A program made the translations under genes and the position numbers. This document shows, piece by piece, positions 1-64,000 of a stretch of DNA of 64,000 bases. Position 1 is the stretch's first letter, and the number at the start of each line of letters is the position of its first letter. Source of the stretch: Frateuria edaphi (GTDB taxonomy: Bacteria; Pseudomonadota; Gammaproteobacteria; Xanthomonadales; Rhodanobacteraceae). The notes below the pieces were generated by a model. That model ran no database searches, was not told the origin of the DNA, and saw nothing but the letters and a program-made list of their open reading frames with translations. The stretch spans positions 3,333,001 to 3,397,000 of the forward strand of contig NZ_CP088251.1 of the NCBI RefSeq assembly GCF_021117405.1, written 5' to 3'.

Positions 1-956
1 GCGACCGTTTCCAGCCGGGAAAAACCGGAGTTGGGGTCGAAGCGCGGCTCGCGCGCCAGGCCGGCATCGATCACCGCGCGGATGCCGGGCAGCGTCACGC
101 TCGATTCGGCCACGTTGGTGGCGAGGATCATCCGCCGCGTGCCCGGCTCGGCCGGCGCCAGCGCGGCCTGCTGTTCGGCCAGCGAGAGTTCCCCGTGCAG
201 GGCTAGGATCTCGAGTTGCTCTCCTTTTGCGAGAGGAGAGGGAAGCGTGTTTTCGAGCAGCGCATGGGCGCGAGCGATCTCTCGGCGACCGGGCAGGAAC
301 ACCAGCACGTCGCCTGGATTGTCTTCCAGCGCCTGGCGCGCGACGCGGGCCAAGTGGTGCTCGGGCGTCTCCTGCGCGCGCGCGGGCGGATGCTCGACGC
401 GCACGGGAAAGCTGCGTCCCGGGCTGGACAGCCGCGGTGCGTCCAGCCAGCGCGCAATGCGCTCGCCGTCGAGCGTGGCGGACATCACCAGCAGCCGCAG
501 GTCGGGGCGCAGGGTCGCCTGCACGTCCAGCGCCAGGGCGAGGCCGAGGTCACCGGCCAGGTGGCGTTCGTGGAACTCGTCGAACAGGATCGCGCCGATG
601 CCGGACAACTCCGGGTCGTCCTGGATCAGCCGCGTGAGGATGCCTTCGGTGACCACCTCGATGCGGGTGGCGGCACTGACCCGGGATTCGAAGCGGATGT
701 GGTAGCCGACGGTCCGGCCGACCTCCTCATCCCGCTGCGCCGCCATGAACTGCGCGGCGGCGCGCGCGGCGATCCGCCGTGGTTCGAGCATCACGATGCG
801 CCGGCCTTGCAGCCACGGCGCCTCGAGCAGCGCCGGCGGTACCTGGGTGGTCTTGCCGGCGCCGGGCGGCGCTTCGAGGACCAGGCGCGGGTGGGCGTCG
901 AGCGAGGCGCGCAGTTCCGGGATGAGCGGGGTGATGGGGAAGTCGGCTTGCGTCAT
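1..956 (-). CDS. hrpB: ATP-dependent RNA helicase HrpB (C-terminal part outside the window)
   Basis: DEAH-box (SF2) helicase of the HrpB type. The visible 318 residues hold the Walker A motif GAGKTT at residues 32-37, the DEFH box at 126-129, and downstream a conserved second helicase domain (FLPG, LATNVAES). The ATG at 956 gives a family-typical N-terminus. The remaining two thirds lie left of base 1. It follows gspD on the same strand after a 150-bp gap with two hairpins, so it is probably a separate unit. HrpB is a non-essential helicase whose cellular role is poorly defined. Oddity: about residues 238-246 (LPSPLAKGE) look like an in-frame remnant of a palindromic repeat. Confidence 0.93.
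   Translation of the reverse strand, partial: MTQADFPITPLIPELRASLDAHPRLVLEAPPGAGKTTQVPPALLEAPWLQGRRIVMLEPRRIAARAAAQFMAAQRDEEVGRTVGYHIRFESRVSAATRIEVVTEGILTRLIQDDPELSGIGAILFDEFHERHLAGDLGLALALDVQATLRPDLRLLVMSATLDGERIARWLDAPRLSSPGRSFPVRVEHPPARAQETPEHHLARVARQALEDNPGDVLVFLPGRREIARAHALLENTLPSPLAKGEQLEILALHGELSLAEQQAALAPAEPGTRRMILATNVAESSVTLPGIRAVIDAGLAREPRFDPNSGFSRLETV
219..241. repeat. palindromic repeat remnant inside hrpB
   Basis: An imperfect inverted repeat (CTCTCC ... GGAGAG) preceded by TTG resembles the intergenic repeats at 10719-10741 and 62384-62406. It sits in frame within hrpB, at a spot where the alignment to E. coli HrpB from memory suggests about six extra residues. Whether it is a true insertion or chance is uncertain. 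Confidence 0.4.
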
Positions 957-999
957 TCCCGCGAATGATAAGGCCTGGGCCTGGCAACCCCCGGGCACC

Positions 1000-1071
1000 T
1001 CCCCCCGTGACACGGGGGAAGGAACAGGTACGAAACCGCCTATCGAGCCCTCCCCCGTCTACGCAAGAGGG
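1000..1071. terminator. two GC-rich hairpins between gspD and hrpB
   Basis: The 150-bp gap between gspD and hrpB holds a hairpin at 1000-1019 (TCCCCCCGTG/CACGGGGGA) and a second, weaker one at 1048-1071 (CCCTC/GAGGG). They lie just after the gspD stop and could end or attenuate the secretion operon transcript. No T-run follows, so this may instead be part of the local CCCTCTCCC repeat family. Confidence 0.4.
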
Positions 1072-1106
1072 TGCCGGCGGGCGGATGGGAGTCGCCCCGG
1101 CAGGAT

Positions 1107-3740
1107 TTACTTCCCACCCGCCATGCACTGCGCCACCCATTTGCGCGCCGTGTCCACGCCCTCGGTATCGCCCAGGTGCGTGCGCACGCTGGCGATGAGC
1201 TGCCAGTTGCGCGCGCACAGTTCACCGTGCTGCGAGCCATTGCGCCACGACTCCAGGGCCAGCCGTTGCGCGGCGTCGTAGTCGCTCTGCTTGAGCGCCG
1301 CTTCGGCCTGCTGGTGGAGCTGCTCGGGCGAGGCCGGCGGCGTCGGCAGCGGCACGTCGGTCGGCGAGGCGGCCGGCGGCGGCGGTTCCTTCGCGCGCTC
1401 GGCGCGCAGCGGAGCGAGCGACTCGAACTTGGCCTGGTACTCGTCGGTGATGCGCTTGGCGTCGTCGCTGGAACCGATCACCCGCGGCGTGATCAGCACG
1501 ATCAGCTCGGAGCGGTTGCGGTGGCGGTCGGTGCTGCCGAACAGGCGGCCGATCAGCGGGACCCGGTTCAGGCCCGGGATGCCGGTGTCGGTGTCGCCCT
1601 CGTCCTGGCGGATCAGGCCGCCCAGCAGCACGGTCTGCCCGCTCTGCACGCCCACCTGGGTGGCGATCTCGCGCTGCTGGATGGTGTAGTTGCCGTTGGA
1701 GTCCTTGGTGCCCGGCACGCTCACCTGCTGCTTGATGTTGAGGTAGACCAGGCCGCCGGGATTGATGCGCGGCTGCACGTCCATGATCACGCCGGTGCTG
1801 ATGTATTGCACCTGGCCGATGGTGGTCGGACTGTCGTTGGTCGTGGTGCCCAGGCCGGTGGTGAAGAAGGTCTGGTTGACCGGGATCTGGTCGCCTGCCT
1901 GGATGTGCGCGACCTGGTTGTTCATCACCACCAGCGACGGCGCCGAGAGCGTCTTGACGTTGCCGTTGGTCTCCTGCGCGTGCAGCGCGACCTGCAGGTT
2001 GTTGTTGAGGAAGGAGTAGAAGAACGAGTCGCCGGTCGGGTTGTAGGTCATGCCGCCCTTGCCCAGCGCCCACTGCTGCTGGTTGCCCGGCTGGCCGGGG
2101 GTGACCCCGCCACTGCTGTTGGCCGTGCCGCCGACCAGGCCTTCCAGGTACCACTGCACGCCGAACTGGAAGGCGCCGGTGAGCTGCACCTCGAGGATGC
2201 GCGTTTCGATCTGCACCTGCAGCGGCACCGTGTCCAGGCGCTGGATCGCGCCCTCGATCTCCGCCCACTGGGACGGACGCGCACGCACCAGCAACTGGTT
2301 GTTGGCATCGACCGAGGAAATCCTGATCGAACCGTCGGAGGAGCTGTACTGCTGGTCGTTGGCCGAGCTGCTGGCGTTGGCCAGGCCGCCGCTGTCGCCG
2401 AAACCGCCGCTGCCGCTGCCGCCGAAGCCGTTGCCCTGGCCGGACATGCCGCCGTTGTCGTTGCCGTTGATGCCCGACAAGCCGCCACTGTTGCCCATGC
2501 CGGTGTCGTTGCCGCCCTTGAAGCTGCCCGAGCCACCGGCGATCCCGCCGCTGTTGCCGAAGCTGCCGGCGGTGCTGCCCATGCCGGTGCCATTGGCGTT
2601 GTCGGCGTTGCCCAGGGTTCCGGAGTTGAGCCCGGGGCCGACCTCGCCGCCGCTGCTGCCGCTGGCCGAGGCGTTGGTGTAGATCTGCGCCAGGTACTTG
2701 GCCAGGTCCGAGGCCTTGATGTTGCGCACGTCGTAGACGTACAGCTGCGGCTCGTTGCCGCCGCCACGATCGATGCGCGCGATCCAGTCGCCCACTTCCT
2801 GCAGATAGTCCGGCTGCGTGCTGATCACGACCAGCGCGTTGGTGCGCTCGATCGGGATGAAACGCAGCATGCCGGCCAGCGGGCTGTCGCCCTGCTTGCC
2901 GAAGATCGCGTCGAGCTTGGGCATCAACTCGGACACGTTCGCCCGTTGCAGGCTGAACACGCCCACCGACATGCCCTTGAGCCAGTCGACGTCGAAGGTA
3001 CGGATGGTGCGCGCGTAGTTGTCCAGTTCCTGCGGCGAGCCGGCGAGCACCAGCACGTTGCGCGACGGATCGGCGAGCAGGATCGAATCGGGCCGGGCGA
3101 ATGGCTTGATCAGCTTCTGCATCTGCGCCGCGGAGATGTAGTGCAGCGGGAACAGGCGCGCCTGCATCCCGCCCTGCGGCGCCACCGCGCCGAGGCTGGG
3201 CGAGACACTGCCGGCGATCGCGTTCTTCGAAGGCATCACGACGTAGCTGTTGCCCTGGCGCACCAGCGCGTTGCCGGTCCAGGACAGGAGCGTCTCCAGC
3301 ACGGGCAGCGCCTGGCTGGCGTCGATCGGTTCGGAGGTGGAGAAGGAGATGTTGCCCTGCACGCCCGGCACGATGGTGTAGTTCTTCTTCAGGAAGTCGC
3401 CGAGGATGGCCTTGACCACCGCCTGCACCGGCTGGTTCTCGAAGTTGAAGGTCACCGCGCCCTCGCCATGCGCGGGCGGCCGGGGCGTGGACAGCGCCTG
3501 CGGGCGGATGAACTCGCCGGTGCCGCTGTTGATCTGCGGCTGCGGACTGGTTTCGCTGGCCGGGCCGACGTTGTTGTTCAGCGGCAGCGGCGCGGGCGCG
3601 GGCTTGTCGGTACCGGCGATGGCTTCGCGCTGCAGCGCGTAGTCGTCGCGCGGCTGCGGCATGCTGGAGCAGCCGACCAGCCAGACCGTCAGCGCAACGG
3701 CGCCGATCCGGGACATTCGGTGCAGGGCGTGGGGGAACAT
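1107..3740 (-). CDS. gspD: type II secretion system secretin GspD (XpsD-like lipoprotein)
   Basis: Outer-membrane channel of the type II secretion system, 877 residues. The N-terminus ends in a lipobox (WLVGC, Cys24), as known for Xanthomonas XpsD. N-domains cover about residues 95-350, and the secretin core about 505-740 carries the typical VPLIGRLFGS and ELIVLITPRV segments. Two unusual parts: a Gly/Asn/Ser-rich low-complexity stretch at about 357-468 inside the N3 region, and a C-terminal tail of about 100 residues (LHQQAEAALKQSDYDAAQ...) that reads like a TPR-type helical repeat. It is the last gene of the operon, three bases after xpsN. No separate pilotin gene is in the window. Confidence 0.96.
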   Translation of the reverse strand: MFPHALHRMSRIGAVALTVWLVGCSSMPQPRDDYALQREAIAGTDKPAPAPLPLNNNVGPASETSPQPQINSGTGEFIRPQALSTPRPPAHGEGAVTFNFENQPVQAVVKAILGDFLKKNYTIVPGVQGNISFSTSEPIDASQALPVLETLLSWTGNALVRQGNSYVVMPSKNAIAGSVSPSLGAVAPQGGMQARLFPLHYISAAQMQKLIKPFARPDSILLADPSRNVLVLAGSPQELDNYARTIRTFDVDWLKGMSVGVFSLQRANVSELMPKLDAIFGKQGDSPLAGMLRFIPIERTNALVVISTQPDYLQEVGDWIARIDRGGGNEPQLYVYDVRNIKASDLAKYLAQIYTNASASGSSGGEVGPGLNSGTLGNADNANGTGMGSTAGSFGNSGGIAGGSGSFKGGNDTGMGNSGGLSGINGNDNGGMSGQGNGFGGSGSGGFGDSGGLANASSSANDQQYSSSDGSIRISSVDANNQLLVRARPSQWAEIEGAIQRLDTVPLQVQIETRILEVQLTGAFQFGVQWYLEGLVGGTANSSGGVTPGQPGNQQQWALGKGGMTYNPTGDSFFYSFLNNNLQVALHAQETNGNVKTLSAPSLVVMNNQVAHIQAGDQIPVNQTFFTTGLGTTTNDSPTTIGQVQYISTGVIMDVQPRINPGGLVYLNIKQQVSVPGTKDSNGNYTIQQREIATQVGVQSGQTVLLGGLIRQDEGDTDTGIPGLNRVPLIGRLFGSTDRHRNRSELIVLITPRVIGSSDDAKRITDEYQAKFESLAPLRAERAKEPPPPAASPTDVPLPTPPASPEQLHQQAEAALKQSDYDAAQRLALESWRNGSQHGELCARNWQLIASVRTHLGDTEGVDTARKWVAQCMAGGK

Positions 3741-3743
3741 GGT

Positions 3744-4586
3744 TCAGCGATCTCCTTCGTGAGCCTTCGCGGCAGCCTGTTCGGCGCGGCGTTTCTGGAT
3801 GGCGGCCTTGAGCTGGCGCAGGCGCTCGGCCTGGCGATCCTCGTTTGTCATGTCCATGCGGGCCGGCGCGCCGCCGCGCATGCCCGAGATGGCCGCGCCG
3901 CCGCCGGGCGGGGCCTTGGCGTCATTGTCGCTCCCGCGATTCTGCGGGATGCCCGGTCCAGGACCGGGCCCCGGCTCGTCCGACGGGTTGCCGTTCTGGT
4001 CGTCCTCGTCGGGTGGCTGCAGGCGGTGCGAGCGGTCGATCACCTCATCCGGCAGTTCCGGCACCGACGAGGCTCCGGCCGGGTTGCCCCGCACCTGGTC
4101 GATCGGCACGCCGGCCGGCAGTTGCAGCTCGACCCGGCCACTGGACGAATCGAACAACGCCGAGCGCGGCTTCACCTCGACCAGGGTCCAGCTGCCGTCG
4201 GGCAGGCTGGCGCCCTCCTTCACCCGCAATTCCTGGTTCTTGTCGGCCTGGCGCTTGTTGTGCAGCAGAGCCATGCGCAGGGTCGGCGTGAGGATGATGC
4301 CCGTCAGTTGCATGTCGCCGAGTTGGCTGCCGCCGCTGGCGGCGTGCGCCACCGGCTTGCGGTCGGGATTGAACAACGGCTGCTGCCAGACCGGCGCGTA
4401 GTGATCCAGCGGCACCGGCGGCGGCAGCGTGGCGGCATGCTGGGCCGGCAGCGGAGTCGGGGCGCGCGGCGGCGCCCAGTGCACGCCCCGGCCGATGCCG
4501 GCCAGCAGCGCCAGGAACACCACGCCCAGCACCAGCGTGGCGGCGGCCAGCGGCACGGTCAGGCGGCGTTGCGCGGCGGCGTTCAT
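3744..4586 (-). CDS. xpsN: type II secretion system protein XpsN (GspC-like inner-membrane link)
   Basis: 280 residues with one N-terminal membrane helix (about residues 13-30), a Pro-rich linker, then an HR-like domain (LFNPDRKP ... MQLTGIILTP), as in GspC, which connects inner-membrane platform and secretin. In Xanthomonas this place before gspD is held by XpsN, which pairs with the M and D proteins. The C-terminal 100 residues are Gly/Pro/Asp-rich and end in a charged helix. The start overlaps the gspM stop by four bases, so it is likely translationally coupled. Confidence 0.85.
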   Translation of the reverse strand: MNAAAQRRLTVPLAAATLVLGVVFLALLAGIGRGVHWAPPRAPTPLPAQHAATLPPPVPLDHYAPVWQQPLFNPDRKPVAHAASGGSQLGDMQLTGIILTPTLRMALLHNKRQADKNQELRVKEGASLPDGSWTLVEVKPRSALFDSSSGRVELQLPAGVPIDQVRGNPAGASSVPELPDEVIDRSHRLQPPDEDDQNGNPSDEPGPGPGPGIPQNRGSDNDAKAPPGGGAAISGMRGGAPARMDMTNEDRQAERLRQLKAAIQKRRAEQAAAKAHEGDR

Positions 4587-5245
4587 GGCTCCTCCCCGTC
4601 GCCGGTGTCCACCGTGCTTTCGGCGGGCACGGGCGCGGCGGCGACCGCTCCGTGCGAGGGACGCACGTAGCCGGACAGGGTGAACTGCACTTCCAGCACC
4701 GGTTGGTTGCCCTGCTGCGCGGCGACCGGGTTGCGGTAGATGCTCAGGTCATCGACGAACAGGTAGGGCGTGCCCTGCTCCAGCGCGTTGAGCACCGCCA
4801 CCAGCGGCTCCATGTCGCAGCGCAGGCTGATGCTCACGGCCGCCTTGCGGTAGGGGCTGTTGTCGTCGTCCGGCGGATTGGGCAGCGGCATTTTCTGGGT
4901 GACTTCGCAGGCGCCGCCGGCGGTGTGCGCGCCGACCGCGTCGACCACGCGCTGCATCAGCCCGGCCGAGGCGGCGTTGGGATCGCTCTCGGGCAGGAAC
5001 GCGGCGCTGGCGGCCTGGCCGGCACCCAGTTCGGCGATGCGCTTCTGAAGCGCCGGCTTCTCGGCGATCGCGGCGGCATAGCGGCTCTGGGTGTCGCGCA
5101 GGTCCGCCATCTGCGCGTCGACCGCGCGCAGCGGCGCCACGAACCACCAGTGGATCAGCAGGAAGTAGATCAGCACCAGCGCCAGCACCAGCAGCAGCAC
5201 CGCGGCGATGCGGCTGTCGCGCGGCTTCAGTTCCAGTTGCCTCAT
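4583..5245 (-). CDS. gspM: type II secretion system protein GspM
   Basis: 220-residue bitopic inner-membrane protein: a short cytoplasmic tail with several Arg/Lys, one membrane helix at about residues 14-33, then a periplasmic coiled-coil and ferredoxin-like domain. GspM binds GspL and helps form the assembly platform. The call rests on size, topology and its place between gspL and xpsN; the sequence itself is poorly conserved across the family. Overlaps both neighbours by four bases. Confidence 0.85.
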   Translation of the reverse strand: MRQLELKPRDSRIAAVLLLVLALVLIYFLLIHWWFVAPLRAVDAQMADLRDTQSRYAAAIAEKPALQKRIAELGAGQAASAAFLPESDPNAASAGLMQRVVDAVGAHTAGGACEVTQKMPLPNPPDDDNSPYRKAAVSISLRCDMEPLVAVLNALEQGTPYLFVDDLSIYRNPVAAQQGNQPVLEVQFTLSGYVRPSHGAVAAAPVPAESTVDTGDGEEP

Positions 5246-6402
5246 GGCTGCGCCTCCGAGCCGGCGCTGGCCGGCGCCGCCGGCGCGCCGGCCTGGCGCA
5301 GCTGCGCGACCATGTAGAAGCGTTCCTTGCCGCTGGCCGGATCGGGCTGGATGCTGCCCTGGAAGTTGGGGTCACGGACGATCTTCGAATCCTTCAGCGC
5401 GTCGATCAGCGCCGCCGCCTGCGGGGCCTGGCCCTGGAAGCCCACTTGCCCGCTCGGATCGACGCTCAGGCGTTCCAGCCATGCGTTCTGCGGCATCCGG
5501 CGGGTGAGGTCGAGCAGCAGGTCGAGCATGGTCACGCGGTTCTGCTTGCGGCGCACCAGGAAGCTGGCCGCGCCGGCGTTGTCCTGCAGCTCCTGGCGCA
5601 GCGCGGCGACCTGCTGCGCCTCGGCCTGCATGTCCTGCACCTGCATCTGCATGGTGGCGAGCGCCTGCTCCCGATTGTCGAGCCACTGCGCCAGCGCCAG
5701 CACCAGCAGCAGCACGACGGCCCCGGCGAGCGCGAGGTTGAGGCGCTGGCGCGGGTTGGTGCGGTAAGGCACGCGCGTCGGCGGCAGCAGGTTCACGCCG
5801 AGCCGGCCGGTGCCCTCGGCCACGTCGACGGCATCGACGCGGATGCCGGCGCCTTCGAGCTCGGCCAGCAGCGGGTCGAGCGTGTCGCGCGGCACCGCCA
5901 CCAGTTCGGCGAAGAAACGCCCGGCCGGCGCCGGCGTGTCCAGCTCGAGCACGGCGTAGTAGACCTGCTCGACGCGGAAAGGCGTCTGCCGGTCCATCTC
6001 GAAGGCACCGACCTGCTGCAGGTTGTCCCCCGCCGCGCGCGGGAGCAGCAGCCGCCGGCGCAGCGCCGCCTCCGCCGGCAGCAGCAGCGCCAGGCGCAAA
6101 TCCTCGCGGTCGACCTCGCGCACCGCCGCCGACAGCGCGGCCTGTTCGATCGCCGCCTCGGTCCCGCGCGGCCATTGCGCACGCACTTCCGACTCGCCTG
6201 TCCGACGCAACTCCCAGCGTCCGTCGGTGCGTTGCAGCAGGTACCACTGGGCGCCGCCGCCGAACAGCCTGCCCCACGCGGCCGGCAGCAGCGCGCCGAG
6301 CTCGCCGAACCACCAGGCGAAGAAGCGCGGCAGCGGCGAGGCGCGCCAGGCACGGCGCGCGCGGTCCAGCTGCGGCCGCAGCGATTGTGTTGCGTTGGTC
6401 AT
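5242..6402 (-). CDS. gspL: type II secretion system protein GspL
   Basis: 386 residues with an N-terminal cytoplasmic actin-like domain (about 1-215) that in this family recruits the ATPase GspE, a single membrane helix at about 225-243, and a periplasmic domain. The PilN-like middle (about 240-350, QVAALRQEL ... RMPQNAWLERLSV) is typical. Overlaps gspK and gspM by four bases each, so the E-D operon is tightly coupled here. Confidence 0.9.
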   Translation of the reverse strand: MTNATQSLRPQLDRARRAWRASPLPRFFAWWFGELGALLPAAWGRLFGGGAQWYLLQRTDGRWELRRTGESEVRAQWPRGTEAAIEQAALSAAVREVDREDLRLALLLPAEAALRRRLLLPRAAGDNLQQVGAFEMDRQTPFRVEQVYYAVLELDTPAPAGRFFAELVAVPRDTLDPLLAELEGAGIRVDAVDVAEGTGRLGVNLLPPTRVPYRTNPRQRLNLALAGAVVLLLVLALAQWLDNREQALATMQMQVQDMQAEAQQVAALRQELQDNAGAASFLVRRKQNRVTMLDLLLDLTRRMPQNAWLERLSVDPSGQVGFQGQAPQAAALIDALKDSKIVRDPNFQGSIQPDPASGKERFYMVAQLRQAGAPAAPASAGSEAQP

Positions 6403-7247
6403 TCGCGGTCACCCTCCCGCCAGTGCAGCACTGCGTAGGGCTGCGCCCCCGGACGAACGCCCTGCAGGCGTACGGTGGCATGCAGCACGGCGCGCGTGCC
6501 GTCGGCCATCGTGGCCTCCGAGCGGATACTATGCGTCACTCCATTGCCCGCGAACAGGCCGGCCACGCCCGGCCGCGTGTTCTTGCGCGCCGCCAGCACC
6601 TGCGCGACCCGCTCGGGCGTCATACCAGGGATCGCCCCCAGCGCCATCGGCTGAGCGGTGTTCGGATCGGGACTTTCGCGGCCGGACCAGATGGTGATCG
6701 CGCCGGCGATCGTGCGGTAAAGCGCGGGCGTCATGCCAGCCACCTGTTGCAGTTCCTCGATGCTCAGGAAGGGCGCGTGGCGCGGCTGGTAACCGTTGGC
6801 TGCGTACACCTCCAGCCCCACCTTGCGACCGGCGTTGAACTCGCGCCAGTCGACCACCGCCGCGGCCATCTTCTGCGCCTCGTCCGGACGCAGGCCGGCA
6901 GCGCGGAACAGACCCTGGAGCACGATCGGCGAGGCGCTGTTCAAGTCCACCTTGCCGCCTTCGTCGACCGCGCTGACGCTGACCGTGGCGCCATCGAAAC
7001 GGAACGTGTATGGCCGGCCGTCGGCCAGCCAGCGCTCGGCCAGGCGCGGGTCCTGCAGGCCGTAGACCGCGCGGGAGAGGCCTGCCTCGGCGGCGTAGTG
7101 CGCCTGCGCCTGGGCGAACTGGAAACGCGCCTGCAGGCCTTCGGTGCGCGCGGTCATCGCGTAGCCGCCGAGCATGATCGCCAGCAGCGTGCAGGCCCAC
7201 AGCACCAGAAGCAAGGCGACGCCGCGTTGGCCCCGACGCGTGTTCAC
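6399..7247 (-). CDS. gspK: minor pseudopilin GspK
   Basis: 282 residues. Starts at a GTG overlapping the gspJ stop (ribosome site GGAGG just upstream, inside the end of gspJ). A short basic leader is followed by the hydrophobic helix beginning GVALLLVLWACTLLAIML. It lacks a Glu at position 5 of the mature protein, the hallmark of GspK, which caps the pseudopilus tip with GspI and GspJ. The large helical insertion domain (EEGGKVDLNSASPI-like stretch, then GRESPDPNTAQ) matches GspK. Confidence 0.92.
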   Translation of the reverse strand: MNTRRGQRGVALLLVLWACTLLAIMLGGYAMTARTEGLQARFQFAQAQAHYAAEAGLSRAVYGLQDPRLAERWLADGRPYTFRFDGATVSVSAVDEGGKVDLNSASPIVLQGLFRAAGLRPDEAQKMAAAVVDWREFNAGRKVGLEVYAANGYQPRHAPFLSIEELQQVAGMTPALYRTIAGAITIWSGRESPDPNTAQPMALGAIPGMTPERVAQVLAARKNTRPGVAGLFAGNGVTHSIRSEATMADGTRAVLHATVRLQGVRPGAQPYAVLHWREGDRE

Positions 7248-8020
7248 GGCTGCCTCCAGGCGACGCTTGGGCCGGTTGCGTCGAGCATCGCGAACTGGCG
7301 CTGGTTGGCCGAGGCATCCACGCGCAGCGGCACGGTCAGCTGTGGCCAGTAGCCGGCGCCGGGCAGCTTGAGGTCGATGCGCACCAGCTGCGGCAGCTGG
7401 TCGCCCTGGCGCCAATCGTCGCGCCACGCCCCGACGCGGCCCCGCGCGTCCAGCCCGCGGTAGTGAAAACTCGCTTCGCGCACGTCCTCCAGCAGCACCT
7501 GCGGCGGACTGGGCTTGAGCGGCTCGCCGCTGGGCGGCAGCAACGCGAAGCGGACCTGCAGCCGCTGTCCGCCCTTGCCGTTGGCCACCAGCTCGAGAGT
7601 CTGCACCTGCGGTCCGAGCTTGCCGAGATAGCCGGGCAAGGGTGCGACGAAGCTCATCGAACCCGGCTCGCCGTGGAAGAAGATCGCCTCGTCGTTGTCC
7701 GGGTTCTTGCCCAGCTGCTGGGTCATCGCCTGCGCCAGTTCGTTGCGCAGGAACTGCTGCGCCGAACGCACCGCATCGAGCCGCTCCACGGCCGCCGTAC
7801 CCGAGCGCACGCTGTGCGACGCGGTGCGGATGCCCGAGTACACGCCGACGAGCAGCAGCGCGAGCAAAGCCAGTGCGGCGAGCGTTTCGAGCAGGGTGAA
7901 GCCGCGGACGCACCGGGGAGCCCCAGCGGACCGGACACGGACGGCTCCCGCGCGCGCCCGGGTGCCCATGGGCAGCGCCAGGGCGGCGCATCCCGCCCGC
8001 TTCCTGATTGCCGACGTCAC
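7244..8020 (-). CDS. gspJ: minor pseudopilin GspJ
   Basis: 258 residues. The start is a GTG that overlaps the gspI stop, with GGGAG seven bases upstream; this gives a 40-residue leader before the prepilin cleavage site (VRGFTLLET). An in-frame ATG at 7969 would shorten the leader to 23 residues, but no ribosome site precedes it. After the cleavage site come the hydrophobic helix and a beta-rich domain. GspJ joins GspI and GspK at the pseudopilus tip. Confidence 0.9.
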   Translation of the reverse strand: MTSAIRKRAGCAALALPMGTRARAGAVRVRSAGAPRCVRGFTLLETLAALALLALLLVGVYSGIRTASHSVRSGTAAVERLDAVRSAQQFLRNELAQAMTQQLGKNPDNDEAIFFHGEPGSMSFVAPLPGYLGKLGPQVQTLELVANGKGGQRLQVRFALLPPSGEPLKPSPPQVLLEDVREASFHYRGLDARGRVGAWRDDWRQGDQLPQLVRIDLKLPGAGYWPQLTVPLRVDASANQRQFAMLDATGPSVAWRQP

Positions 8021-8493
8021 GAATCTGCTCCCTGCGGCTTCGGGCCACCGACGCGCAGGGTGCTGAAGCGCGCCGTGTAATCGTGCCCGGCGCTGGTCCA
8101 CATCACGTCCAGGTCGAGCCGGTAGAGCTTGAGCGGCGAGGCTGGCGCGCGCGGCTGCGGACCGCTCGCCTGCGCGGTCGCCGGCGGCTGGACCGGCCGC
8201 ACGTCGAGCTGCCAGTGGTAACGCTCGTCGAAGCGTCCACTGCTGCGACCGACGCGGATGGGCTCCAGTACGAACGCGCTGTCGAGCAGGCTGCGGCCCC
8301 ACATCGCCGCCTCGCTGCGTTCGGCCGAACGCGCGGTGAGCGCAAGCGAACTGCCAGCCACGCGCATCAAGGAGGCGAAGGTGATCGCCAGCAGCAGCAC
8401 CGCGGCGATCACTTCCAGGAGGGTGAAGCCGCCGGCGCGGGTGCGCCTGCCCGCCTTGGCGGTTCCCGACCATGCGGGTACCGGCCCGATCAT
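8017..8493 (-). CDS. gspI: minor pseudopilin GspI
   Basis: 158 residues. Prepilin leader of about 22 residues followed by the cleavage motif AGGFTLLEV and the N-terminal helix, then a small C-terminal domain. Overlaps gspH and gspJ by four bases. The prepilin peptidase (GspO/PilD) that would process G, H, I, J and K is not in this window and is probably the type IV pilus enzyme encoded elsewhere. Confidence 0.92.
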   Translation of the reverse strand: MIGPVPAWSGTAKAGRRTRAGGFTLLEVIAAVLLLAITFASLMRVAGSSLALTARSAERSEAAMWGRSLLDSAFVLEPIRVGRSSGRFDERYHWQLDVRPVQPPATAQASGPQPRAPASPLKLYRLDLDVMWTSAGHDYTARFSTLRVGGPKPQGADS

Positions 8494-9035
8494 GAATTCA
8501 CCACGCTCACCGCACCCGTGAGCCAGGTGACGTTGACCTGCCAGCGGCGCTCGCCCCGTTGCAGGACGATGTGGCCGCCGGTGGAACTACCATCGGGAAA
8601 AAAGCGGATGCGGCCGGTGTGGTTGTCCGGCTGGTCTTCGCGGGCGCTGGTGATGGACAGGCGCATGCCCTTGGGCAGCGCCACCTCCTTCCCGCCGGCG
8701 GCCCGGTAGCTGGCCGATTTCGTATCCAGCTCGAAGGTCTGTTCCTTGCCCTTGACGATGGCCTGCGCGCGGGTGGCGCGCAACGCGGCGGCCAGCTCCA
8801 CGCTGGCTGCGCGCGTGCGTGCGCTGGCCAGGCCCTGGGTGACCGACACGGCGGCCGCCGCCGCGGCGATGCCGATCAACAGGATCACCGCGAGCATTTC
8901 GAGCAGGGTGAAGCCACGGGAACACGCACCACGCTTACCCATGGCGAGCCGGGCACCATGGGGCGCAAGGGCACGCGTCCGACGCGCGAGCGCCGAGCAG
9001 GCTCCTGTGTCCCGATGGTCGACCCATTGGCTCAT
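8490..9035 (-). CDS. gspH: minor pseudopilin GspH
   Basis: 181 residues from the ATG that overlaps the gspG stop by four bases. This start gives an unusually long 41-residue, Arg/Ala-rich leader before SRGFTLLEM; an in-frame ATG at 8942 would give a normal 10-residue leader but a weak ribosome site. The codons around 8942 lie in an inverted repeat (CCCATGG ... CCATGGG, 8938-8961), which hints that the extension may come from a repeat. The C-terminal beta-rich GspH domain is clear. Confidence 0.88.
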   Translation of the reverse strand: MSQWVDHRDTGACSALARRTRALAPHGARLAMGKRGACSRGFTLLEMLAVILLIGIAAAAAAVSVTQGLASARTRAASVELAAALRATRAQAIVKGKEQTFELDTKSASYRAAGGKEVALPKGMRLSITSAREDQPDNHTGRIRFFPDGSSTGGHIVLQRGERRWQVNVTWLTGAVSVVNS

Positions 9036-9463
9036 TGCCAGCTACCGATGTCCTTGCTGTAGCCGTCGCCACCGGGCTGTCCATCCTGGCCATAGAACAC
9101 CAGGTCGTAGCTGCCGTGTTCGCCCGGCGCCTTGTAGCCGAACGCATGGCCGAACGGATCGACCAGGTCCGATGGCTTGGCGTACGGCCCCTGCCAGTTC
9201 GGCGCGTTCGGCGGCTTCTTGACCAGCGCATCGAGGCCGGCCGGCGGCGAGCCGTTGTCCAGCGAGTAGTTCTCGATCTTCTGGCCGAGCGTCATCAACT
9301 GCGCCTTGCCCGCGCCGTACTTGCCCTTGTCGACGCTGCCGCCGACCTGGCGCACGACGATCGCGCCGATGATGCCGATCAGCACGATCACGGCGAGCAT
9401 TTCGAGCAGGGTGAAGCCGCGGGCGCGCTGCGCGCGCATCGAGCCGGTCCGTTGGTGTTTCAT
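9032..9463 (-). CDS. gspG: major pseudopilin GspG
   Basis: 143 residues starting at the ATG preceded by GGAGAG at good spacing (two in-frame codons upstream are less likely). Cleavage motif ARGFTLLEM, long hydrophobic helix, and the GspG signature region near the C-terminus (WQGPYAKPSDLVDPFGHAFG, FYGQDGQPGGDG) with the acidic calcium-binding loop. GspG forms the pseudopilus shaft that pushes substrates through GspD. Confidence 0.96.
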   Translation of the reverse strand: MKHQRTGSMRAQRARGFTLLEMLAVIVLIGIIGAIVVRQVGGSVDKGKYGAGKAQLMTLGQKIENYSLDNGSPPAGLDALVKKPPNAPNWQGPYAKPSDLVDPFGHAFGYKAPGEHGSYDLVFYGQDGQPGGDGYSKDIGSWQ

Positions 9464-9476
9464 TGCACTCTCCACA

Positions 9477-10694
9477 TCATTGAATATTCGCCGTGAGGCT
9501 CAGCAGCGGCAGCAGGATCGCCGCCATGATGATCGCCACCAGCACGGTCATCACGATCGTCAGCGCCGGCACCAATGCGGCCAGCAGCCGGTCGATCGCG
9601 CGCCTGGATTCGAGGTCGAAGGTATCGGCGACTTTCAGCAGCATGGTGTCCAGTTGCCCGGCTTCTTCGCCGACCTGCACCATCTGCAGCGAGAGCCGCG
9701 GGAAGCGCTGCGAGCGCGCCAGCGCGGCGCTCAGGCCGCCGCCGCCCTTGACCTGTTCGGACGCCTGCGCGAGTGCGTCATCCAGCGCGGTATTGCTGGT
9801 GACCTGCCGCGCGATGCTCAGCGCCGCGAGCAGCGGCACGCCGTTCTTCAGCAGCGTGCCCAGCGTGCGCGCAATGCGCGCGGTCTCGACCTTGAGCAGC
9901 AGCGGCCCGATCACGCGCATGGTCAGCAGCTTCGCATGCCAGGCCATGCGCAGCGCCGGGTCGCGCAGGCGCGCGCGCCACGTGGCGACACCCACGATCA
10001 ACACGATCAGGAGCAGCCACCACCACGATTGCAGCACCTGGCCGATGAACAGCACCACGCGCGTGATCAGCGGGATCGGCACCTGCATGTCCTGGAAGAT
10101 CGGCACGAATTGCGGCACGACGTAGGCCAGCAGCAGCACCAGCGAGCCGAGCACGCCGATCATCAGGAAGGCCGGATAGATCAGCGCGTTGACGATGCTG
10201 CCGCGCAGCTGCTGGGCGCGCTCGAGGTATTCGGCCAGGCGGCGCAGGGTCTCTTCCAGCGAACCGCCGGCCTCGCCTGCGCGCACCAGCGAGATGTACA
10301 GCTTGGGGAAAACGCCGTGCTCTTCCTCCAGCGCCTGCGAAAGCGTGGTGCCGCCGCGCACGCGGTCGCGCACGCGCTCGACCAGGCGCTTGGCGCGTTC
10401 GGCCTCGGGCAGTTCCATCAGGATGCCCAGCGCCCGGTCCAGCGGCTGCCCGGCGCCGAGCAGGGTCGCCAGCTGGTGGGTGAACTGCGCCAGCTGGTCG
10501 CCGGTAAAGGGACCGCGCTTGAACAGCGCGGCGAACGCCGAACCTTCGCCCATGGCATCGGCAGGCTTGGCCTCCAGCGGCGTGTGGCCCTGGTCCTGCA
10601 AGCGGCCGATCGCCTCCTGCAGGCTGGGGGCCTCGATCTGGCCCTGCAGCATCTCGCCGGCGGCGCTGATGGCGCGGTAGCGGAACTGGGCCAT
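9477..10694 (-). CDS. gspF: type II secretion inner-membrane platform protein GspF
   Basis: 405 residues with the duplicated GspF/PilC domain (FTHQLATLLGAGQPLDRAL in the first copy, a matching segment near 275-300 in the second) and three membrane segments at about 168-192, 215-243 and 375-400. It is the polytopic core of the platform and contacts GspE and GspL. It is separated from gspE by 221 bp holding an inverted pair of palindromic repeats, and from gspG by 13 bp. Confidence 0.95.
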   Translation of the reverse strand: MAQFRYRAISAAGEMLQGQIEAPSLQEAIGRLQDQGHTPLEAKPADAMGEGSAFAALFKRGPFTGDQLAQFTHQLATLLGAGQPLDRALGILMELPEAERAKRLVERVRDRVRGGTTLSQALEEEHGVFPKLYISLVRAGEAGGSLEETLRRLAEYLERAQQLRGSIVNALIYPAFLMIGVLGSLVLLLAYVVPQFVPIFQDMQVPIPLITRVVLFIGQVLQSWWWLLLIVLIVGVATWRARLRDPALRMAWHAKLLTMRVIGPLLLKVETARIARTLGTLLKNGVPLLAALSIARQVTSNTALDDALAQASEQVKGGGGLSAALARSQRFPRLSLQMVQVGEEAGQLDTMLLKVADTFDLESRRAIDRLLAALVPALTIVMTVLVAIIMAAILLPLLSLTANIQ

Positions 10695-10718
10695 GTCAGA
10701 GGCCCTTTACTTTTTGCT

Positions 10719-10893
10719 CCCTCTCCCCTCCGGGGAGAGGGCCGGGGTGAGGGGCCAAGGCTTGCGGGCAAGGATGGACAGAGCGCGGGCGGTTGGCGCC
10801 CTTCAAAACAAAAGGAATAACCACTCCGCGACGGCTCCGGGCGAGCGCCGCCCTCTCACCCCAACCCCCTTCCCGGCGGGGAGAGGGAGCAAA
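10719..10893. repeat. inverted pair of palindromic repeats between gspE and gspF
   Basis: Two copies of one repeat point toward each other. The first (10719-10754) is the perfect palindrome CCCTCTCCCC-TCC-GGGGAGAGGG followed by CCGGGGTGAGGGG; the second (10851-10893) is its reverse complement with small changes. Both carry a TTGCTC or TTTGCTC outer edge. Together they could fold the gspE-gspF intercistronic RNA into a long hairpin and set different transcript levels for gspE and the genes after it. Confidence 0.8.
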
Positions 10894-10915
10894 GGCGTCG
10901 CCGGTTCGGATCGCA

Positions 10916-12646
10916 TCAGCCTTCCTGCGTGACACGCAGCACCTCCTCGAGGGTGGTGACGCCGGCGACCGCCTTGGCGATACCGTCCTCGTACATCGTG
11001 CGCATGCCCTCGGCGCGGGCCACGCGCTCGATCTCGCTGGCGTCGGCCCGCTTCATCACCAGCCGCCGAAGCGGCTCGCTCATCACCAGGAATTCGACGA
11101 TCGCGCGCCGGCCGCGGTAGCCGGTGGGGTTGGCCGCGCTGGAGCCGGGCTTCCACAGGCGGATCGGGCGCTCGTCGGTGTACTTCTCCAGCTCGAACTC
11201 GGCGATCACCTCGGGCGAGGCCTCGTAGGGAACCGCCGTTTCCGGATCCAGCCGGCGCACCAGCCGCTGGGCCAGGATCGCGTTGACGGTGGAGCCAAGC
11301 AGGTAGTCCTCCACGCCCATGTCCAGCAGGCGCGTGACGCCGCCGGCGGCCGAGTTGGTGTGCAGCGTGGACAACACCAGATGGCCGGTAAGCGCGGACT
11401 GGATCGCGATGCGGCAGGTCTCCAGGTCGCGCATCTCGCCGATCATGATGACGTCCGGATCCTGGCGCATGATCGAGCGCAACGCGTTGGCGAAATCCAG
11501 CCCGATCTGCGGCTTGACCTGGATCTGGTTGATGCCCTCGAGCTGGTACTCGACCGGGTCCTCGACCGTGATGATCTTGACGTCCGGCGTGTTGATGCGC
11601 GAGAGCGCCGTGTAGAGCGTGGTGGTCTTGCCCGAACCTGTCGGACCGGTGACCAGCAGGATGCCGTTGGGGCGCTCCAGCACCTCGACGAAGCGCTTTT
11701 CGAACGCGGGCGTGAAGCCCAGCGATTCGAAGTCGAAAACCACCGATTCGCGGTCCAGGATACGCATCACCACCGACTCGCCATAGGCGGTCGGCACGGT
11801 GGATACGCGAAGGTCCAGCTCCTTGCCCTGCACGCGCAGCTGGATGCGCCCGTCCTGCGGCAGCCGGCGTTCGGCGATGTTCAGCTTGGCCATGATCTTG
11901 ACGCGGCTGATCACTGCCGCGGTCGAGGACGATGGCGGCGCCTCGACTTCGTGCAACACGCCGTCGATGCGGTAGCGCACTTTCAGGCGGTTCTCGAACG
12001 GCTCGATGTGCACGTCGGAGGCCCGCTGCTCGACCGCGCGCTGCAGGATCAGGTTGACCAGGCGGATCACCGGCGCCTCGGAGGCAAGGTCGCGCAGGTG
12101 TTCGACGTCGTCTTCCTCGCTGGCCTCGCCGCCGAGGTTTTCGACGATCGTGCCCATCGCGGAGCGGCCGGTGCCGTAGTAGCGCTCGATCAGGTCGTCG
12201 ATTTCCGAGCGCAGGCCGACGCGCAGGGCGACCGGTCGGCCGGCGGCCAGTTCCACTGCCTGCAACGGATAGGGATCGGCCGGATCGGCCACCACCAGCG
12301 CCAGGTCGTCCTCGCCCTCGCGCACCGGCACCACGTGCTGTTGCTTGAGGAAGCGCAGGGAGAGTTCGGGTTCGGCCGGCGGCATTTCCGGCGCGTCGCG
12401 CGCGGCCAGCAGCGGCACGCCGAGCAGTTCGGACCAGGCTTCGGCCAGGTCGCGCTCGGACACCAGCCCGAGCCGCGCCAGCAGCGCGGTCAGGGTGCCC
12501 TCGGGCGCCTCCTCGTGCAGCCTGCGCGCGCGATGGAGGTCGCTGTCCTTGAGATTGCCGCGCGACACCAGGAGTGCGCAGACCGCCGCTTCACGGTCGT
12601 CCACGGAGAGCGCCCAGGTGGCCGCGGGCGTTGGAACTGCCGACAT
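10916..12646 (-). CDS. gspE: type II secretion ATPase GspE
   Basis: Cytoplasmic hexameric ATPase that powers pseudopilus assembly, 576 residues. The ATG at 12646 has GGGAGA six bases upstream and is preferred over a GTG seven codons earlier. An N1E domain (about 1-130) is followed by the ATPase core with Walker A GPTGSGKTTT, an Asp box and Walker B. The CxxC ... CxxC metal-binding motif usual in GspE is absent: the stretch RLVRRLDPETAVPYEA ... NPTGYRGR has no cysteines. It is the first operon gene. Confidence 0.96.
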   Translation of the reverse strand: MSAVPTPAATWALSVDDREAAVCALLVSRGNLKDSDLHRARRLHEEAPEGTLTALLARLGLVSERDLAEAWSELLGVPLLAARDAPEMPPAEPELSLRFLKQQHVVPVREGEDDLALVVADPADPYPLQAVELAAGRPVALRVGLRSEIDDLIERYYGTGRSAMGTIVENLGGEASEEDDVEHLRDLASEAPVIRLVNLILQRAVEQRASDVHIEPFENRLKVRYRIDGVLHEVEAPPSSSTAAVISRVKIMAKLNIAERRLPQDGRIQLRVQGKELDLRVSTVPTAYGESVVMRILDRESVVFDFESLGFTPAFEKRFVEVLERPNGILLVTGPTGSGKTTTLYTALSRINTPDVKIITVEDPVEYQLEGINQIQVKPQIGLDFANALRSIMRQDPDVIMIGEMRDLETCRIAIQSALTGHLVLSTLHTNSAAGGVTRLLDMGVEDYLLGSTVNAILAQRLVRRLDPETAVPYEASPEVIAEFELEKYTDERPIRLWKPGSSAANPTGYRGRRAIVEFLVMSEPLRRLVMKRADASEIERVARAEGMRTMYEDGIAKAVAGVTTLEEVLRVTQEG

Positions 12647-12804
12647 GCAGTGTCTCCCGCCAGTCACGTCAACCCGTCAACACCCCCCGCGTCGACGAGA
12701 AAAACCATTGGTAGCACATCCCCCGGCCCGGGCGCGAGCGCGCGGCGGGAGATGCCGTGGAACTTCCGACTAACATCACGCGCACAAGTTCAGCACAACG
12801 TGAA

Positions 12805-12834
12805 ACGGCCGGCGCCTGCATGTGCGCCGGCCGT
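12805..12834 (-). terminator. hairpin after the trimeric adhesin gene
   Basis: A perfect 11-bp inverted repeat (ACGGCCGGCGC / GCGCCGGCCGT) with an 8-base loop starts about 20 bases past the adhesin stop codon. On the minus strand it is followed by TTTCACG, a weak U-tract. It also separates the adhesin from gspE, so gspE needs its own promoter in 12647-12804. Confidence 0.7.
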
Positions 12835-12854
12835 CCGCGGGTTTGCCCCGTGGC

Positions 12855-15260
12855 TTACCAGCCCACGCCCAGGCCCACGCCACCGGAGGTTTCGCTGCCG
12901 CTGACCGCCGCGCCGAAGGTCAGGCTGGCCTTGGAAGACAGCTGGCGCGAATAGCCCACCGCCAGCGCGCCCTGGTTGTGATAACCGCCCACGCCCACGC
13001 CCAGGCGGTTGGGGCTGTCGATGCCCTGGGTGCTGAAGGCCATCTGCGACATCGCCGTGCCCATGGCGCCGACCGCGTCCAGGCGATTGTTGACGGTGCG
13101 GAAGCGCTCGTCGACTTCGCGGCGGAAGCTGGACAGGTCCAGCGACACGTTGGCCAATCGCTGGTCGGCGTAGGACTGCGCCCGAGCCAGGGTCTGGCGG
13201 TCACCGGCATCGGCGTAGATCTTGGCAGTGCCCAGCGCCTGGTCGACCTGCCCGGTGTTGGCCGCGTCGGTGGGCGCACTGCCGGCCGCCACGTTGGTGA
13301 TCTGCCGCTGCTGGCTGGCCGTACCGACCGAGACGGTATTGGCGCGGTCCGCGATCGCGCCCTGGCCCAGTGCGACTGCCCCGCTCGCACTGACGCTCGC
13401 GCTTTCACCTACCGCCACGGCATTGGTGGCGTCGGCGGTTATGGTGGTATTGGCGCCTACCGCCGTGCTGCCATCGGCTCCCACGTGCGCTTTGCCGCCG
13501 ATGGCAGTGTCGTTAGGGCCGGCGGCGTAGCTGTCGCCGCCAATCGCCGTGCCATGGTCGCCTTGCGCCTGCGCGGCTGAACCGAGGGCGACGGCCTTGG
13601 TACCGGTCAGGGCATTTGCCACAGAGTCGCCGTCGACACTGAGATAACCCAGGTCAGCTGTGTTGGACTGGAGGCTACCTAGCTGGCCCTCGATGTTGGT
13701 TACGCGACCATCAATGTTCGTCACTTCGGAACCAAGGTCGTTGATGGCCTGGCCGTTCGTCCCGGCGAGGTCCGCCAGGGCATCGAGCTGGCCCTTGTTC
13801 ACCGCGTCCATCGCGTCGACTCCGTCGGCCACGTTGACGACGCGCCGCTCGCCGCCAACGGTGCCGACCGACACCGTGTCGTCCTGGTCGGCGACCGAAC
13901 CGGCACCCAGCGCCACGCTGTTGTCCGCCGGTGCAAAGGCGCCCGCGCCGACCGCCACGGCGGCCGAGCCATCGGATTCGCTGCCATCGCCAACCGCGAC
14001 GCTGTCTACATTGGAGGCCACCGAACCGACGCCCATCGCGACCGAATAGTCGCCCAAGGCGGTGCTTTGCACGCCCGAGGCCACGCTGGCGTAACCGGTG
14101 GCGTTGGCGGCGTAGCCGAAGGCACTGGCAAAGTCCGAGGCTACGCTGAAACCGCCCAGCGCGTTTGAATAGTCGCCGGCGGCAAAGCTGTCCAGTCCGA
14201 TCGCTACCGACTGGCTGCCGAACGCGCCTGTATTGGGATCGGCTTGGGAGCCGATGGCAATGCTGTAGGCGCCCTGCGCGTAGGCATCGGAACCAAGCGC
14301 CGTGGCTGAGCTGTCGAGCGCCTGGGCGTTATTACCGTTGGCAGTAGCCTTGTCCGCGGCCGCAAGCGAGCCGCTGCCCATCGCCGAGGCGCCCGTGCCC
14401 TGGGCCCAGGCGCCATTGCCGCTGGCCAGGGCGAAGTCGCCCAGTGCGGTGGCCTGATAGCCGTTGGCCATGGCGCCGGTACCTTGTGCGTAGGCCAGCG
14501 AGCCGAGCGCGATGGCCCCCTCGCCCGAAGCGGTCGTGGCCTCGCCGGACGCCAGGTCCGGATCGCCGCCGCCGATCGCGATGGAGCCGCGATCGGAAGC
14601 CTGGGCGTTGGCGCCCAGCGCCACGCTCTCGTAGCCATCGGCGCCGGCGTTGGTGCCGCCAGCGAACGAGCCCTGGCCAGTGGCATAGGAGAGCGAGCCA
14701 ACCGCAGTACTGTCCACGCCATCGGCGCCGGCCCCGGCGCCAAGCGCGGTGGCGCCGAACGCACTGGCTTCGGTGCCATACACCGTGCCATCGAAATCCG
14801 TGTAGTTGCCGCCAATTGCTGTGGCGCTTTCGTCCGTGGCCGTGCTGTCGGTGCCAACGGCCAGGCCATACAACGAGGACGTGTAAGAGCGCGCACCCAT
14901 CGCTAACGACCATGACCCGTCGGAGCCAGCATTCTCGCCGACGGCGACCGAGCCGTGCCCCGCCGCGTTCGCATAAAGGCCCAGCGCCGTGGCATACATA
15001 CCCGCGGAAGCACTATGGCCGCCAGCTGTACCGCCTTCCAGCACAAACGGATCGACCAATACCGGATCGGTACCTGGATCTGCAGCGAATACCGCCGCCT
15101 GTGCGGGGCTTGCTGCCACCGCGACCGTCATTGCCGCCCCCAGCACCAGCGCACGAGCGCGCCCACCAGAGGCACGCTTGCCCTGGCTGCGTGCCAACTC
15201 GGAGGCGACCACAATCATGCCCAACGCCCGGTTCCAAACCTTGCTGTGGATCTTGTTCAC
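12855..15260 (-). CDS. trimeric autotransporter adhesin (YadA-like)
   Basis: 801 residues. The GTG at 15260 is chosen because it begins the extended signal peptide region as VNKIHSKVWN (family consensus MNKIY-x-VWN) and has GGGAG at good spacing; the ATG two codons earlier sits directly on that site. Signal peptide ends near AQAA. Long runs of 14-residue YadA head repeats (S-x-A-x-G) span about 65-440 and 560-640. Two neck motifs occur (VVNVADGVDAMDAVNKGQL, ITNVAAGSAPTDAANTGQV). A coiled-coil stalk precedes the YadA anchor of about 75 residues, which ends in an aromatic Trp. Likely role: surface adhesion. Confidence 0.95.
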   Translation of the reverse strand: MNKIHSKVWNRALGMIVVASELARSQGKRASGGRARALVLGAAMTVAVAASPAQAAVFAADPGTDPVLVDPFVLEGGTAGGHSASAGMYATALGLYANAAGHGSVAVGENAGSDGSWSLAMGARSYTSSLYGLAVGTDSTATDESATAIGGNYTDFDGTVYGTEASAFGATALGAGAGADGVDSTAVGSLSYATGQGSFAGGTNAGADGYESVALGANAQASDRGSIAIGGGDPDLASGEATTASGEGAIALGSLAYAQGTGAMANGYQATALGDFALASGNGAWAQGTGASAMGSGSLAAADKATANGNNAQALDSSATALGSDAYAQGAYSIAIGSQADPNTGAFGSQSVAIGLDSFAAGDYSNALGGFSVASDFASAFGYAANATGYASVASGVQSTALGDYSVAMGVGSVASNVDSVAVGDGSESDGSAAVAVGAGAFAPADNSVALGAGSVADQDDTVSVGTVGGERRVVNVADGVDAMDAVNKGQLDALADLAGTNGQAINDLGSEVTNIDGRVTNIEGQLGSLQSNTADLGYLSVDGDSVANALTGTKAVALGSAAQAQGDHGTAIGGDSYAAGPNDTAIGGKAHVGADGSTAVGANTTITADATNAVAVGESASVSASGAVALGQGAIADRANTVSVGTASQQRQITNVAAGSAPTDAANTGQVDQALGTAKIYADAGDRQTLARAQSYADQRLANVSLDLSSFRREVDERFRTVNNRLDAVGAMGTAMSQMAFSTQGIDSPNRLGVGVGGYHNQGALAVGYSRQLSSKASLTFGAAVSGSETSGGVGLGVGW

Positions 15261-15389
15261 AAGCATCTCCCAGTCCGCCAGCGTCTTTGTTCGCCCGGCG
15301 GATGTTCATTCATTCGAAAAAGGGATGGCCGAACGCACGCGCCGGCCACCCGGTCGACCGCGAGCTGTGTGGCTCGCGCGCCAGAGCAC

Positions 15390-16967
15390 TCAGCGGCAGG
15401 TGACTCCGACGATGCTGAAGGCGGCCGCGACATCGGCCTGTGGGTAACCGCGGTCGGTGGCCGCCTGTTCGACGCCGCATGCGCCACTGTCGAAAGACTC
15501 GTCCGGCCCCCAATACAGGGCGTTTGCGTCGTGGAAGACCTCGAATGCCGTGCGCGTGTTCCACCCGGCGGTTTTGGCCAGGGTGCAAAACGCACGGTTG
15601 TAGACGCCGCTGGAGTAATGGACGTCGAGGCCGTCGTAGTACTGCGTGGCGTTATCGATCGAGGTGCCGTCGTTGCTCGGCGTACACATGTCGCGCAGCG
15701 CCGTCATGCCAAGTAGCGGTACGGTGGTCGGCTTGATGATCTCAGCACCGGTCATGAAGTCGTTGCTGCCACGGTCGAAATACTTCACGGCCTCGCCGGC
15801 CATGTCGGAAAACGCCTCGTTCATGCCGCCGGACTGGCCCGCGTACTCCAGGCCCGAATGCTGTTCGGTGAAGCCGTGGCTGATTTCATGGCCAGTGATG
15901 TCCAGCACCACGAACGGGTAGAAATACTGGTCGCCGTCGCCAAAGACCATTTCGGAGCCGTCCCAGAATGCGTTCTCGTAGTTCGCGCCGTAGTGCACCC
16001 ACATGTGCAGCTGCATCGGGCTGCCATCGCCGTTCTTCAGCGGCGGCGCGCCGAACCAACTGTTGTACATGTCGTACACCACACCACCGAAGTGGTGTGC
16101 ATCGTTAATGGCCGAATACGCGCCGTTGATATCATCGCCCATGCTGGTCCAGCCGGCGGGGTTGGTGCCGGCGCAACCGAACGACCACAGCGTTACACGC
16201 TGGCCGCCAGCCACGTTGTAGGTCGCGACCTCATTGTTCTGCAGGTAACAGGTGCTGCCGATGCGGGTGGCGCTGAGCAGCTCGCGGCCGGCGCCCGAAC
16301 CGTCGTAGTGGTACAGGCCGGTCAGGTCGTTGCCGCCCGGGCCGTTCGCACTGACTGTGGTTGGTGTGCCGGTGCCAGGGGGGCGGCGACCGGTGGTCAG
16401 GCCGTCCCAATGACGCAGCACTTCGCCGGTGTTGGCGTCAACGATCGCGGTCGGACGCGAAATCCCGCCGTTCGCGGTGACCAGGTAGGAGGTGCGGTAG
16501 GCCAACCGGGCGTTGCCCTTGGCCTGCGGATAGACGAACAACTCGCTCCGGACGTTGCTTGCGGCCATGCCGCGCTGGCCCAGCTTTGCCTGCAGGGCTG
16601 CCTGAGCCTGGGCGCCGTTGAGGCGCGGGCGGACCGAGTGCAGCTGGCCGGCCAGGCTGGCTTCGGCCTCGCCATGGGCGCTCAGTACATTGCCGCGGGC
16701 GTCGCGTTCGACCACCAGGCTGCGCCCGTAGACCGGCACGCCCTGAAACGTCTGCCGCTCGCGCGTCTTGACGGTGCCACGCACTGTTTTCGCATGCGCA
16801 CCGGCGGTGAAGGTGCTGCCCTGGCCCAGGCCCAGGCGATTGGCCAGCGTGGCCGGCGCGAGGTTGCCCAGGCGACCGGCATGGATGTGGACGGGCGTGG
16901 CGCATAGCGAAACCGAGGCGCAACCCATCGCGGCGAGCATGGCGCCGACGAGCTTCTTCTGGAACAT
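15390..16967 (-). CDS. secreted M4 family zinc metalloprotease (thermolysin/vibriolysin type)
   Basis: 525 residues. GGGGGAG precedes the ATG. Signal peptide (about 1-23), FTP and PepSY-like propeptide (about 30-195), then the M4 catalytic domain with the zinc motif HEISH at 360-364 and the third ligand Glu384 in NEAFSDMAGE. It ends soon after the catalytic domain, so there is no PPC tail. Such enzymes leave Gram-negative cells through type II secretion, and the Xps operon lies 3 kb downstream on the same strand. Substrates are inferred to be extracellular proteins. Confidence 0.95.
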   Translation of the reverse strand: MFQKKLVGAMLAAMGCASVSLCATPVHIHAGRLGNLAPATLANRLGLGQGSTFTAGAHAKTVRGTVKTRERQTFQGVPVYGRSLVVERDARGNVLSAHGEAEASLAGQLHSVRPRLNGAQAQAALQAKLGQRGMAASNVRSELFVYPQAKGNARLAYRTSYLVTANGGISRPTAIVDANTGEVLRHWDGLTTGRRPPGTGTPTTVSANGPGGNDLTGLYHYDGSGAGRELLSATRIGSTCYLQNNEVATYNVAGGQRVTLWSFGCAGTNPAGWTSMGDDINGAYSAINDAHHFGGVVYDMYNSWFGAPPLKNGDGSPMQLHMWVHYGANYENAFWDGSEMVFGDGDQYFYPFVVLDITGHEISHGFTEQHSGLEYAGQSGGMNEAFSDMAGEAVKYFDRGSNDFMTGAEIIKPTTVPLLGMTALRDMCTPSNDGTSIDNATQYYDGLDVHYSSGVYNRAFCTLAKTAGWNTRTAFEVFHDANALYWGPDESFDSGACGVEQAATDRGYPQADVAAAFSIVGVTCR

Positions 16968-17061
16968 GTTCTCCCCCTACGGACGGTAGCCCGGCTTGTG
17001 CTTCGGGCTTTCGAATAACGCCGTCAAATCGCGAAAATGACGACTACGTCACGGTATGGAG

Positions 17062-17081
17062 GGTTGACGGGAGCGTCAACC
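17062..17081. promoter_or_regulatory. inverted repeat upstream of the M4 protease gene
   Basis: Perfect 8-bp arms GGTTGACG / CGTCAACC with a 4-base loop, about 95 bases before the M4 start and 160 bases after the S8 stop. It could be an operator for the M4 gene or a hairpin closing the S8 transcript; no T-run follows. The rest of the 274-bp gap shows no gene, only a weaker AGCCC/GGGCT repeat at 16988-17009. Confidence 0.45.
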
Positions 17082-17241
17082 GCGAAATATTCCAAGGGCC
17101 TTCGCACTTGGCTTCTGCTATCAGTAAGCGGTTTTGGCCGCTCCACGTGGGCAAAGGAAACGGCCGCCACATTTGGCGACCGGATGCGTCTGCTTAGCGC
17201 CGTGCGGTGATGCGCAACGGCGCAAAGCTGCCTAATTACGA

Positions 17242-19197
17242 TCAGCGTGCGGCGATGTATTTTCCCACCAGGTTCACGCCGCTGTAGTCCGTCCGCCCGG
17301 CCAGGGTGACGAACCACGTGCCGGCTGCCGGGTGGTCGAGCACCACCGACTCGTCGGTGCCGGCGTGCGCGGAGCGGCAGTGGTAGTCGTCCGCCGTGGC
17401 GGGCGTGCCCTGGTTGACATAGAGGGTGACGTCGCCGCTGCCCCCCGTCGTGCGCAGGCTCAGCTTGCCGGTGCCCGCGGGCACGTCGATGCGGTACACC
17501 GTGCGGCTGCCCTTGGCTCCGGACTGGTCCGACAGCGCCACGCCGTTGGCCAGCACGGCTGGCTGGCTGGTGGTCACGCCGTTGGCGATGGCCATGTTCA
17601 CCGCGGCGTAGGCATCCAGGATGCCGGCACCGATGCGGTGGTCGGGCGCCACCTTCGGCGTGGCGGCCGTACGCTGCAGGATGTCCAGCACCGCGGCGGG
17701 CGACAGCGGCGCGAGACCGCGGGCCAGTCGCGCGCCCTGCATCAACGCCACGGTGCCGCTGACGTGCGGGGTCGCCTGGGACGTGCCCGCGTAGCCGGCA
17801 TAGCTGGAGTCATCGGCTACCGGCTTGGTGGTGCCACTGTTGATCGCCTGCCAGACGAAGCCGTCCGAGACCTGCTCGCCGCTGTTGCGGTCGCCTGCGT
17901 AGATGCCGCCGCCGGGCGCGGCCAGGTCGACCGTGCGCCCGTAGTTCGAGTAGTACGCACGCCGGCTGGTGATGCCGGTGGCCGCGACCGTGATGGTGCC
18001 CGGACAGCTGGCGGGCGAGAAGTACTTCGCGTTGTCGTTGTCGTTGCCCGCCGCGACCACCACCACCGCGCCGCGCCGGTTGGCCAGCGCGATCGCCTGT
18101 CCCATCGGATCGTCCGCCGTGCACTGGCCGTAACCGCCCAGGCTGAGGTTGATCACCTGCGCCGGATGGGTGTTGTCCGGCACGCCGTCGACGTGGCCGC
18201 CGGCAGCCCAGATGATGGCGTCGCTGATGTCGCTGTCGTAGCCGCCGCAGTGGCCGAGCACGCGGATCGGCAGCACCCGCGCGCGGTAGGCGATGCCGGC
18301 CAGGCCGACGCCGTTGTTGGTGCGTTCGGCACCGACCGTGCTGGCGACATGCGTGCCGTGCCAGGAACTGGGCTGCGGCGGGTTGAACTCGTCCGTGCAC
18401 ATGGATTGCCAGGGCTTGCCGGTGGTCCAGTCACCGGGGTCCCAGCCGCCCGGGATGCGGCCGTCGGTCTTGCGACCGGAGAGGAACGCATCGGTGATGA
18501 AGTCGTAGCCCGCGCCGGCGAGCTTGGTGTTGACGTCCACGTGCGTGGTGATGCCGGTGTCCAGCACCGCGATCACGATGCCCTTGCCGTCGGCCAGGTC
18601 CCACGCCGCATTGACGTGGGAACCGCCGTAGTTGCGGTCGCCCGATACCGTGGCGCGGCCACTGGGCGCCTTGAGATCCCACTGGTAGCTGGCGTAGTCG
18701 GTGTCGGTCGGACGGAAGGCCGACGGACGCAGCGAGGCCGGCGCGGCGATGTCGCTCACCGGACGGCGCAGCACGTCCGGCGCCACGTGCAGCACGGCCG
18801 GGTCGCTGGCCAGCTGCGCCATCAGCGCGGCGGCTTCGTCGCGGTCAAGCTTGCGCGAGGTGCGCAGCACGTCGGCGCCGATCGCCAACCGTCGCCCGTA
18901 GCTGGCCTGCACGGGCGCCTGCATCATGCCCTGCGGACCGAGCGTGGCGCGCACCAGGCCGGCGCGGGACAGCGCCGCGCCCATGCTCTGGCGCATGAAG
19001 GACGGATTGGCGCGCTCGGCGCTGCCTGGCCGCCAGGTCACGATGAAGCGGTCGTAATGGCCGTCGCTCTTGAGCGAGCTGATGTTGTAGTGAGTGCCGC
19101 CGAGCCCGCCGGTGGTGCTGGCGGCGTGCGCCGCCATCGAGAAGGCGAAGGCCATGGAAGCGCCGAGCAGCGCCCCGATCCGCATACGATTTGCCAT
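17242..19197 (-). CDS. secreted S8 family serine protease (subtilase) with PPC domain
   Basis: 651 residues from the ATG with GGGGAA upstream; an open frame continues 45 codons further but lacks a signal peptide. Signal peptide to about residue 25, propeptide to about 165, catalytic triad Asp213 (AVLDTG), His280 (WHGTHVA) and Ser473 (GTSQATP). A C-terminal PPC domain (about 565-651, beta-rich, ending near VNLVGKYIAAR) is typical of proteases secreted by type II systems and often removed on maturation. Like xanthomonad extracellular proteases it probably uses the adjacent Xps system. Confidence 0.95.
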   Translation of the reverse strand: MANRMRIGALLGASMAFAFSMAAHAASTTGGLGGTHYNISSLKSDGHYDRFIVTWRPGSAERANPSFMRQSMGAALSRAGLVRATLGPQGMMQAPVQASYGRRLAIGADVLRTSRKLDRDEAAALMAQLASDPAVLHVAPDVLRRPVSDIAAPASLRPSAFRPTDTDYASYQWDLKAPSGRATVSGDRNYGGSHVNAAWDLADGKGIVIAVLDTGITTHVDVNTKLAGAGYDFITDAFLSGRKTDGRIPGGWDPGDWTTGKPWQSMCTDEFNPPQPSSWHGTHVASTVGAERTNNGVGLAGIAYRARVLPIRVLGHCGGYDSDISDAIIWAAGGHVDGVPDNTHPAQVINLSLGGYGQCTADDPMGQAIALANRRGAVVVVAAGNDNDNAKYFSPASCPGTITVAATGITSRRAYYSNYGRTVDLAAPGGGIYAGDRNSGEQVSDGFVWQAINSGTTKPVADDSSYAGYAGTSQATPHVSGTVALMQGARLARGLAPLSPAAVLDILQRTAATPKVAPDHRIGAGILDAYAAVNMAIANGVTTSQPAVLANGVALSDQSGAKGSRTVYRIDVPAGTGKLSLRTTGGSGDVTLYVNQGTPATADDYHCRSAHAGTDESVVLDHPAAGTWFVTLAGRTDYSGVNLVGKYIAAR

Positions 19198-19221
19198 GAA
19201 GTGATTCCCCGGTTTTGAGCA

Positions 19222-19242
19222 CCCGCCGCCTTGCACGGCGGG
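19222..19242 (-). promoter_or_regulatory. hairpin in the leader just before the S8 protease ribosome site
   Basis: CCCGCCG / CGGCGGG arms with a 7-base loop end about 12 bases upstream of the GGGGAA ribosome site of the S8 protease. A hairpin this close could influence translation initiation or mRNA decay. Nothing else recognisable lies in the 275-bp gap between this gene and the divergent tatD. Confidence 0.4.
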
Positions 19243-19472
19243 CAGTACTGCACGGAGTCCTGAAACCCCGCTTCCGTCGACGACGGTCGCCATGGACGCG
19301 TCCTGCCGGCTGTCGCGTGACTGCATCACCAACGCCCCCCACTGCTTCCTTGCCGTCGTCGACTTGCAAGCTAGGGGGTCATTTGTCGCCCCGATGTGAC
19401 AGCGGGCTGGACGGCGGTGCGCCTTGCCAATCGGGGCCGCTCTGCAACAATGCGCGCTTTTGCGGACCTGCC

Positions 19473-20258
19473 ATGCAGCTGATCGATATCGGCGCCAACC
19501 TCACGCACGAATCCTTCCGCCACGACGTCGCCGACGTGCTCGCGCGGGCGGCGGCGCAAGGCGTCACGCGGATGATGGTGACCGGCGCCTCGCGCGAGGG
19601 CAGCGAGCAGGCGCTGGCACTGGCGCACGAGCATCCCGGCGTGCTGTGGGCAACCTCGGGCGTGCATCCGCACCACGCGGTCGACTACGACGAGTCCACC
19701 GATGCGCGCCTGCGCGAACTGGCGCGGTTGCCCGAAGTACGGGCCGTCGGCGAGACGGGACTGGATTACCACCGCAACTACTCGCCGCGCGACGTGCAGT
19801 TGCGCGTGTTCGAGCAGCAACTGGCCATCGCCGCGGAACTGGGCAAGCCGCTGTTCCTGCACCAGCGTGACGCGCACGCGGATTTCCTGGCTCTGCTCAA
19901 GCGCTACCGCGATCGCGTGCCGGCGGCGGTGGTGCACTGCTTCACCGACACTTGCGAGGCGCTACGCGACTACCTCGCGCTGGGCTGCCACATCGGCATC
20001 ACCGGCTGGATCTGCGACGAGCGGCGCGGCACGCACCTGCGCGAGTTCGTGCGCGAGATCCCCGCGGGCCGGTTGATGCTCGAAACCGACGCGCCCTACC
20101 TGCTGCCACGCACGGTGCGCCCGCAGCCGAGCCATCGACGCAACGAGCCGATGTACCTGAAACACATCTGCGAGGAAGTGGCGCGCGATCGCGGCGAGCC
20201 GGTCGAGGTGACCGCGGCGAACAGCACGGCCGCGGCCGCGGCGTTCTTCGGGCTCTAA
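19473..20258 (+). CDS. tatD: TatD family metal-dependent DNase
   Basis: 261 residues, close to E. coli TatD over its length. Instead of the HxH of other TatD-family members it begins IDIGANLTHESF, as TatD itself does, and it has the diagnostic IGITGWICDERRG segment. Metal-site residues are visible in VGETGLDY, LFLHQRDAH, VVHCF and LETDAPYL. TatD is a 3'-5' exonuclease/AP-type nuclease on DNA with a role in repair of oxidative damage. Here it stands alone, not with tatABC. The ribosome site is weak. Confidence 0.95.
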   Translation: MQLIDIGANLTHESFRHDVADVLARAAAQGVTRMMVTGASREGSEQALALAHEHPGVLWATSGVHPHHAVDYDESTDARLRELARLPEVRAVGETGLDYHRNYSPRDVQLRVFEQQLAIAAELGKPLFLHQRDAHADFLALLKRYRDRVPAAVVHCFTDTCEALRDYLALGCHIGITGWICDERRGTHLREFVREIPAGRLMLETDAPYLLPRTVRPQPSHRRNEPMYLKHICEEVARDRGEPVEVTAANSTAAAAAFFGL

Positions 20259-20267
20259 CGCCCGCTG

Positions 20268-20302
20268 CCCTCCCTTCCGGGGGGGGAGGCCGGGGTCAGA
20301 GG
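20268..20302. repeat. CCCTCTCCC-family palindromic repeat between tatD and a methyltransferase
   Basis: CCCTCCC TTCC GGGGGGGGAGG CCGGGGTCAGAGG, a variant of the repeat at 10719-10754, placed between convergent genes. It includes the stop codon of the methyltransferase gene at 20296-20298 and may help terminate both transcripts. Confidence 0.65.
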
Positions 20303-21042
20303 CGGCCGACGCGGGTGAAGAAAGGCCAGCGCACGGTACGCACCCTTCCCGGCTCGCCCCACGCATCGGCAAGCGCGGGCGTCGCCGCTTCGACCGGGTC
20401 GATGCCCGTGCGCTTCAGGTGCCGCTGCGTGGCCGACCACGACCGCAGGTAGGCGAGGAACTGCGCCAGGTTCCACTCCGCATGCATGGCGAAGCTCGGC
20501 GCAGATACCGGGTCGAACGGGAACGCCAACCCTTGATAGCCGCTGTCCACCAACGCGCGTTCCGGCGGCCAGTCGCCACCGAGCGTATCGGCGTAGAGCT
20601 TCCATTCGACGGCATCTACCGTCCGGTCCACGCTGCAGTTGCCGTAGGCCGATACCGCCAGCAGCGCGCCCCGTTTGGCGACGCGGCGCACCTGCGCGTG
20701 GAAGGCGTCCAGGTCGAACCAGTGCAGCGCCTGCGACACGCTCACCAGGCTCACGCTGCCAGCCGCCAGGCTGCTTTGCTCGGCCGGTTCCACGCGGTAA
20801 TCGATGGCCGGGTGCGCACTCGCCTGCGCGATCTGCGTGGTGCTCGGATCGGTCGCCACCACGCGTTCGAAATGCGCCGCCAACCCCAGGCTGGCCTGGC
20901 CGTTGCCGCAACCGGCATCCCAGGCAAGCGTGGTGTCCGGCGCCTGGCCGGCGAGCCAGGCGAACCAGTCGGCCGGCGGCAGCGGTCGGGCGTCGCGATA
21001 GAGCGTGGCGTGGCCGGAGAAATGGTCTTTGAAGGGAGGCAT
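20296..21042 (-). CDS. class I SAM-dependent methyltransferase
   Basis: 248 residues with a Rossmann-type methyltransferase fold: motif I WDAGCGNGQAS near residue 42, then the acidic VVATDPS and the post-motif ALHWFDLDAFHAQ typical of the yeast Crg1/Tmt1-like branch, which methylates small carboxylates or toxins. The substrate cannot be told from sequence. It is followed on the same strand, across a palindromic repeat, by nothing in its own direction (tatD is convergent) and lies downstream of rluE. Confidence 0.85.
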   Translation of the reverse strand: MPPFKDHFSGHATLYRDARPLPPADWFAWLAGQAPDTTLAWDAGCGNGQASLGLAAHFERVVATDPSTTQIAQASAHPAIDYRVEPAEQSSLAAGSVSLVSVSQALHWFDLDAFHAQVRRVAKRGALLAVSAYGNCSVDRTVDAVEWKLYADTLGGDWPPERALVDSGYQGLAFPFDPVSAPSFAMHAEWNLAQFLAYLRSWSATQRHLKRTGIDPVEAATPALADAWGEPGRVRTVRWPFFTRVGRL

Positions 21043-21053
21043 GGCAGGCGGCC

Positions 21054-21115
21054 GCAGGGTGGGCTTCAGCCTACCGCTACATGGTGGCGGCAGGACGGGC
21101 TGAAGCCCACCCTAC
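21054..21115. repeat. GGGCTTCAGCCC-family repeat at the rluE end
   Basis: Two facing arms: AGGGTGGGCTTCAGCC (21056-21071) and GGGCTGAAGCCCACCCT (21097-21113), separated by about 25 bases. The right arm contains the TAG stop of rluE. Other copies are at 37139-37198, 47866-47918 and 50088-50151. Confidence 0.85.
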
Positions 21116-21645
21116 AAGAGCCGGCGGGTTTCGCCCGGGAGCAGGCCGTCCAGCGCCCAATCACCGATGCGCACCCGGACCAGCCGCAGCGTCGGAAAAC
21201 CGACCGCCGCCGTCATCCGCCTTACCTGACGGTTGCGCCCCTCGCGCAGCGTGATGCTCAGCCAGCTGGTGGGGATGGCCTTGCGGAAACGCACCGGCGG
21301 GTCGCGCGGCCACAGCCAGTCCGGCTCGGCCGCACGTTCGGCACCGGCCGGCAGGGTGAGGCCATCGTTGAGCGTGACGCCACGGCGCAGCGCGGCGATC
21401 GCCTCGTCGGTGACTGCGCCGTCCACCTGCACCAGGTAGGTCTTGGCTTGCTTGTGGCGCGGATCGGTCAACCGGTGCGCCAGGCGCCCGTCGTCGGTCA
21501 GCAGCAGCAGGCCTTCGCTGTCGTGATCCAGCCGTCCGGCCGGATAGACGTCTTTTTCGCGCACGAAGCCGGCCAGCGTCGGCCGGCTGCCGTCACCGGA
21601 AAACTGGCACAGCACGCCATAGGGCTTGTTGAGCGCGATCAGCAT
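21112..21645 (-). CDS. rluE: 23S rRNA pseudouridine synthase RluE-like (RsuA family)
   Basis: 177 residues. No S4 domain is present, which fits RluE (pseudouridine 2457 of 23S rRNA) better than RsuA or RluB. The family catalytic Asp is in [17 protein letters not shown], and [11 protein letters not shown] is the conserved C-terminal motif. Its TAG stop lies within a palindromic repeat. The gene starts three bases after the stop of the upstream secreted methyltransferase-like gene, so the two are probably co-transcribed. Confidence 0.88.
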
Positions 21646-21648
21646 CCG

Positions 21649-22527
21649 TCACGGCGCGGAGGCCGCGTGCGCGGGCGCCTCCGGCTTCACGAAGCGCAGC
21701 GTCATGCGGTCGGATTCGCCGATCGCCAGATACTTGTCCTTGTCCTGGTCGCCCAGCGCCAGCGTGGGCGGCAGCGTCCACACGCCCTTGGGGTGGTCGT
21801 GGTCGTCCTTCGGGTTGGCGTTGATCTCGCTGCGACCGTCCAGCACGAAGCCGGCATCGGTGGCGAGCTTCACGACGTAGTCCACCGGCAGGTAGCCACT
21901 GCCCTTGACCTCGTCCAGCGAGGCGCCGGCATCGGCACGATGGTCGGCAACGCCGAGCACGCCGCCGGGCTTGAGCACCCTGTAGAAGGCCTTGAACATC
22001 GCCTGCGCGCTGCCGTCCATCGCCCAGTTGTGCACGTTGCGGAAGGTCAGCACGCGGTCGGCCGATGCCGGAGGGCCGAGCACCGGCGCCTTGGGGTCGA
22101 AGGTCACGATCGAGGCCTGGCCGAACTGCGCCGGGTGCGCAGCGAAGAGCTTGCGCAATGCACTGTCGTCGCTGCGCGCCTCGTCATCGGCGGACGGCTG
22201 CTTTTCCGCGGCAATGTAATGGCCGTTGTCGCGCAGCAGCGGCGCGAGGATCTGCGCGTACCAGCCGCCGCCGGGGGTGATCTCGATCACCGTCTGGTCC
22301 GGGCGCAACTCGAAGAACGTCAGCGTCTCCTTTGGGTGGCGATACATGTCGCGCGCGCGCTGATCGGCCGGGCGCCAGTCGCCGCCGATCACCTGGTCCA
22401 GCTGGGTGGCGGTGTAGTCGCTGGCGCTGGTCGGCGGCACCAGCGCGTCGGCGGGCTGGTCCTGCGCGATGGCCGGCAGGGCCATCAGCGCGGCGGTGCA
22501 GAAGGTGCAAATCAGCAGGCTCTTCAT
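21649..22527 (-). CDS. methyltransferase-like protein with a signal peptide (COG4798 type)
   Basis: 292 residues. A clear Sec signal peptide (MKSLLICTFCTAALMALPAIAQ) precedes a class I methyltransferase-like domain: VIEITPGGGWYAQILAPLL as motif I, VLTFRNVHNW and FYRVLKPGGVLGVADHR. Proteins of this kind are listed as predicted methyltransferases, but SAM is not expected in the periplasm, so catalysis there is unproven. Overlaps nothing; rluE starts three bases downstream. Function unknown. Confidence 0.8.
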   Translation of the reverse strand: MKSLLICTFCTAALMALPAIAQDQPADALVPPTSASDYTATQLDQVIGGDWRPADQRARDMYRHPKETLTFFELRPDQTVIEITPGGGWYAQILAPLLRDNGHYIAAEKQPSADDEARSDDSALRKLFAAHPAQFGQASIVTFDPKAPVLGPPASADRVLTFRNVHNWAMDGSAQAMFKAFYRVLKPGGVLGVADHRADAGASLDEVKGSGYLPVDYVVKLATDAGFVLDGRSEINANPKDDHDHPKGVWTLPPTLALGDQDKDKYLAIGESDRMTLRFVKPEAPAHAASAP

Positions 22528-22562
22528 CGTGTCTCCTTACGGCCATGCGTGGAACGAATGCT

Positions 22563-23225
22563 TCAGAAAGGGCGCGGGCAGACCGACTGCAATCCGTCGA
22601 TGTGCTCGTGCAGGTCCGGGGCTATACCCTGCCACATCGGGTCGAGGATGAAGTCGATGCCCTCGTAGCGGGCGAGCTTGGCCGCGGGGATGAAATCCGC
22701 ATCGCCGGCGACCAGGATGATCTGGTCGACCAGTTTCTTGTAGGTCAGCGCGGCGATGTCGATGCCGATCTTCATGTCCACCTGGGTCTGGCGCATGTCC
22801 GGCTCGAAGTGCTCGTCGCCCAGATCCTCCCACGCCAGGGTGCCCTCGCGCAGCTGCTGGTAGGCATTGAACCGGAGTTTCCATTCGCCGCGCTCGGCCA
22901 GCCGCCCCAGCCTGAGCGCCATCTTGCGCTGGCGCCGCAGCTGGTCGTGCAGCTCGCGGCGGAACGCTGCCGCGCCGGTGCGCGAGAAGTCCACCGCCTC
23001 GCCGCTGAGCGGGCGGACCAGCACCTTTTCCAGCGGCGGGCAGTCGTAGAAGAAGATCCGGTACATCGACTCGCGTGGACGATCCAGCGCCTTCAGGTGT
23101 TCCAGCGCCATGCCGAACACCGTCTTGGCCACGGTGCGCGCGTCATTGGCGTCGCGCTCGCCCCAGACCTTGCGGTAACGGGCAAGGAAGAAGGCGCCGT
23201 CGACGAGGATGGCGGTGCGTTGCAT
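22563..23225 (-). CDS. NYN domain protein (PIN-like RNase, LabA/DUF88 type)
   Basis: 220 residues. PIN-like fold with the acidic residues expected for metal-dependent RNA cleavage: Asp9 (AILVDGAFF), the QTQVDMKIGIDI segment, and VAGDADFIPA. NYN proteins act on RNA, but partners and targets here are not known. It lies 36 bp upstream of the secreted methyltransferase-like gene on the same strand and may form an operon with it and rluE. Confidence 0.85.
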   Translation of the reverse strand: MQRTAILVDGAFFLARYRKVWGERDANDARTVAKTVFGMALEHLKALDRPRESMYRIFFYDCPPLEKVLVRPLSGEAVDFSRTGAAAFRRELHDQLRRQRKMALRLGRLAERGEWKLRFNAYQQLREGTLAWEDLGDEHFEPDMRQTQVDMKIGIDIAALTYKKLVDQIILVAGDADFIPAAKLARYEGIDFILDPMWQGIAPDLHEHIDGLQSVCPRPF

Positions 23226-23410
23226 GGGAATCCTTTGGGGGAGTGCCGGGGAGGCGCGCGCATTCTAGCCGAGCGCCCAGTCGCGAGCCTTACCCCGCGA
23301 AGGCAGGGCAGGTCCGGGGCGCTCCTGCCGGACAGCCGGTACAGGCCTCCGCAAGGCCGCGCCCCATCCGCCCCTACGGGCACTTCCCCGCGAGCGGAGG
23401 AGAGAGGAGG

Positions 23411-25541
<2,131 letters not shown>

Positions 25542-25567
25542 GAGGTCGGCCTCCCAGGTGCATGTAG

Positions 25568-25590
25568 AGCCTTGAAATGCGCTCAAGGCT
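25568..25590. promoter_or_regulatory. palindromic operator of the LysR/small-protein divergent pair
   Basis: Perfect 8-bp arms AGCCTTGA / TCAAGGCT around a 7-base spacer, containing TGA-N7-TCA, which satisfies the T-N11-A LysR box. It is 27 bp before the LysR start and about 90 bp before the small gene at 25678. A further half-site (CCTTGAG) occurs at 25634-25640. Confidence 0.65.
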
Positions 25591-25677
25591 GGCTTGCGAA
25601 TATATCGCTTTTTGGCCGTCCGAAGGCGACGTACCTTGAGCACACCCCAAGGCAACACATCCCACCCGGAGGTTCCC

Positions 25678-25851
25678 GTGAAACCGTTCTGGAAGCAGTT
25701 GCTGTACCTGCATGGCCACGCCCTGCCCACCGACCTGCGCTGGCGCGAGGACGCGCCGGAGGTACGCGGTCGCCGCGCGGCCCCGATCGTCAAACCGGTG
25801 GCACCGATGCTGCGCTGGCGCGATGCCCTGCGCGCTGCGTTGATCAGTTGA
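25678..25851 (+). CDS. small basic protein of unknown function
   Basis: 57 residues starting at a GTG directly after a strong GGAGG site (spacing 6). It begins VKPFWKQLLYLHGHALP and is rich in Arg, Pro and Trp with no signal peptide or membrane helix. I do not recognise the family. Its divergence from the LysR gene and the shared operator suggest that it is the first gene of the unit which the LysR protein controls, with the aldo/keto reductase at 26003 downstream. Confidence 0.6.
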   Translation: MKPFWKQLLYLHGHALPTDLRWREDAPEVRGRRAAPIVKPVAPMLRWRDALRAALIS

Positions 25852-25884
25852 TCGCAGCGCCTCCACAACAGCCACCTGTAGAAC

Positions 25885-25943
25885 TGCAGGAGCGCACCAG
25901 TGCGCGACCGTGAGGCACCCGGTCGCGCATCGATGCGCTCCTG
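25885..25943. repeat. GCAGGAGCGCACC-family repeat
   Basis: TGCAGGAGCGCACC..GTGCGCGACCG and the facing CGGTCGCGCATCGATGCGCTCCTG form a long imperfect palindrome between the small protein gene and the aldo/keto reductase gene. Related copies: 26960-27009, 36344-36424, 41694-41756 and, more distantly, 57050-57097. Confidence 0.75.
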
Positions 25944-26002
25944 AGGTTGATTCCGTCGCAGCTGCTCTCCATTTCCTGGGATTCCCGCCCCGGAGAAACT
26001 CC

Positions 26003-26953
26003 ATGCAACTGCGCCCGCTCGGCCGCTCGCCGCTTTCCATCGCCCCGCTCGCCTTTGGCGGCAATGTGTTTGGCTGGAGCGCGGACGAGAAGCGCTCCTT
26101 CGAGTTGCTCGATGCCTTCGTCGGCGCCGGCTTCAACCTGATCGACACCGCCGATGTCTATCCGGCCTGGGTGCCGGGCAACCGCGGCGGCGAATCGGAA
26201 ACCATCATCGGCCGTTGGCTCAAGGCCCGCGGCAAGCGCGACCAGGTAGTGATCGCCACCAAGGTGGCCAAATGGGCCGAGCAGCCGGGCCTGTCACCGG
26301 TCAACATCCAGCAGGCGGTGGAAGGCTCGCTGCGACGCCTGCAGGTCGACTGCATCGACCTCTACCAGGCGCACGAGGATGACGCCTCGATACCCCTGAG
26401 CGAGACGCTGGGCGCGTTCGGACGGCTGATCGAACAGGGCAAGGTGCGCGTCATCGGCGCCTCCAACTACACCGCCGACCGCTTCGCCGAGGCGCTGAAG
26501 GTTTCGGCCGAACACGGCCTGCCCCGCTACGAATCGCTGCAACCGGAATACAACCTGCTGCGTCGTGCCGGCTACGAACGCGAGCTGGAGCCGCTGATCC
26601 GGCGCGAGCAGGTCGGCGTGATCAGCTACTACGCGCTGGCCAGCGGCTTCCTCTCCGGCAAGTACCGCAGCGAGGCGGATCTGGCCAAGAGCCGCGCGCG
26701 TGGCAACGGCGTGCGCAAGTATCTGGACCCGCGCGGGCTGGGTATCCTCGATGCTCTGGACCGCGTCGCCGCCAGCCACCAGTCCACGCCCGCGCAGGTG
26801 GCGCTGGCCTGGCTTATCGCCCGTCCCGGACTCACCGCGCCGATCGCCAGCGCCACCAGCGTGGAACAATTGCATGATTTGCTGGGCGCGGTGAAGCTCG
26901 CGCTGGCGCCGGAGGAGATCGCGGTGCTGGATCGGGCGAGCGCCGAAACCTGA
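26003..26953 (+). CDS. aldo/keto reductase
   Basis: 316 residues, TIM-barrel NADPH-dependent oxidoreductase. Family residues visible: FNLIDTADVYP (catalytic Asp and Tyr), VVIATKVAKW (Lys), DLYQAHEDD (His). Belongs to the group with YghZ/YajO-type general stress protein 69 relatives. Natural substrate not predictable. GGAGA precedes the ATG. It ends close to a bidirectional terminator shared with convergent icd. Confidence 0.93.
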   Translation: MQLRPLGRSPLSIAPLAFGGNVFGWSADEKRSFELLDAFVGAGFNLIDTADVYPAWVPGNRGGESETIIGRWLKARGKRDQVVIATKVAKWAEQPGLSPVNIQQAVEGSLRRLQVDCIDLYQAHEDDASIPLSETLGAFGRLIEQGKVRVIGASNYTADRFAEALKVSAEHGLPRYESLQPEYNLLRRAGYERELEPLIRREQVGVISYYALASGFLSGKYRSEADLAKSRARGNGVRKYLDPRGLGILDALDRVAASHQSTPAQVALAWLIARPGLTAPIASATSVEQLHDLLGAVKLALAPEEIAVLDRASAET

Positions 26954-26959
26954 CCGCTG

Positions 26960-27009
26960 TGGAAGCGCACCCTGTGCGCGACCGCGGCGCACCGGTCGCG
27001 CACAGGCGT
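26960..27009. repeat. GCGCACC..GTGCGCGACCG-family repeat
   Basis: GGAAGCGCACCCTGTGCGCGACCG faces CCGGTCGCGCACAGGCGTCC across about six bases. A second copy of the family seen at 25885-25943; the same aldo/keto reductase gene is thus bracketed by two copies. Confidence 0.75.
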
Positions 27010-27015
27010 CCGTAA

Positions 27016-27045
27016 AGAAAAGGGCGCCCTGGGGCGCCCTTTCTT

Positions 27046-27047
<2 letters not shown>
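27016..27047. terminator. bidirectional terminator between the aldo/keto reductase gene and icd
   Basis: AGGGCGCC / GGCGCCCT arms with a 4-base loop flanked by AAAGAAA on the left and TTCTTTT on the right: an intrinsic terminator in both directions. It overlaps the icd stop codon by two bases. Confidence 0.9.
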
Positions 27048-29436
<2,389 letters not shown>

Positions 29437-29508
29437 TCAGGCGCGCGTGCGTGATCGGCAGGGCGGGGAACGCTCCGGTGACGGAGCGGGCGGACGCGAC
29501 GGGCGTAC

Positions 29509-29913
29509 TCAGCTGCCCTGGATCGGGTAGGTCTGCACGCCACCGCTCGCGGCGGGTGCCGGCTGGGTAGCCGGACGCGTGGCCGAGGCCGGGCGGGCGC
29601 TGCCGCACTGGTAGGCGCCCCAGGCCTGCTCGCCATCGACCGGCTCGCCCAGCGGCTTGACCGTATCGGCGTTCATCTTGGCCGCCTCGTTGCGCGCCAT
29701 CACTTCCAGTTCGTCGCGCACCTTGATGTCGTTGCGGTCGACCGGGCCGACGCGTTCCATCACCGACACGGTGACCTTGCCCAGGTCGCGGCACTGCGAG
29801 ACGTCGCCGCTCCAGGCCGTACGCACCTGCTTGCCCGCGTCGTTGAGGGTGATGCCCCAGGTGCAGGCGCCGAGGAGCAGGACGGGGACGAGCAGCAGCG
29901 GGGTCTTGCGCAT
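29509..29913 (-). CDS. DUF4156-like lipoprotein
   Basis: 134 residues. A lipobox (LLLGAC, Cys17) marks a lipoprotein. The pattern C-R-x-LG-K-V ... VRDELEVMARNEAAKMNADTV ... GAYQC, with two cysteines, matches DUF4156, an enterobacterial and xanthomonad family of unknown function. The C-terminal 30 residues are Ala/Pro/Thr-rich. Start ATG has GGAG eight bases upstream. Confidence 0.7.
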   Translation of the reverse strand: MRKTPLLLVPVLLLGACTWGITLNDAGKQVRTAWSGDVSQCRDLGKVTVSVMERVGPVDRNDIKVRDELEVMARNEAAKMNADTVKPLGEPVDGEQAWGAYQCGSARPASATRPATQPAPAASGGVQTYPIQGS

Positions 29914-30015
29914 GGAGGGGCTCCGGAGGGAATGCTGGGACAGCGCATCGTAGCGTGGAGCATGCACGGCCGGCACGAAGTCGCGCAGCGCCGTTTGCCT
30001 GCATGCAGGAAAGCC

Positions 30016-30053
30016 GCCCGCCCATCCGTCCCGTGGGGAACCGGAGGGCGGGC
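30016..30053 (-). terminator. hairpin after the M16 protease gene
   Basis: GCCCGCCC / GGGCGGGC arms around 22 bases start 10 bp past the M16 stop. No T-run follows, so it may be a Rho-assisted or mRNA-stabilising structure. Confidence 0.5.
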
Positions 30054-30062
30054 CATGCCGCC

Positions 30063-32921
30063 TCACTTCACCGGTTTGCCATCCGCATCGAGCACCTGCA
30101 CCTTGCCCAGGTTCAGTGCGCGCACGGGCGCCTCGATCTTCTTGAGGTCGCCCACGATCACCCAGGTCAGGTGATCGGGACGGACGACTTCGTTGGCCGC
30201 CGCCTGAACCTGCGGGTCCTTCAACGCCTGGATGCGCGCCTTCTCGGTCTGGATCCAGTTGTCGGGACGGTCGTACAGGGCAATGTCTTCCAGCGCGCCC
30301 ATCACCGCGGACGTGGTCTGGTACTCGCCGGGCAGGCTGCGCACGTCGCCTTCCTTGATCTTGGCGATTTCCTCGGCGCTCAGCGGATGCTTGCCGGCCA
30401 CCCCGCGCGCCTCGGCAAGGATCTGCTGCGCCGACGGTGCGGTCTTGTCGGTCTGCACCGGCGCGTACATCAGGAACGGGCGCTGGCCCAGCGCATCGGG
30501 CATGAAGCTGTAGGCGCCGTAGGCCCAGTGCTTGTCCTCGCGCAGGTTCATGTTCAGGCGCGAGGTGAAGGTGCCGCCGAAGGCGCCGTTCATGGTCTCG
30601 ATCGCCAGGTTGTTGTCGACCCGGGTCGAAGGCGCCAGGCCGCCGGCCAGGATCAGGCTTTGCTGCGCGCCGGGGCGATCGATCAGGTAGACACGCGAAG
30701 CGTCGGGGGACGCCACCTTGGCGAGGTTCTTCGCCGGCACCTTGCCCGCGCCCGGCTTCCAGTCGCCGAACACCTTGTTCAACTGCGGGATGATCCTGTC
30801 CAGCGTGGTGTCGCCGGCAACCAGGATCCGGACGTTGTCCGGCCGGATGAAGTCGCCCATGAAGCGGCGCATGTCATGGGCATCGAGCGCCGTGATCGAG
30901 GGCACCGTGCCCGAACCGGTGAACGGAATCGCGTAGGCGTGGCCTTCGCCGTAAAGCAGCGGCGGCAACGTGCGCAGCGCGATGCCGATCGGCTGGCTCT
31001 TCTCCTGCGCGATGCGCGCCAGCCACTGGCCGCGCAGGCGCGAGACATCGTCCGTGCGGAACGCCGGGTTGCGCACGATGTCGGCGAACAGCGCGAGCGA
31101 CGGTTCCAGCTTGTCGTTCAGCGCGTTGAGCGAGACGTTGCACGCGTCCAGCCCGCAACCGCTGCCGATCTGCGCGCCCAGGCGCTGCTCGCGCTTGGCG
31201 ATCTCGACCGAATCGAGGTCCTTGGTGCCTTCATCGAGCATCGCCATGGTGAAACTTGACGTGCCGAGCTTGCGGCCCTGGTCGGCGGCGTAGCCGGAGT
31301 CGAACATCAGCTGCACCTGCGTCGCCGGAACTTCGTGGCGCTCGGCCAGGGTGACCTCGATGCCGTTGGCGAGCTTGCCGTGCTGCAGGGTCGGGAAGGT
31401 GAGGCTGGGGAATTGGGTCACCTCGGGCACGCCCTTGGTACGGTCCACCGGGCTCTTGACGATGGTGTATTCGCCTTTGGCCGAAAGCTCGTCCATCGGC
31501 TTGCCCGGCTGCGCGGGGCGACCGGCGTAGGTGGCGAAGTCGGTGTCCTCGACCTTGCCGGGCGTCACGGTGACGGTGTAGTCGCCCTTGGCGATCCATC
31601 GGTTGGCCGAGGTCTTCACGCTGGCCGGGGTGGCGGCCATCAACGTGTCGAAATCCTTCAGGTAGGCGCCGGGGTCACCCTGGTAGAGCTGGCCCTCGGC
31701 CAGGATCGAAGCCTGCGTATTGACGCGTTCCAGGCCGCGCACGAACGCGGCACGGATGCCGGTCTTGACCCGCTCCAGCTCGTCGGCGGTGGGGCCGTCC
31801 TTGAGGAACTTCGCCCACTCGTCGGCCACCGCGGCCTCGACCCTGGCCGGGTCGGCGCCCTTCTTCACGTCCACCTGCAGTTCAAACAGGCTGGCCAGCA
31901 CGTGCTGCTCGATGTCGACCGAGACATCGTCGGCGAGTTTGTCCTTGTAGACCAGGCGCTGGTACAGACGCGAGGTCTTGCCGCCGCCGAGCACCGCGGC
32001 GGCCAGTTGCAGCTGGTTGAGTTCGACGTCGGTGCGCGAGGGCACGTTCCACTCGCGGTAAATGCGCGTCTGCGCGACGTTGTCGGTCATCGAGCCGCGG
32101 GTGGACTTCTGGCGCGGTGTCACCCAGACCTGCGGTCGCGGCACGGCCGGGCCGGCGCCGATGTCGCCGAAGTACTTGAGCATCTTCTCCTTCGCCTGCG
32201 CCGGCGTGATGTCGCCGGCCAGCACCACCACCGTGTTGGCGGCGCCGTAGTAGTCCTTGAACCACTGCTTGACGTCGCCGAGCGAGGCGGCGTTCAAGTC
32301 TGCCATCGAGCCGATGGTGTCGTGGTGGTAGGGGTGGTTGGCCGGGAAGGCCTCGGCCTGGATCAGCTCGCTGACGCGGCCGTAAGGCTCGTTCTCGCCC
32401 TGGCGCTTCTCGTTCTGCACCACGCCGCGCTGCTCGTCCAGTTCCTTCTGGCCGATCGCGCCGAGCAGATGGCCCATGCGATCGGATTCCATCCACAGCG
32501 CCATGTCCAGCGCGGTGGTGGGCACGGTTTCGAAGTAGTTGGTGCGGTCCAGCCAGGTGGTGCCGTTCTGGTCGGTGGCGCCGGCCAGCTCGAACGGCTT
32601 GAAGTACTCGTCCTTGTGGTTCTCCGAGCCCTGGAACATCAGGTGCTCGAACAGGTGCGCGAAGCCGGTCTTGCCCTTCGGCTCATACGAGGAGCCCACG
32701 TGGTACCACACGCTCACCGCCACGACCGGCGCCTTGTGATCCTCGTGCACCACCACCGTCAGCCCATTGGGCAGGGTAAAGCGCTCGTACTTCAGCTCGG
32801 GGATCTTCTGTGCCTGCGCGGCCGGTGCATCGGTGGCCTGCGCCGGCAGCAGGGCCGGTCCAGCCAGCAGGCTGGCGGCGATCAGCGCCAGCACGGTCTT
32901 GGGTGGGAAACGCTTTGCCAC
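30063..32921 (-). CDS. M16 family zinc metallopeptidase (two-domain, exported)
   Basis: 952 residues. Signal peptide to about residue 30. The first half has the inverted zinc motif HLFEH (89-93) with the downstream Glu in ELDEQRGVVQNEKRQ. The second half (about 515-950) repeats the M16 fold without a zinc motif, as usual for the inactive partner domain. These periplasmic pitrilysin-like proteins degrade short peptides; some need a partner subunit, but here both halves are fused in one chain. Confidence 0.94.
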   Translation of the reverse strand: MAKRFPPKTVLALIAASLLAGPALLPAQATDAPAAQAQKIPELKYERFTLPNGLTVVVHEDHKAPVVAVSVWYHVGSSYEPKGKTGFAHLFEHLMFQGSENHKDEYFKPFELAGATDQNGTTWLDRTNYFETVPTTALDMALWMESDRMGHLLGAIGQKELDEQRGVVQNEKRQGENEPYGRVSELIQAEAFPANHPYHHDTIGSMADLNAASLGDVKQWFKDYYGAANTVVVLAGDITPAQAKEKMLKYFGDIGAGPAVPRPQVWVTPRQKSTRGSMTDNVAQTRIYREWNVPSRTDVELNQLQLAAAVLGGGKTSRLYQRLVYKDKLADDVSVDIEQHVLASLFELQVDVKKGADPARVEAAVADEWAKFLKDGPTADELERVKTGIRAAFVRGLERVNTQASILAEGQLYQGDPGAYLKDFDTLMAATPASVKTSANRWIAKGDYTVTVTPGKVEDTDFATYAGRPAQPGKPMDELSAKGEYTIVKSPVDRTKGVPEVTQFPSLTFPTLQHGKLANGIEVTLAERHEVPATQVQLMFDSGYAADQGRKLGTSSFTMAMLDEGTKDLDSVEIAKREQRLGAQIGSGCGLDACNVSLNALNDKLEPSLALFADIVRNPAFRTDDVSRLRGQWLARIAQEKSQPIGIALRTLPPLLYGEGHAYAIPFTGSGTVPSITALDAHDMRRFMGDFIRPDNVRILVAGDTTLDRIIPQLNKVFGDWKPGAGKVPAKNLAKVASPDASRVYLIDRPGAQQSLILAGGLAPSTRVDNNLAIETMNGAFGGTFTSRLNMNLREDKHWAYGAYSFMPDALGQRPFLMYAPVQTDKTAPSAQQILAEARGVAGKHPLSAEEIAKIKEGDVRSLPGEYQTTSAVMGALEDIALYDRPDNWIQTEKARIQALKDPQVQAAANEVVRPDHLTWVIVGDLKKIEAPVRALNLGKVQVLDADGKPVK

Positions 32922-33110
32922 GGTGAACCTCCTGCGTCACGAAAGAGGCCCGAGGCTATCGGTCCGGGGCAAACCAGCACAAGCGACAAAGGCCATGGCT
33001 GTCCGGATGGTGTCCGCCCGCGGACCGCGCAGTGTCCGCGGACAACCCGGGCGCATCGCTCCTTCGCGGGAAGGTATCCATGAATCAATGGGTTAGCGTT
33101 ACCTCACGAC

Positions 33111-33126
33111 TGGCACGAGCCTTGCC
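33111..33126 (+). promoter_or_regulatory. sigma-54 promoter for the small membrane protein
   Basis: TGGCACG-AGCC-TTGCC matches the RpoN consensus (TGGCAC-N5-TTGCW) at every position except the last W. The GG and GC elements have the required 10-base spacing. Transcription would start near 33137, giving a leader of about 33 bases to the ATG at 33170. I cannot define an activator site in the 190 bases upstream. Confidence 0.8.
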
Positions 33127-33169
33127 ACTCCGTTGGCAGGATTCCACTCCCTCTCCAAGGAACGTCGCC

Positions 33170-33376
33170 ATGAAACTCGAAACCCTGTTGCTGCGCAGCC
33201 TGTTCGCCGCCTGCCTGCTGGTATGCGGCTGGATCATGGCCTCGATGCTGTTCATGCCCGGACCGGTGCAGCTGGCCGGCGCCGGCGACGGTGCCGCGCT
33301 AGGCGTGACGCTGGCCGTGCCCGGCGCCTGCATGCTGCCGCCCGACGGCGTCGTTTGCCCGCGCGTGGAAAGCTGA
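33170..33376 (+). CDS. small membrane protein of unknown function
   Basis: 68 residues. [22 protein letters not shown] starts a membrane helix or signal anchor (about 8-28); the rest is Gly/Ala/Pro-rich with two Cys near the end ([11 protein letters not shown]). AAGGA precedes the ATG at nine bases. No family recognised. It is preceded by an excellent sigma-54 promoter match and is alone in its transcript direction until trmL, 58 bp downstream. Confidence 0.7.
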
Positions 33377-33434
33377 GCATTCGAAGCGGTCTACCGCCGG
33401 CCCATCGACGGGCCGCGCAGCGGATAATGGGCGG

Positions 33435-33899
33435 ATGCTGCATGTCATCCTCTTCCGCCCCGAAATCCCGCCGAACACCGGCAACGCCATCCGCCTTTGC
33501 GCCAACACTGGCGCGTCGTTGCACCTGATCCGCCCGCTCGGCTTCGAACTGGACGACGCCCGTCTGCGCCGCGCGGGGCTGGACTACCACGAGTACGCGC
33601 GCGTCACGGTGCACGAGGACCTGCCCGCCTGCCTGGCCGCGCTCGGCGAGCCGCGCGTGTTCGCCTATTCCACCCGGGGCCGCCTGGCCCACGTGGATGC
33701 CCGCTATAGCGAAGGCGACGCCCTGCTGTTCGGCTGCGAAACCGCCGGCCTTCCCGATGAGGTGCTGGACGCCATTCCGCCGGATCAGCGCCTGCGCCTG
33801 CCAATGCGCCCGGACAGCCGCAGCCTCAACCTGTCCAACAGCGTGGCGGTGGCGGTCTACGAGGCCTGGCGCCAGCTGGGCTTCGCCGGATCGGTGTAG
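33435..33899 (+). CDS. trmL: tRNA (cytidine(34)-2'-O)-methyltransferase TrmL
   Basis: 154 residues, a minimal SPOUT methyltransferase with the trefoil knot. Signatures: [18 protein letters not shown] at the N-terminus, [11 protein letters not shown], and [19 protein letters not shown]. It methylates the 2'-OH of the wobble base of tRNA-Leu (CAA and UAA anticodons). Followed by an inverted repeat and then ubiJ. Confidence 0.96.
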
Positions 33900-33902
33900 C
33901 AG

Positions 33903-33970
33903 CGCCCTTGGGCGCGGCCGCCCTCGGCCAACCCAGCGATCGGAGATGGCGGTTGCGCCCAAGGCGCTTC
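33903..33970. repeat. GCGCCCTTGGGCGC palindromic repeat
   Basis: GCGCCCTTGGGCGC(G) at 33903-33917 is itself a palindrome, and the related TTGCGCCCAAGGCGC lies at 33954-33969 in inverse arrangement across about 38 bases. Only one copy of this family was noticed in the window. Confidence 0.6.
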
Positions 33971-34010
33971 GACGGGAACCGGAATCGGCCCCGCCCGCTA
34001 CAATCGCCGG

Positions 34011-34661
34011 ATGAACGTCCCCATCCCGAATGCCTGGCTCCCGCAGCCGCTGCGCAAGCTCGCCGGCAGCGCGCTGGAAGCCGCGCTCAACCACACGCTC
34101 TCGCTCGATCCCGATACGAAGCAGAAGCTCGCGGCGCTGGCTGGCCGCAGCATCCAGCTGCACCTGCGCGGACCGGAGCTGGCCCTCAGCGTGACGGTGG
34201 AGGGCGATCGCCTGAAGGTTGGTCCACCGCAGGACGTGAGCCAATTGCGCGTCGCGGCCAGCCCCGGCAGCCTCCTGGCCATGGCGCTGCGCCGGGGCGA
34301 CGAGGGCGTTTCACCGCGCAAGGTGGAGATCGCCGGCGACGCCGATCTTGCGCGCCGGCTGGAGAAGCTCGCCAGCGCCTTCCAGCCGGATTTCGAGGAG
34401 GCCTTCGCGCGCAGCTTTGGCGACGTGCTCGGTGTGCCGCTCGCCCAGGCGATCGCCAAGGGCCTGCGGCATGCGCGCGAGAGCACGCAGCATTTCACCG
34501 AGGACGGCGCCGACTGGCTGCGCGACGAAGCAAGGCTGACCCCGGCGATGGGCGAGGTGGACGATTTTCTCGACGGCGTGGACGCGCTGCGCGAGCGCGC
34601 CGAACGCCTGGAAGCCCGCCTGGCGCGCCTGCGCCAGCGCACGTCGGGGCCGCGCGCATGA
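34011..34661 (+). CDS. ubiJ: ubiquinone biosynthesis accessory factor UbiJ
   Basis: 216 residues with an SCP2-like lipid-binding domain (about 20-115) and a C-terminal coiled-coil (about 170-215, [21 protein letters not shown]) that in E. coli UbiJ contacts UbiK. It helps assemble the soluble Ubi complex. The gene overlaps ubiB by four bases. ubiE, commonly the third member, is not adjacent here. Confidence 0.92.
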
Positions 34662-36304
34662 CGCCGCTCAAGGTATTGCCGGGTGCGCTGCGGGTCGCCT
34701 CGGTGCTGCTCGCATGGCGGCTGGACGAGCTGGTCGATGCGGCGCACCTGTACCGCCCGCTCAAGCTGCTGCGCCCGATCCTGGCCCGCACGCGCCCCGG
34801 CGCGCGCGAACTGCCGCGCGGCGCGCGATTGCGCATGGCGCTGACCGAGCTGGGGCCGATCTTCGTCAAGGCAGGCCAAGTGCTGTCGACCCGGCGCGAC
34901 CTCATTCCCACCGACATCGCCGACGAGCTGGCCGAGCTGCAGGACCGGGTGCCGCCGTTCCCCGGCGCCGAGGCGCGCGCCATCGTCGAGCACGAGTTGA
35001 AGGCCAAGATTGGACGCCTATACGCCCATTTCGACGAAGTCCCCCTCGCTTCCGCGTCGATCGCCCAGGTGCACGCTGCCACGCTGCACGACGGCGCCGC
35101 GGTGGTGGTCAAGGTACTGCGGCCGGGCATCCAGGCGAAGATTGCCCGCGACGTGGCGCTGATGCGCTCGCTGGGTGAACTTGCTCAGCGCTGGCACCCC
35201 AATGCCGACAAGATCCGCCCGCTCGACGTCGTCGCCGAGGTGGAAAAGATGCTGGCCAACGAGCTGGACTTGCAGCGCGAAGGCGCCAGCGCCAGCCTGC
35301 TCAAGCGCAACTTCGAAAGCGGCGTGGATCTCTACGTGCCCGCCGTCCACTGGGACTTCACCGCCGAACGCGTGCTCACGCTCGAGCGCGTGCATGGCGT
35401 CAGCGTGGACGACGTGGCGGCCATCGATGCTGCCGGCATCGATCGCAAGGCGCTGGCCGCCAAGGGCGTCCGCGTGTTCTACGAGCAGGTGTTCCGCGAC
35501 AACTTCTTCCACGCCGACGCGCACCCGGGGAACATCTGGGTCGACCTGGAGCGGCGCGAGGAGCCACGCTTCGTGGCACTGGATTTCGGCATCATGGGGT
35601 CGCTCCCCGAGGCCGACCAGTACTGGCTGGCGCAGAACTTCATCGCCCTGTTCGAGCGTGATTACGCGCGCATCGCCCAACTCCACGTGGCCGCCGGGTG
35701 GATGCCCGCGACGGTACGGCTGGACGAACTCGAAGCGGCCGTGCGCACGGTGTGCGAGCCCTACTTCACGCGCCCGCTGTCGCAGATCTCGCTGGCCGAG
35801 GTGGTGGTCAAGCTGTTCCAGACCGCGCGTCGCTTCGAGCTGACGCTGCAGCCGCAGCTGATCCTGTTGCAGAAGACCCTGCTCAACATCGAGGGTGTCG
35901 GGCGCATGCTCGATCCCGACATCGACATCTGGGCGGTGGCCCATCCGGTGTTGAAGCGCATCCTGCGCGAGCGCTACAGCGCGCGGCGCACGTTGCGCGC
36001 GGTGCGCCAGCGGCTGCCCGAATGGCTGCATGCCGCACCGCAACTGCCTGAGCTCGTGCGCGATGCCCTTCGCCAGACGGCCAGCGGCGAGCAGCGGCAG
36101 CTGACCGATCCGGCGGAGCTTGCGCTGCACGCGGAGCTCGCGCTGCGCCGGCGGCGCGCGCTGCTCGGCGGACTGTTCGGCACGGCGTTGCTCGGCTGCG
36201 CCACCCTGCTTTGGATCGCCGGTGGGCCGGATGGCTCCGATTGGGTCGCGCTCGGCTGCCTGGCCGCCGCCCTGCTCGCCTTCCTGACCAGCGCCCGCCG
36301 CTGA
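34658..36304 (+). CDS. ubiB: ubiquinone biosynthesis protein UbiB (ABC1/ADCK-type atypical kinase)
   Basis: 548 residues. KxGQ motif ([16 protein letters not shown]) near residue 70, A-rich nucleotide loop ([12 protein letters not shown]), catalytic HADAHPGN and DFG (LDFGIMG) are present. Two membrane helices are at the C-terminus (about 505-545), as in E. coli UbiB. Needed for isoprenoid ubiquinone synthesis, probably as an ATPase that extracts lipids. Start ATG overlaps the ubiJ stop. Confidence 0.97.
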
Positions 36305-36343
36305 CCCGAAGCGGAGGAAGCCTTGCATCGCCGACGTGCCGCC

Positions 36344-36424
36344 TGGGAGGCGCACCCTGGGCACGACCGCGCGCCTGCCGGTCCCCGAGCGCGATCGGCC
36401 GCAGCGCGCGCTCCTGCAGGTCGC
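36344..36424. repeat. GCGCACC-family repeat before truC
   Basis: GGAGGCGCACCCTGGGCACGACCGCGCG at the left, and GCGATCGGCCGCAGCGCGCGCTCCTGCAGG at the right, form a degenerate member of the family found at 25885-25943. It fills most of the 145-bp gap between ubiB and truC. Confidence 0.55.
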
Positions 36425-36449
36425 CCACACCTAAGCTCCTGACGAAACC

Positions 36450-37148
36450 ATGCTCGAGATTCTTTACCAGGACGACTCCCTGCTCGCGGTCAACAAGCCC
36501 GCGGGCTTGCCCGTGCACCGTTCGAAGCTGATCGGGCCCGCCGACGCCTTCCTGATCGACCTGCTGCGTGAACAGGTGGGCGGCGAGCTGTTCCTCGCCC
36601 ATCGACTGGACCGCGCGACCAGTGGCGTGCTGCTGGTCGCCCGCTCGGCCGCCGTGGCCGCGGCGCTGGGCGAACAGTTCATGGGGCGCGAGGTGCACAA
36701 GCAGTACCTGGCGGTGGTGCGCGGCTGGCCCGAACCGACCGAAGGCCTGGTCGACTATCCGCTGCCAGGCTCGCGCGAGACCGGTCCGCGCCGCGAGGCG
36801 CGCACCCGCTACCAGCGCCTGGCCACGGTCGAGGTGCCGATCGCGCTGGGCCGCTATCCGCAGCAACGCTACGCACTGGTGCTCGCGGAACCCGAGACCG
36901 GCCGCTTCCGCCAGATCCGCAAGCACATGGCACACCTGCGCCATCCGGTGATCGGCGATTGCCAGCACGGGCGCAGCGATCACAACCGCCTCTACAAGCA
37001 GCACTTCGGCTGCCATCGCATGCTCCTGCACGCCTGGCGGCTGCGGTTCGCGCATCCGGCCATCGGCGCGCCGATGGCGCTGGAAGCCCCGTTGGACGAC
37101 ATGTTCCGGGCGATGCTGGCGCGCTTCGGCTGGGGGCTGGCGGGCTGA
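36450..37148 (+). CDS. truC: tRNA pseudouridine(65) synthase TruC
   Basis: 232 residues, RluA family without an S4 domain. Catalytic Asp in FLAHRLDRATSGVLLVAR; the TruC-type segments KQYLAVVRGW and RQIRKHMAHLRHPVIGD are clear. It makes pseudouridine at position 65 of tRNA. The TGA stop falls within the first arm of a GGGCTTCAGCCC-family repeat. Confidence 0.93.
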   Translation: MLEILYQDDSLLAVNKPAGLPVHRSKLIGPADAFLIDLLREQVGGELFLAHRLDRATSGVLLVARSAAVAAALGEQFMGREVHKQYLAVVRGWPEPTEGLVDYPLPGSRETGPRREARTRYQRLATVEVPIALGRYPQQRYALVLAEPETGRFRQIRKHMAHLRHPVIGDCQHGRSDHNRLYKQHFGCHRMLLHAWRLRFAHPAIGAPMALEAPLDDMFRAMLARFGWGLAG

Positions 37149-37198
37149 AAGCCCACCCTACCGGCCATCGCCACCGTCGGGCGGGCTTCAGCCCGCCA
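37139..37198. repeat. GGGCTTCAGCCC-family repeat after truC
   Basis: Left arm GGCGGGCTGAAAGCCCACC includes the truC stop codon TGA; right arm GGGCGGGCTTCAGCCCGCC. Same family as 21054-21115. Confidence 0.85.
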
Positions 37199-37222
37199 AC
37201 CGCAATCCCCTAAACTGCGCCG

Positions 37223-37645
37223 ATGCTGCAGATCAGCCGCACCCTCACCCTCCCTGATGCCGAACTGACCGAGCGCTTTCTGCGCGCGGACGGCCCCGGC
37301 GGGCAACACGTCAACCGCACCGAGAGCGCGGTGGAGTTGCGTTTCGATGTCGCTTCCTCGCCCTCGCTGCCGGAGCCGGTGCGTGCACGCCTGCTCTCGC
37401 GTCGCGACCGGCGCATGACCGAGGAGGGCGTGCTGGTAATCCAGGCTCGCCGCTTCCGCGAGCAGGCCCGCAACCGCGACGATGCGCGCGAACGCCTCGC
37501 CGACATCGTGCGCAGTGCGCTGGTGGCGCCAAAAAAGCGCGTCGCGACCCGTCCCACGCGCGCTTCGAAGGAGCGCCGGCTGGCCGGCAAGCAGCAGCGG
37601 GGCAAGCTCAAGCAGAACCGCACCCGCGACTGGAGCGGCGAATGA
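37223..37645 (+). CDS. arfB: alternative ribosome-rescue factor ArfB
   Basis: 140 residues. GGQ motif at 26-28 in RADGPGGQHVNRTESAVEL, and a basic C-terminal tail (KKRVATRPTRASKERRLAGK) which inserts in the empty mRNA channel. Hydrolyses peptidyl-tRNA on stalled ribosomes. It overlaps the next gene by four bases, an arrangement that suggests co-translation with a lipid acyltransferase. Confidence 0.95.
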   Translation: MLQISRTLTLPDAELTERFLRADGPGGQHVNRTESAVELRFDVASSPSLPEPVRARLLSRRDRRMTEEGVLVIQARRFREQARNRDDARERLADIVRSALVAPKKRVATRPTRASKERRLAGKQQRGKLKQNRTRDWSGE

Positions 37646-38259
37646 CCGATTCCATCCTGCCGCCGGTGCCGCCGCAGGCCCCGCGGATCGACAGTCGCTT
37701 CTGGCCCTGGCTGATGCGGGGTCTGTTGCGCCTGTCCGGCTGGCGCCTGCTCGGCGAGCTGCCGGACGTGCCGAAGCTGATCATCATCGGCGCGCCACAC
37801 TCGTCCTACTGGGATGGCGTGTGGGGCCTGATGATGAAGATCGCCCTGGGCGCGGACATCAAGGTCATGATCAAGCGTGAGGTGCTCGACAGTCCGCTCG
37901 GGCTGATCCTGCGCCCGCTGGGCATGATCGGCATCAATCGCAAGGCCGCGCTCAACGTGGTCGGGCAGATGGTGCGCCGCTTCGCCGATCATCCGCGCAT
38001 GTGGCTCGGCATCACGCCCGAAGGCACGCGCAAGCACGTCATGCACTGGAAGAGCGGCTTCCTGCGCATCGCGCGCGAGGCCGAGGTGCCGATCCTGCCG
38101 GTGTTCCTGGACTATCCCACCAAGACTTTCACGCTGGGCACGCCGCAGTACGCCACCGACGATCCGGATGCCGACATGGCGCGCATCCGTGCGCTGTTCC
38201 GCGGCTACCGCGGCAAGCACCGGAATACCGAAAAACCCGAACCGGACCCGGACGTGTAA
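37642..38259 (+). CDS. PlsC-like lysophospholipid acyltransferase
   Basis: 205 residues. HX4D motif (APHSSYWDG) and the PEGTR motif (ITPEGTRKHV) identify a 1-acylglycerol-phosphate-type acyltransferase; KREVLDSPLG and INRKAA are also typical. It belongs to the short cytoplasmic-facing type, so its substrate may be other than lysophosphatidate. Overlaps arfB (four bases) and the LysE-type gene (one base). Confidence 0.88.
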   Translation: MTDSILPPVPPQAPRIDSRFWPWLMRGLLRLSGWRLLGELPDVPKLIIIGAPHSSYWDGVWGLMMKIALGADIKVMIKREVLDSPLGLILRPLGMIGINRKAALNVVGQMVRRFADHPRMWLGITPEGTRKHVMHWKSGFLRIAREAEVPILPVFLDYPTKTFTLGTPQYATDDPDADMARIRALFRGYRGKHRNTEKPEPDPDV

Positions 38260-38894
38260 TGGCCGCCCTGGGCATCGCGCATTTCGGCGCATTCCTGCTC
38301 GCCTGCCTGGCGCTCAACCTCACGCCGGGGCTGGACACCTTCTACATTCTCGCCCGCAGCGGGCGCGAGGGACGCGCGGTGGGTTTTGCCGCGGCGCTGG
38401 GGATCAACGCCGGTTGCGTGGTGCACACGGCGGCGGCGGTGCTGGGCGTGTCGGCAATCCTGATGACTTCCGCGCTGGCTTTCAGCCTGCTGAAGTACCT
38501 AGGCGCCGCCTACCTGGTATGGATTGGCCTGCGCATGCTGCTCGCGCGCTCCACCACGCGCCCGCCCGCCGCGACCCGTGGCCAGGGCATGGGCGCGGCC
38601 TTCCGCCAAGGCCTGCTGACCAACGTGCTCAACCCCAAGGTCGCGTTGTTCTACCTGGCGTTCCTGCCGCAGTTCGTCTCGCCGCAGGGCGGCCATCCGC
38701 AGCTGGCGCTGCTGGTGCTGGGCGTGAGCTTCATTGGCACAGGCCTGAGCTGGTCGCTGGTGCTGGCGCTGCTTGGCGGGCGAATCCACCGGCTGTTGCT
38801 GGCCCGCCCGCGCCTGGGCGGCTGGATGGACCGCTTCTGCGGCACGGTACTGCTGGGCTTCGGCCTGCGGCTGGCGTTGCAGCGGCAGGCCTGA
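38259..38894 (+). CDS. LysE/RhtB family amino-acid exporter
   Basis: 211 residues with about six membrane helices. NLTPGLDTFYILARSGREG and LTNVLNPKVALFYLAFLPQF are LysE/RhtB signatures. Members export amino acids or homoserine lactones; the substrate here is unknown. The start ATG shares its A with the TAA stop of the acyltransferase, so the three genes arfB, acyltransferase and this one are coupled. Confidence 0.9.
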   Translation: MAALGIAHFGAFLLACLALNLTPGLDTFYILARSGREGRAVGFAAALGINAGCVVHTAAAVLGVSAILMTSALAFSLLKYLGAAYLVWIGLRMLLARSTTRPPAATRGQGMGAAFRQGLLTNVLNPKVALFYLAFLPQFVSPQGGHPQLALLVLGVSFIGTGLSWSLVLALLGGRIHRLLLARPRLGGWMDRFCGTVLLGFGLRLALQRQA

Positions 38895-38898
38895 TCGC

Positions 38899-39921
38899 CT
38901 AGCGACCCGAGTGGCCCGACTCGTCGTGCTCGCGATGGGTCAGCAGGCCCGGCTTGACCATGTCGACGAACGCGCGCGCCTCCGGGCTCAGGAACTTGCC
39001 CTTGCGCATCACCACGCCGTAGCTGCGCTGGGGAAAGAACCGCTTCATGTTGCGCACGGCAAGGCGCGTGCGGTCGGCCTCGGTGATGCAAATGCCGGTG
39101 ACGATCGAAATCCCCAGGCCTGCGGCGACGTACTCTTTGATCACCTCCCAGCCGCCGACCTCGATCGCCACCTGGTAAGGCACCTGGCGCTGCTGGAACA
39201 CCAGATCGACCAGCCGATAGGTGGACAGCCGTTGCGGCGGCAGGATCAACCCGTAGGGCGAGAGATCCTCCAGTGCGATCTCCGCTTTGTGTGCCAGCGG
39301 GTGGTCCAGCGGCGTGATCAGCATGGGGTCGAAATGGCGCAGCGGCGCCCAGGCGATGTCGTTGGGCACGTCCAGCATCGAGCCGACCGCGAAGTCGGCC
39401 TCGTCCGCGCGCAGCAGCGCGAGCCCGTCGCGTCCGGTGACATTGGCCAGTTGCAGATGCACAGCCGGGAACGCCTCGCGGTAGCGGCGCACCAGTTCGG
39501 GCAGCAGGTACTGGATGGTCGAGGCCCCGGCGGCGATGGTCAGGCGACCCGCCGTGAGGCCCTTCACGCGCGCCTGGAAATCGCGATCCAGGTTCTCCCA
39601 GCCCTCGATCAGCGGGCGAGCCAGTTCGTACAACGCCTCGCCCGCATCGGTGAGGTTGATGCGTCGTCGCCGCCGTTCCAGCAGCGGCACGCCTAGTTCA
39701 CGCTCCAGGGCCTGCAATTGCAGGGTGACGGTCGGCTGGGAGAGGAACAGCGACTCGGCCGCACGGGTGAGCGTCCCCAGCTTGACGATGCTGACGAAGG
39801 CGCGCAGCTGCTTGTGGCGATTGCCCTTGTAGTAGTAGCGCTCGGCAGCCTCCACTGCCTTCTGGCCCGTCGCGGCCGCTTTGCGCGCTCCGGCCCGTCG
39901 CGCCTGCCCCGTCCGATTCAT
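38899..39921 (-). CDS. LysR family regulator divergent from aceB
   Basis: 340 residues. The ATG at 39921 has GAGGGA upstream. An unusual basic 36-residue extension precedes the winged helix (RAFVSIVKLGTLTRAAESLFLSQPTVTLQLQALERELG). The effector domain is CysB-like in type. Its position, back to back with malate synthase and isocitrate lyase, implies control of the glyoxylate shunt; a palindromic AT-rich site lies in the shared promoter region. Which metabolite it senses is not visible. Confidence 0.9.
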   Translation of the reverse strand: MNRTGQARRAGARKAAATGQKAVEAAERYYYKGNRHKQLRAFVSIVKLGTLTRAAESLFLSQPTVTLQLQALERELGVPLLERRRRRINLTDAGEALYELARPLIEGWENLDRDFQARVKGLTAGRLTIAAGASTIQYLLPELVRRYREAFPAVHLQLANVTGRDGLALLRADEADFAVGSMLDVPNDIAWAPLRHFDPMLITPLDHPLAHKAEIALEDLSPYGLILPPQRLSTYRLVDLVFQQRQVPYQVAIEVGGWEVIKEYVAAGLGISIVTGICITEADRTRLAVRNMKRFFPQRSYGVVMRKGKFLSPEARAFVDMVKPGLLTHREHDESGHSGR

Positions 39922-39970
39922 GGCAACTTCCCTCACAAACGAGCGTGATAGCGAACTTTTGCTGACTAGT

Positions 39971-40036
39971 TTGAATTTTTCAATAAGAAAGATTGAAACA
40001 TTCGCTTTGTCAAAGGCTGGCATGGAGGCCTAGCTT
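39971..40036. promoter_or_regulatory. LysR operator and likely aceB promoter
   Basis: The region is the most AT-rich stretch nearby. Perfect arms TTTCAAT-N7-ATTGAAA at 39978-39998 overlap a second palindrome TTGAA-TTT-TTCAA at 39971-39983, giving three half-sites. A weak sigma-70 promoter (TTGTCA at 40007-40012, 18 bases, TAGCTT at 40031-40036) fits transcription of aceB. The inverted repeat has the size of a LysR site. Confidence 0.6.
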
Positions 40037-40064
40037 GGATGGACCCCTCCAAGGAGCTGCATCC

Positions 40065-41684
40065 ATGGCCGTCCCGCAGGAACGACTCGACCCCGGCCCG
40101 CTGACCGTCCACGGCGATACCGCCGCCTACACCAACCTGCTCACCCCTGATGCGCTGGTCTTCCTGGCCGACCTGCACCGGCGCTTCGATGCCCGCCGGC
40201 AGGAACTGCTGGCCGCCCGCGCCGAGCGGCAGGCCAAGTGGGACGCCGGCGCCCTGCCCGATTTCCGCGCCGACACCCGCGCCATCCGCGAGGGCAACTG
40301 GCAGGTCGCACCGGTTCCGGCTGCGCTGCGCGATCGCCGCGTGGAAATCACCGGTCCGGTCGAGCGCAAGATGATCATCAACGCGCTCAATTCCGGCGCG
40401 AAGGTCTTCATGGCGGACTTCGAGGATTCGTCGACGCCAACCCTGGCCAACCAGATGGACGGCCAGCAGAACCTCATCGACGCGGTCGCTGGCACGATCG
40501 CCTGGCGCTCAACCGACGGTCGCGACTACAAGCTCGGCGCCAACCCGGCGGTGCTGGTGGTTCGCCCGCGCGGCTGGCACCTGCCCGAGCGGCACTTCGA
40601 GGTCGACGGCGAGCCGATGGCCGGCGCGCTGGTGGACTTCGGCCTGTTCGCCTTCCACAACGCCCGCGCCCTGCAGGCACGCGACCGCGGTCCGTACTTC
40701 TATCTTCCCAAGCTCGAGGCGATGGAAGAAGCCGCGCTTTGGGACGAGGTGATGGCACATGCCGAAAGCCGGCTCGACCTGCCGCGCGGGTGCATGAAGG
40801 CAACGGTGCTGATCGAGACGCTGCCCGCCGCGTTCCAGATGGACGAGATCCTGCACGCGCTGCGCGAGCGCATCGTCGGCCTCAACTGCGGCCGCTGGGA
40901 CTACATTTTTTCCTACCTCAAAACCCTGCGCGGCCATCACGACCGGCTGCTGCCCGAGCGCGGCCAGGTGCAGATGACGGTGCCCTTCCTCAAGGCCTAT
41001 TCCGAACTGCTGATCAAGACCTGCCACCGGCGCGGCGCCTTCGCGATGGGCGGCATGGCCGCGCAGATCCCGATCAAGGGCGATGACGCGGCGAACGAGG
41101 CGGCGCTGGAAAAAGTACGCGCGGACAAGCTGCGCGAGGTGCATGCCGGTCACGATGGCACCTGGGTTGCACACCCGGCGCTGGTACCGGTGGCGCAGGA
41201 GATCTTCGACCGCTACATGCCCGAGCCCAACCAGCTGCACGTGCTGCGCGAGGACGTCCAGGTCAGCCGCGACCAGCTGCTCGCCCCGGCCTGCGGCACG
41301 ATTACCCGCGCCGGCTTCGACAACAACGTCGAGGTGGCGCTGCGCTACACCGCCGCCTGGCTCGATGGCCTGGGTTGCGTGCCGATCCACCATTTGATGG
41401 AAGACGCGGCGACCGCCGAGATCGCCCGTTCGCAGCTTTGGCAATGGCTGCATTACGCCGGCGACGTGATTTCGGACTGCGTACCGCTGGAGTTCCCCGA
41501 CGGCGCGCCGATCGACATGGCGCTCTTCGACCAGGCACTCGCCGCGCACGCGCACCGCCTGCGCGAAAGCACGCATCCGGGCGCCCGTCGCGCCGACGAC
41601 GCCGCCCGCCTGCTCGGCGAGCTGACCCACGCCGACCAGCTCGGCACCTTCCTCACCCTGCCCGCCTACGACCAATTGGCCTGA
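40065..41684 (+). CDS. aceB: malate synthase A
   Basis: 539 residues, the length of isoform A. AAGGAG precedes the ATG at good spacing. Conserved segments: [12 protein letters not shown] (catalytic), [12 protein letters not shown], and [12 protein letters not shown]. Condenses glyoxylate with acetyl-CoA to malate. It is the first gene of the glyoxylate pair and is separated from aceA by a 94-bp gap with a palindromic repeat. Confidence 0.97.
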
Positions 41685-41693
41685 CCGCCGCCT

Positions 41694-41756
41694 TTGCAGG
41701 AACGCACGTGTGCGACCGCCATGTTTCCGGTCGCGCACACGCTGCCTCCTGCAGGA
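41694..41756. repeat. GCAGGAACGCAC-family repeat between aceB and aceA
   Basis: TTGCAGGAACGCACGTGTGCGACCG faces CGGTCGCGCACACGCTGCCTCCTGCAGGA around a 10-base loop: the best-preserved copy of the family. It lies between two genes of one pathway, so it may stabilise the 3' end of aceB mRNA or vary the ratio of the two products. Confidence 0.8.
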
Positions 41757-41778
41757 ATCCCTCACGGAGCCTGAGAAC

Positions 41779-43074
<1,296 letters not shown>

Positions 43075-43133
43075 GGCCAGCTTCCGTACCCGCGTTCGGG
43101 CAGCTTCCCCGCAGGACGGGGGAGGTAACCAAG

Positions 43134-43188
43134 CAGCCGCCTACTCGGGCCTTCTCCCACTCCTCGGGGACGGTGCGACAGGCGGCTG
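43134..43188. terminator. inverted repeats between convergent aceA and the antiporter gene
   Basis: CAGCCGCCT (43134-43142) pairs with AGGCGGCTG (43180-43188). A second hairpin CTTCCCCGC..GCGGGGGAG-like element lies at 43103-43124. Both fall in the 125-bp gap and probably serve as terminators; neither has a T-run. Confidence 0.5.
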
Positions 43189-43199
43189 GAGGGGCCGAC

Positions 43200-44993
43200 T
43201 CAGCCCATCGGTTCCATTGGCGGCGTCAGCGCAATCGCCGACCAGCCTGCCTTCGGTTCGAGCAACCGCTTGGCCGACACCACCCGCAGATTGCCCTTTT
43301 CGTCCATGCCAAACAGCAGTACCGCCTGGGCGCCGTTGCGCTCGATGAAGTCGCTCCAGCCGAACGTCTGGCTCAGGCGGGTCGACTTGATCCGCCATCC
43401 GGCCGACAGCAGCTCGGCGAAGCGCGCATGCGTCATCTCCTCGCCGAACAAGGGCGGCGCCAGCAGATTGCCCGAGATCGCCGCGCGGTCCGTGGCCTCG
43501 TGGGGCGCGAGGTTGCGCAGCCGATAGACCTTCTCGCGCCCGAACTCACGCCGGTAGTGCACGCAGGCCAGCGAGTTGCGCTCGCGATGGGTCGACATGG
43601 CCAGTAAGCGGCCCAGTCCCGTCAGGTCGAGGTTGCGCTCGGCATGGGGCGAGGCCGGATTGCCGAAGAACGTGGCCAGCCCATCCATGCGCGCGCGACG
43701 GATGCCGTCCCACGCATCGTCCGCCAGCACGATCCGGCAACCGGCATCGGCCAGCGCCTTGCCGATCGCGCGCGCCACCTCGTCGGACCCGTAGATCAAC
43801 ACTCCGCGCGGCTCGGGCTCCGCCACGCCCAGCCAGCGCGCCAGCGGCCGCGCGGTCGCGCTTTGCAGCACCACCGTGCCGATGATCAGGATGAACACCA
43901 ACGGCACCATCGCATCGGCGCCGGCCACGCCCAGCTCCTGCAGGCGCAGCGCAAACAGCGCCGAAACCGAAGCGGCGACTATGCCGCGCGGCGCCACCCA
44001 GGCGATCAGCGCGCGCTCGCGCCAGCTGAGCGAACTGCCCACGCTGGCGAAGACCACCGTGAGCGGTCGCACCAGGAATTGCGCGACCAGGAACACCGCG
44101 ATGCCCGCCCAAAGCATGCCCTCCGGCAGCGGCCACTGCAGTCGCGCGGCGAGCAGGATGAACAGGCTGGAGACCAGCAGCGTGGTGAGGTTTTCCTTGA
44201 AATCGATAATGTCGTCGATGTGGACGTTGCGGATGTTGCCCAGCGAGATGCCCATGATCGTCACGGCCAGCAGGCCCGATTCGTGCGCGATCGCGTTGGA
44301 CAGGCTGAAAGCCAGCAGCACCGTCGCCAGCACGCCGAAGTTCTGCAGGTACTCGGGGATCAGTTGCCGCCGCAGCAACCACGCCAGCGCCCATGCCGCC
44401 AACGCGCCGATGCCCGCGCCGCATGCGATGGTGCCCAGGAAGACGCCGACCGTGTGTCCCTCCTGGTGCGAGACGATGGCTTCGTAGATCAGCACCGCAA
44501 ACAATGCACCCAGCGGATCGATCACGATGCCTTCCCAGCGCAGCGTGTTGGCGATGCGCGCATTGGGCCGCAAGGTGCGCAGCATGGGCGCGATTACCGT
44601 GGGCCCGGTCACGCAGGTCAGTGCGCCGAACAGCAGCGCCACGTCCCAACCGAGGCCCGCGATGAGATGCGCCGCCAGCGCCAGCAGCAATAAGGCCGCG
44701 ATGGCGCCATAGCTGACCAGGCCGCGCACGGCGCGGCCGATCCCCGGCAGCTCGTGGAAGCGCAGCGTCATGCTGCCTTCGAACAGGATCAGCGCCACCG
44801 CCAGCGAGACCAGCGGGAACAACAGTCCGCCCAGCATCGCGTCCGGCCGGAAGATGCCGGTCGCGGGGCCCAACACGATGCCGGCCAGCAACAGGAACAG
44901 GATCGCCGGCAGCTTCACCCGCCAGGCGACCCATTGCGCGAGAAAGCCGATGCCGAGCATGCACGCCAGCATCAGCCCGGGCTGTAGCGTCAT
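43200..44993 (-). CDS. CPA1-type cation/proton antiporter with TrkA-N-like domain
   Basis: 597 residues. About 12-13 membrane helices in the first 410 residues, with the exchanger motifs VTGPTVIAPML and EGIVIDPLGAL; then a Rossmann TrkA-N/RCK domain (GVLIYGSDEVARAIGKALADAG) and a C-terminal extension. The ATG at 44993 has GAAGGA seven bases upstream. Such proteins exchange Na+ or K+ for H+; ion choice cannot be told. An unusually long leader with folding potential precedes it (see 44994-45311). Confidence 0.92.
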   Translation of the reverse strand: MTLQPGLMLACMLGIGFLAQWVAWRVKLPAILFLLLAGIVLGPATGIFRPDAMLGGLLFPLVSLAVALILFEGSMTLRFHELPGIGRAVRGLVSYGAIAALLLLALAAHLIAGLGWDVALLFGALTCVTGPTVIAPMLRTLRPNARIANTLRWEGIVIDPLGALFAVLIYEAIVSHQEGHTVGVFLGTIACGAGIGALAAWALAWLLRRQLIPEYLQNFGVLATVLLAFSLSNAIAHESGLLAVTIMGISLGNIRNVHIDDIIDFKENLTTLLVSSLFILLAARLQWPLPEGMLWAGIAVFLVAQFLVRPLTVVFASVGSSLSWRERALIAWVAPRGIVAASVSALFALRLQELGVAGADAMVPLVFILIIGTVVLQSATARPLARWLGVAEPEPRGVLIYGSDEVARAIGKALADAGCRIVLADDAWDGIRRARMDGLATFFGNPASPHAERNLDLTGLGRLLAMSTHRERNSLACVHYRREFGREKVYRLRNLAPHEATDRAAISGNLLAPPLFGEEMTHARFAELLSAGWRIKSTRLSQTFGWSDFIERNGAQAVLLFGMDEKGNLRVVSAKRLLEPKAGWSAIALTPPMEPMG

Positions 44994-45311
44994 GCGCCGT
45001 CCTTCGCTTCCGGGTCGCTCATTCTGCCTGAGGGCTCCGGATGATTCGAAAGCATGCGGACGGCCTTTCCCGAAAAGGCAGCGCCAGCGCACCGGTGCCG
45101 GGTGGCCCGCCCTCTGTACGCGCCCACGCGTGGCGGTGCCCTTAATGGGGTCGCTGCCTTCCTTTGAAGGCGCTGGCGTATCGCGGCGGAAGATGAAGAG
45201 GCCAGCCCCGGTATCGGGCGGGGGGAGGGGGGAACCGATACCGGGGCGGCAGGCCGGAGGCATTTAAGTACCGGCGAGTGCAGATATTAATCCGTGCCAC
45301 CTGGAAGTCAA
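44994..45311 (-). promoter_or_regulatory. promoter and structured 5' leader of the antiporter gene (318-bp non-coding gap)
   Basis: Reading on the minus strand: -35 TTGACT (45311-45306), 16-bp spacer, -10 TAATAT (45289-45284), predicted start near 45276 and a leader of about 283 nt. It holds a 12-bp perfect hairpin (CCCCGGTATCGG 45246-45235 / CCGATACCGGGG 45217-45206) with a C-rich RNA loop, and two crossing complementary pairs: GCCAGCGC 45177-45170 with GCGCTGGC 45090-45083, and AAGGCAGCG 45160-45152 with CGCTGCCTT 45083-45075. A short hairpin near GCCTTTTCGGGAAAGGC (45080-45064) competes. An in-frame open stretch exists here, but no conserved protein is seen in it. Confidence 0.55.
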
Positions 45312-45331
45312 TACCCGCCAGTTCAGAAAAT

Positions 45332-46834
45332 CTAGAAACGCCGGTATTGCAGGGCCTCAGCCAGGTGTGCGCGATCGAGCAGAGCCGCGCCGCCGTCGAG
45401 GTCGGCGATCGATCGGGCCACGCGCAGGATGCGGTGATAGGCCCGCGCGGACAGCCCCAGTCGCTCCAGGGCCGCCTCGAACCAGCGCCGCTCGGGCGCG
45501 CCCAGCGCGCAATCGCGTTCCAGCTCGCGCGTATTGATCTCGGAATTGGCACGCCCTGCCCGGGCCAGCGCCCGCTCGCGGGCCTGGACCACGCGCGCGC
45601 GCACGGTGGCCGAGTCTTCGTCGTACACACTGCGCGGAGCCCCCAGCTCGGCGAGCGGCACGCGCGGTACTTCGACACACAGGTCGATGCGGTCCAGCAA
45701 CGGCCCGGAGATACGCCCTCGGTAGCGCTGGATCTGGTCGGGCGTGCAACGGCAACGTTCGCGGGCGTCGCCGGCATAGCCGCAGGGGCACGGATTCATC
45801 GCCGCGACCAACTGGAACTGGGCCGGGAAGGTCGCCTGCCGCGCGGCGCGCGACACCAGGATCTGGCCGGACTCCAGCGGCTCGCGCAGCACTTCGAGTA
45901 CGTGCCGGGTGAACTCGGGCAGTTCGTCGAGAAAAAGCACCCCGTTGTGCGCCAGCGATATCTCGCCCGGCCGCGGATGCGAACCGCCACCGACCAGCGC
46001 CACCGCCGAGGCGGTGTGATGCGGCGCGCGGAATGGCCGCTGGCGCCAGCGCGCCGGATCCACACGCTGCCCGGCGACCGACAGCACGGCGCAGGTTTCC
46101 AGCGCTTCGCTCTCGCTCAGCGGCGGCAGGATGCCGGGCAGGCGCGCGGCCAGCATGGTCTTGCCGGTGCCTGGCGGACCAATCAGCAAAAGGTGGTGGC
46201 CGCCCGCAGCGGCAATTTCCAGCGCGCGGCGCGCCTGCAACTGGCCGCGCACGTCGACCAGGTCGGGAACGTCCGGATCGGTTGTCTGCCCATGGTCGGC
46301 CGGGCCCGGCAGGGCGAGTTCCTGCGCGTCGCGCAACCAGCCACAGACGTCCGCCAGCGTATCGGCCACCAGTACATTGGCCTCCGGCACCAGCGCGGCC
46401 TCGGCGGCATTGGCGCGCGGCACCACTACGCGCCGGCCGCGCGCCCGCGCGCGCAGCAGCGCCGGCAACACGCCCGAGACGCCACGCAGATCACCCGACA
46501 GCGCCAGTTCTCCCAGGAACTCGCACTCGTCCAGCTTTTCGCGTGGCACCTGACCACCCGCGGCCAGGATGCCCAGCGCGATGGCCAGGTCGAAGCGGCC
46601 GCCGTCCTTGGGCAGCTCGGCCGGCGCCAGGTTCACGGTGACCTTGCGGTTGGGGTATTCGAACGCCGCGTTCTGGATCGCCACTCGCACGCGGTCACGC
46701 GCCTCGCGCACCGCAGCTTCCGGCAGGCCGACGATATGCGTGCCCGGCAGGCCGCCGGACAGATGCACCTCGACCATCACTTGCGGTGCGGAAACGCCTT
46801 CCTGGGCACGCGTGAGGGTGACCGCCAGGCTCAC
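45332..46834 (-). CDS. comM: ComM/YifB-like Mg-chelatase family AAA+ ATPase
   Basis: 500 residues. The GTG at 46834 is chosen since VSLAVTLTRAQEGV aligns directly with the start of E. coli YifB (MSLSIVHTRAALGV); the open frame upstream has no conserved residue. A Lon-like/ChlI domain (about 20-150) precedes Walker A GPPGTGKT, the LDELPEF Walker B and a C-terminal Mg_chelatase region with a CPCGYAGDARERCRC zinc finger. In naturally competent species ComM is a helicase that aids branch migration during transformation. Confidence 0.94.
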   Translation of the reverse strand: MSLAVTLTRAQEGVSAPQVMVEVHLSGGLPGTHIVGLPEAAVREARDRVRVAIQNAAFEYPNRKVTVNLAPAELPKDGGRFDLAIALGILAAGGQVPREKLDECEFLGELALSGDLRGVSGVLPALLRARARGRRVVVPRANAAEAALVPEANVLVADTLADVCGWLRDAQELALPGPADHGQTTDPDVPDLVDVRGQLQARRALEIAAAGGHHLLLIGPPGTGKTMLAARLPGILPPLSESEALETCAVLSVAGQRVDPARWRQRPFRAPHHTASAVALVGGGSHPRPGEISLAHNGVLFLDELPEFTRHVLEVLREPLESGQILVSRAARQATFPAQFQLVAAMNPCPCGYAGDARERCRCTPDQIQRYRGRISGPLLDRIDLCVEVPRVPLAELGAPRSVYDEDSATVRARVVQARERALARAGRANSEINTRELERDCALGAPERRWFEAALERLGLSARAYHRILRVARSIADLDGGAALLDRAHLAEALQYRRF

Positions 46835-47022
46835 GGCACGACCCGGGCTGACCAGGACGCGGTCGTCCCTGACCGCAACGGCTGGAGAAACACGAATGGC
46901 GGGCTCGGCCGACTTGGGGTGCCGCGGGCAGCTGGTCGCACGGTCGCGCATGACGCGTGCCGGCCGTAAGCGATGGAGTCGCCAGAATGCATGATGAAAC
47001 GCGACCCCATCGACGTCAGGCA

Positions 47023-47074
47023 AAAAATAACCGCCCCCGATCGCTCTCGGGGTGAGGTGACGGATCGGGGGCGG
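47023..47074 (-). terminator. intrinsic terminator of ubiK
   Basis: 12-bp arms CCGCCCCCGATC (47031-47042) and GATCGGGGGCGG (47063-47074). On the minus strand the hairpin is followed by TTATTTTTTG. It ends ubiK transcription, so comM downstream must have its own promoter in the 188 bases between. Confidence 0.92.
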
Positions 47075-47091
47075 CTCCCGGGAGCTGGCAG

Positions 47092-47346
47092 CTAGGGTCC
47101 GCGGGCGGCGTCCGCCTCCAGTTCGGCGACGCGCCTTTCCAGTTCGTCGACCTTGGCGCGGGTGCGCGCCAACAGTTGGCTCTGGACTTCGAACTCCTCG
47201 CGGGTGACCAGCTCGAGGCGACGCAATCCTTGCATCAGGACATCGTGGAAGTTGGTTCGCAAATCCTGCTGCGCCTGTGCCAACCCTGGCGGTACCAGCG
47301 ACACAAGTCGCAGGGCAATTCGGTCGATTTCCTGCCGATCCATCAT
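47092..47346 (-). CDS. ubiK: ubiquinone biosynthesis accessory factor UbiK (YqiC)
   Basis: 84 residues. MMDRQEIDRIALRLVSLVPPGLAQAQQDLRTNFHDVLMQGLRRL... is typical, with a C-terminal coiled coil (TRAKVDELERRVAELEAD) that joins UbiJ coiled-coil trimers. It binds UbiJ for aerobic ubiquinone synthesis; ubiJ is about 13 kb away in this window. The ATG pair at 47346 begins the domain. Confidence 0.93.
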   Translation of the reverse strand: MMDRQEIDRIALRLVSLVPPGLAQAQQDLRTNFHDVLMQGLRRLELVTREEFEVQSQLLARTRAKVDELERRVAELEADAARGP

Positions 47347-47486
47347 GGACGGCGCCTCGAGCGGGTCGGAAGGAAGTCTAGGTAACGTGAAAGGGGGTGC
47401 ACCATCGGCCGGCTCCGCCAGAGAATGTAGGGATTGTCCTACACGGCCCACTGGGGCGACAGGCCAGGGGCTGGCAGGCACAATGA

Positions 47487-47858
<372 letters not shown>

Positions 47859-47865
47859 CCGCGTC

Positions 47866-47918
47866 GGGTGGGCTTCGGCCCACCAGCGTCGCAGCGTGTG
47901 GTGGGCTGAAGCCCGCCC
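47866..47918. repeat. GGGCTTCAGCCC-family repeat after glnB
   Basis: GGGTGGGCTTCGGCCCACC (47866-47884) faces GGTGGGCTGAAGCCCGCCC (47900-47918). Lies between convergent glnB and a membrane protein gene. Confidence 0.85.
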
Positions 47919-47929
47919 TGCGTCTGGCG

Positions 47930-48451
47930 TCAGGCTTGTGTCCGCTCGAACCGCCGGTGGTGTACCAGCAAGCCGGCGTAATAGCTGACGTAGTAACCGA
48001 GCATGAGGCCGACCACCAGCAACGTCAGCGGGCTGTTGCCCAGTGGCGGCACGGTCGCAGCCATCGGGCCGGCGATACCGTCATGCGGTACCAGCACCAG
48101 GAAACGCCAGGCCAGCCGGCCCACCAGCACGGCCGTGATAGTGGCGCCGATCCATGGGTTAGGCAGGTAGAGGTCGCGACCATCGGCGCCCCGTTCGAAG
48201 CGGGTCAGGCGCAGGCCGAGCAGGCCCAGCGCGATGCCGCCAAGCAGGCCGCCTGCCAGGCCTTCGAGCAGACGCGGGTTATGCAGACCGGCAAGCGAAA
48301 GCAGGCCGGTGACCGCGAGGAGGATGGCCACGCGGGTGATCATCGCGCCGCGCCGCACCAGCTGGCGGCCAAACTGGCGACGCACGCGCCGCCACACCAT
48401 GAAGGCGAGCAGCGGCGACATCAGTGCGGGCATGAGAAGGTTCGGCGCCAT
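47930..48451 (-). CDS. DUF1453-like polytopic membrane protein
   Basis: 173 residues with about five membrane helices and a charged loop (WRRVRRQFGRQLVRRGAM). Resembles the CcdC/DUF1453 type in size and layout, which is my guess; the family link is weak and no function can be assigned. It sits alone between glnB and gpmA. Confidence 0.6.
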   Translation of the reverse strand: MAPNLLMPALMSPLLAFMVWRRVRRQFGRQLVRRGAMITRVAILLAVTGLLSLAGLHNPRLLEGLAGGLLGGIALGLLGLRLTRFERGADGRDLYLPNPWIGATITAVLVGRLAWRFLVLVPHDGIAGPMAATVPPLGNSPLTLLVVGLMLGYYVSYYAGLLVHHRRFERTQA

Positions 48452-48552
48452 GGTGAGTCTCCCTGGAGTGGCTGGGCGAAGACTAACGGTCCGTACAGTC
48501 CGATGCGATGTGGCCGATCCGGGGCCACAAATGGATTCCTGCGAAGAGCGTC

Positions 48553-49296
48553 CTACTTCGCCTTGCCCTGGTTCGCCACCGCGGCCATCTTCGCCGCGAT
48601 CGCCTCCGCATCGCCCAGGTAGTAGCTGCGCAGCGGCTTCATCTGGTCGTCGAACTCGTACACCAGCGGCACGCCATTAGGCACGTTCATCTCGACGATC
48701 GCCTCGTCGGAGATGTTGTCCAGGTACTTGATCAGCGCACGCAGCGAGTTGCCGTGCGCGGCCACCAGCACGCGCTGGCCGGAGGCCACCGACGGCGCCA
48801 GCACGTCGTGCCAGTAGGGGAGCACGCGGGCGACGGTGTCCTTCAGGCACTCGGTATCGGGAATCATCGACGGATCGAGCAGCGCGTAGCGCGGATCGCG
48901 CAGCGACGGGTTGTCGGCCCGCTCCAGCGGCGGCGGCGGGATGTCGTAGCTGCGGCGCCAGACCTTGACCTGGTCCTCGCCGTACTTCGCCGCCGTTTCT
49001 GCCTTGTTGAGGCCGGTCAGTCCGCCGTAGTGGCGTTCGTTCAAGCGCCAGTCGGTGACCACCGGAATCCACATCAGGTCCATCGCATCGAGCACGCCCC
49101 ACAGCGTGCGCACCGCGCGCTTGAGCACCGAGGTGTGCGCCACGTCGAAGGTATATCCGCCTTCCGCCAGCAGACGCCCGGCTTCCTTTGCCTCGGCCAT
49201 GCCCTGCTCGGTCAGGTCGACGTCGGCCCAGCCGCTGAAGCGGTTGTCGAGGTTCCACTGGGACTGGCCGTGGCGGATCAGGACGAGCTTGTGCAT
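48553..49296 (-). CDS. gpmA: 2,3-bisphosphoglycerate-dependent phosphoglycerate mutase
   Basis: 247 residues. Catalytic His in [12 protein letters not shown], second His in [11 protein letters not shown], and the [11 protein letters not shown] segment. Interconverts 2- and 3-phosphoglycerate in glycolysis. The C-terminal [20 protein letters not shown] tail is normal for the family. Divergent from the solenoid protein gene, sharing a 140-bp promoter region. Confidence 0.97.
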
Positions 49297-49436
49297 GGCG
49301 GCAACCTGGCAGCGGAAAACGCGAAATGGTGGGGCGCGCTCGCGACGGCGTCAAATCGCCCCATGCCGAAGGTCACGCTAAACCGCGGAGCGCGGTGGTG
49401 CATCTGATGTCCTATTCCCACGAAAGGAGCACCACC

Positions 49437-50081
49437 ATGCGCCACCTGCTCATCGCCCTCGTCCTGGCCCTGCCGCTGGCGGCGGTCGCATCGGACAACG
49501 ACGTCGACAAGATCAACGGCGATATCCGCATCGATGCCGGGCAGACCGCCGGTGAACTGAGCACCGTCAACGGCGACATTTCGCTTGCCGACGGCGCCAG
49601 CGCGCGCAAGGCCGACACGGTCAACGGCGGCATCACGCTGGGCCAGCGCGCCACCATCGGTTCGCTCAACACCGTCAACGGCGGCATCGAGCTGCGCGAG
49701 GACGCCAAGGTCAACGGCGAGATCGAGGCAGTCAACGGGCACATCGAGCTGGCCAAGGGCGCCGACGTGAGCGGACAGGTATCCAACGTCAACGGCCGCA
49801 TCGAACTGGATGCAGCGCACGTGGGCGGCGGCGTGGAAACCGTGGATGGCGACATCGACATCGGCGCCAATTCGCGCGTCGAGGGCGGCATCCTGGTCGA
49901 CAAGCCCAACGGCGGCTGGTTCCACCACAACCGTACGCCGCACATCGTGATCGGCCCCCATGCCGTCGTGCAGGGCACGCTGGAGTTCCGCCACGAAGTG
50001 GTGCTTGAGGTCAGCGACAGCGCGCAGATCGGCCCGGTGAAGGGCGCCACGCCAGTGAAGTTCAGTGGCGCGAAGCCCTAA
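49437..50081 (+). CDS. exported beta-solenoid repeat protein of unknown function
   Basis: 214 residues. AAGGAG precedes the ATG. Signal peptide ends near AVAS (residues 16-19). Then seven tandem rungs of 18-19 residues, each with the core V-N-G-x-I-x-L; the Asn-Gly (or Asp-Gly) pairs fall at 27, 45, 63, 81, 100, 119 and 137. After that comes a beta-rich C-terminal part with WFHHNRTPHIV. The even spacing points to a right-handed solenoid, similar in layout to bactofilins but exported. I know no function. Confidence 0.85.
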   Translation: MRHLLIALVLALPLAAVASDNDVDKINGDIRIDAGQTAGELSTVNGDISLADGASARKADTVNGGITLGQRATIGSLNTVNGGIELREDAKVNGEIEAVNGHIELAKGADVSGQVSNVNGRIELDAAHVGGGVETVDGDIDIGANSRVEGGILVDKPNGGWFHHNRTPHIVIGPHAVVQGTLEFRHEVVLEVSDSAQIGPVKGATPVKFSGAKP

Positions 50082-50087
50082 GGCTCT

Positions 50088-52350
<2,263 letters not shown>

Positions 52351-52540
52351 GGCGAATGGGCAGCAGATAAAACGCCAGTGTGCGCAGCCGGACGGATCGC
52401 CGCAATCGCCTGCCGCGTCCACCCGCCGAACGGCCCGTGTCCGGACTGGACTTGCAGTCACGCCGCGGAAGGATGAACCGGGCCCTCGCCCCCGAAAAGC
52501 AAGGCTAGGCAAGCCCGCGGCCCGCCGCTAGGCTGATTCG

Positions 52541-53746
52541 ATGTTGCAACCCATTGCTCCCCTGGCAGTCAGCGCCTACACCGCCACCTCCGCCCTCGGC
52601 CGCGGCCGCGAGGCGCATCGCCGCGCCATCGAGACCGCCCGCACGGGCCTGCGCCCCAACGATTTCAGCCTTGCGCCGCTGGAATGCTGGGTCGGGCGCG
52701 TCGATGGCGTCGAAGACGCGCCGTTGCCCACGCCGCTGGCGGTCTGGGAATGCCGCAACAACCGGCTGGCGTGGCTGGGCATGAACCAGGACGGCTTTCT
52801 CGACGCCGTGCATGCCGCGCGCGAACGCTACGGTGCCACGCGGGTGGCGCTCCTGATGGGCACGTCCACGGCCAGCATCGGCGCCACCGAGGAGGCCTAC
52901 CGCCGACTCGATCCCGACGGCGGCTTCCCGGAAGACATGCTGCGCCCGCCGATCCACGCGCCGCACTCGCTGGCCGGCTTCCTGGCCGAAGCGCTGCAAC
53001 TCGAAGGGCCGTGCCTGACCGTCTCCACCGCCTGCTCCTCCAGCGCGAAGGTTTTTGCCAGCGCCGAGCGCATGATTCGCCTGGGGCTGGTGGACGCCGC
53101 GCTGGTCGGCGGTGTCGACACGCTGTGCGAAAGCGTGCTGTTCGGCTTCAACGCGCTGGAGCTGGTGTCGCGCGCGCCGTGCCGGCCGTTCGACCGCGAA
53201 CGCAGCGGTATCTCGATCGGCGAGGCCGCCGGTTTCGCGCTGCTCGAACGCGTCGAGGCCGCGCCGGACGCGCCACGCCTGCTCGGTTACGGCGAGGCCA
53301 GCGACGCCCACCACATGTCCACGCCGCACCCCGAAGGCCTGGGTGCCGAACTGGCGCTGCGCGACGCGCTGGCGCGCGCGGGGCTCGCGCCAGCGCAGGT
53401 CGACTACATCAACCTGCACGGCACGGCGAGCCTGAAGAACGACGAGGTGGAGGCCGCGCTGATCGCCCGCGCCTTCCCACCGACCACGCGCGCCAGCAGC
53501 ACCAAGGGTTTCACCGGCCACACGCTCGGCGCCGCCGGCATCCTGGAGGCGGTGGTCGCCCTGCTTTCGGTCGAGCATGGCCTGGTGCCCGGCAACCTCG
53601 GGGGCGAAGATCCCGACCCGGCCTGTGGCCCGCAGTTTGCCTGGTCCAACGAAGCGCGGCCGGTCGAGGTGGCGCTCAGCAACTCCTTCGGTTTCGGCGG
53701 CAACAACGCCTGCCTCGCGTTTGCCCGTGCGGAGCGCACGGCATGA
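52541..53746 (+). CDS. beta-ketoacyl-ACP synthase of the aryl-polyene/xanthomonadin type
   Basis: 401 residues, thiolase fold. Catalytic triad in family order: Cys165 (STACSSSAK), His293 (NLHGTASLKND), His327 (TKGFTGHTLGAAG). Compared with FabF it has the short DLNP-free N-terminus of the ApeO-like ketosynthases that elongate polyene chains. It overlaps the next gene by four bases. Together with the next three genes it is probably part of a pigment pathway; acyl carrier protein, dehydratase and ketoreductase genes are not in the window. Confidence 0.88.
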   Translation: MLQPIAPLAVSAYTATSALGRGREAHRRAIETARTGLRPNDFSLAPLECWVGRVDGVEDAPLPTPLAVWECRNNRLAWLGMNQDGFLDAVHAARERYGATRVALLMGTSTASIGATEEAYRRLDPDGGFPEDMLRPPIHAPHSLAGFLAEALQLEGPCLTVSTACSSSAKVFASAERMIRLGLVDAALVGGVDTLCESVLFGFNALELVSRAPCRPFDRERSGISIGEAAGFALLERVEAAPDAPRLLGYGEASDAHHMSTPHPEGLGAELALRDALARAGLAPAQVDYINLHGTASLKNDEVEAALIARAFPPTTRASSTKGFTGHTLGAAGILEAVVALLSVEHGLVPGNLGGEDPDPACGPQFAWSNEARPVEVALSNSFGFGGNNACLAFARAERTA

Positions 53747-54540
53747 GCGCGCTCACCGTTTACGTCGACGGCGCCGGCCTGTGGTCGCCGCATCTGGCGG
53801 ACTTCGCCGCCCTGCGGGGCGCGTTGCAAGGCGAGGCCGCAAGCCCGCCACCCGCACGCCCGCCAGCCACGCTGCTGCCCGCCGCGGAGCGGCGCCGCGC
53901 GCCGGAAAGCGTGCTGCTGGCGGTCGAGGTGGCTGGCCAGGCCGTGGCAATGAGCGGACGCGAACCGGCGTCGCTGCCCTGCGTGTTCGCCTCCTCGCAT
54001 GGCGACCAGCCGATCATGGACTACATGTGCACCGTCCTGGCCAGCGCGCCGGCGGAGCTTTCGCCCACGCGCTTCCACAATTCGGTGCACAACGCGCCGG
54101 CCGGCTACTGGACCATCGCCACCGGCTGTCACGCGCCGTCCAACGCGGTGTGCGCACAGCGCGCCAGCTTCGGCGCAGGGCTGCTCGAGGCGGCGAGCCT
54201 GGCGCTGGCCGACGCGCAGCCGGTGCTGCTGGTCTGCAGCGATACCGCCGGCGCCGGCCCGCTGACCGAGGTAACCGCCAGCGCCGCGCCGTTCGGCTGC
54301 GCCCTGGTACTCAGCCCCCAGCCTGGCGCCTGCACGCTGGGCCGACTTGTTCTGCACCTTTGTCCCGGTAGCATCGCCGACGCATCGGGCGAATCCGCGG
54401 TGCCGGCCGAATGGATCGCCAGCAGCCCGTCGGCCGTGGCGCTGCCGCTGCTGGCACTGCTCGCGCAAGGCGCGGGCCGCTGCCGACTGATGGCGGCCGG
54501 CTCGCTCGGCATGGATGTCCACCTGGAGGAATGTGCGTGA
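53743..54540 (+). CDS. beta-ketoacyl synthase chain-length-factor-like protein
   Basis: 265 residues of the ketoacyl-synthase-2 type (ApeC/chain length factor-like), which pairs with an active ketosynthase. The GFHNSVHNAPAGYW and HGDQPIMDYMC segments are typical. The nucleophile position reads ATGCHAPSNA, so it may be inactive or use that Cys; this cannot be settled here. Overlaps both neighbours. Confidence 0.83.
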   Translation: MSALTVYVDGAGLWSPHLADFAALRGALQGEAASPPPARPPATLLPAAERRRAPESVLLAVEVAGQAVAMSGREPASLPCVFASSHGDQPIMDYMCTVLASAPAELSPTRFHNSVHNAPAGYWTIATGCHAPSNAVCAQRASFGAGLLEAASLALADAQPVLLVCSDTAGAGPLTEVTASAAPFGCALVLSPQPGACTLGRLVLHLCPGSIADASGESAVPAEWIASSPSAVALPLLALLAQGAGRCRLMAAGSLGMDVHLEECA

Positions 54541-55334
54541 AACCCAACCCGCCGCGCTGGTGCGTGCTGATCCCCTGCCTCAATGAAGAGGCGGCGATCC
54601 AGCAGGTGGTGGAATCGGCGCTGGCGCTGAACGTGCCGGTGATCGTGGTGGACGATGGTTCGGACGACCACACTCCCGACATCGTCGGCGCCCTGCCAGT
54701 CACGCTGTTGCGCCACGCGCAGCGGCGCGGCAAGGGCGAGGCCCTGCGGCACGGCTTCCGCGAGGCGCTGAAACAAGGCTTCGATGCGGTGGTAACGATG
54801 GACGGCGACGGTCAGCACCTGGCCAGCGACATCCCGCGCATCGTCGCGGCGGCGCAACGCTATCCGGACCACATCGTGATCGGCGCGCGCCTGCTCGAGC
54901 GCGAACAGCAGCCCAAGGGCCGCCGCCGCGCCAACGCGGTGGCCGATTGGGGCATTTCCTGGGGCTGCGGCGTGCCGGTCGCCGATACGCAGAGCGGCCA
55001 GCGCTGGTATCCGCGCGCGGCGCTGGAACTGGTCGACCTGCCCGCCGAGAACTTCGTGTTCGAGGCGGCGATCCTGATCGCCGCCTGCCGCGAGAAGGGC
55101 TTGGGCGTGGTTTCGGTGCCGATCGCCTCGCGCTACCACGGAGAGTTCCGGCTGAGCCACTTCAGCCCGGTGCGCGACGTGGTGCGCATCACCACCTACA
55201 CCTTCGGCCGCATCGTCCACTACGGCCGCATCGTCGACAGTTATCGCCGCTCGCACGACACGCCACCCATCGTCATCGACGATGAGGGCTTGCTCGCGAT
55301 CGAAACGGGCGAGCCGGCGCGGGCGACCCGCTGA
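54537..55334 (+). CDS. family 2 glycosyltransferase
   Basis: 265 residues from the GTG at 54537, chosen because GGAGGA is 6 bases away (the ATG at 54531 sits on it). GT-A fold with LIPCLNEEAAI at the N-terminus, TMDGDGQH (DxD type) and VVDDGSDDHTPD. Resembles dolichyl-phosphate-mannose-synthase-like enzymes with no membrane helices. Glycosyltransferases of this kind occur in xanthomonadin and aryl-polyene clusters, where they probably modify the lipid end. Confidence 0.88.
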   Translation: MKPNPPRWCVLIPCLNEEAAIQQVVESALALNVPVIVVDDGSDDHTPDIVGALPVTLLRHAQRRGKGEALRHGFREALKQGFDAVVTMDGDGQHLASDIPRIVAAAQRYPDHIVIGARLLEREQQPKGRRRANAVADWGISWGCGVPVADTQSGQRWYPRAALELVDLPAENFVFEAAILIAACREKGLGVVSVPIASRYHGEFRLSHFSPVRDVVRITTYTFGRIVHYGRIVDSYRRSHDTPPIVIDDEGLLAIETGEPARATR

Positions 55335-55420
55335 GCGTCCTCCCGGGGCGCTGCGACTCGACGGGATGCATGCGGGCCGCATCCGAGGCACCATCGACCG
55401 ATCAGTCGGGGGAGAGCGGC

Positions 55421-57034
55421 ATGGCGGACGCCCACACAACGCATGATGCGGTGATTCTCGGCGGCGGCCTGGCCGGGTTGTGTCTGGCCCTGCAGCTGCG
55501 CGGCGAGTTCCCCGACATGGACATCGTGGTGCTCGAGCGCCAGCGGCACCCGCTGCCGCTGGCCGCGCACAAGGTCGGCGAGTCGACCGTGGAGATCGCC
55601 GCCCACTACTTCGACCAGGTACTGGGCCTGCACGAACACCTGCAGCAGGCGCAGTTGCGCAAGTTCGGGCTGCGCATGTTCTTCAGCGAAGGCCAGGACC
55701 GCCTGGACCAATGCACGGAACTCGGCGTGAGCCGCGTGCTGCCCACGCCCAGTTACCAGATCGACCGCGGCCTGTTCGAGAATTTCCTGGGCGAGGAAGC
55801 AAGGCGGCGTGGGATCGACTTTCGCGATGGCGCGCGCGTGCGCGGTTTCGAGCTCGGGCACGAAGGCGGCCTCCACGGCGTCAGCTACAGCGACCATGCG
55901 GGCGAGCACGCCCTCGCCTGCCGCTGGCTGCTCGACGCCTCCGGCCGTGCGGGCCTGCTGCGCCATCGCCTCGATCTGACGCGCGACAACGGCCACCACG
56001 TGAACGCCGCCTGGTTCCGGCTGGACGAGCGCCTGGTGCTGGACGAATGGTGCCGCGACAACGCCGCCTGGCACGATCGCTGCGAACCGCCCGAACGCTG
56101 GCGCTCGACCAACCACCTGTGCGGCGACGGCTACTGGGTGTGGCTGATCCCGCTTTCCAGCGGCGCCCACTCGATCGGCATCGTGGCCGACGAGGCGATC
56201 CATCCGCTGGAGTCGTTCCAGGATTTCGCCCGCGCCCGGGCCTGGCTCGCACGCCACCAGCCGGCACTCTCGCGGGCCGTCGAGCGCTGCGCGGATACGC
56301 TGATGGATTTCCGCTTCCTGCGCGGCTGTTCCTACGGTTGCGCCCAGGTATTCAGCGCCGACCGCTGGGCGCTGACCGGCGAGGCCGGCCTGTTCCTCGA
56401 TCCCTTCTACTCGCCCGGCGGCGACTTCATCGCCATCGCCAACACCTACATCTGCATGCTGGTCGCACAGGACCGTGCCGGCGGGCCACTGGCGCCGTAC
56501 GTGCGGCTTTACCAGCGGCTGTACTTCTCTTTCTACGAGAGCACCCTGGCGCTCTACCGCGGCCAGTACCCGCTCTTCGGCAACCCTGTGGTGATGCCCG
56601 CCAAGGTGGCCTGGGACTACAGCTATTACTGGGGCGTGCTGTGCCAGTTGTTCTTCCAGAAGCGGCTGGGCGACGCGACGCTCTTCGCCGAGCTGGCCCC
56701 GCAACTGACCGCCGCGCAGCAATTGAACGAACGCATGCAGGCGTTCTTCGGCCGTTGGCACGCCTGCTCGGGCCAGGGCAATCCGCCCGGGCTGCTCGAC
56801 CAGTGCCAGGTCCCCTGGCTGATGGAGATCAACCGCGGACTGCGCGACACGCTGGACGATGCCGGCATAAGGTCGCGGCTGAACGCCAACCTGGCGCTAC
56901 TGCATGAAGTGGCCGGCGCGATCGCCGCGATGGCCGCGCGCGACGGCATGTCCGTGGAGGGCCTGCCCGCCTGCACCGGCCCGGAGCCGGCGCTGTTCAA
57001 TCGGGCGCCCGCGCAGGTGACCACGGTCGCCTAG
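55421..57034 (+). CDS. FAD-dependent oxidoreductase, tryptophan-halogenase-like
   Basis: 537 residues. GGGGAGAG precedes the ATG. FAD-binding GGGLAGL at the start, GESTVE near residue 45, and DPFYSPGGDFIAIANTY with the flavin-halogenase-like G-x-P pattern. The WxWxIP motif that marks halogenases is represented by WVWLIPL (about 245), which is close. Halogenase-like flavoproteins occur in xanthomonad pigment clusters. Whether it halogenates or only oxidises is not known. Confidence 0.85.
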   Translation: MADAHTTHDAVILGGGLAGLCLALQLRGEFPDMDIVVLERQRHPLPLAAHKVGESTVEIAAHYFDQVLGLHEHLQQAQLRKFGLRMFFSEGQDRLDQCTELGVSRVLPTPSYQIDRGLFENFLGEEARRRGIDFRDGARVRGFELGHEGGLHGVSYSDHAGEHALACRWLLDASGRAGLLRHRLDLTRDNGHHVNAAWFRLDERLVLDEWCRDNAAWHDRCEPPERWRSTNHLCGDGYWVWLIPLSSGAHSIGIVADEAIHPLESFQDFARARAWLARHQPALSRAVERCADTLMDFRFLRGCSYGCAQVFSADRWALTGEAGLFLDPFYSPGGDFIAIANTYICMLVAQDRAGGPLAPYVRLYQRLYFSFYESTLALYRGQYPLFGNPVVMPAKVAWDYSYYWGVLCQLFFQKRLGDATLFAELAPQLTAAQQLNERMQAFFGRWHACSGQGNPPGLLDQCQVPWLMEINRGLRDTLDDAGIRSRLNANLALLHEVAGAIAAMAARDGMSVEGLPACTGPEPALFNRAPAQVTTVA

Positions 57035-57049
57035 TACCCGCAAGGCAAT

Positions 57050-57097
57050 GCAGGACACTGTGCTCCGGGCGCGACCGGAAACCGGCCGCGCCACGGA
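57050..57097. repeat. GCGCGACCGG hairpin repeat between convergent genes
   Basis: GGGCGCGACCGGAAACCGGCCGCGCC: GCGCGACCGG/CCGGCCGCGC arms. A diverged member of the GCGCACC..GCGACCG family at 25885, likely ending the convergent flavoprotein and DPP IV transcripts. Confidence 0.55.
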
Positions 57098-57105
57098 TCG
57101 ATCCC

Positions 57106-59430
57106 TCAGTCCTTCGGCACCGTGATCGCGTAATCCTTCGGCGGCGTGTTGCCGGCGAGGTTCGTCACGAAGTAGTCCCAGCGCCGGCGCATGGCGTAGG
57201 AGCCCTTCTCCTTGCCGTAGCCGTGGTGCACGTTGGGAATCAGCAGCAGGTCGAAGTCCTTGTTCGCCTTGATCAGCGCATCGGCGACCAGCAGCGTGTT
57301 GGACGGCGGCACGTTGTCGTCCAGCGTGCCGTGCACCAGCATCAGCTTGCCCTTGAGGTTGGCCGCGTGGTTCTGGTTGGCCTGGTCGTCGTAGTTGGTG
57401 GTGCCGTCCTTGTTCGTGACCAGCGGGCCCTGATACTTCTCGGCCCAGTCGTCCTCGTAGTTGCGGTTGTCGTGGTTGCCGCTCTCGGACCAGCCGACCT
57501 TGAAGAAGTCGGGATAGCGGAACATCGCATCCGCCGTGGCGTTGCCGCCGCCGGAATGGCCCCAGATGCCCACGCGGCCCAGGTCGATCCATGCATAGCG
57601 CTTGCCCAGTTCCTTGAGGCCCGCGACCTGGTCGGGCAGCGTGTTGTCGCCCATGTTGCCGTACCAGGCGTCGTGGAAGGACTTGGAGCGCCACGGGGTG
57701 CCCATGCCGTCGATCGCGACCACGATGAAGCCGAGCTCCGCCAGCGACTGGTTATCGCCCCACGACGAACGGAAATTGCGGCCGGGGACCGAGCCCGTCT
57801 GCGGGCCGGGATAGATGTAGTCGACGATCGGGTACTTCTTGTGCGGATCGAAGTGGGTTGGCTTGAACATCACCCCGTAGAGATCGGTCTTCCCGTCACG
57901 CGCCTTGACCGTGACCGGAACCGGCGGCACCCAGCCGGCCGCGCGCAGACGGCTGATGTCGGCCTTGGCAACGGTGGCGAGCGTGTGGCCATCACCGCTG
58001 TCGCGCAGCACGGTCACCGGCGGCTCGGTCGGGGTCGAGTACGTGTCGACGAAGGCATGGCCGTCGGGCGAGAGGGTGATCTCGTGGTTGGCCGCCTCCG
58101 GCGTCAGCAGCACCGGCTTGCCGCCATCGAGGCCGACCTTGAAGAACTGCTGGTAGTACGGATTCACGCCCGGGGTGCGACCGACCCCGCGGAACCACAC
58201 GGTGCGCGTCTTTGGATCGACCTTGAGCACCTCGGTAACGTTGCCTTCGCCGGTGGTGATCGCGTGCTTGAGCTTGCCGGTCTGGAGGTCGTACAGGTAC
58301 AGGTTGCCCCAGTCGTTGCGCTCGGAGAACCAGATCGCCTCGTGGCTCTCGGGCAGGTAGAACCAGTTGACCTGGCCGTTGCCGCTCTCGTAGTAGGTCG
58401 GCACGTGCTCCTCGAACACGGTGCGCACGTCACCGGTCTTCGGGTCGGCGATGCGGAACCATTCGTCCTTGTGGTAGCGCGAGGTGGACACGAAGGCCAG
58501 CGTCTTGCCGTCGGGCGCCCACTTCACGTCGTCCCAGCCGCCTTCGGGACCGCAGCTGACGTCGTCGCACAGCGTCGAGCGATGCTGGTCCGGCGCCATC
58601 TTCAGGCGCACGACCTTCTTCGAGGGCACGTCGATGACGACGCGCTCGATCATGGTCACGTCCTTGTCGCCCGCCAGCGGGCCCTTCCACTGCTGCAGCT
58701 CGGAGTGGCCGACCTGCGTCTTGAGCAGGTACATGTCGCCGGTCTTGCGCTCGTCCTGCTGGAAGGTGGCGATCTGCTTCGAATCGGGCGACCACACCAG
58801 GATGGCGTTGTCGGTGTGCTTCCAGCCGGCGTTGTCGGTGGCGTAGCCGAAGTTCTTCACCCCGTCGGTCGTGAGCTGGGTTTCCTTGCCGCTGGCGACG
58901 TCGCGCAGCCACAGGTTCCAGTCGCGGATGAAGGCTTCGCTCTTCTTGTCCGGCGAAAGCACGCCAGGCTCCTTGCCGGCCTTCTTCGCCACGCACTCGC
59001 CCTGGGCGGACTTGAGGTCGCACAGGTAGTGCTTGCCGCTGAACTGGACGTCCAGGCGGCCGTCGGCGGCGACCACGTACTCGCGGATGCCCAGCTTGTC
59101 GGCCTTCACCGGCTTGGCCAGCGCCTTGCCCAGCGCGGCGGCCAGCCGGGGATGGTCGAACGCGTCGGACGCCTTGCCGGTCGCCGCATCCATCACGCGG
59201 TAATGGTCGCCCTTGGCATCGTGGTCGACGTACCAGAAATGGCCATCGTCCAGCCACGTCACGCCCTGCAGCGCGTGATCGACCAGCGGCGCGGTGGTGG
59301 TGCCGAGAAAGCGCTCCGCGCGTGCGTAGTCGTCCCTGGTCAGCGTGTGGCCCTGCGCCAGTGCGCCGGTGGCCACCAGGGCCAGTGCCAGCGCGCCTGC
59401 CAGGCGCGAGCTGCCGATCATCGATGCCAT
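57106..59430 (-). CDS. dipeptidyl-peptidase IV-type serine peptidase (S9)
   Basis: 774 residues. Signal peptide (about 1-25), eight-bladed propeller domain (about 40-500), and an alpha/beta-hydrolase domain with Ser626 (GHSGGG), Asp705 (HGTLDDNV) and His736 (VHHGYG). Periplasmic enzyme that cuts X-Pro dipeptides; it may continue the work of the secreted proteases encoded at 15-19 kb. Divergent from the glutathione transferase gene. Confidence 0.95.
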   Translation of the reverse strand: MASMIGSSRLAGALALALVATGALAQGHTLTRDDYARAERFLGTTTAPLVDHALQGVTWLDDGHFWYVDHDAKGDHYRVMDAATGKASDAFDHPRLAAALGKALAKPVKADKLGIREYVVAADGRLDVQFSGKHYLCDLKSAQGECVAKKAGKEPGVLSPDKKSEAFIRDWNLWLRDVASGKETQLTTDGVKNFGYATDNAGWKHTDNAILVWSPDSKQIATFQQDERKTGDMYLLKTQVGHSELQQWKGPLAGDKDVTMIERVVIDVPSKKVVRLKMAPDQHRSTLCDDVSCGPEGGWDDVKWAPDGKTLAFVSTSRYHKDEWFRIADPKTGDVRTVFEEHVPTYYESGNGQVNWFYLPESHEAIWFSERNDWGNLYLYDLQTGKLKHAITTGEGNVTEVLKVDPKTRTVWFRGVGRTPGVNPYYQQFFKVGLDGGKPVLLTPEAANHEITLSPDGHAFVDTYSTPTEPPVTVLRDSGDGHTLATVAKADISRLRAAGWVPPVPVTVKARDGKTDLYGVMFKPTHFDPHKKYPIVDYIYPGPQTGSVPGRNFRSSWGDNQSLAELGFIVVAIDGMGTPWRSKSFHDAWYGNMGDNTLPDQVAGLKELGKRYAWIDLGRVGIWGHSGGGNATADAMFRYPDFFKVGWSESGNHDNRNYEDDWAEKYQGPLVTNKDGTTNYDDQANQNHAANLKGKLMLVHGTLDDNVPPSNTLLVADALIKANKDFDLLLIPNVHHGYGKEKGSYAMRRRWDYFVTNLAGNTPPKDYAITVPKD

Positions 59431-59571
59431 CGTGTCTTCCCCTTTTGAGGACCTGCGAAATAGGCCGATCGTAACGTGCCCAAAGTCATGGCACCCATGC
59501 CATTAGTGGGGGGCGTTGACGTCGCGGACGTCGCGCCGCCACGCTCTCGCCTTCCCCTCCCGGAGCGCGCC

Positions 59572-60315
59572 ATGGCTTTCACCGTGATCGGCAACTACGT
59601 CTCGCCCTACGTGCGCAAGGTGCTGGTGTGCATGGAGCTGAAGGGGCTCTCCTACGAGATCGACCCGATCGCGCCGTTCATCGGCGACGAGGCCTTCGAG
59701 CGCATGAGTCCCCTGCGCCGCATCCCGGTACTGATCGAGGACGGGCGCGTGTTCAACGATTCGACGGTGATCTGCCAGTACCTGGAGGACATCCATCCGC
59801 ACCCCGCGCTCTATCCGGCCGATGCGGCCGATCGTGCGCGTGCGCGCTGGCTGGAGGAGTACGCCGATACCGCCCTGGCCGATGCGCTGATCTGGCGACT
59901 GTTCTATCAGAAGGCGATCCGCCGCTACGTGTTCGGCGAAGCCACGGACGAGGCGGTGGTGCAGGAGACGCTGGAGCGCCACATTCCGCGCGCACTGGAT
60001 TACCTGGAGGCGCAGTTGCCGGCCGACGGCTTCCTGTTCGGCAGCCTGTCGATCGCCGACATCGCGATCGCCTGCATGTTCAGGACGGCAGCGTTCGTGC
60101 GCTTTGCCATCGATGCCACGCGGTGGCCGCGCAGTGCCGCGTTCGTGGAGCGCGTGCTGGCGCTCGAACCTTTCCGCAAGCTGGCGCAGTTGGAGGACGC
60201 GATGCTGCGCCAGCCGCTGGCCGAGCAGCGCTCGGCACTGGCCGCGGCCGGCGCGCCGTTGACGACGCACACCTTCGGCACCGCGGTTCCGCGGCATGGC
60301 TTGCCGCGCATGTGA
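59572..60315 (+). CDS. glutathione S-transferase family protein
   Basis: 247 residues from the ATG at 59572 (GGAG upstream). N-terminal thioredoxin-like domain (YVSPYVRKVLVCMEL, with SPYVRKV as the catalytic loop; RRIPVLIEDGRVFNDS, FNDSTVICQYLE) and a helical C-terminal domain (about 90-200) with FLFGSLSIADIAI. A longer open frame extends upstream but has no homology. The 30 extra C-terminal residues are low-complexity. Specific substrate unknown. Confidence 0.88.
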   Translation: MAFTVIGNYVSPYVRKVLVCMELKGLSYEIDPIAPFIGDEAFERMSPLRRIPVLIEDGRVFNDSTVICQYLEDIHPHPALYPADAADRARARWLEEYADTALADALIWRLFYQKAIRRYVFGEATDEAVVQETLERHIPRALDYLEAQLPADGFLFGSLSIADIAIACMFRTAAFVRFAIDATRWPRSAAFVERVLALEPFRKLAQLEDAMLRQPLAEQRSALAAAGAPLTTHTFGTAVPRHGLPRM

Positions 60316-60345
60316 CGCGCCCTCGCGAGGATGGCCTCACCCGCC

Positions 60346-61260
60346 CTACCGGCCGCGGTCGCCGAACTGCAGCGCCGCCCGCTCGACCAGCCAGTCGACG
60401 AATACCCTCAACCGCGCGGGCATCTGCCGTTGCGGCGGATAGAGCACCGTCATCGGCAACGCCGGCGGCCGGATGTCCGGCAACAGCTCGCACATGCGCC
60501 CATCGGCCAGTTCGTCGGCAATGCGGTAATGCGAGAACTGCGCGATCCCCAGCCCCGCACGGCAGCACGCCAGATACGCATCGGCGCCATTGACCGTGAC
60601 GCGCCCGGGCAGCTGGATCTCGCGTCGTCGCCGGCCCACCACGAACTCCAGCGGCTCGGGCCGGCGCGTGGTGGGCGAAGCCCAATGCACCGCGTAGTGC
60701 CCGTCCTGCAGATCTACCAGCGCCTTCGGCTTGCCATGCCTTCGCACGTAGTCGGCGCTGGCCACGGTGATCTGCGGCAAGGTCGCGATACGCCGCCCGA
60801 CCATGCCGATGTCCCCCGGGTCACCTACGCGTAACGCGCAGTCCACGCCTTCGCGCACCAGGTCGACGAAGCGGTCGCCGGTGCCCAGGTCCAGTTCGAT
60901 CTGCGGGAAACGCGCGAGGAATTCCGGCAGCGCCGGGATCACCAGCAGCCGCGCCAGCGCTGCCGACAGGTCCACGCGCAGCCGCCCGCGCGGCACGATC
61001 GCCGCCTCGCGGAAGTTCGCCTCCACCTCGTCCACGTCCGCGAGCAGGCGCACGCAATGCTGGTAGTAGGTCTTGCCTTCGCAGGTCACGCGCACGCGAC
61101 GGGTGGTCCGCTGCAGCAGTTGCGCACCCAGCCGTGTCTCCAGCGCCTTGATGGTGTGGGTGACGGTGGCGCGCGGCAGCACCAGGTCGTCCGCCGCGGC
61201 GGTGAAGCTGCCCAGCTCGACGATGCGGGCATAGAGCCGCATGGCATGCAGGCGATCCAT
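60346..61260 (-). CDS. LysR family regulator divergent from an aldo/keto reductase
   Basis: 304 residues. Winged helix (MRLYARIVELGSFTAAADDLVLPRATVTHTIKALETRLG) and an effector domain of the LysR type with the typical GLGIAQFSHYR tail. Shares a 117-bp promoter region with the divergent aldo/keto reductase, which it probably controls. In that gap GGAAAGGTGT (61274-61283) and ACACCTTCC (61333-61341) form an imperfect inverted repeat. Confidence 0.92.
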   Translation of the reverse strand: MDRLHAMRLYARIVELGSFTAAADDLVLPRATVTHTIKALETRLGAQLLQRTTRRVRVTCEGKTYYQHCVRLLADVDEVEANFREAAIVPRGRLRVDLSAALARLLVIPALPEFLARFPQIELDLGTGDRFVDLVREGVDCALRVGDPGDIGMVGRRIATLPQITVASADYVRRHGKPKALVDLQDGHYAVHWASPTTRRPEPLEFVVGRRRREIQLPGRVTVNGADAYLACCRAGLGIAQFSHYRIADELADGRMCELLPDIRPPALPMTVLYPPQRQMPARLRVFVDWLVERAALQFGDRGR

Positions 61261-61377
61261 TGTTGTTCTCGATGGAAAGGTGTTGTCGATTATTGAGCAT
61301 TTATCGCAGCGCCGCCGGCGCGCACGATGTGCACACCTTCCACGGCGTAGGTTCGCCATCCCACCAGGAGCAGTCTT

Positions 61378-62370
61378 ATGGAAATGCGCACGCTCGGCCG
61401 CAACGGCCCCCAGGTTTCCGCCCTCGGCCTCGGCTGCATGGGCATGAGCGACTTCTACGGCGCGCACGACGACGCCGAGTCGATCGCCACCATCCAGCAC
61501 TCGCTCGACCGCGGTGTCACGCTGCTGGACACCGCGGACATGTATGGCCCGCACACCAACGAGGAACTCGTCGGCCGTGCGATCAAGGGTCGCCGCGACC
61601 AGGCCTTCATCGCCACCAAGTTCGGCATCGTGCGCGATCCGGCCAATCCGTCGGCGCGCGGCGTCAACGGCAGCCCGGAATACGTGCGCTCTTCCTGTGA
61701 GGGCAGCCTCAAGCGCTTAGGCGTAGAGACGATCGACCTCTACTACCAGCACCGCGTCGATCCCAGCGTGCCGATCGAGGAAACCGTCGGCGCCATGGCA
61801 GAGCTGGTGAAGGCGGGCAAGGTACGCTACCTGGGCCTTTCCGAAGCCTCCGGCCAGACGCTCACGCGTGCCTGCACGGTGCATCCGATCGCCGCGCTGC
61901 AGAGCGAGTTCTCGCTGTGGACGCGCGACCCGCAGGAGAACGGCATGCTCGCCGCCTGCCGTCGGCTCGGCGTGAGCCTGGTTGCCTATTCCCCGCTGGG
62001 GCGCGGTTTCCTCACCGGCGCGATCCGCTCGCCGGACGATTTCGAAGCCGACGATTTCCGCCGCCACAACCCCCGCTTCCAGGGCGAAAACTTCGTCCGC
62101 AACCTGGCGCTGGTCGACGAGGTGAAGAAGCTGGCCGCCGACAAGGGCTGCTCGCCCGCGCAACTGGCGCTGGCCTGGGTGCTGGCGCAGGGCGAGGACG
62201 TGCTGGCCATCCCGGGCACCCGCCACCGTTCACGGCTGGACGAGAACCTGGGTGCGCTGGACGTGCGGCTTTCCACGAGCGAACGGGCGGCAATCGATGC
62301 CGTGTTCCCGCCCAACGCGGCGGCAGGCGAGCGCTATGCCGGTCCATCGATGCAGATGATCAACGCCTGA
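61378..62370 (+). CDS. aldo/keto reductase
   Basis: 330 residues. [17 protein letters not shown] (Asp and Tyr), IATKFGIV (Lys) and YYQHRVDP (His) are the catalytic positions. Resembles the YakC/Yajo-like group ([24 protein letters not shown]). A second aldo/keto reductase gene in the window is at 26003. Likely regulated by the divergent LysR protein. AGGAG lies nine bases before the ATG. Confidence 0.93.
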
Positions 62371-62383
62371 CACTGCCTTGAAG

Positions 62384-62406
62384 CCCTCTCCCCGCCGGGG
62401 AGAGGG
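62384..62406. repeat. CCCTCTCCCC palindrome before queF
   Basis: Perfect CCCTCTCCCC-GCC-GGGGAGAGGG, followed by TTTGCGTGAGG. It is the simplest complete copy of the family seen at 10719-10893 and could end the aldo/keto reductase transcript or lie in the queF leader. Confidence 0.85.
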
Positions 62407-62455
62407 TTTGCGTGAGGTGCCGGAGGGGACAGGGCTAAAAGCTACACTTGCCGCC

Positions 62456-63280
62456 ATGAGCACCCCCGAACATTCCCCTCTCGGCAAGACCACCCTCTAC
62501 GCCGACCGCTACGACCCTTCCCTGCTGTTCCCGATCCCGCGCGCACAGAAGCGCGTCGAAATCGGCGTGATCGAACCGCTGCCGTTCAGCGGCGTGGACA
62601 TCTGGAACGCCTACGAGCTTTCGTGGCTGGACGCACGCGGCAAGCCGCAGGTAGCGCTGGCCGAATTCCGCGTGCCGGCCGCCTCGCCCGACATCATCGA
62701 ATCGAAGTCCTTCAAGCTGTATCTCAATGGCTTCTCCCAGGAGCGGACCGAAGCCGCCGCCCTGCACGACACGCTGGTGCGCGATCTTTCCGCCGCCGCC
62801 GGCGCTCCGGTGGAAGTCGCCTTGCGCGCGCCCTCCGCGCAGGGCCACGCGATCACCGACCTCCCAGGCACGCTGCTCGACGACCAGCCTCTGGAGATCG
62901 ACGACTACGGCCCGCCCAATGCCGGCTACCTGAGCGCCGACCACAATGCCGCCCCGGTGGAGGAAGCCCTGCTCTCGCACCTGCTGCGTTCGAACTGCCC
63001 GGTCACCGGCCAGCCGGACTGGGGTAGCGTGCAGATCGCCTACCGCGGCGCGCCGATCGACCAGGCCGGACTGCTGCGCTACCTGGTGTCCTTCCGCACC
63101 CATAACGAATTCCACGAACAGTGCGTCGAGCGGATCTTCGTCGACCTGATGGCGCGCTGCGCGCCCGAGCGATTGACCGTCTACGCGCGCTACACCCGTC
63201 GCGGGGGGCTGGACATCAACCCCTTCCGCAGCACCGATCCGGCGGCCATGCCGGACAACCCGCGCACGGCGCGCCAGTAG
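62456..63280 (+). CDS. queF: NADPH-dependent 7-cyano-7-deazaguanine reductase QueF
   Basis: 274 residues, the bimodular (YqcD/QueF long) type. Catalytic Cys181 in [15 protein letters not shown] with Asp188, the [16 protein letters not shown] motif with its Glu, and [10 protein letters not shown]. Reduces preQ0 to preQ1 for queuosine in tRNA. No preQ1 riboswitch was seen in the short leader, which is mostly a palindromic repeat. The ATG at 62456 has a weak ribosome site. Confidence 0.97.
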
Positions 63281-63382
63281 CACGCAGGCGGGCGCCCGGT
63301 AATCGGCGCTTCAGATCGGGGGCGCTAGCCTTTTTGCCTGGCCGTTTTTTAGGCCCCTCGATACTTGCCACGGGTACCCGCC

Positions 63383-63976
63383 ATGAAGATCCAGACTCGC
63401 TCGCTCGCCCTGCACGGCATGGCCTTCGCCGGCCTGTTGCTGCTCGCCGCCTGCGGCAAGCATGAGAACGAAGCCGCCACCACGCCGCCGGCCGCGAGCA
63501 CGGTGCCGTCGCCGGCCGTGGCGCGCACCGCCCCCGCACCGGCCACCTCCACCCCGGCGCCCGCCGCTGCGCGCAGCACCGCCGCACCAGCGGCTGCAGG
63601 CACCAGTGCGGCTGCCGCCCCTGCGGCCACCGACGTGTTCAAGGTCGACCAGGTGCAACTGGGCGAATCGGTCACCGCCGGCTACAAGATTGCCAAGCCG
63701 ACGACCTCGTTCGACGCCTCGCAGAACACCATCTACGCCAGCGTCGCCACCATCGGTACCACGACCGGCGCCACCCTGAGCGCGCACTTCAGCTATCTGG
63801 AGGGCAAGGGCCAGGACGTGACCACCATCAGCCAGACCATCGCCACCGATGGCCCGGCCACCACCACCTTCAAGCTGCGCAATCCGAACGATTGGCCGGC
63901 GGGCAAGTACAAGGTGGAGATCGCCATCGACGGCAAGCCGGTGACGAGCGAAACCTTCGAGGTGAAGGCGGCCTGA
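63383..63976 (+). CDS. lipoprotein with Ala/Pro/Thr linker, function unknown
   Basis: 197 residues. Lipobox LLAAC with Cys24. An Ala/Pro/Thr-rich linker (about 30-85) is followed by a compact domain of about 110 residues with beta strands (VDQVQLGESVTAGYKI ... GKYKVEIAIDGKPV), resembling an Ig-like or C-terminal binding domain. I know no family. The ATG at 63383 is not preceded by a strong ribosome site; the gene stands alone. Confidence 0.75.
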   Translation: MKIQTRSLALHGMAFAGLLLLAACGKHENEAATTPPAASTVPSPAVARTAPAPATSTPAPAAARSTAAPAAAGTSAAAAPAATDVFKVDQVQLGESVTAGYKIAKPTTSFDASQNTIYASVATIGTTTGATLSAHFSYLEGKGQDVTTISQTIATDGPATTTFKLRNPNDWPAGKYKVEIAIDGKPVTSETFEVKAA

Positions 63977-64000
63977 GGCGGCCGCCAGGCAGTGCTCTTT

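Follow-up and report, generated by a model that had tools for sequence, protein, structure and literature searches.

A probable split aryl polyene pathway in Frateuria edaphi, with an elongation and halogenation operon probably detached by an inversion

In Lysobacter enzymogenes OH11, a single cluster encodes the ketosynthase (KS, ORF17) and a half-size chain-length factor (CLF, ORF16), and the dolichyl-phosphate mannose synthase gene ORF15 goes with this pair (PMC3691225). The genome studied here shares with OH11 the KS, the half-size CLF, an ORF15-like gene, an acyl carrier protein (ACP), a ketoreductase (KR), an acyltransferase, a LolA-like protein, exporters, a XanB2 homologue, and, tentatively, two dehydratases, whereas the OH11 cluster as described there is in one piece and lacks a halogenase, and its pigment is non-brominated (PMC3691225). 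The xanthomonadin genes of Xanthomonas match too, with both a XanB2-type chorismatase and a halogenase, but they are described as one cluster (PMC3949708, PMC3691225). Split yet functional aryl polyene loci are already known from Azoarcus sp. BH72, in which the arcuflavin (arc) genes occupy two unlinked loci and an insertion in either gives colorless cells (PMC3949708); a contiguous cluster is therefore not a defining trait of such pathways. The Azoarcus system also has a halogenase, but it divides differently: the KR, one dehydratase, the chorismatase, and the halogenase accompany the KS, while the ACP, ligase, and exporter lie in the other locus, and arc is combined with dialkylresorcinol genes (PMC3949708). 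Finally, ApeO-ApeC of Xenorhabdus doucetiae (6QSP) and Acinetobacter baumannii form a KS/half-size CLF heterodimer like the one predicted here; the corresponding clusters also carry ApeR and two ACPs (PMC8358021), whereas our PF00109 search found no ApeR-type KS in the Frateuria genome. No title or abstract opening among the literature matches listed describes a split in Frateuria.

We examined a window of 64,000 nucleotides from the Frateuria edaphi chromosome, which holds a compact group of four genes (Table 1). Coordinates and strand agreed with the original prediction of a detached four-gene polyene-type locus: KS and CLF overlap by 4 bp (ATGA), CLF and the GT2 glycosyltransferase by another 4 bp (GTGA), and the halogenase starts 86 bp downstream. 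The same gene order and overlaps recurred in relatives, so the arrangement is not due to chance. Each of the four proteins exceeded its Pfam cut-off (Ketoacyl-synt N and C, Ketoacyl-synt_2, Glycos_transf_2, and Trp_halogenase, respectively), and Pfam searches placed a DUF218/YdcF-like gene and a dipeptidyl peptidase IV (DPP IV) gene on the two flanks. The claim that partner genes are missing on both sides also held: inspection by eye of the open reading frames at 46,000–64,000 revealed no ACP, dehydratase, KR, chorismatase, or exporter gene, and whole-genome searches for the FabA, ACP, and MMPL families returned matches exclusively outside the window. Between 52,300 and 57,300, a promoter scan gave 0 promoter-like sites and a terminator scan gave 3 sites against 2.4 expected from shuffles, hence no signal.

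Table 1. Features of the window operon, its flanks, and the remaining pathway genes. Positions prefixed C1 refer to the same chromosome; all others are window positions.
Feature	Position	Strand	Basis or remark
YdcF-like (DUF218) ORF, longest possible start	51649..52512	-	Outside pathway; ancestral left neighbor of pigment cluster
KS, ApeO/xanthomonadin type	52541..53746	+	Profile searches, solved relative, tree, active-site alignment
CLF-like protein, half-size, ApeC type, 265 aa	53743..54540	+	PF13723, solved relatives
GT2 glycosyltransferase, dolichyl-phosphate-sugar-synthase-like, GTG start	54537..55334	+	Profile search
Flavin-dependent halogenase, ATG start	55421..57034	+	Trp_halogenase, solved relatives, WxWxIP
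71-bp spacer with putative inversion breakpoint 1	57035..57105	.	KR end of main xan block here in relatives
DPP IV gene	57106..59430	-	Outside pathway; probably put beside halogenase by inversion
Putative starter AMP ligase	C1:31685-33091		Between topA and purD; alone, 23 kb from main block
XanB2-type chorismatase	C1:56175-57167		PF21168 118.6 bits, cut-off 27
Dedicated ACP	C1:57257-57526		PF00550 36.9 bits, cut-off 20.8; PRK09184 135 bits, cut-off 70
FabA-like dehydratase-type protein	C1:58313-58618		21.6 bits, below Pfam cut-off 23; assignment leans on place in block
ApeP-like dehydratase-type protein	C1:62450-62890		21.7 bits, below Pfam cut-off 27; assignment leans on place in block
KR	C1:62887-63624		PRK05653.1-5 331 bits, cut-off 273

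The KS proved to be of the polyene type, as had been proposed. It scored 499.9 bits against NCBIfam PRK09185 (cut-off 407) and fell within the ApeO clade of the KS tree (support 100/100), in a xanthomonadin-type subclade (98/98). Its active-site residues C165 (CSSS), H293 (HGT), and H327 (GHT) are all present and were unchanged across 100 of 100 aligned sequences. The best solved matches were 6qsp_A for the KS and 6qsp_B and 7f28_A for the CLF, with solved ApeO-ApeC complexes heading the PDB results for both, and the half-size CLF adjoins the KS as a xanthomonadin-type aryl polyene pathway requires. No glutamine was invariant among 85 aligned CLFs (Q66 occurs in 79 and Q89 in 76); Q139, found in 33, is the nearest, tentative candidate for the reportedly essential Q166 of the Lysobacter CLF.

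Flavin-dependent halogenases are marked by WxWxIP and GxGxxG motifs and a conserved lysine. Among 52 aligned halogenase loci, WxWxIP was present in all, GGGxAG in 48, and K81 (in KFG), which we take to be the catalytic lysine, was invariant; the closest solved relatives were CmlS (3i3l) and the halogenase 3e1t.

The partners absent from the window were found on the same chromosome. The segment C1:56175-63624 encodes a XanB2-like chorismatase, an ACP, two weakly matching dehydratase-type proteins, an acyltransferase, a LolA-like protein, an MMPL exporter, and the KR, with the acyltransferase, LolA-like, and exporter genes recognized by profile searches. The chorismatase stayed under the cut-off of TIGR04444 (186 bits against 325). 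Its predicted product is 3-hydroxybenzoate. The AMP ligase had a match in 20 of 20 genomes searched, including that of the window, and lies 7–8 kb from the MMPL gene in three genomes of family f2 (G101, G195, and G175).

It had been left open whether the locus was half of a split pathway or a small new pathway. In the latter case, KS, CLF, GT2, and halogenase would make a separate halogenated glycolipid with the ACP, KR, and dehydratases of fatty-acid synthesis. The four genes do stand alone locally, and FabF-, FabB-, and FabA-type genes exist in the genome. Against this, the genome has its own dedicated ACP (PRK09184) together with a KR, dehydratase-type proteins, a chorismatase, and an exporter, all encoded beside the operon in relatives. 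The idea of borrowed partners was therefore rejected. Whole-genome searching also found no second KS of the window type. The second KS, at 1744563, is FabB-like (named after its FabA neighbor), the KS-family match at 1838360 is a thiolase, and the ACP search found one ACP besides the FabF-adjacent one. We therefore consider a separate new pathway highly improbable, while the proposal of a split pathway stands.

In relatives, the two blocks sit together as a single cluster whose operons converge. Of 250 genomes, 136 matched the KS, of which we used the 78 with at least 59% identity and left out 58 weaker ones; 115 matched the MMPL protein, of which we used the 68 with at least 44% identity (G105 and G249 each represented by a single piece). 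KS and MMPL genes lay within 15 kb of each other in 57 of the 67 genomes with both markers, and were convergent in all 57. The 10 genomes in which the markers did not lie within 15 kb were read except for G055 and G219, as were 6 (G194, G234, G224, G095, G210, and G174) of the 11 with a KS but no qualifying MMPL. In a separate locus set, 60 of 80 loci were contiguous. The remainder of a standard cluster is thus directly adjacent in relatives and merely rearranged in Frateuria.

Separate acquisition of the detached operon by horizontal transfer is barely credible. The halogenase is patchy (39 of 80 loci) and the G+C content of the operon, 0.69–0.73, slightly exceeds that of most flanking kilobases (0.66–0.70), but the left flank YifB-GlnK-GpmA-HemF-YdcF is kept around the operon in contiguous relatives, the KS clusters with its host lineage in trees, and plasmid searches gave no near match. 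A recent foreign or plasmid origin was rejected on these grounds.

In Frateuria, the convergent halogenase-KR junction is gone, and halogenase-DPP IV and KR-BlaR junctions are found instead. DPP IV and BlaI are convergent and 2.0–5.2 kb apart in 9 of 10 tested genomes from four neighboring genera (g4, g11, g13, and g15; three of the nine were read), the tenth having no BlaI match. In five tested g8 genomes, they are far apart or on separate contigs, so this adjacency is not family-wide. The reciprocal exchange of neighbors suggests that a single inversion, about 443 kb long if the chromosome is circular, caused the detachment; on such a circle, the window genome carries two blocks about 443 kb apart plus the lone ligase rather than one contiguous cluster. 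One break would have fallen in the spacer that separated the halogenase gene from the convergent KR gene, and the second would have parted DPP IV from BlaR/BlaI. Three genomes showed the two broken junctions together (that of the window, G184, and G022, the last with the blocks on different contigs); for Frateuria sp. STR12 and F. flava, the halogenase-DPP IV side alone was seen. The five Frateuria with the split group in a single clade (support 90/86) beside a contiguous Frateuria MAG, which gives moderate support for a single origin, in a Frateuria ancestor. When each spacer region was extended by 60-bp margins, the two shared no 10-mer in either orientation, so no repeat explains the inversion.

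Taken together, we put at roughly 93% the probability that the window genes are the detached elongation, sugar-transfer, and halogenation operon of an ordinary xanthomonadin-type aryl polyene pathway, one half of a cluster split by inversion. In such a pathway, XanB2 would supply 3-hydroxybenzoate, the AMP ligase would load it onto the dedicated ACP, and the KS-CLF heterodimer would extend it repeatedly with malonyl units, with the KR and two dehydratases producing conjugated double bonds. The flavin halogenase would brominate the aryl ring, and the acyltransferase, GT2, LolA-like, and MMPL proteins may couple the presumed xanthomonadin-like pigment to a carrier and deliver it to the outer membrane.

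Neither operon lost its 5′ end, and both halves could therefore keep working in trans. Alternatively, the inversion was followed by loss of the pathway, and the four genes are now relics in decay, as the separation of the blocks and in-frame stops in the halogenase genes of 5 of the 52 aligned loci, all elsewhere than the window, might hint. We judge this very unlikely, given that all four reading frames are open, the active-site residues are intact, and dN/dS among three Frateuria genomes is 0.08–0.20 for the window genes, similar to HemF, GlmU, and DPP IV. In the main block it is 0.02–0.30, and these low values in both halves suggest that the split pathway is still in use and presumably expressed.

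The Frateuria break may have counterparts. In a Rhodanobacter group (L059, L071, and L080), the junction has a common new neighbor unlike that of Frateuria. We tentatively propose, at somewhat less than even odds, that the convergent junction is a recurrent, tolerated break point, used once in Frateuria, separately in these Rhodanobacter, and possibly in L116, G053, G225, and G003.

These data remove a candidate new pathway and indicate how it arose. In Frateuria, a gene-cluster search would see two fragments of what looks like a complete pathway. Should pigment output prove unaffected, the split would be a clean natural test of whether an aryl polyene pathway can dispense with clustering if the cut falls at the 3′ boundary common to its operons. 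If recurrent breaks are real, they would offer a natural series on whether the output of a type II polyketide pathway depends on its genes being clustered, and on whether a detached elongation and halogenation operon has gained its own regulation.

ORF reading bore out the four genes of the original prediction, together with the 4-bp overlaps at KS/CLF and CLF/GT2 and the 86-bp gap between GT2 and halogenase, and a Pfam scan likewise placed a YdcF-like gene on the left of the operon and DPP IV on its right. Gene names were supported by Pfam and NCBIfam wherever models exist; the CLF gave no match in the NCBIfam scan. The prediction had seen no ACP, dehydratases or aromatic-acid starter enzyme beside the operon and suggested a search of the rest of the genome, where we located candidates for them, in a block at C1:56175-63624 of the single contig (C1; 3,769,403 bp). 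Family searches placed ACP, the MMPL exporter and, with a score below cut-off, a FabA-like protein close to one another near 57-62 kb; the genes of the stretch were called with a simple gene caller. The names in this main block are backed by family scans, with the two dehydratases slightly under Pfam cut-offs. Upstream lie glmU and ATP synthase genes, and downstream lie genes for a BlaR1-type peptidase and a penicillinase repressor (BlaI-like).

Pigment genes of the window operon (window coordinates) and elsewhere in the genome (C1 coordinates)
Feature	Position	Strand	Basis or context
KS	52541-53746	+	ORF reading; Pfam and NCBIfam name
Half-size CLF	53743-54540	+	ORF reading; Pfam name; no NCBIfam match
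GT2 glycosyltransferase	54537-55334	+	ORF reading; Pfam and NCBIfam name
Flavin halogenase	55421-57034	+	ORF reading; Pfam name
XanB2-like chorismatase	C1:56175-57167	-	Gene caller and family scan
ACP	C1:57257-57526	+	Gene caller and family scan
Membrane protein, no family match	C1:57597-58316	+	Gene caller
FabA-like	C1:58313-58618	+	Family scan, just under Pfam cut-off
Acyltransferase (AT)	C1:58615-59568	+	Gene caller and family scan
LolA-like	C1:59492-60130	+	Gene caller and family scan
MMPL	C1:60133-62466	+	Gene caller and family scan
ApeP-like	C1:62450-62890	+	Family scan, just under Pfam cut-off
KR	C1:62887-63624	+	Gene caller and family scan
Candidate starter AMP ligase	C1:31685-33091		Alone between topA and purD; 23 kb from chorismatase gene

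In 16 of 17 Rhodanobacteraceae genomes searched, the AMP ligase is either at least 20 kb from the pigment blocks or on a separate contig; in G110, of this family, it is 9.7 kb from KS, and in three genomes of another family (G101, G195, and G175) it is 7-8 kb from the MMPL gene.

The ketosynthase is of the polyene type, as the prediction had supposed. The nearest solved chains to KS and CLF were 6qsp_A and 6qsp_B, respectively, with the two 7f28 chains next. PMC8358021 identifies 6QSP as ApeO-ApeC of Xenorhabdus doucetiae and also reports an Acinetobacter baumannii complex, to which 7f28 is assigned here on the basis of its chains and the appearance of the code in that paper. In a tree of 21 ketosynthases (midpoint-rooted drawing, with long branches flagged by the program), the window KS formed one clade with an ApeO-like KS of E. 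coli CFT073 (100/100), within a 14-row xanthomonadin-type subclade (98/98), and host FabF, host FabB, and an ApeR-like KS fell outside; the CFT073 ApeO and ApeR names are our own, assigned by gene position and place in the tree. C165, H293, and H327 were invariant in all 100 aligned KS. Two metagenome-assembled genomes (L077 and L089) carry CSSG rather than CSSS at the active-site stretch.

Across 250 genomes of the order, KS was present at ≥59% identity in 78, and 67 of these also had MMPL at ≥44%. As the proposed neighborhood comparison revealed, the rest of the cluster adjoins the operon in relatives: in 57 of the 67, at most 15 kb separates KS from MMPL, and the two are on opposite strands and convergent in every case. 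Of the other ten, six have both genes further apart on one contig and four have them on different contigs; G184, G022, and the window genome itself are among these ten. The usual order, in which the flanking genes are named after families matched by their window-genome counterparts, is YifB-GlnK-GpmA-HemF-YdcF, then KS>CLF>GT2>(halogenase>), <KR<ApeP<MMPL<LolA<AT<FabA-like<TM<ACP, XanB2>, <GlmU, and atp. Among 80 tabulated loci, 60 were contiguous, including Soil773, titled Frateuria but carrying another genus label; three had DPP IV adjoining (Frateuria sp. STR12, F. terrea, and F. flava), five were too short to judge, and 12 had no convergent block within 10 kb. These 12 comprise L115, where the block adjoins but is inverted, four loci with other genes at the junction (L059, L071, L080, and L116), and seven betaproteobacterial loci, perhaps too distant for the reference proteins used. 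In six further loci (L034-L037, L042, and L043), ACP, FabA-like, AT, ApeP-like, and XanB2 genes stand beside the KS operon, with no MMPL, LolA, or KR match within the 20 kb read; several genomes of this arrangement also carry another KS-MMPL pair, more distant, which may supply the missing functions.

The halogenase is patchy across loci L045-L124, being found in 39 of the 80 (five too short to judge the cluster) but not in L047, a contiguous Frateuria metagenome-assembled genome. Its identity is 67% in STR12 versus 87-94% in other split Frateuria, and five of 52 aligned copies have an in-frame stop. L125, L132, and L039 carry an additional flavoprotein with weak resemblance to halogenases (26-29% identity), between XanB2 and ACP or just past ACP; none was seen in the main block of the window genome.

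Across three Frateuria genomes, simple NG86 estimates of dN/dS (no significance test) ranged from 0.08 to 0.20 in the window operon and from 0.02 to 0.30 in the main block, comparable to 0.09-0.18 for HemF, GlmU, and DPP IV; YdcF gave 0.42-0.47 against G022, over only 66 codons. The low values in both blocks make the pathway look maintained in Frateuria. In Lysobacter enzymogenes, a xanthomonadin-like pigment requires KS, half-size CLF, ACP, and KR, and loss of the XanB2 homologue lowers pigment by ~90%, restored by 3-hydroxybenzoate (PMC3691225); the Figure 5 legend of that paper points out that the pairing of KS and CLF is conserved, accompanied by dolichyl-phosphate mannose synthase genes and, in some genomes, by halogenase genes. 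An in silico report has xanthomonadin encoded in Luteibacter flocculans (PMC9965599). As insertion in either of the two unlinked arc loci of Azoarcus BH72 is reported to give colorless cells (PMC3949708), a split pathway can still function, and such splitting has been seen before.

The window genome and two others of its genus, G184 and G022, all have halogenase convergent with DPP IV at one site and KR convergent with BlaR/BlaI at the other. We searched for DPP IV and BlaI in 18 genomes: these three, five of genus g8, and ten of genera g4, g11, g13, and g15 with KS and MMPL within 15 kb. In nine of those ten, DPP IV and BlaI are 2.0-5.2 kb apart and convergent, as direct reading of three (L126-L128) bears out; the BlaI search gave no match in the tenth, G130. 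In g8, the two are at least 277 kb apart in four genomes and on different contigs in the fifth. Where the old junctions were A-B and C-D, the new ones are A-C and B-D, oriented as expected from a single inversion. Assuming a circular chromosome, the inverted segment of the window genome spans 442,993 bp; in G184 it spans ~365 kb. The five split loci form one clade (90/86) in a five-protein concatenated tree, with L047 just outside; no 10-mer is common to the two spacer regions. Most likely, a single chromosomal inversion with a breakpoint between two convergent operons has detached the window operon from the rest of an ordinary xanthomonadin-type pathway.

In the Rhodanobacter loci L059, L071, and L080, the junction is broken with another common neighbor, a Crp-family regulator and HemN-like gene (families read for L059), apparently an independent separation, and in L116 the neighbor is different again. 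The remaining interest lies in this apparently repeated breakage of one junction.
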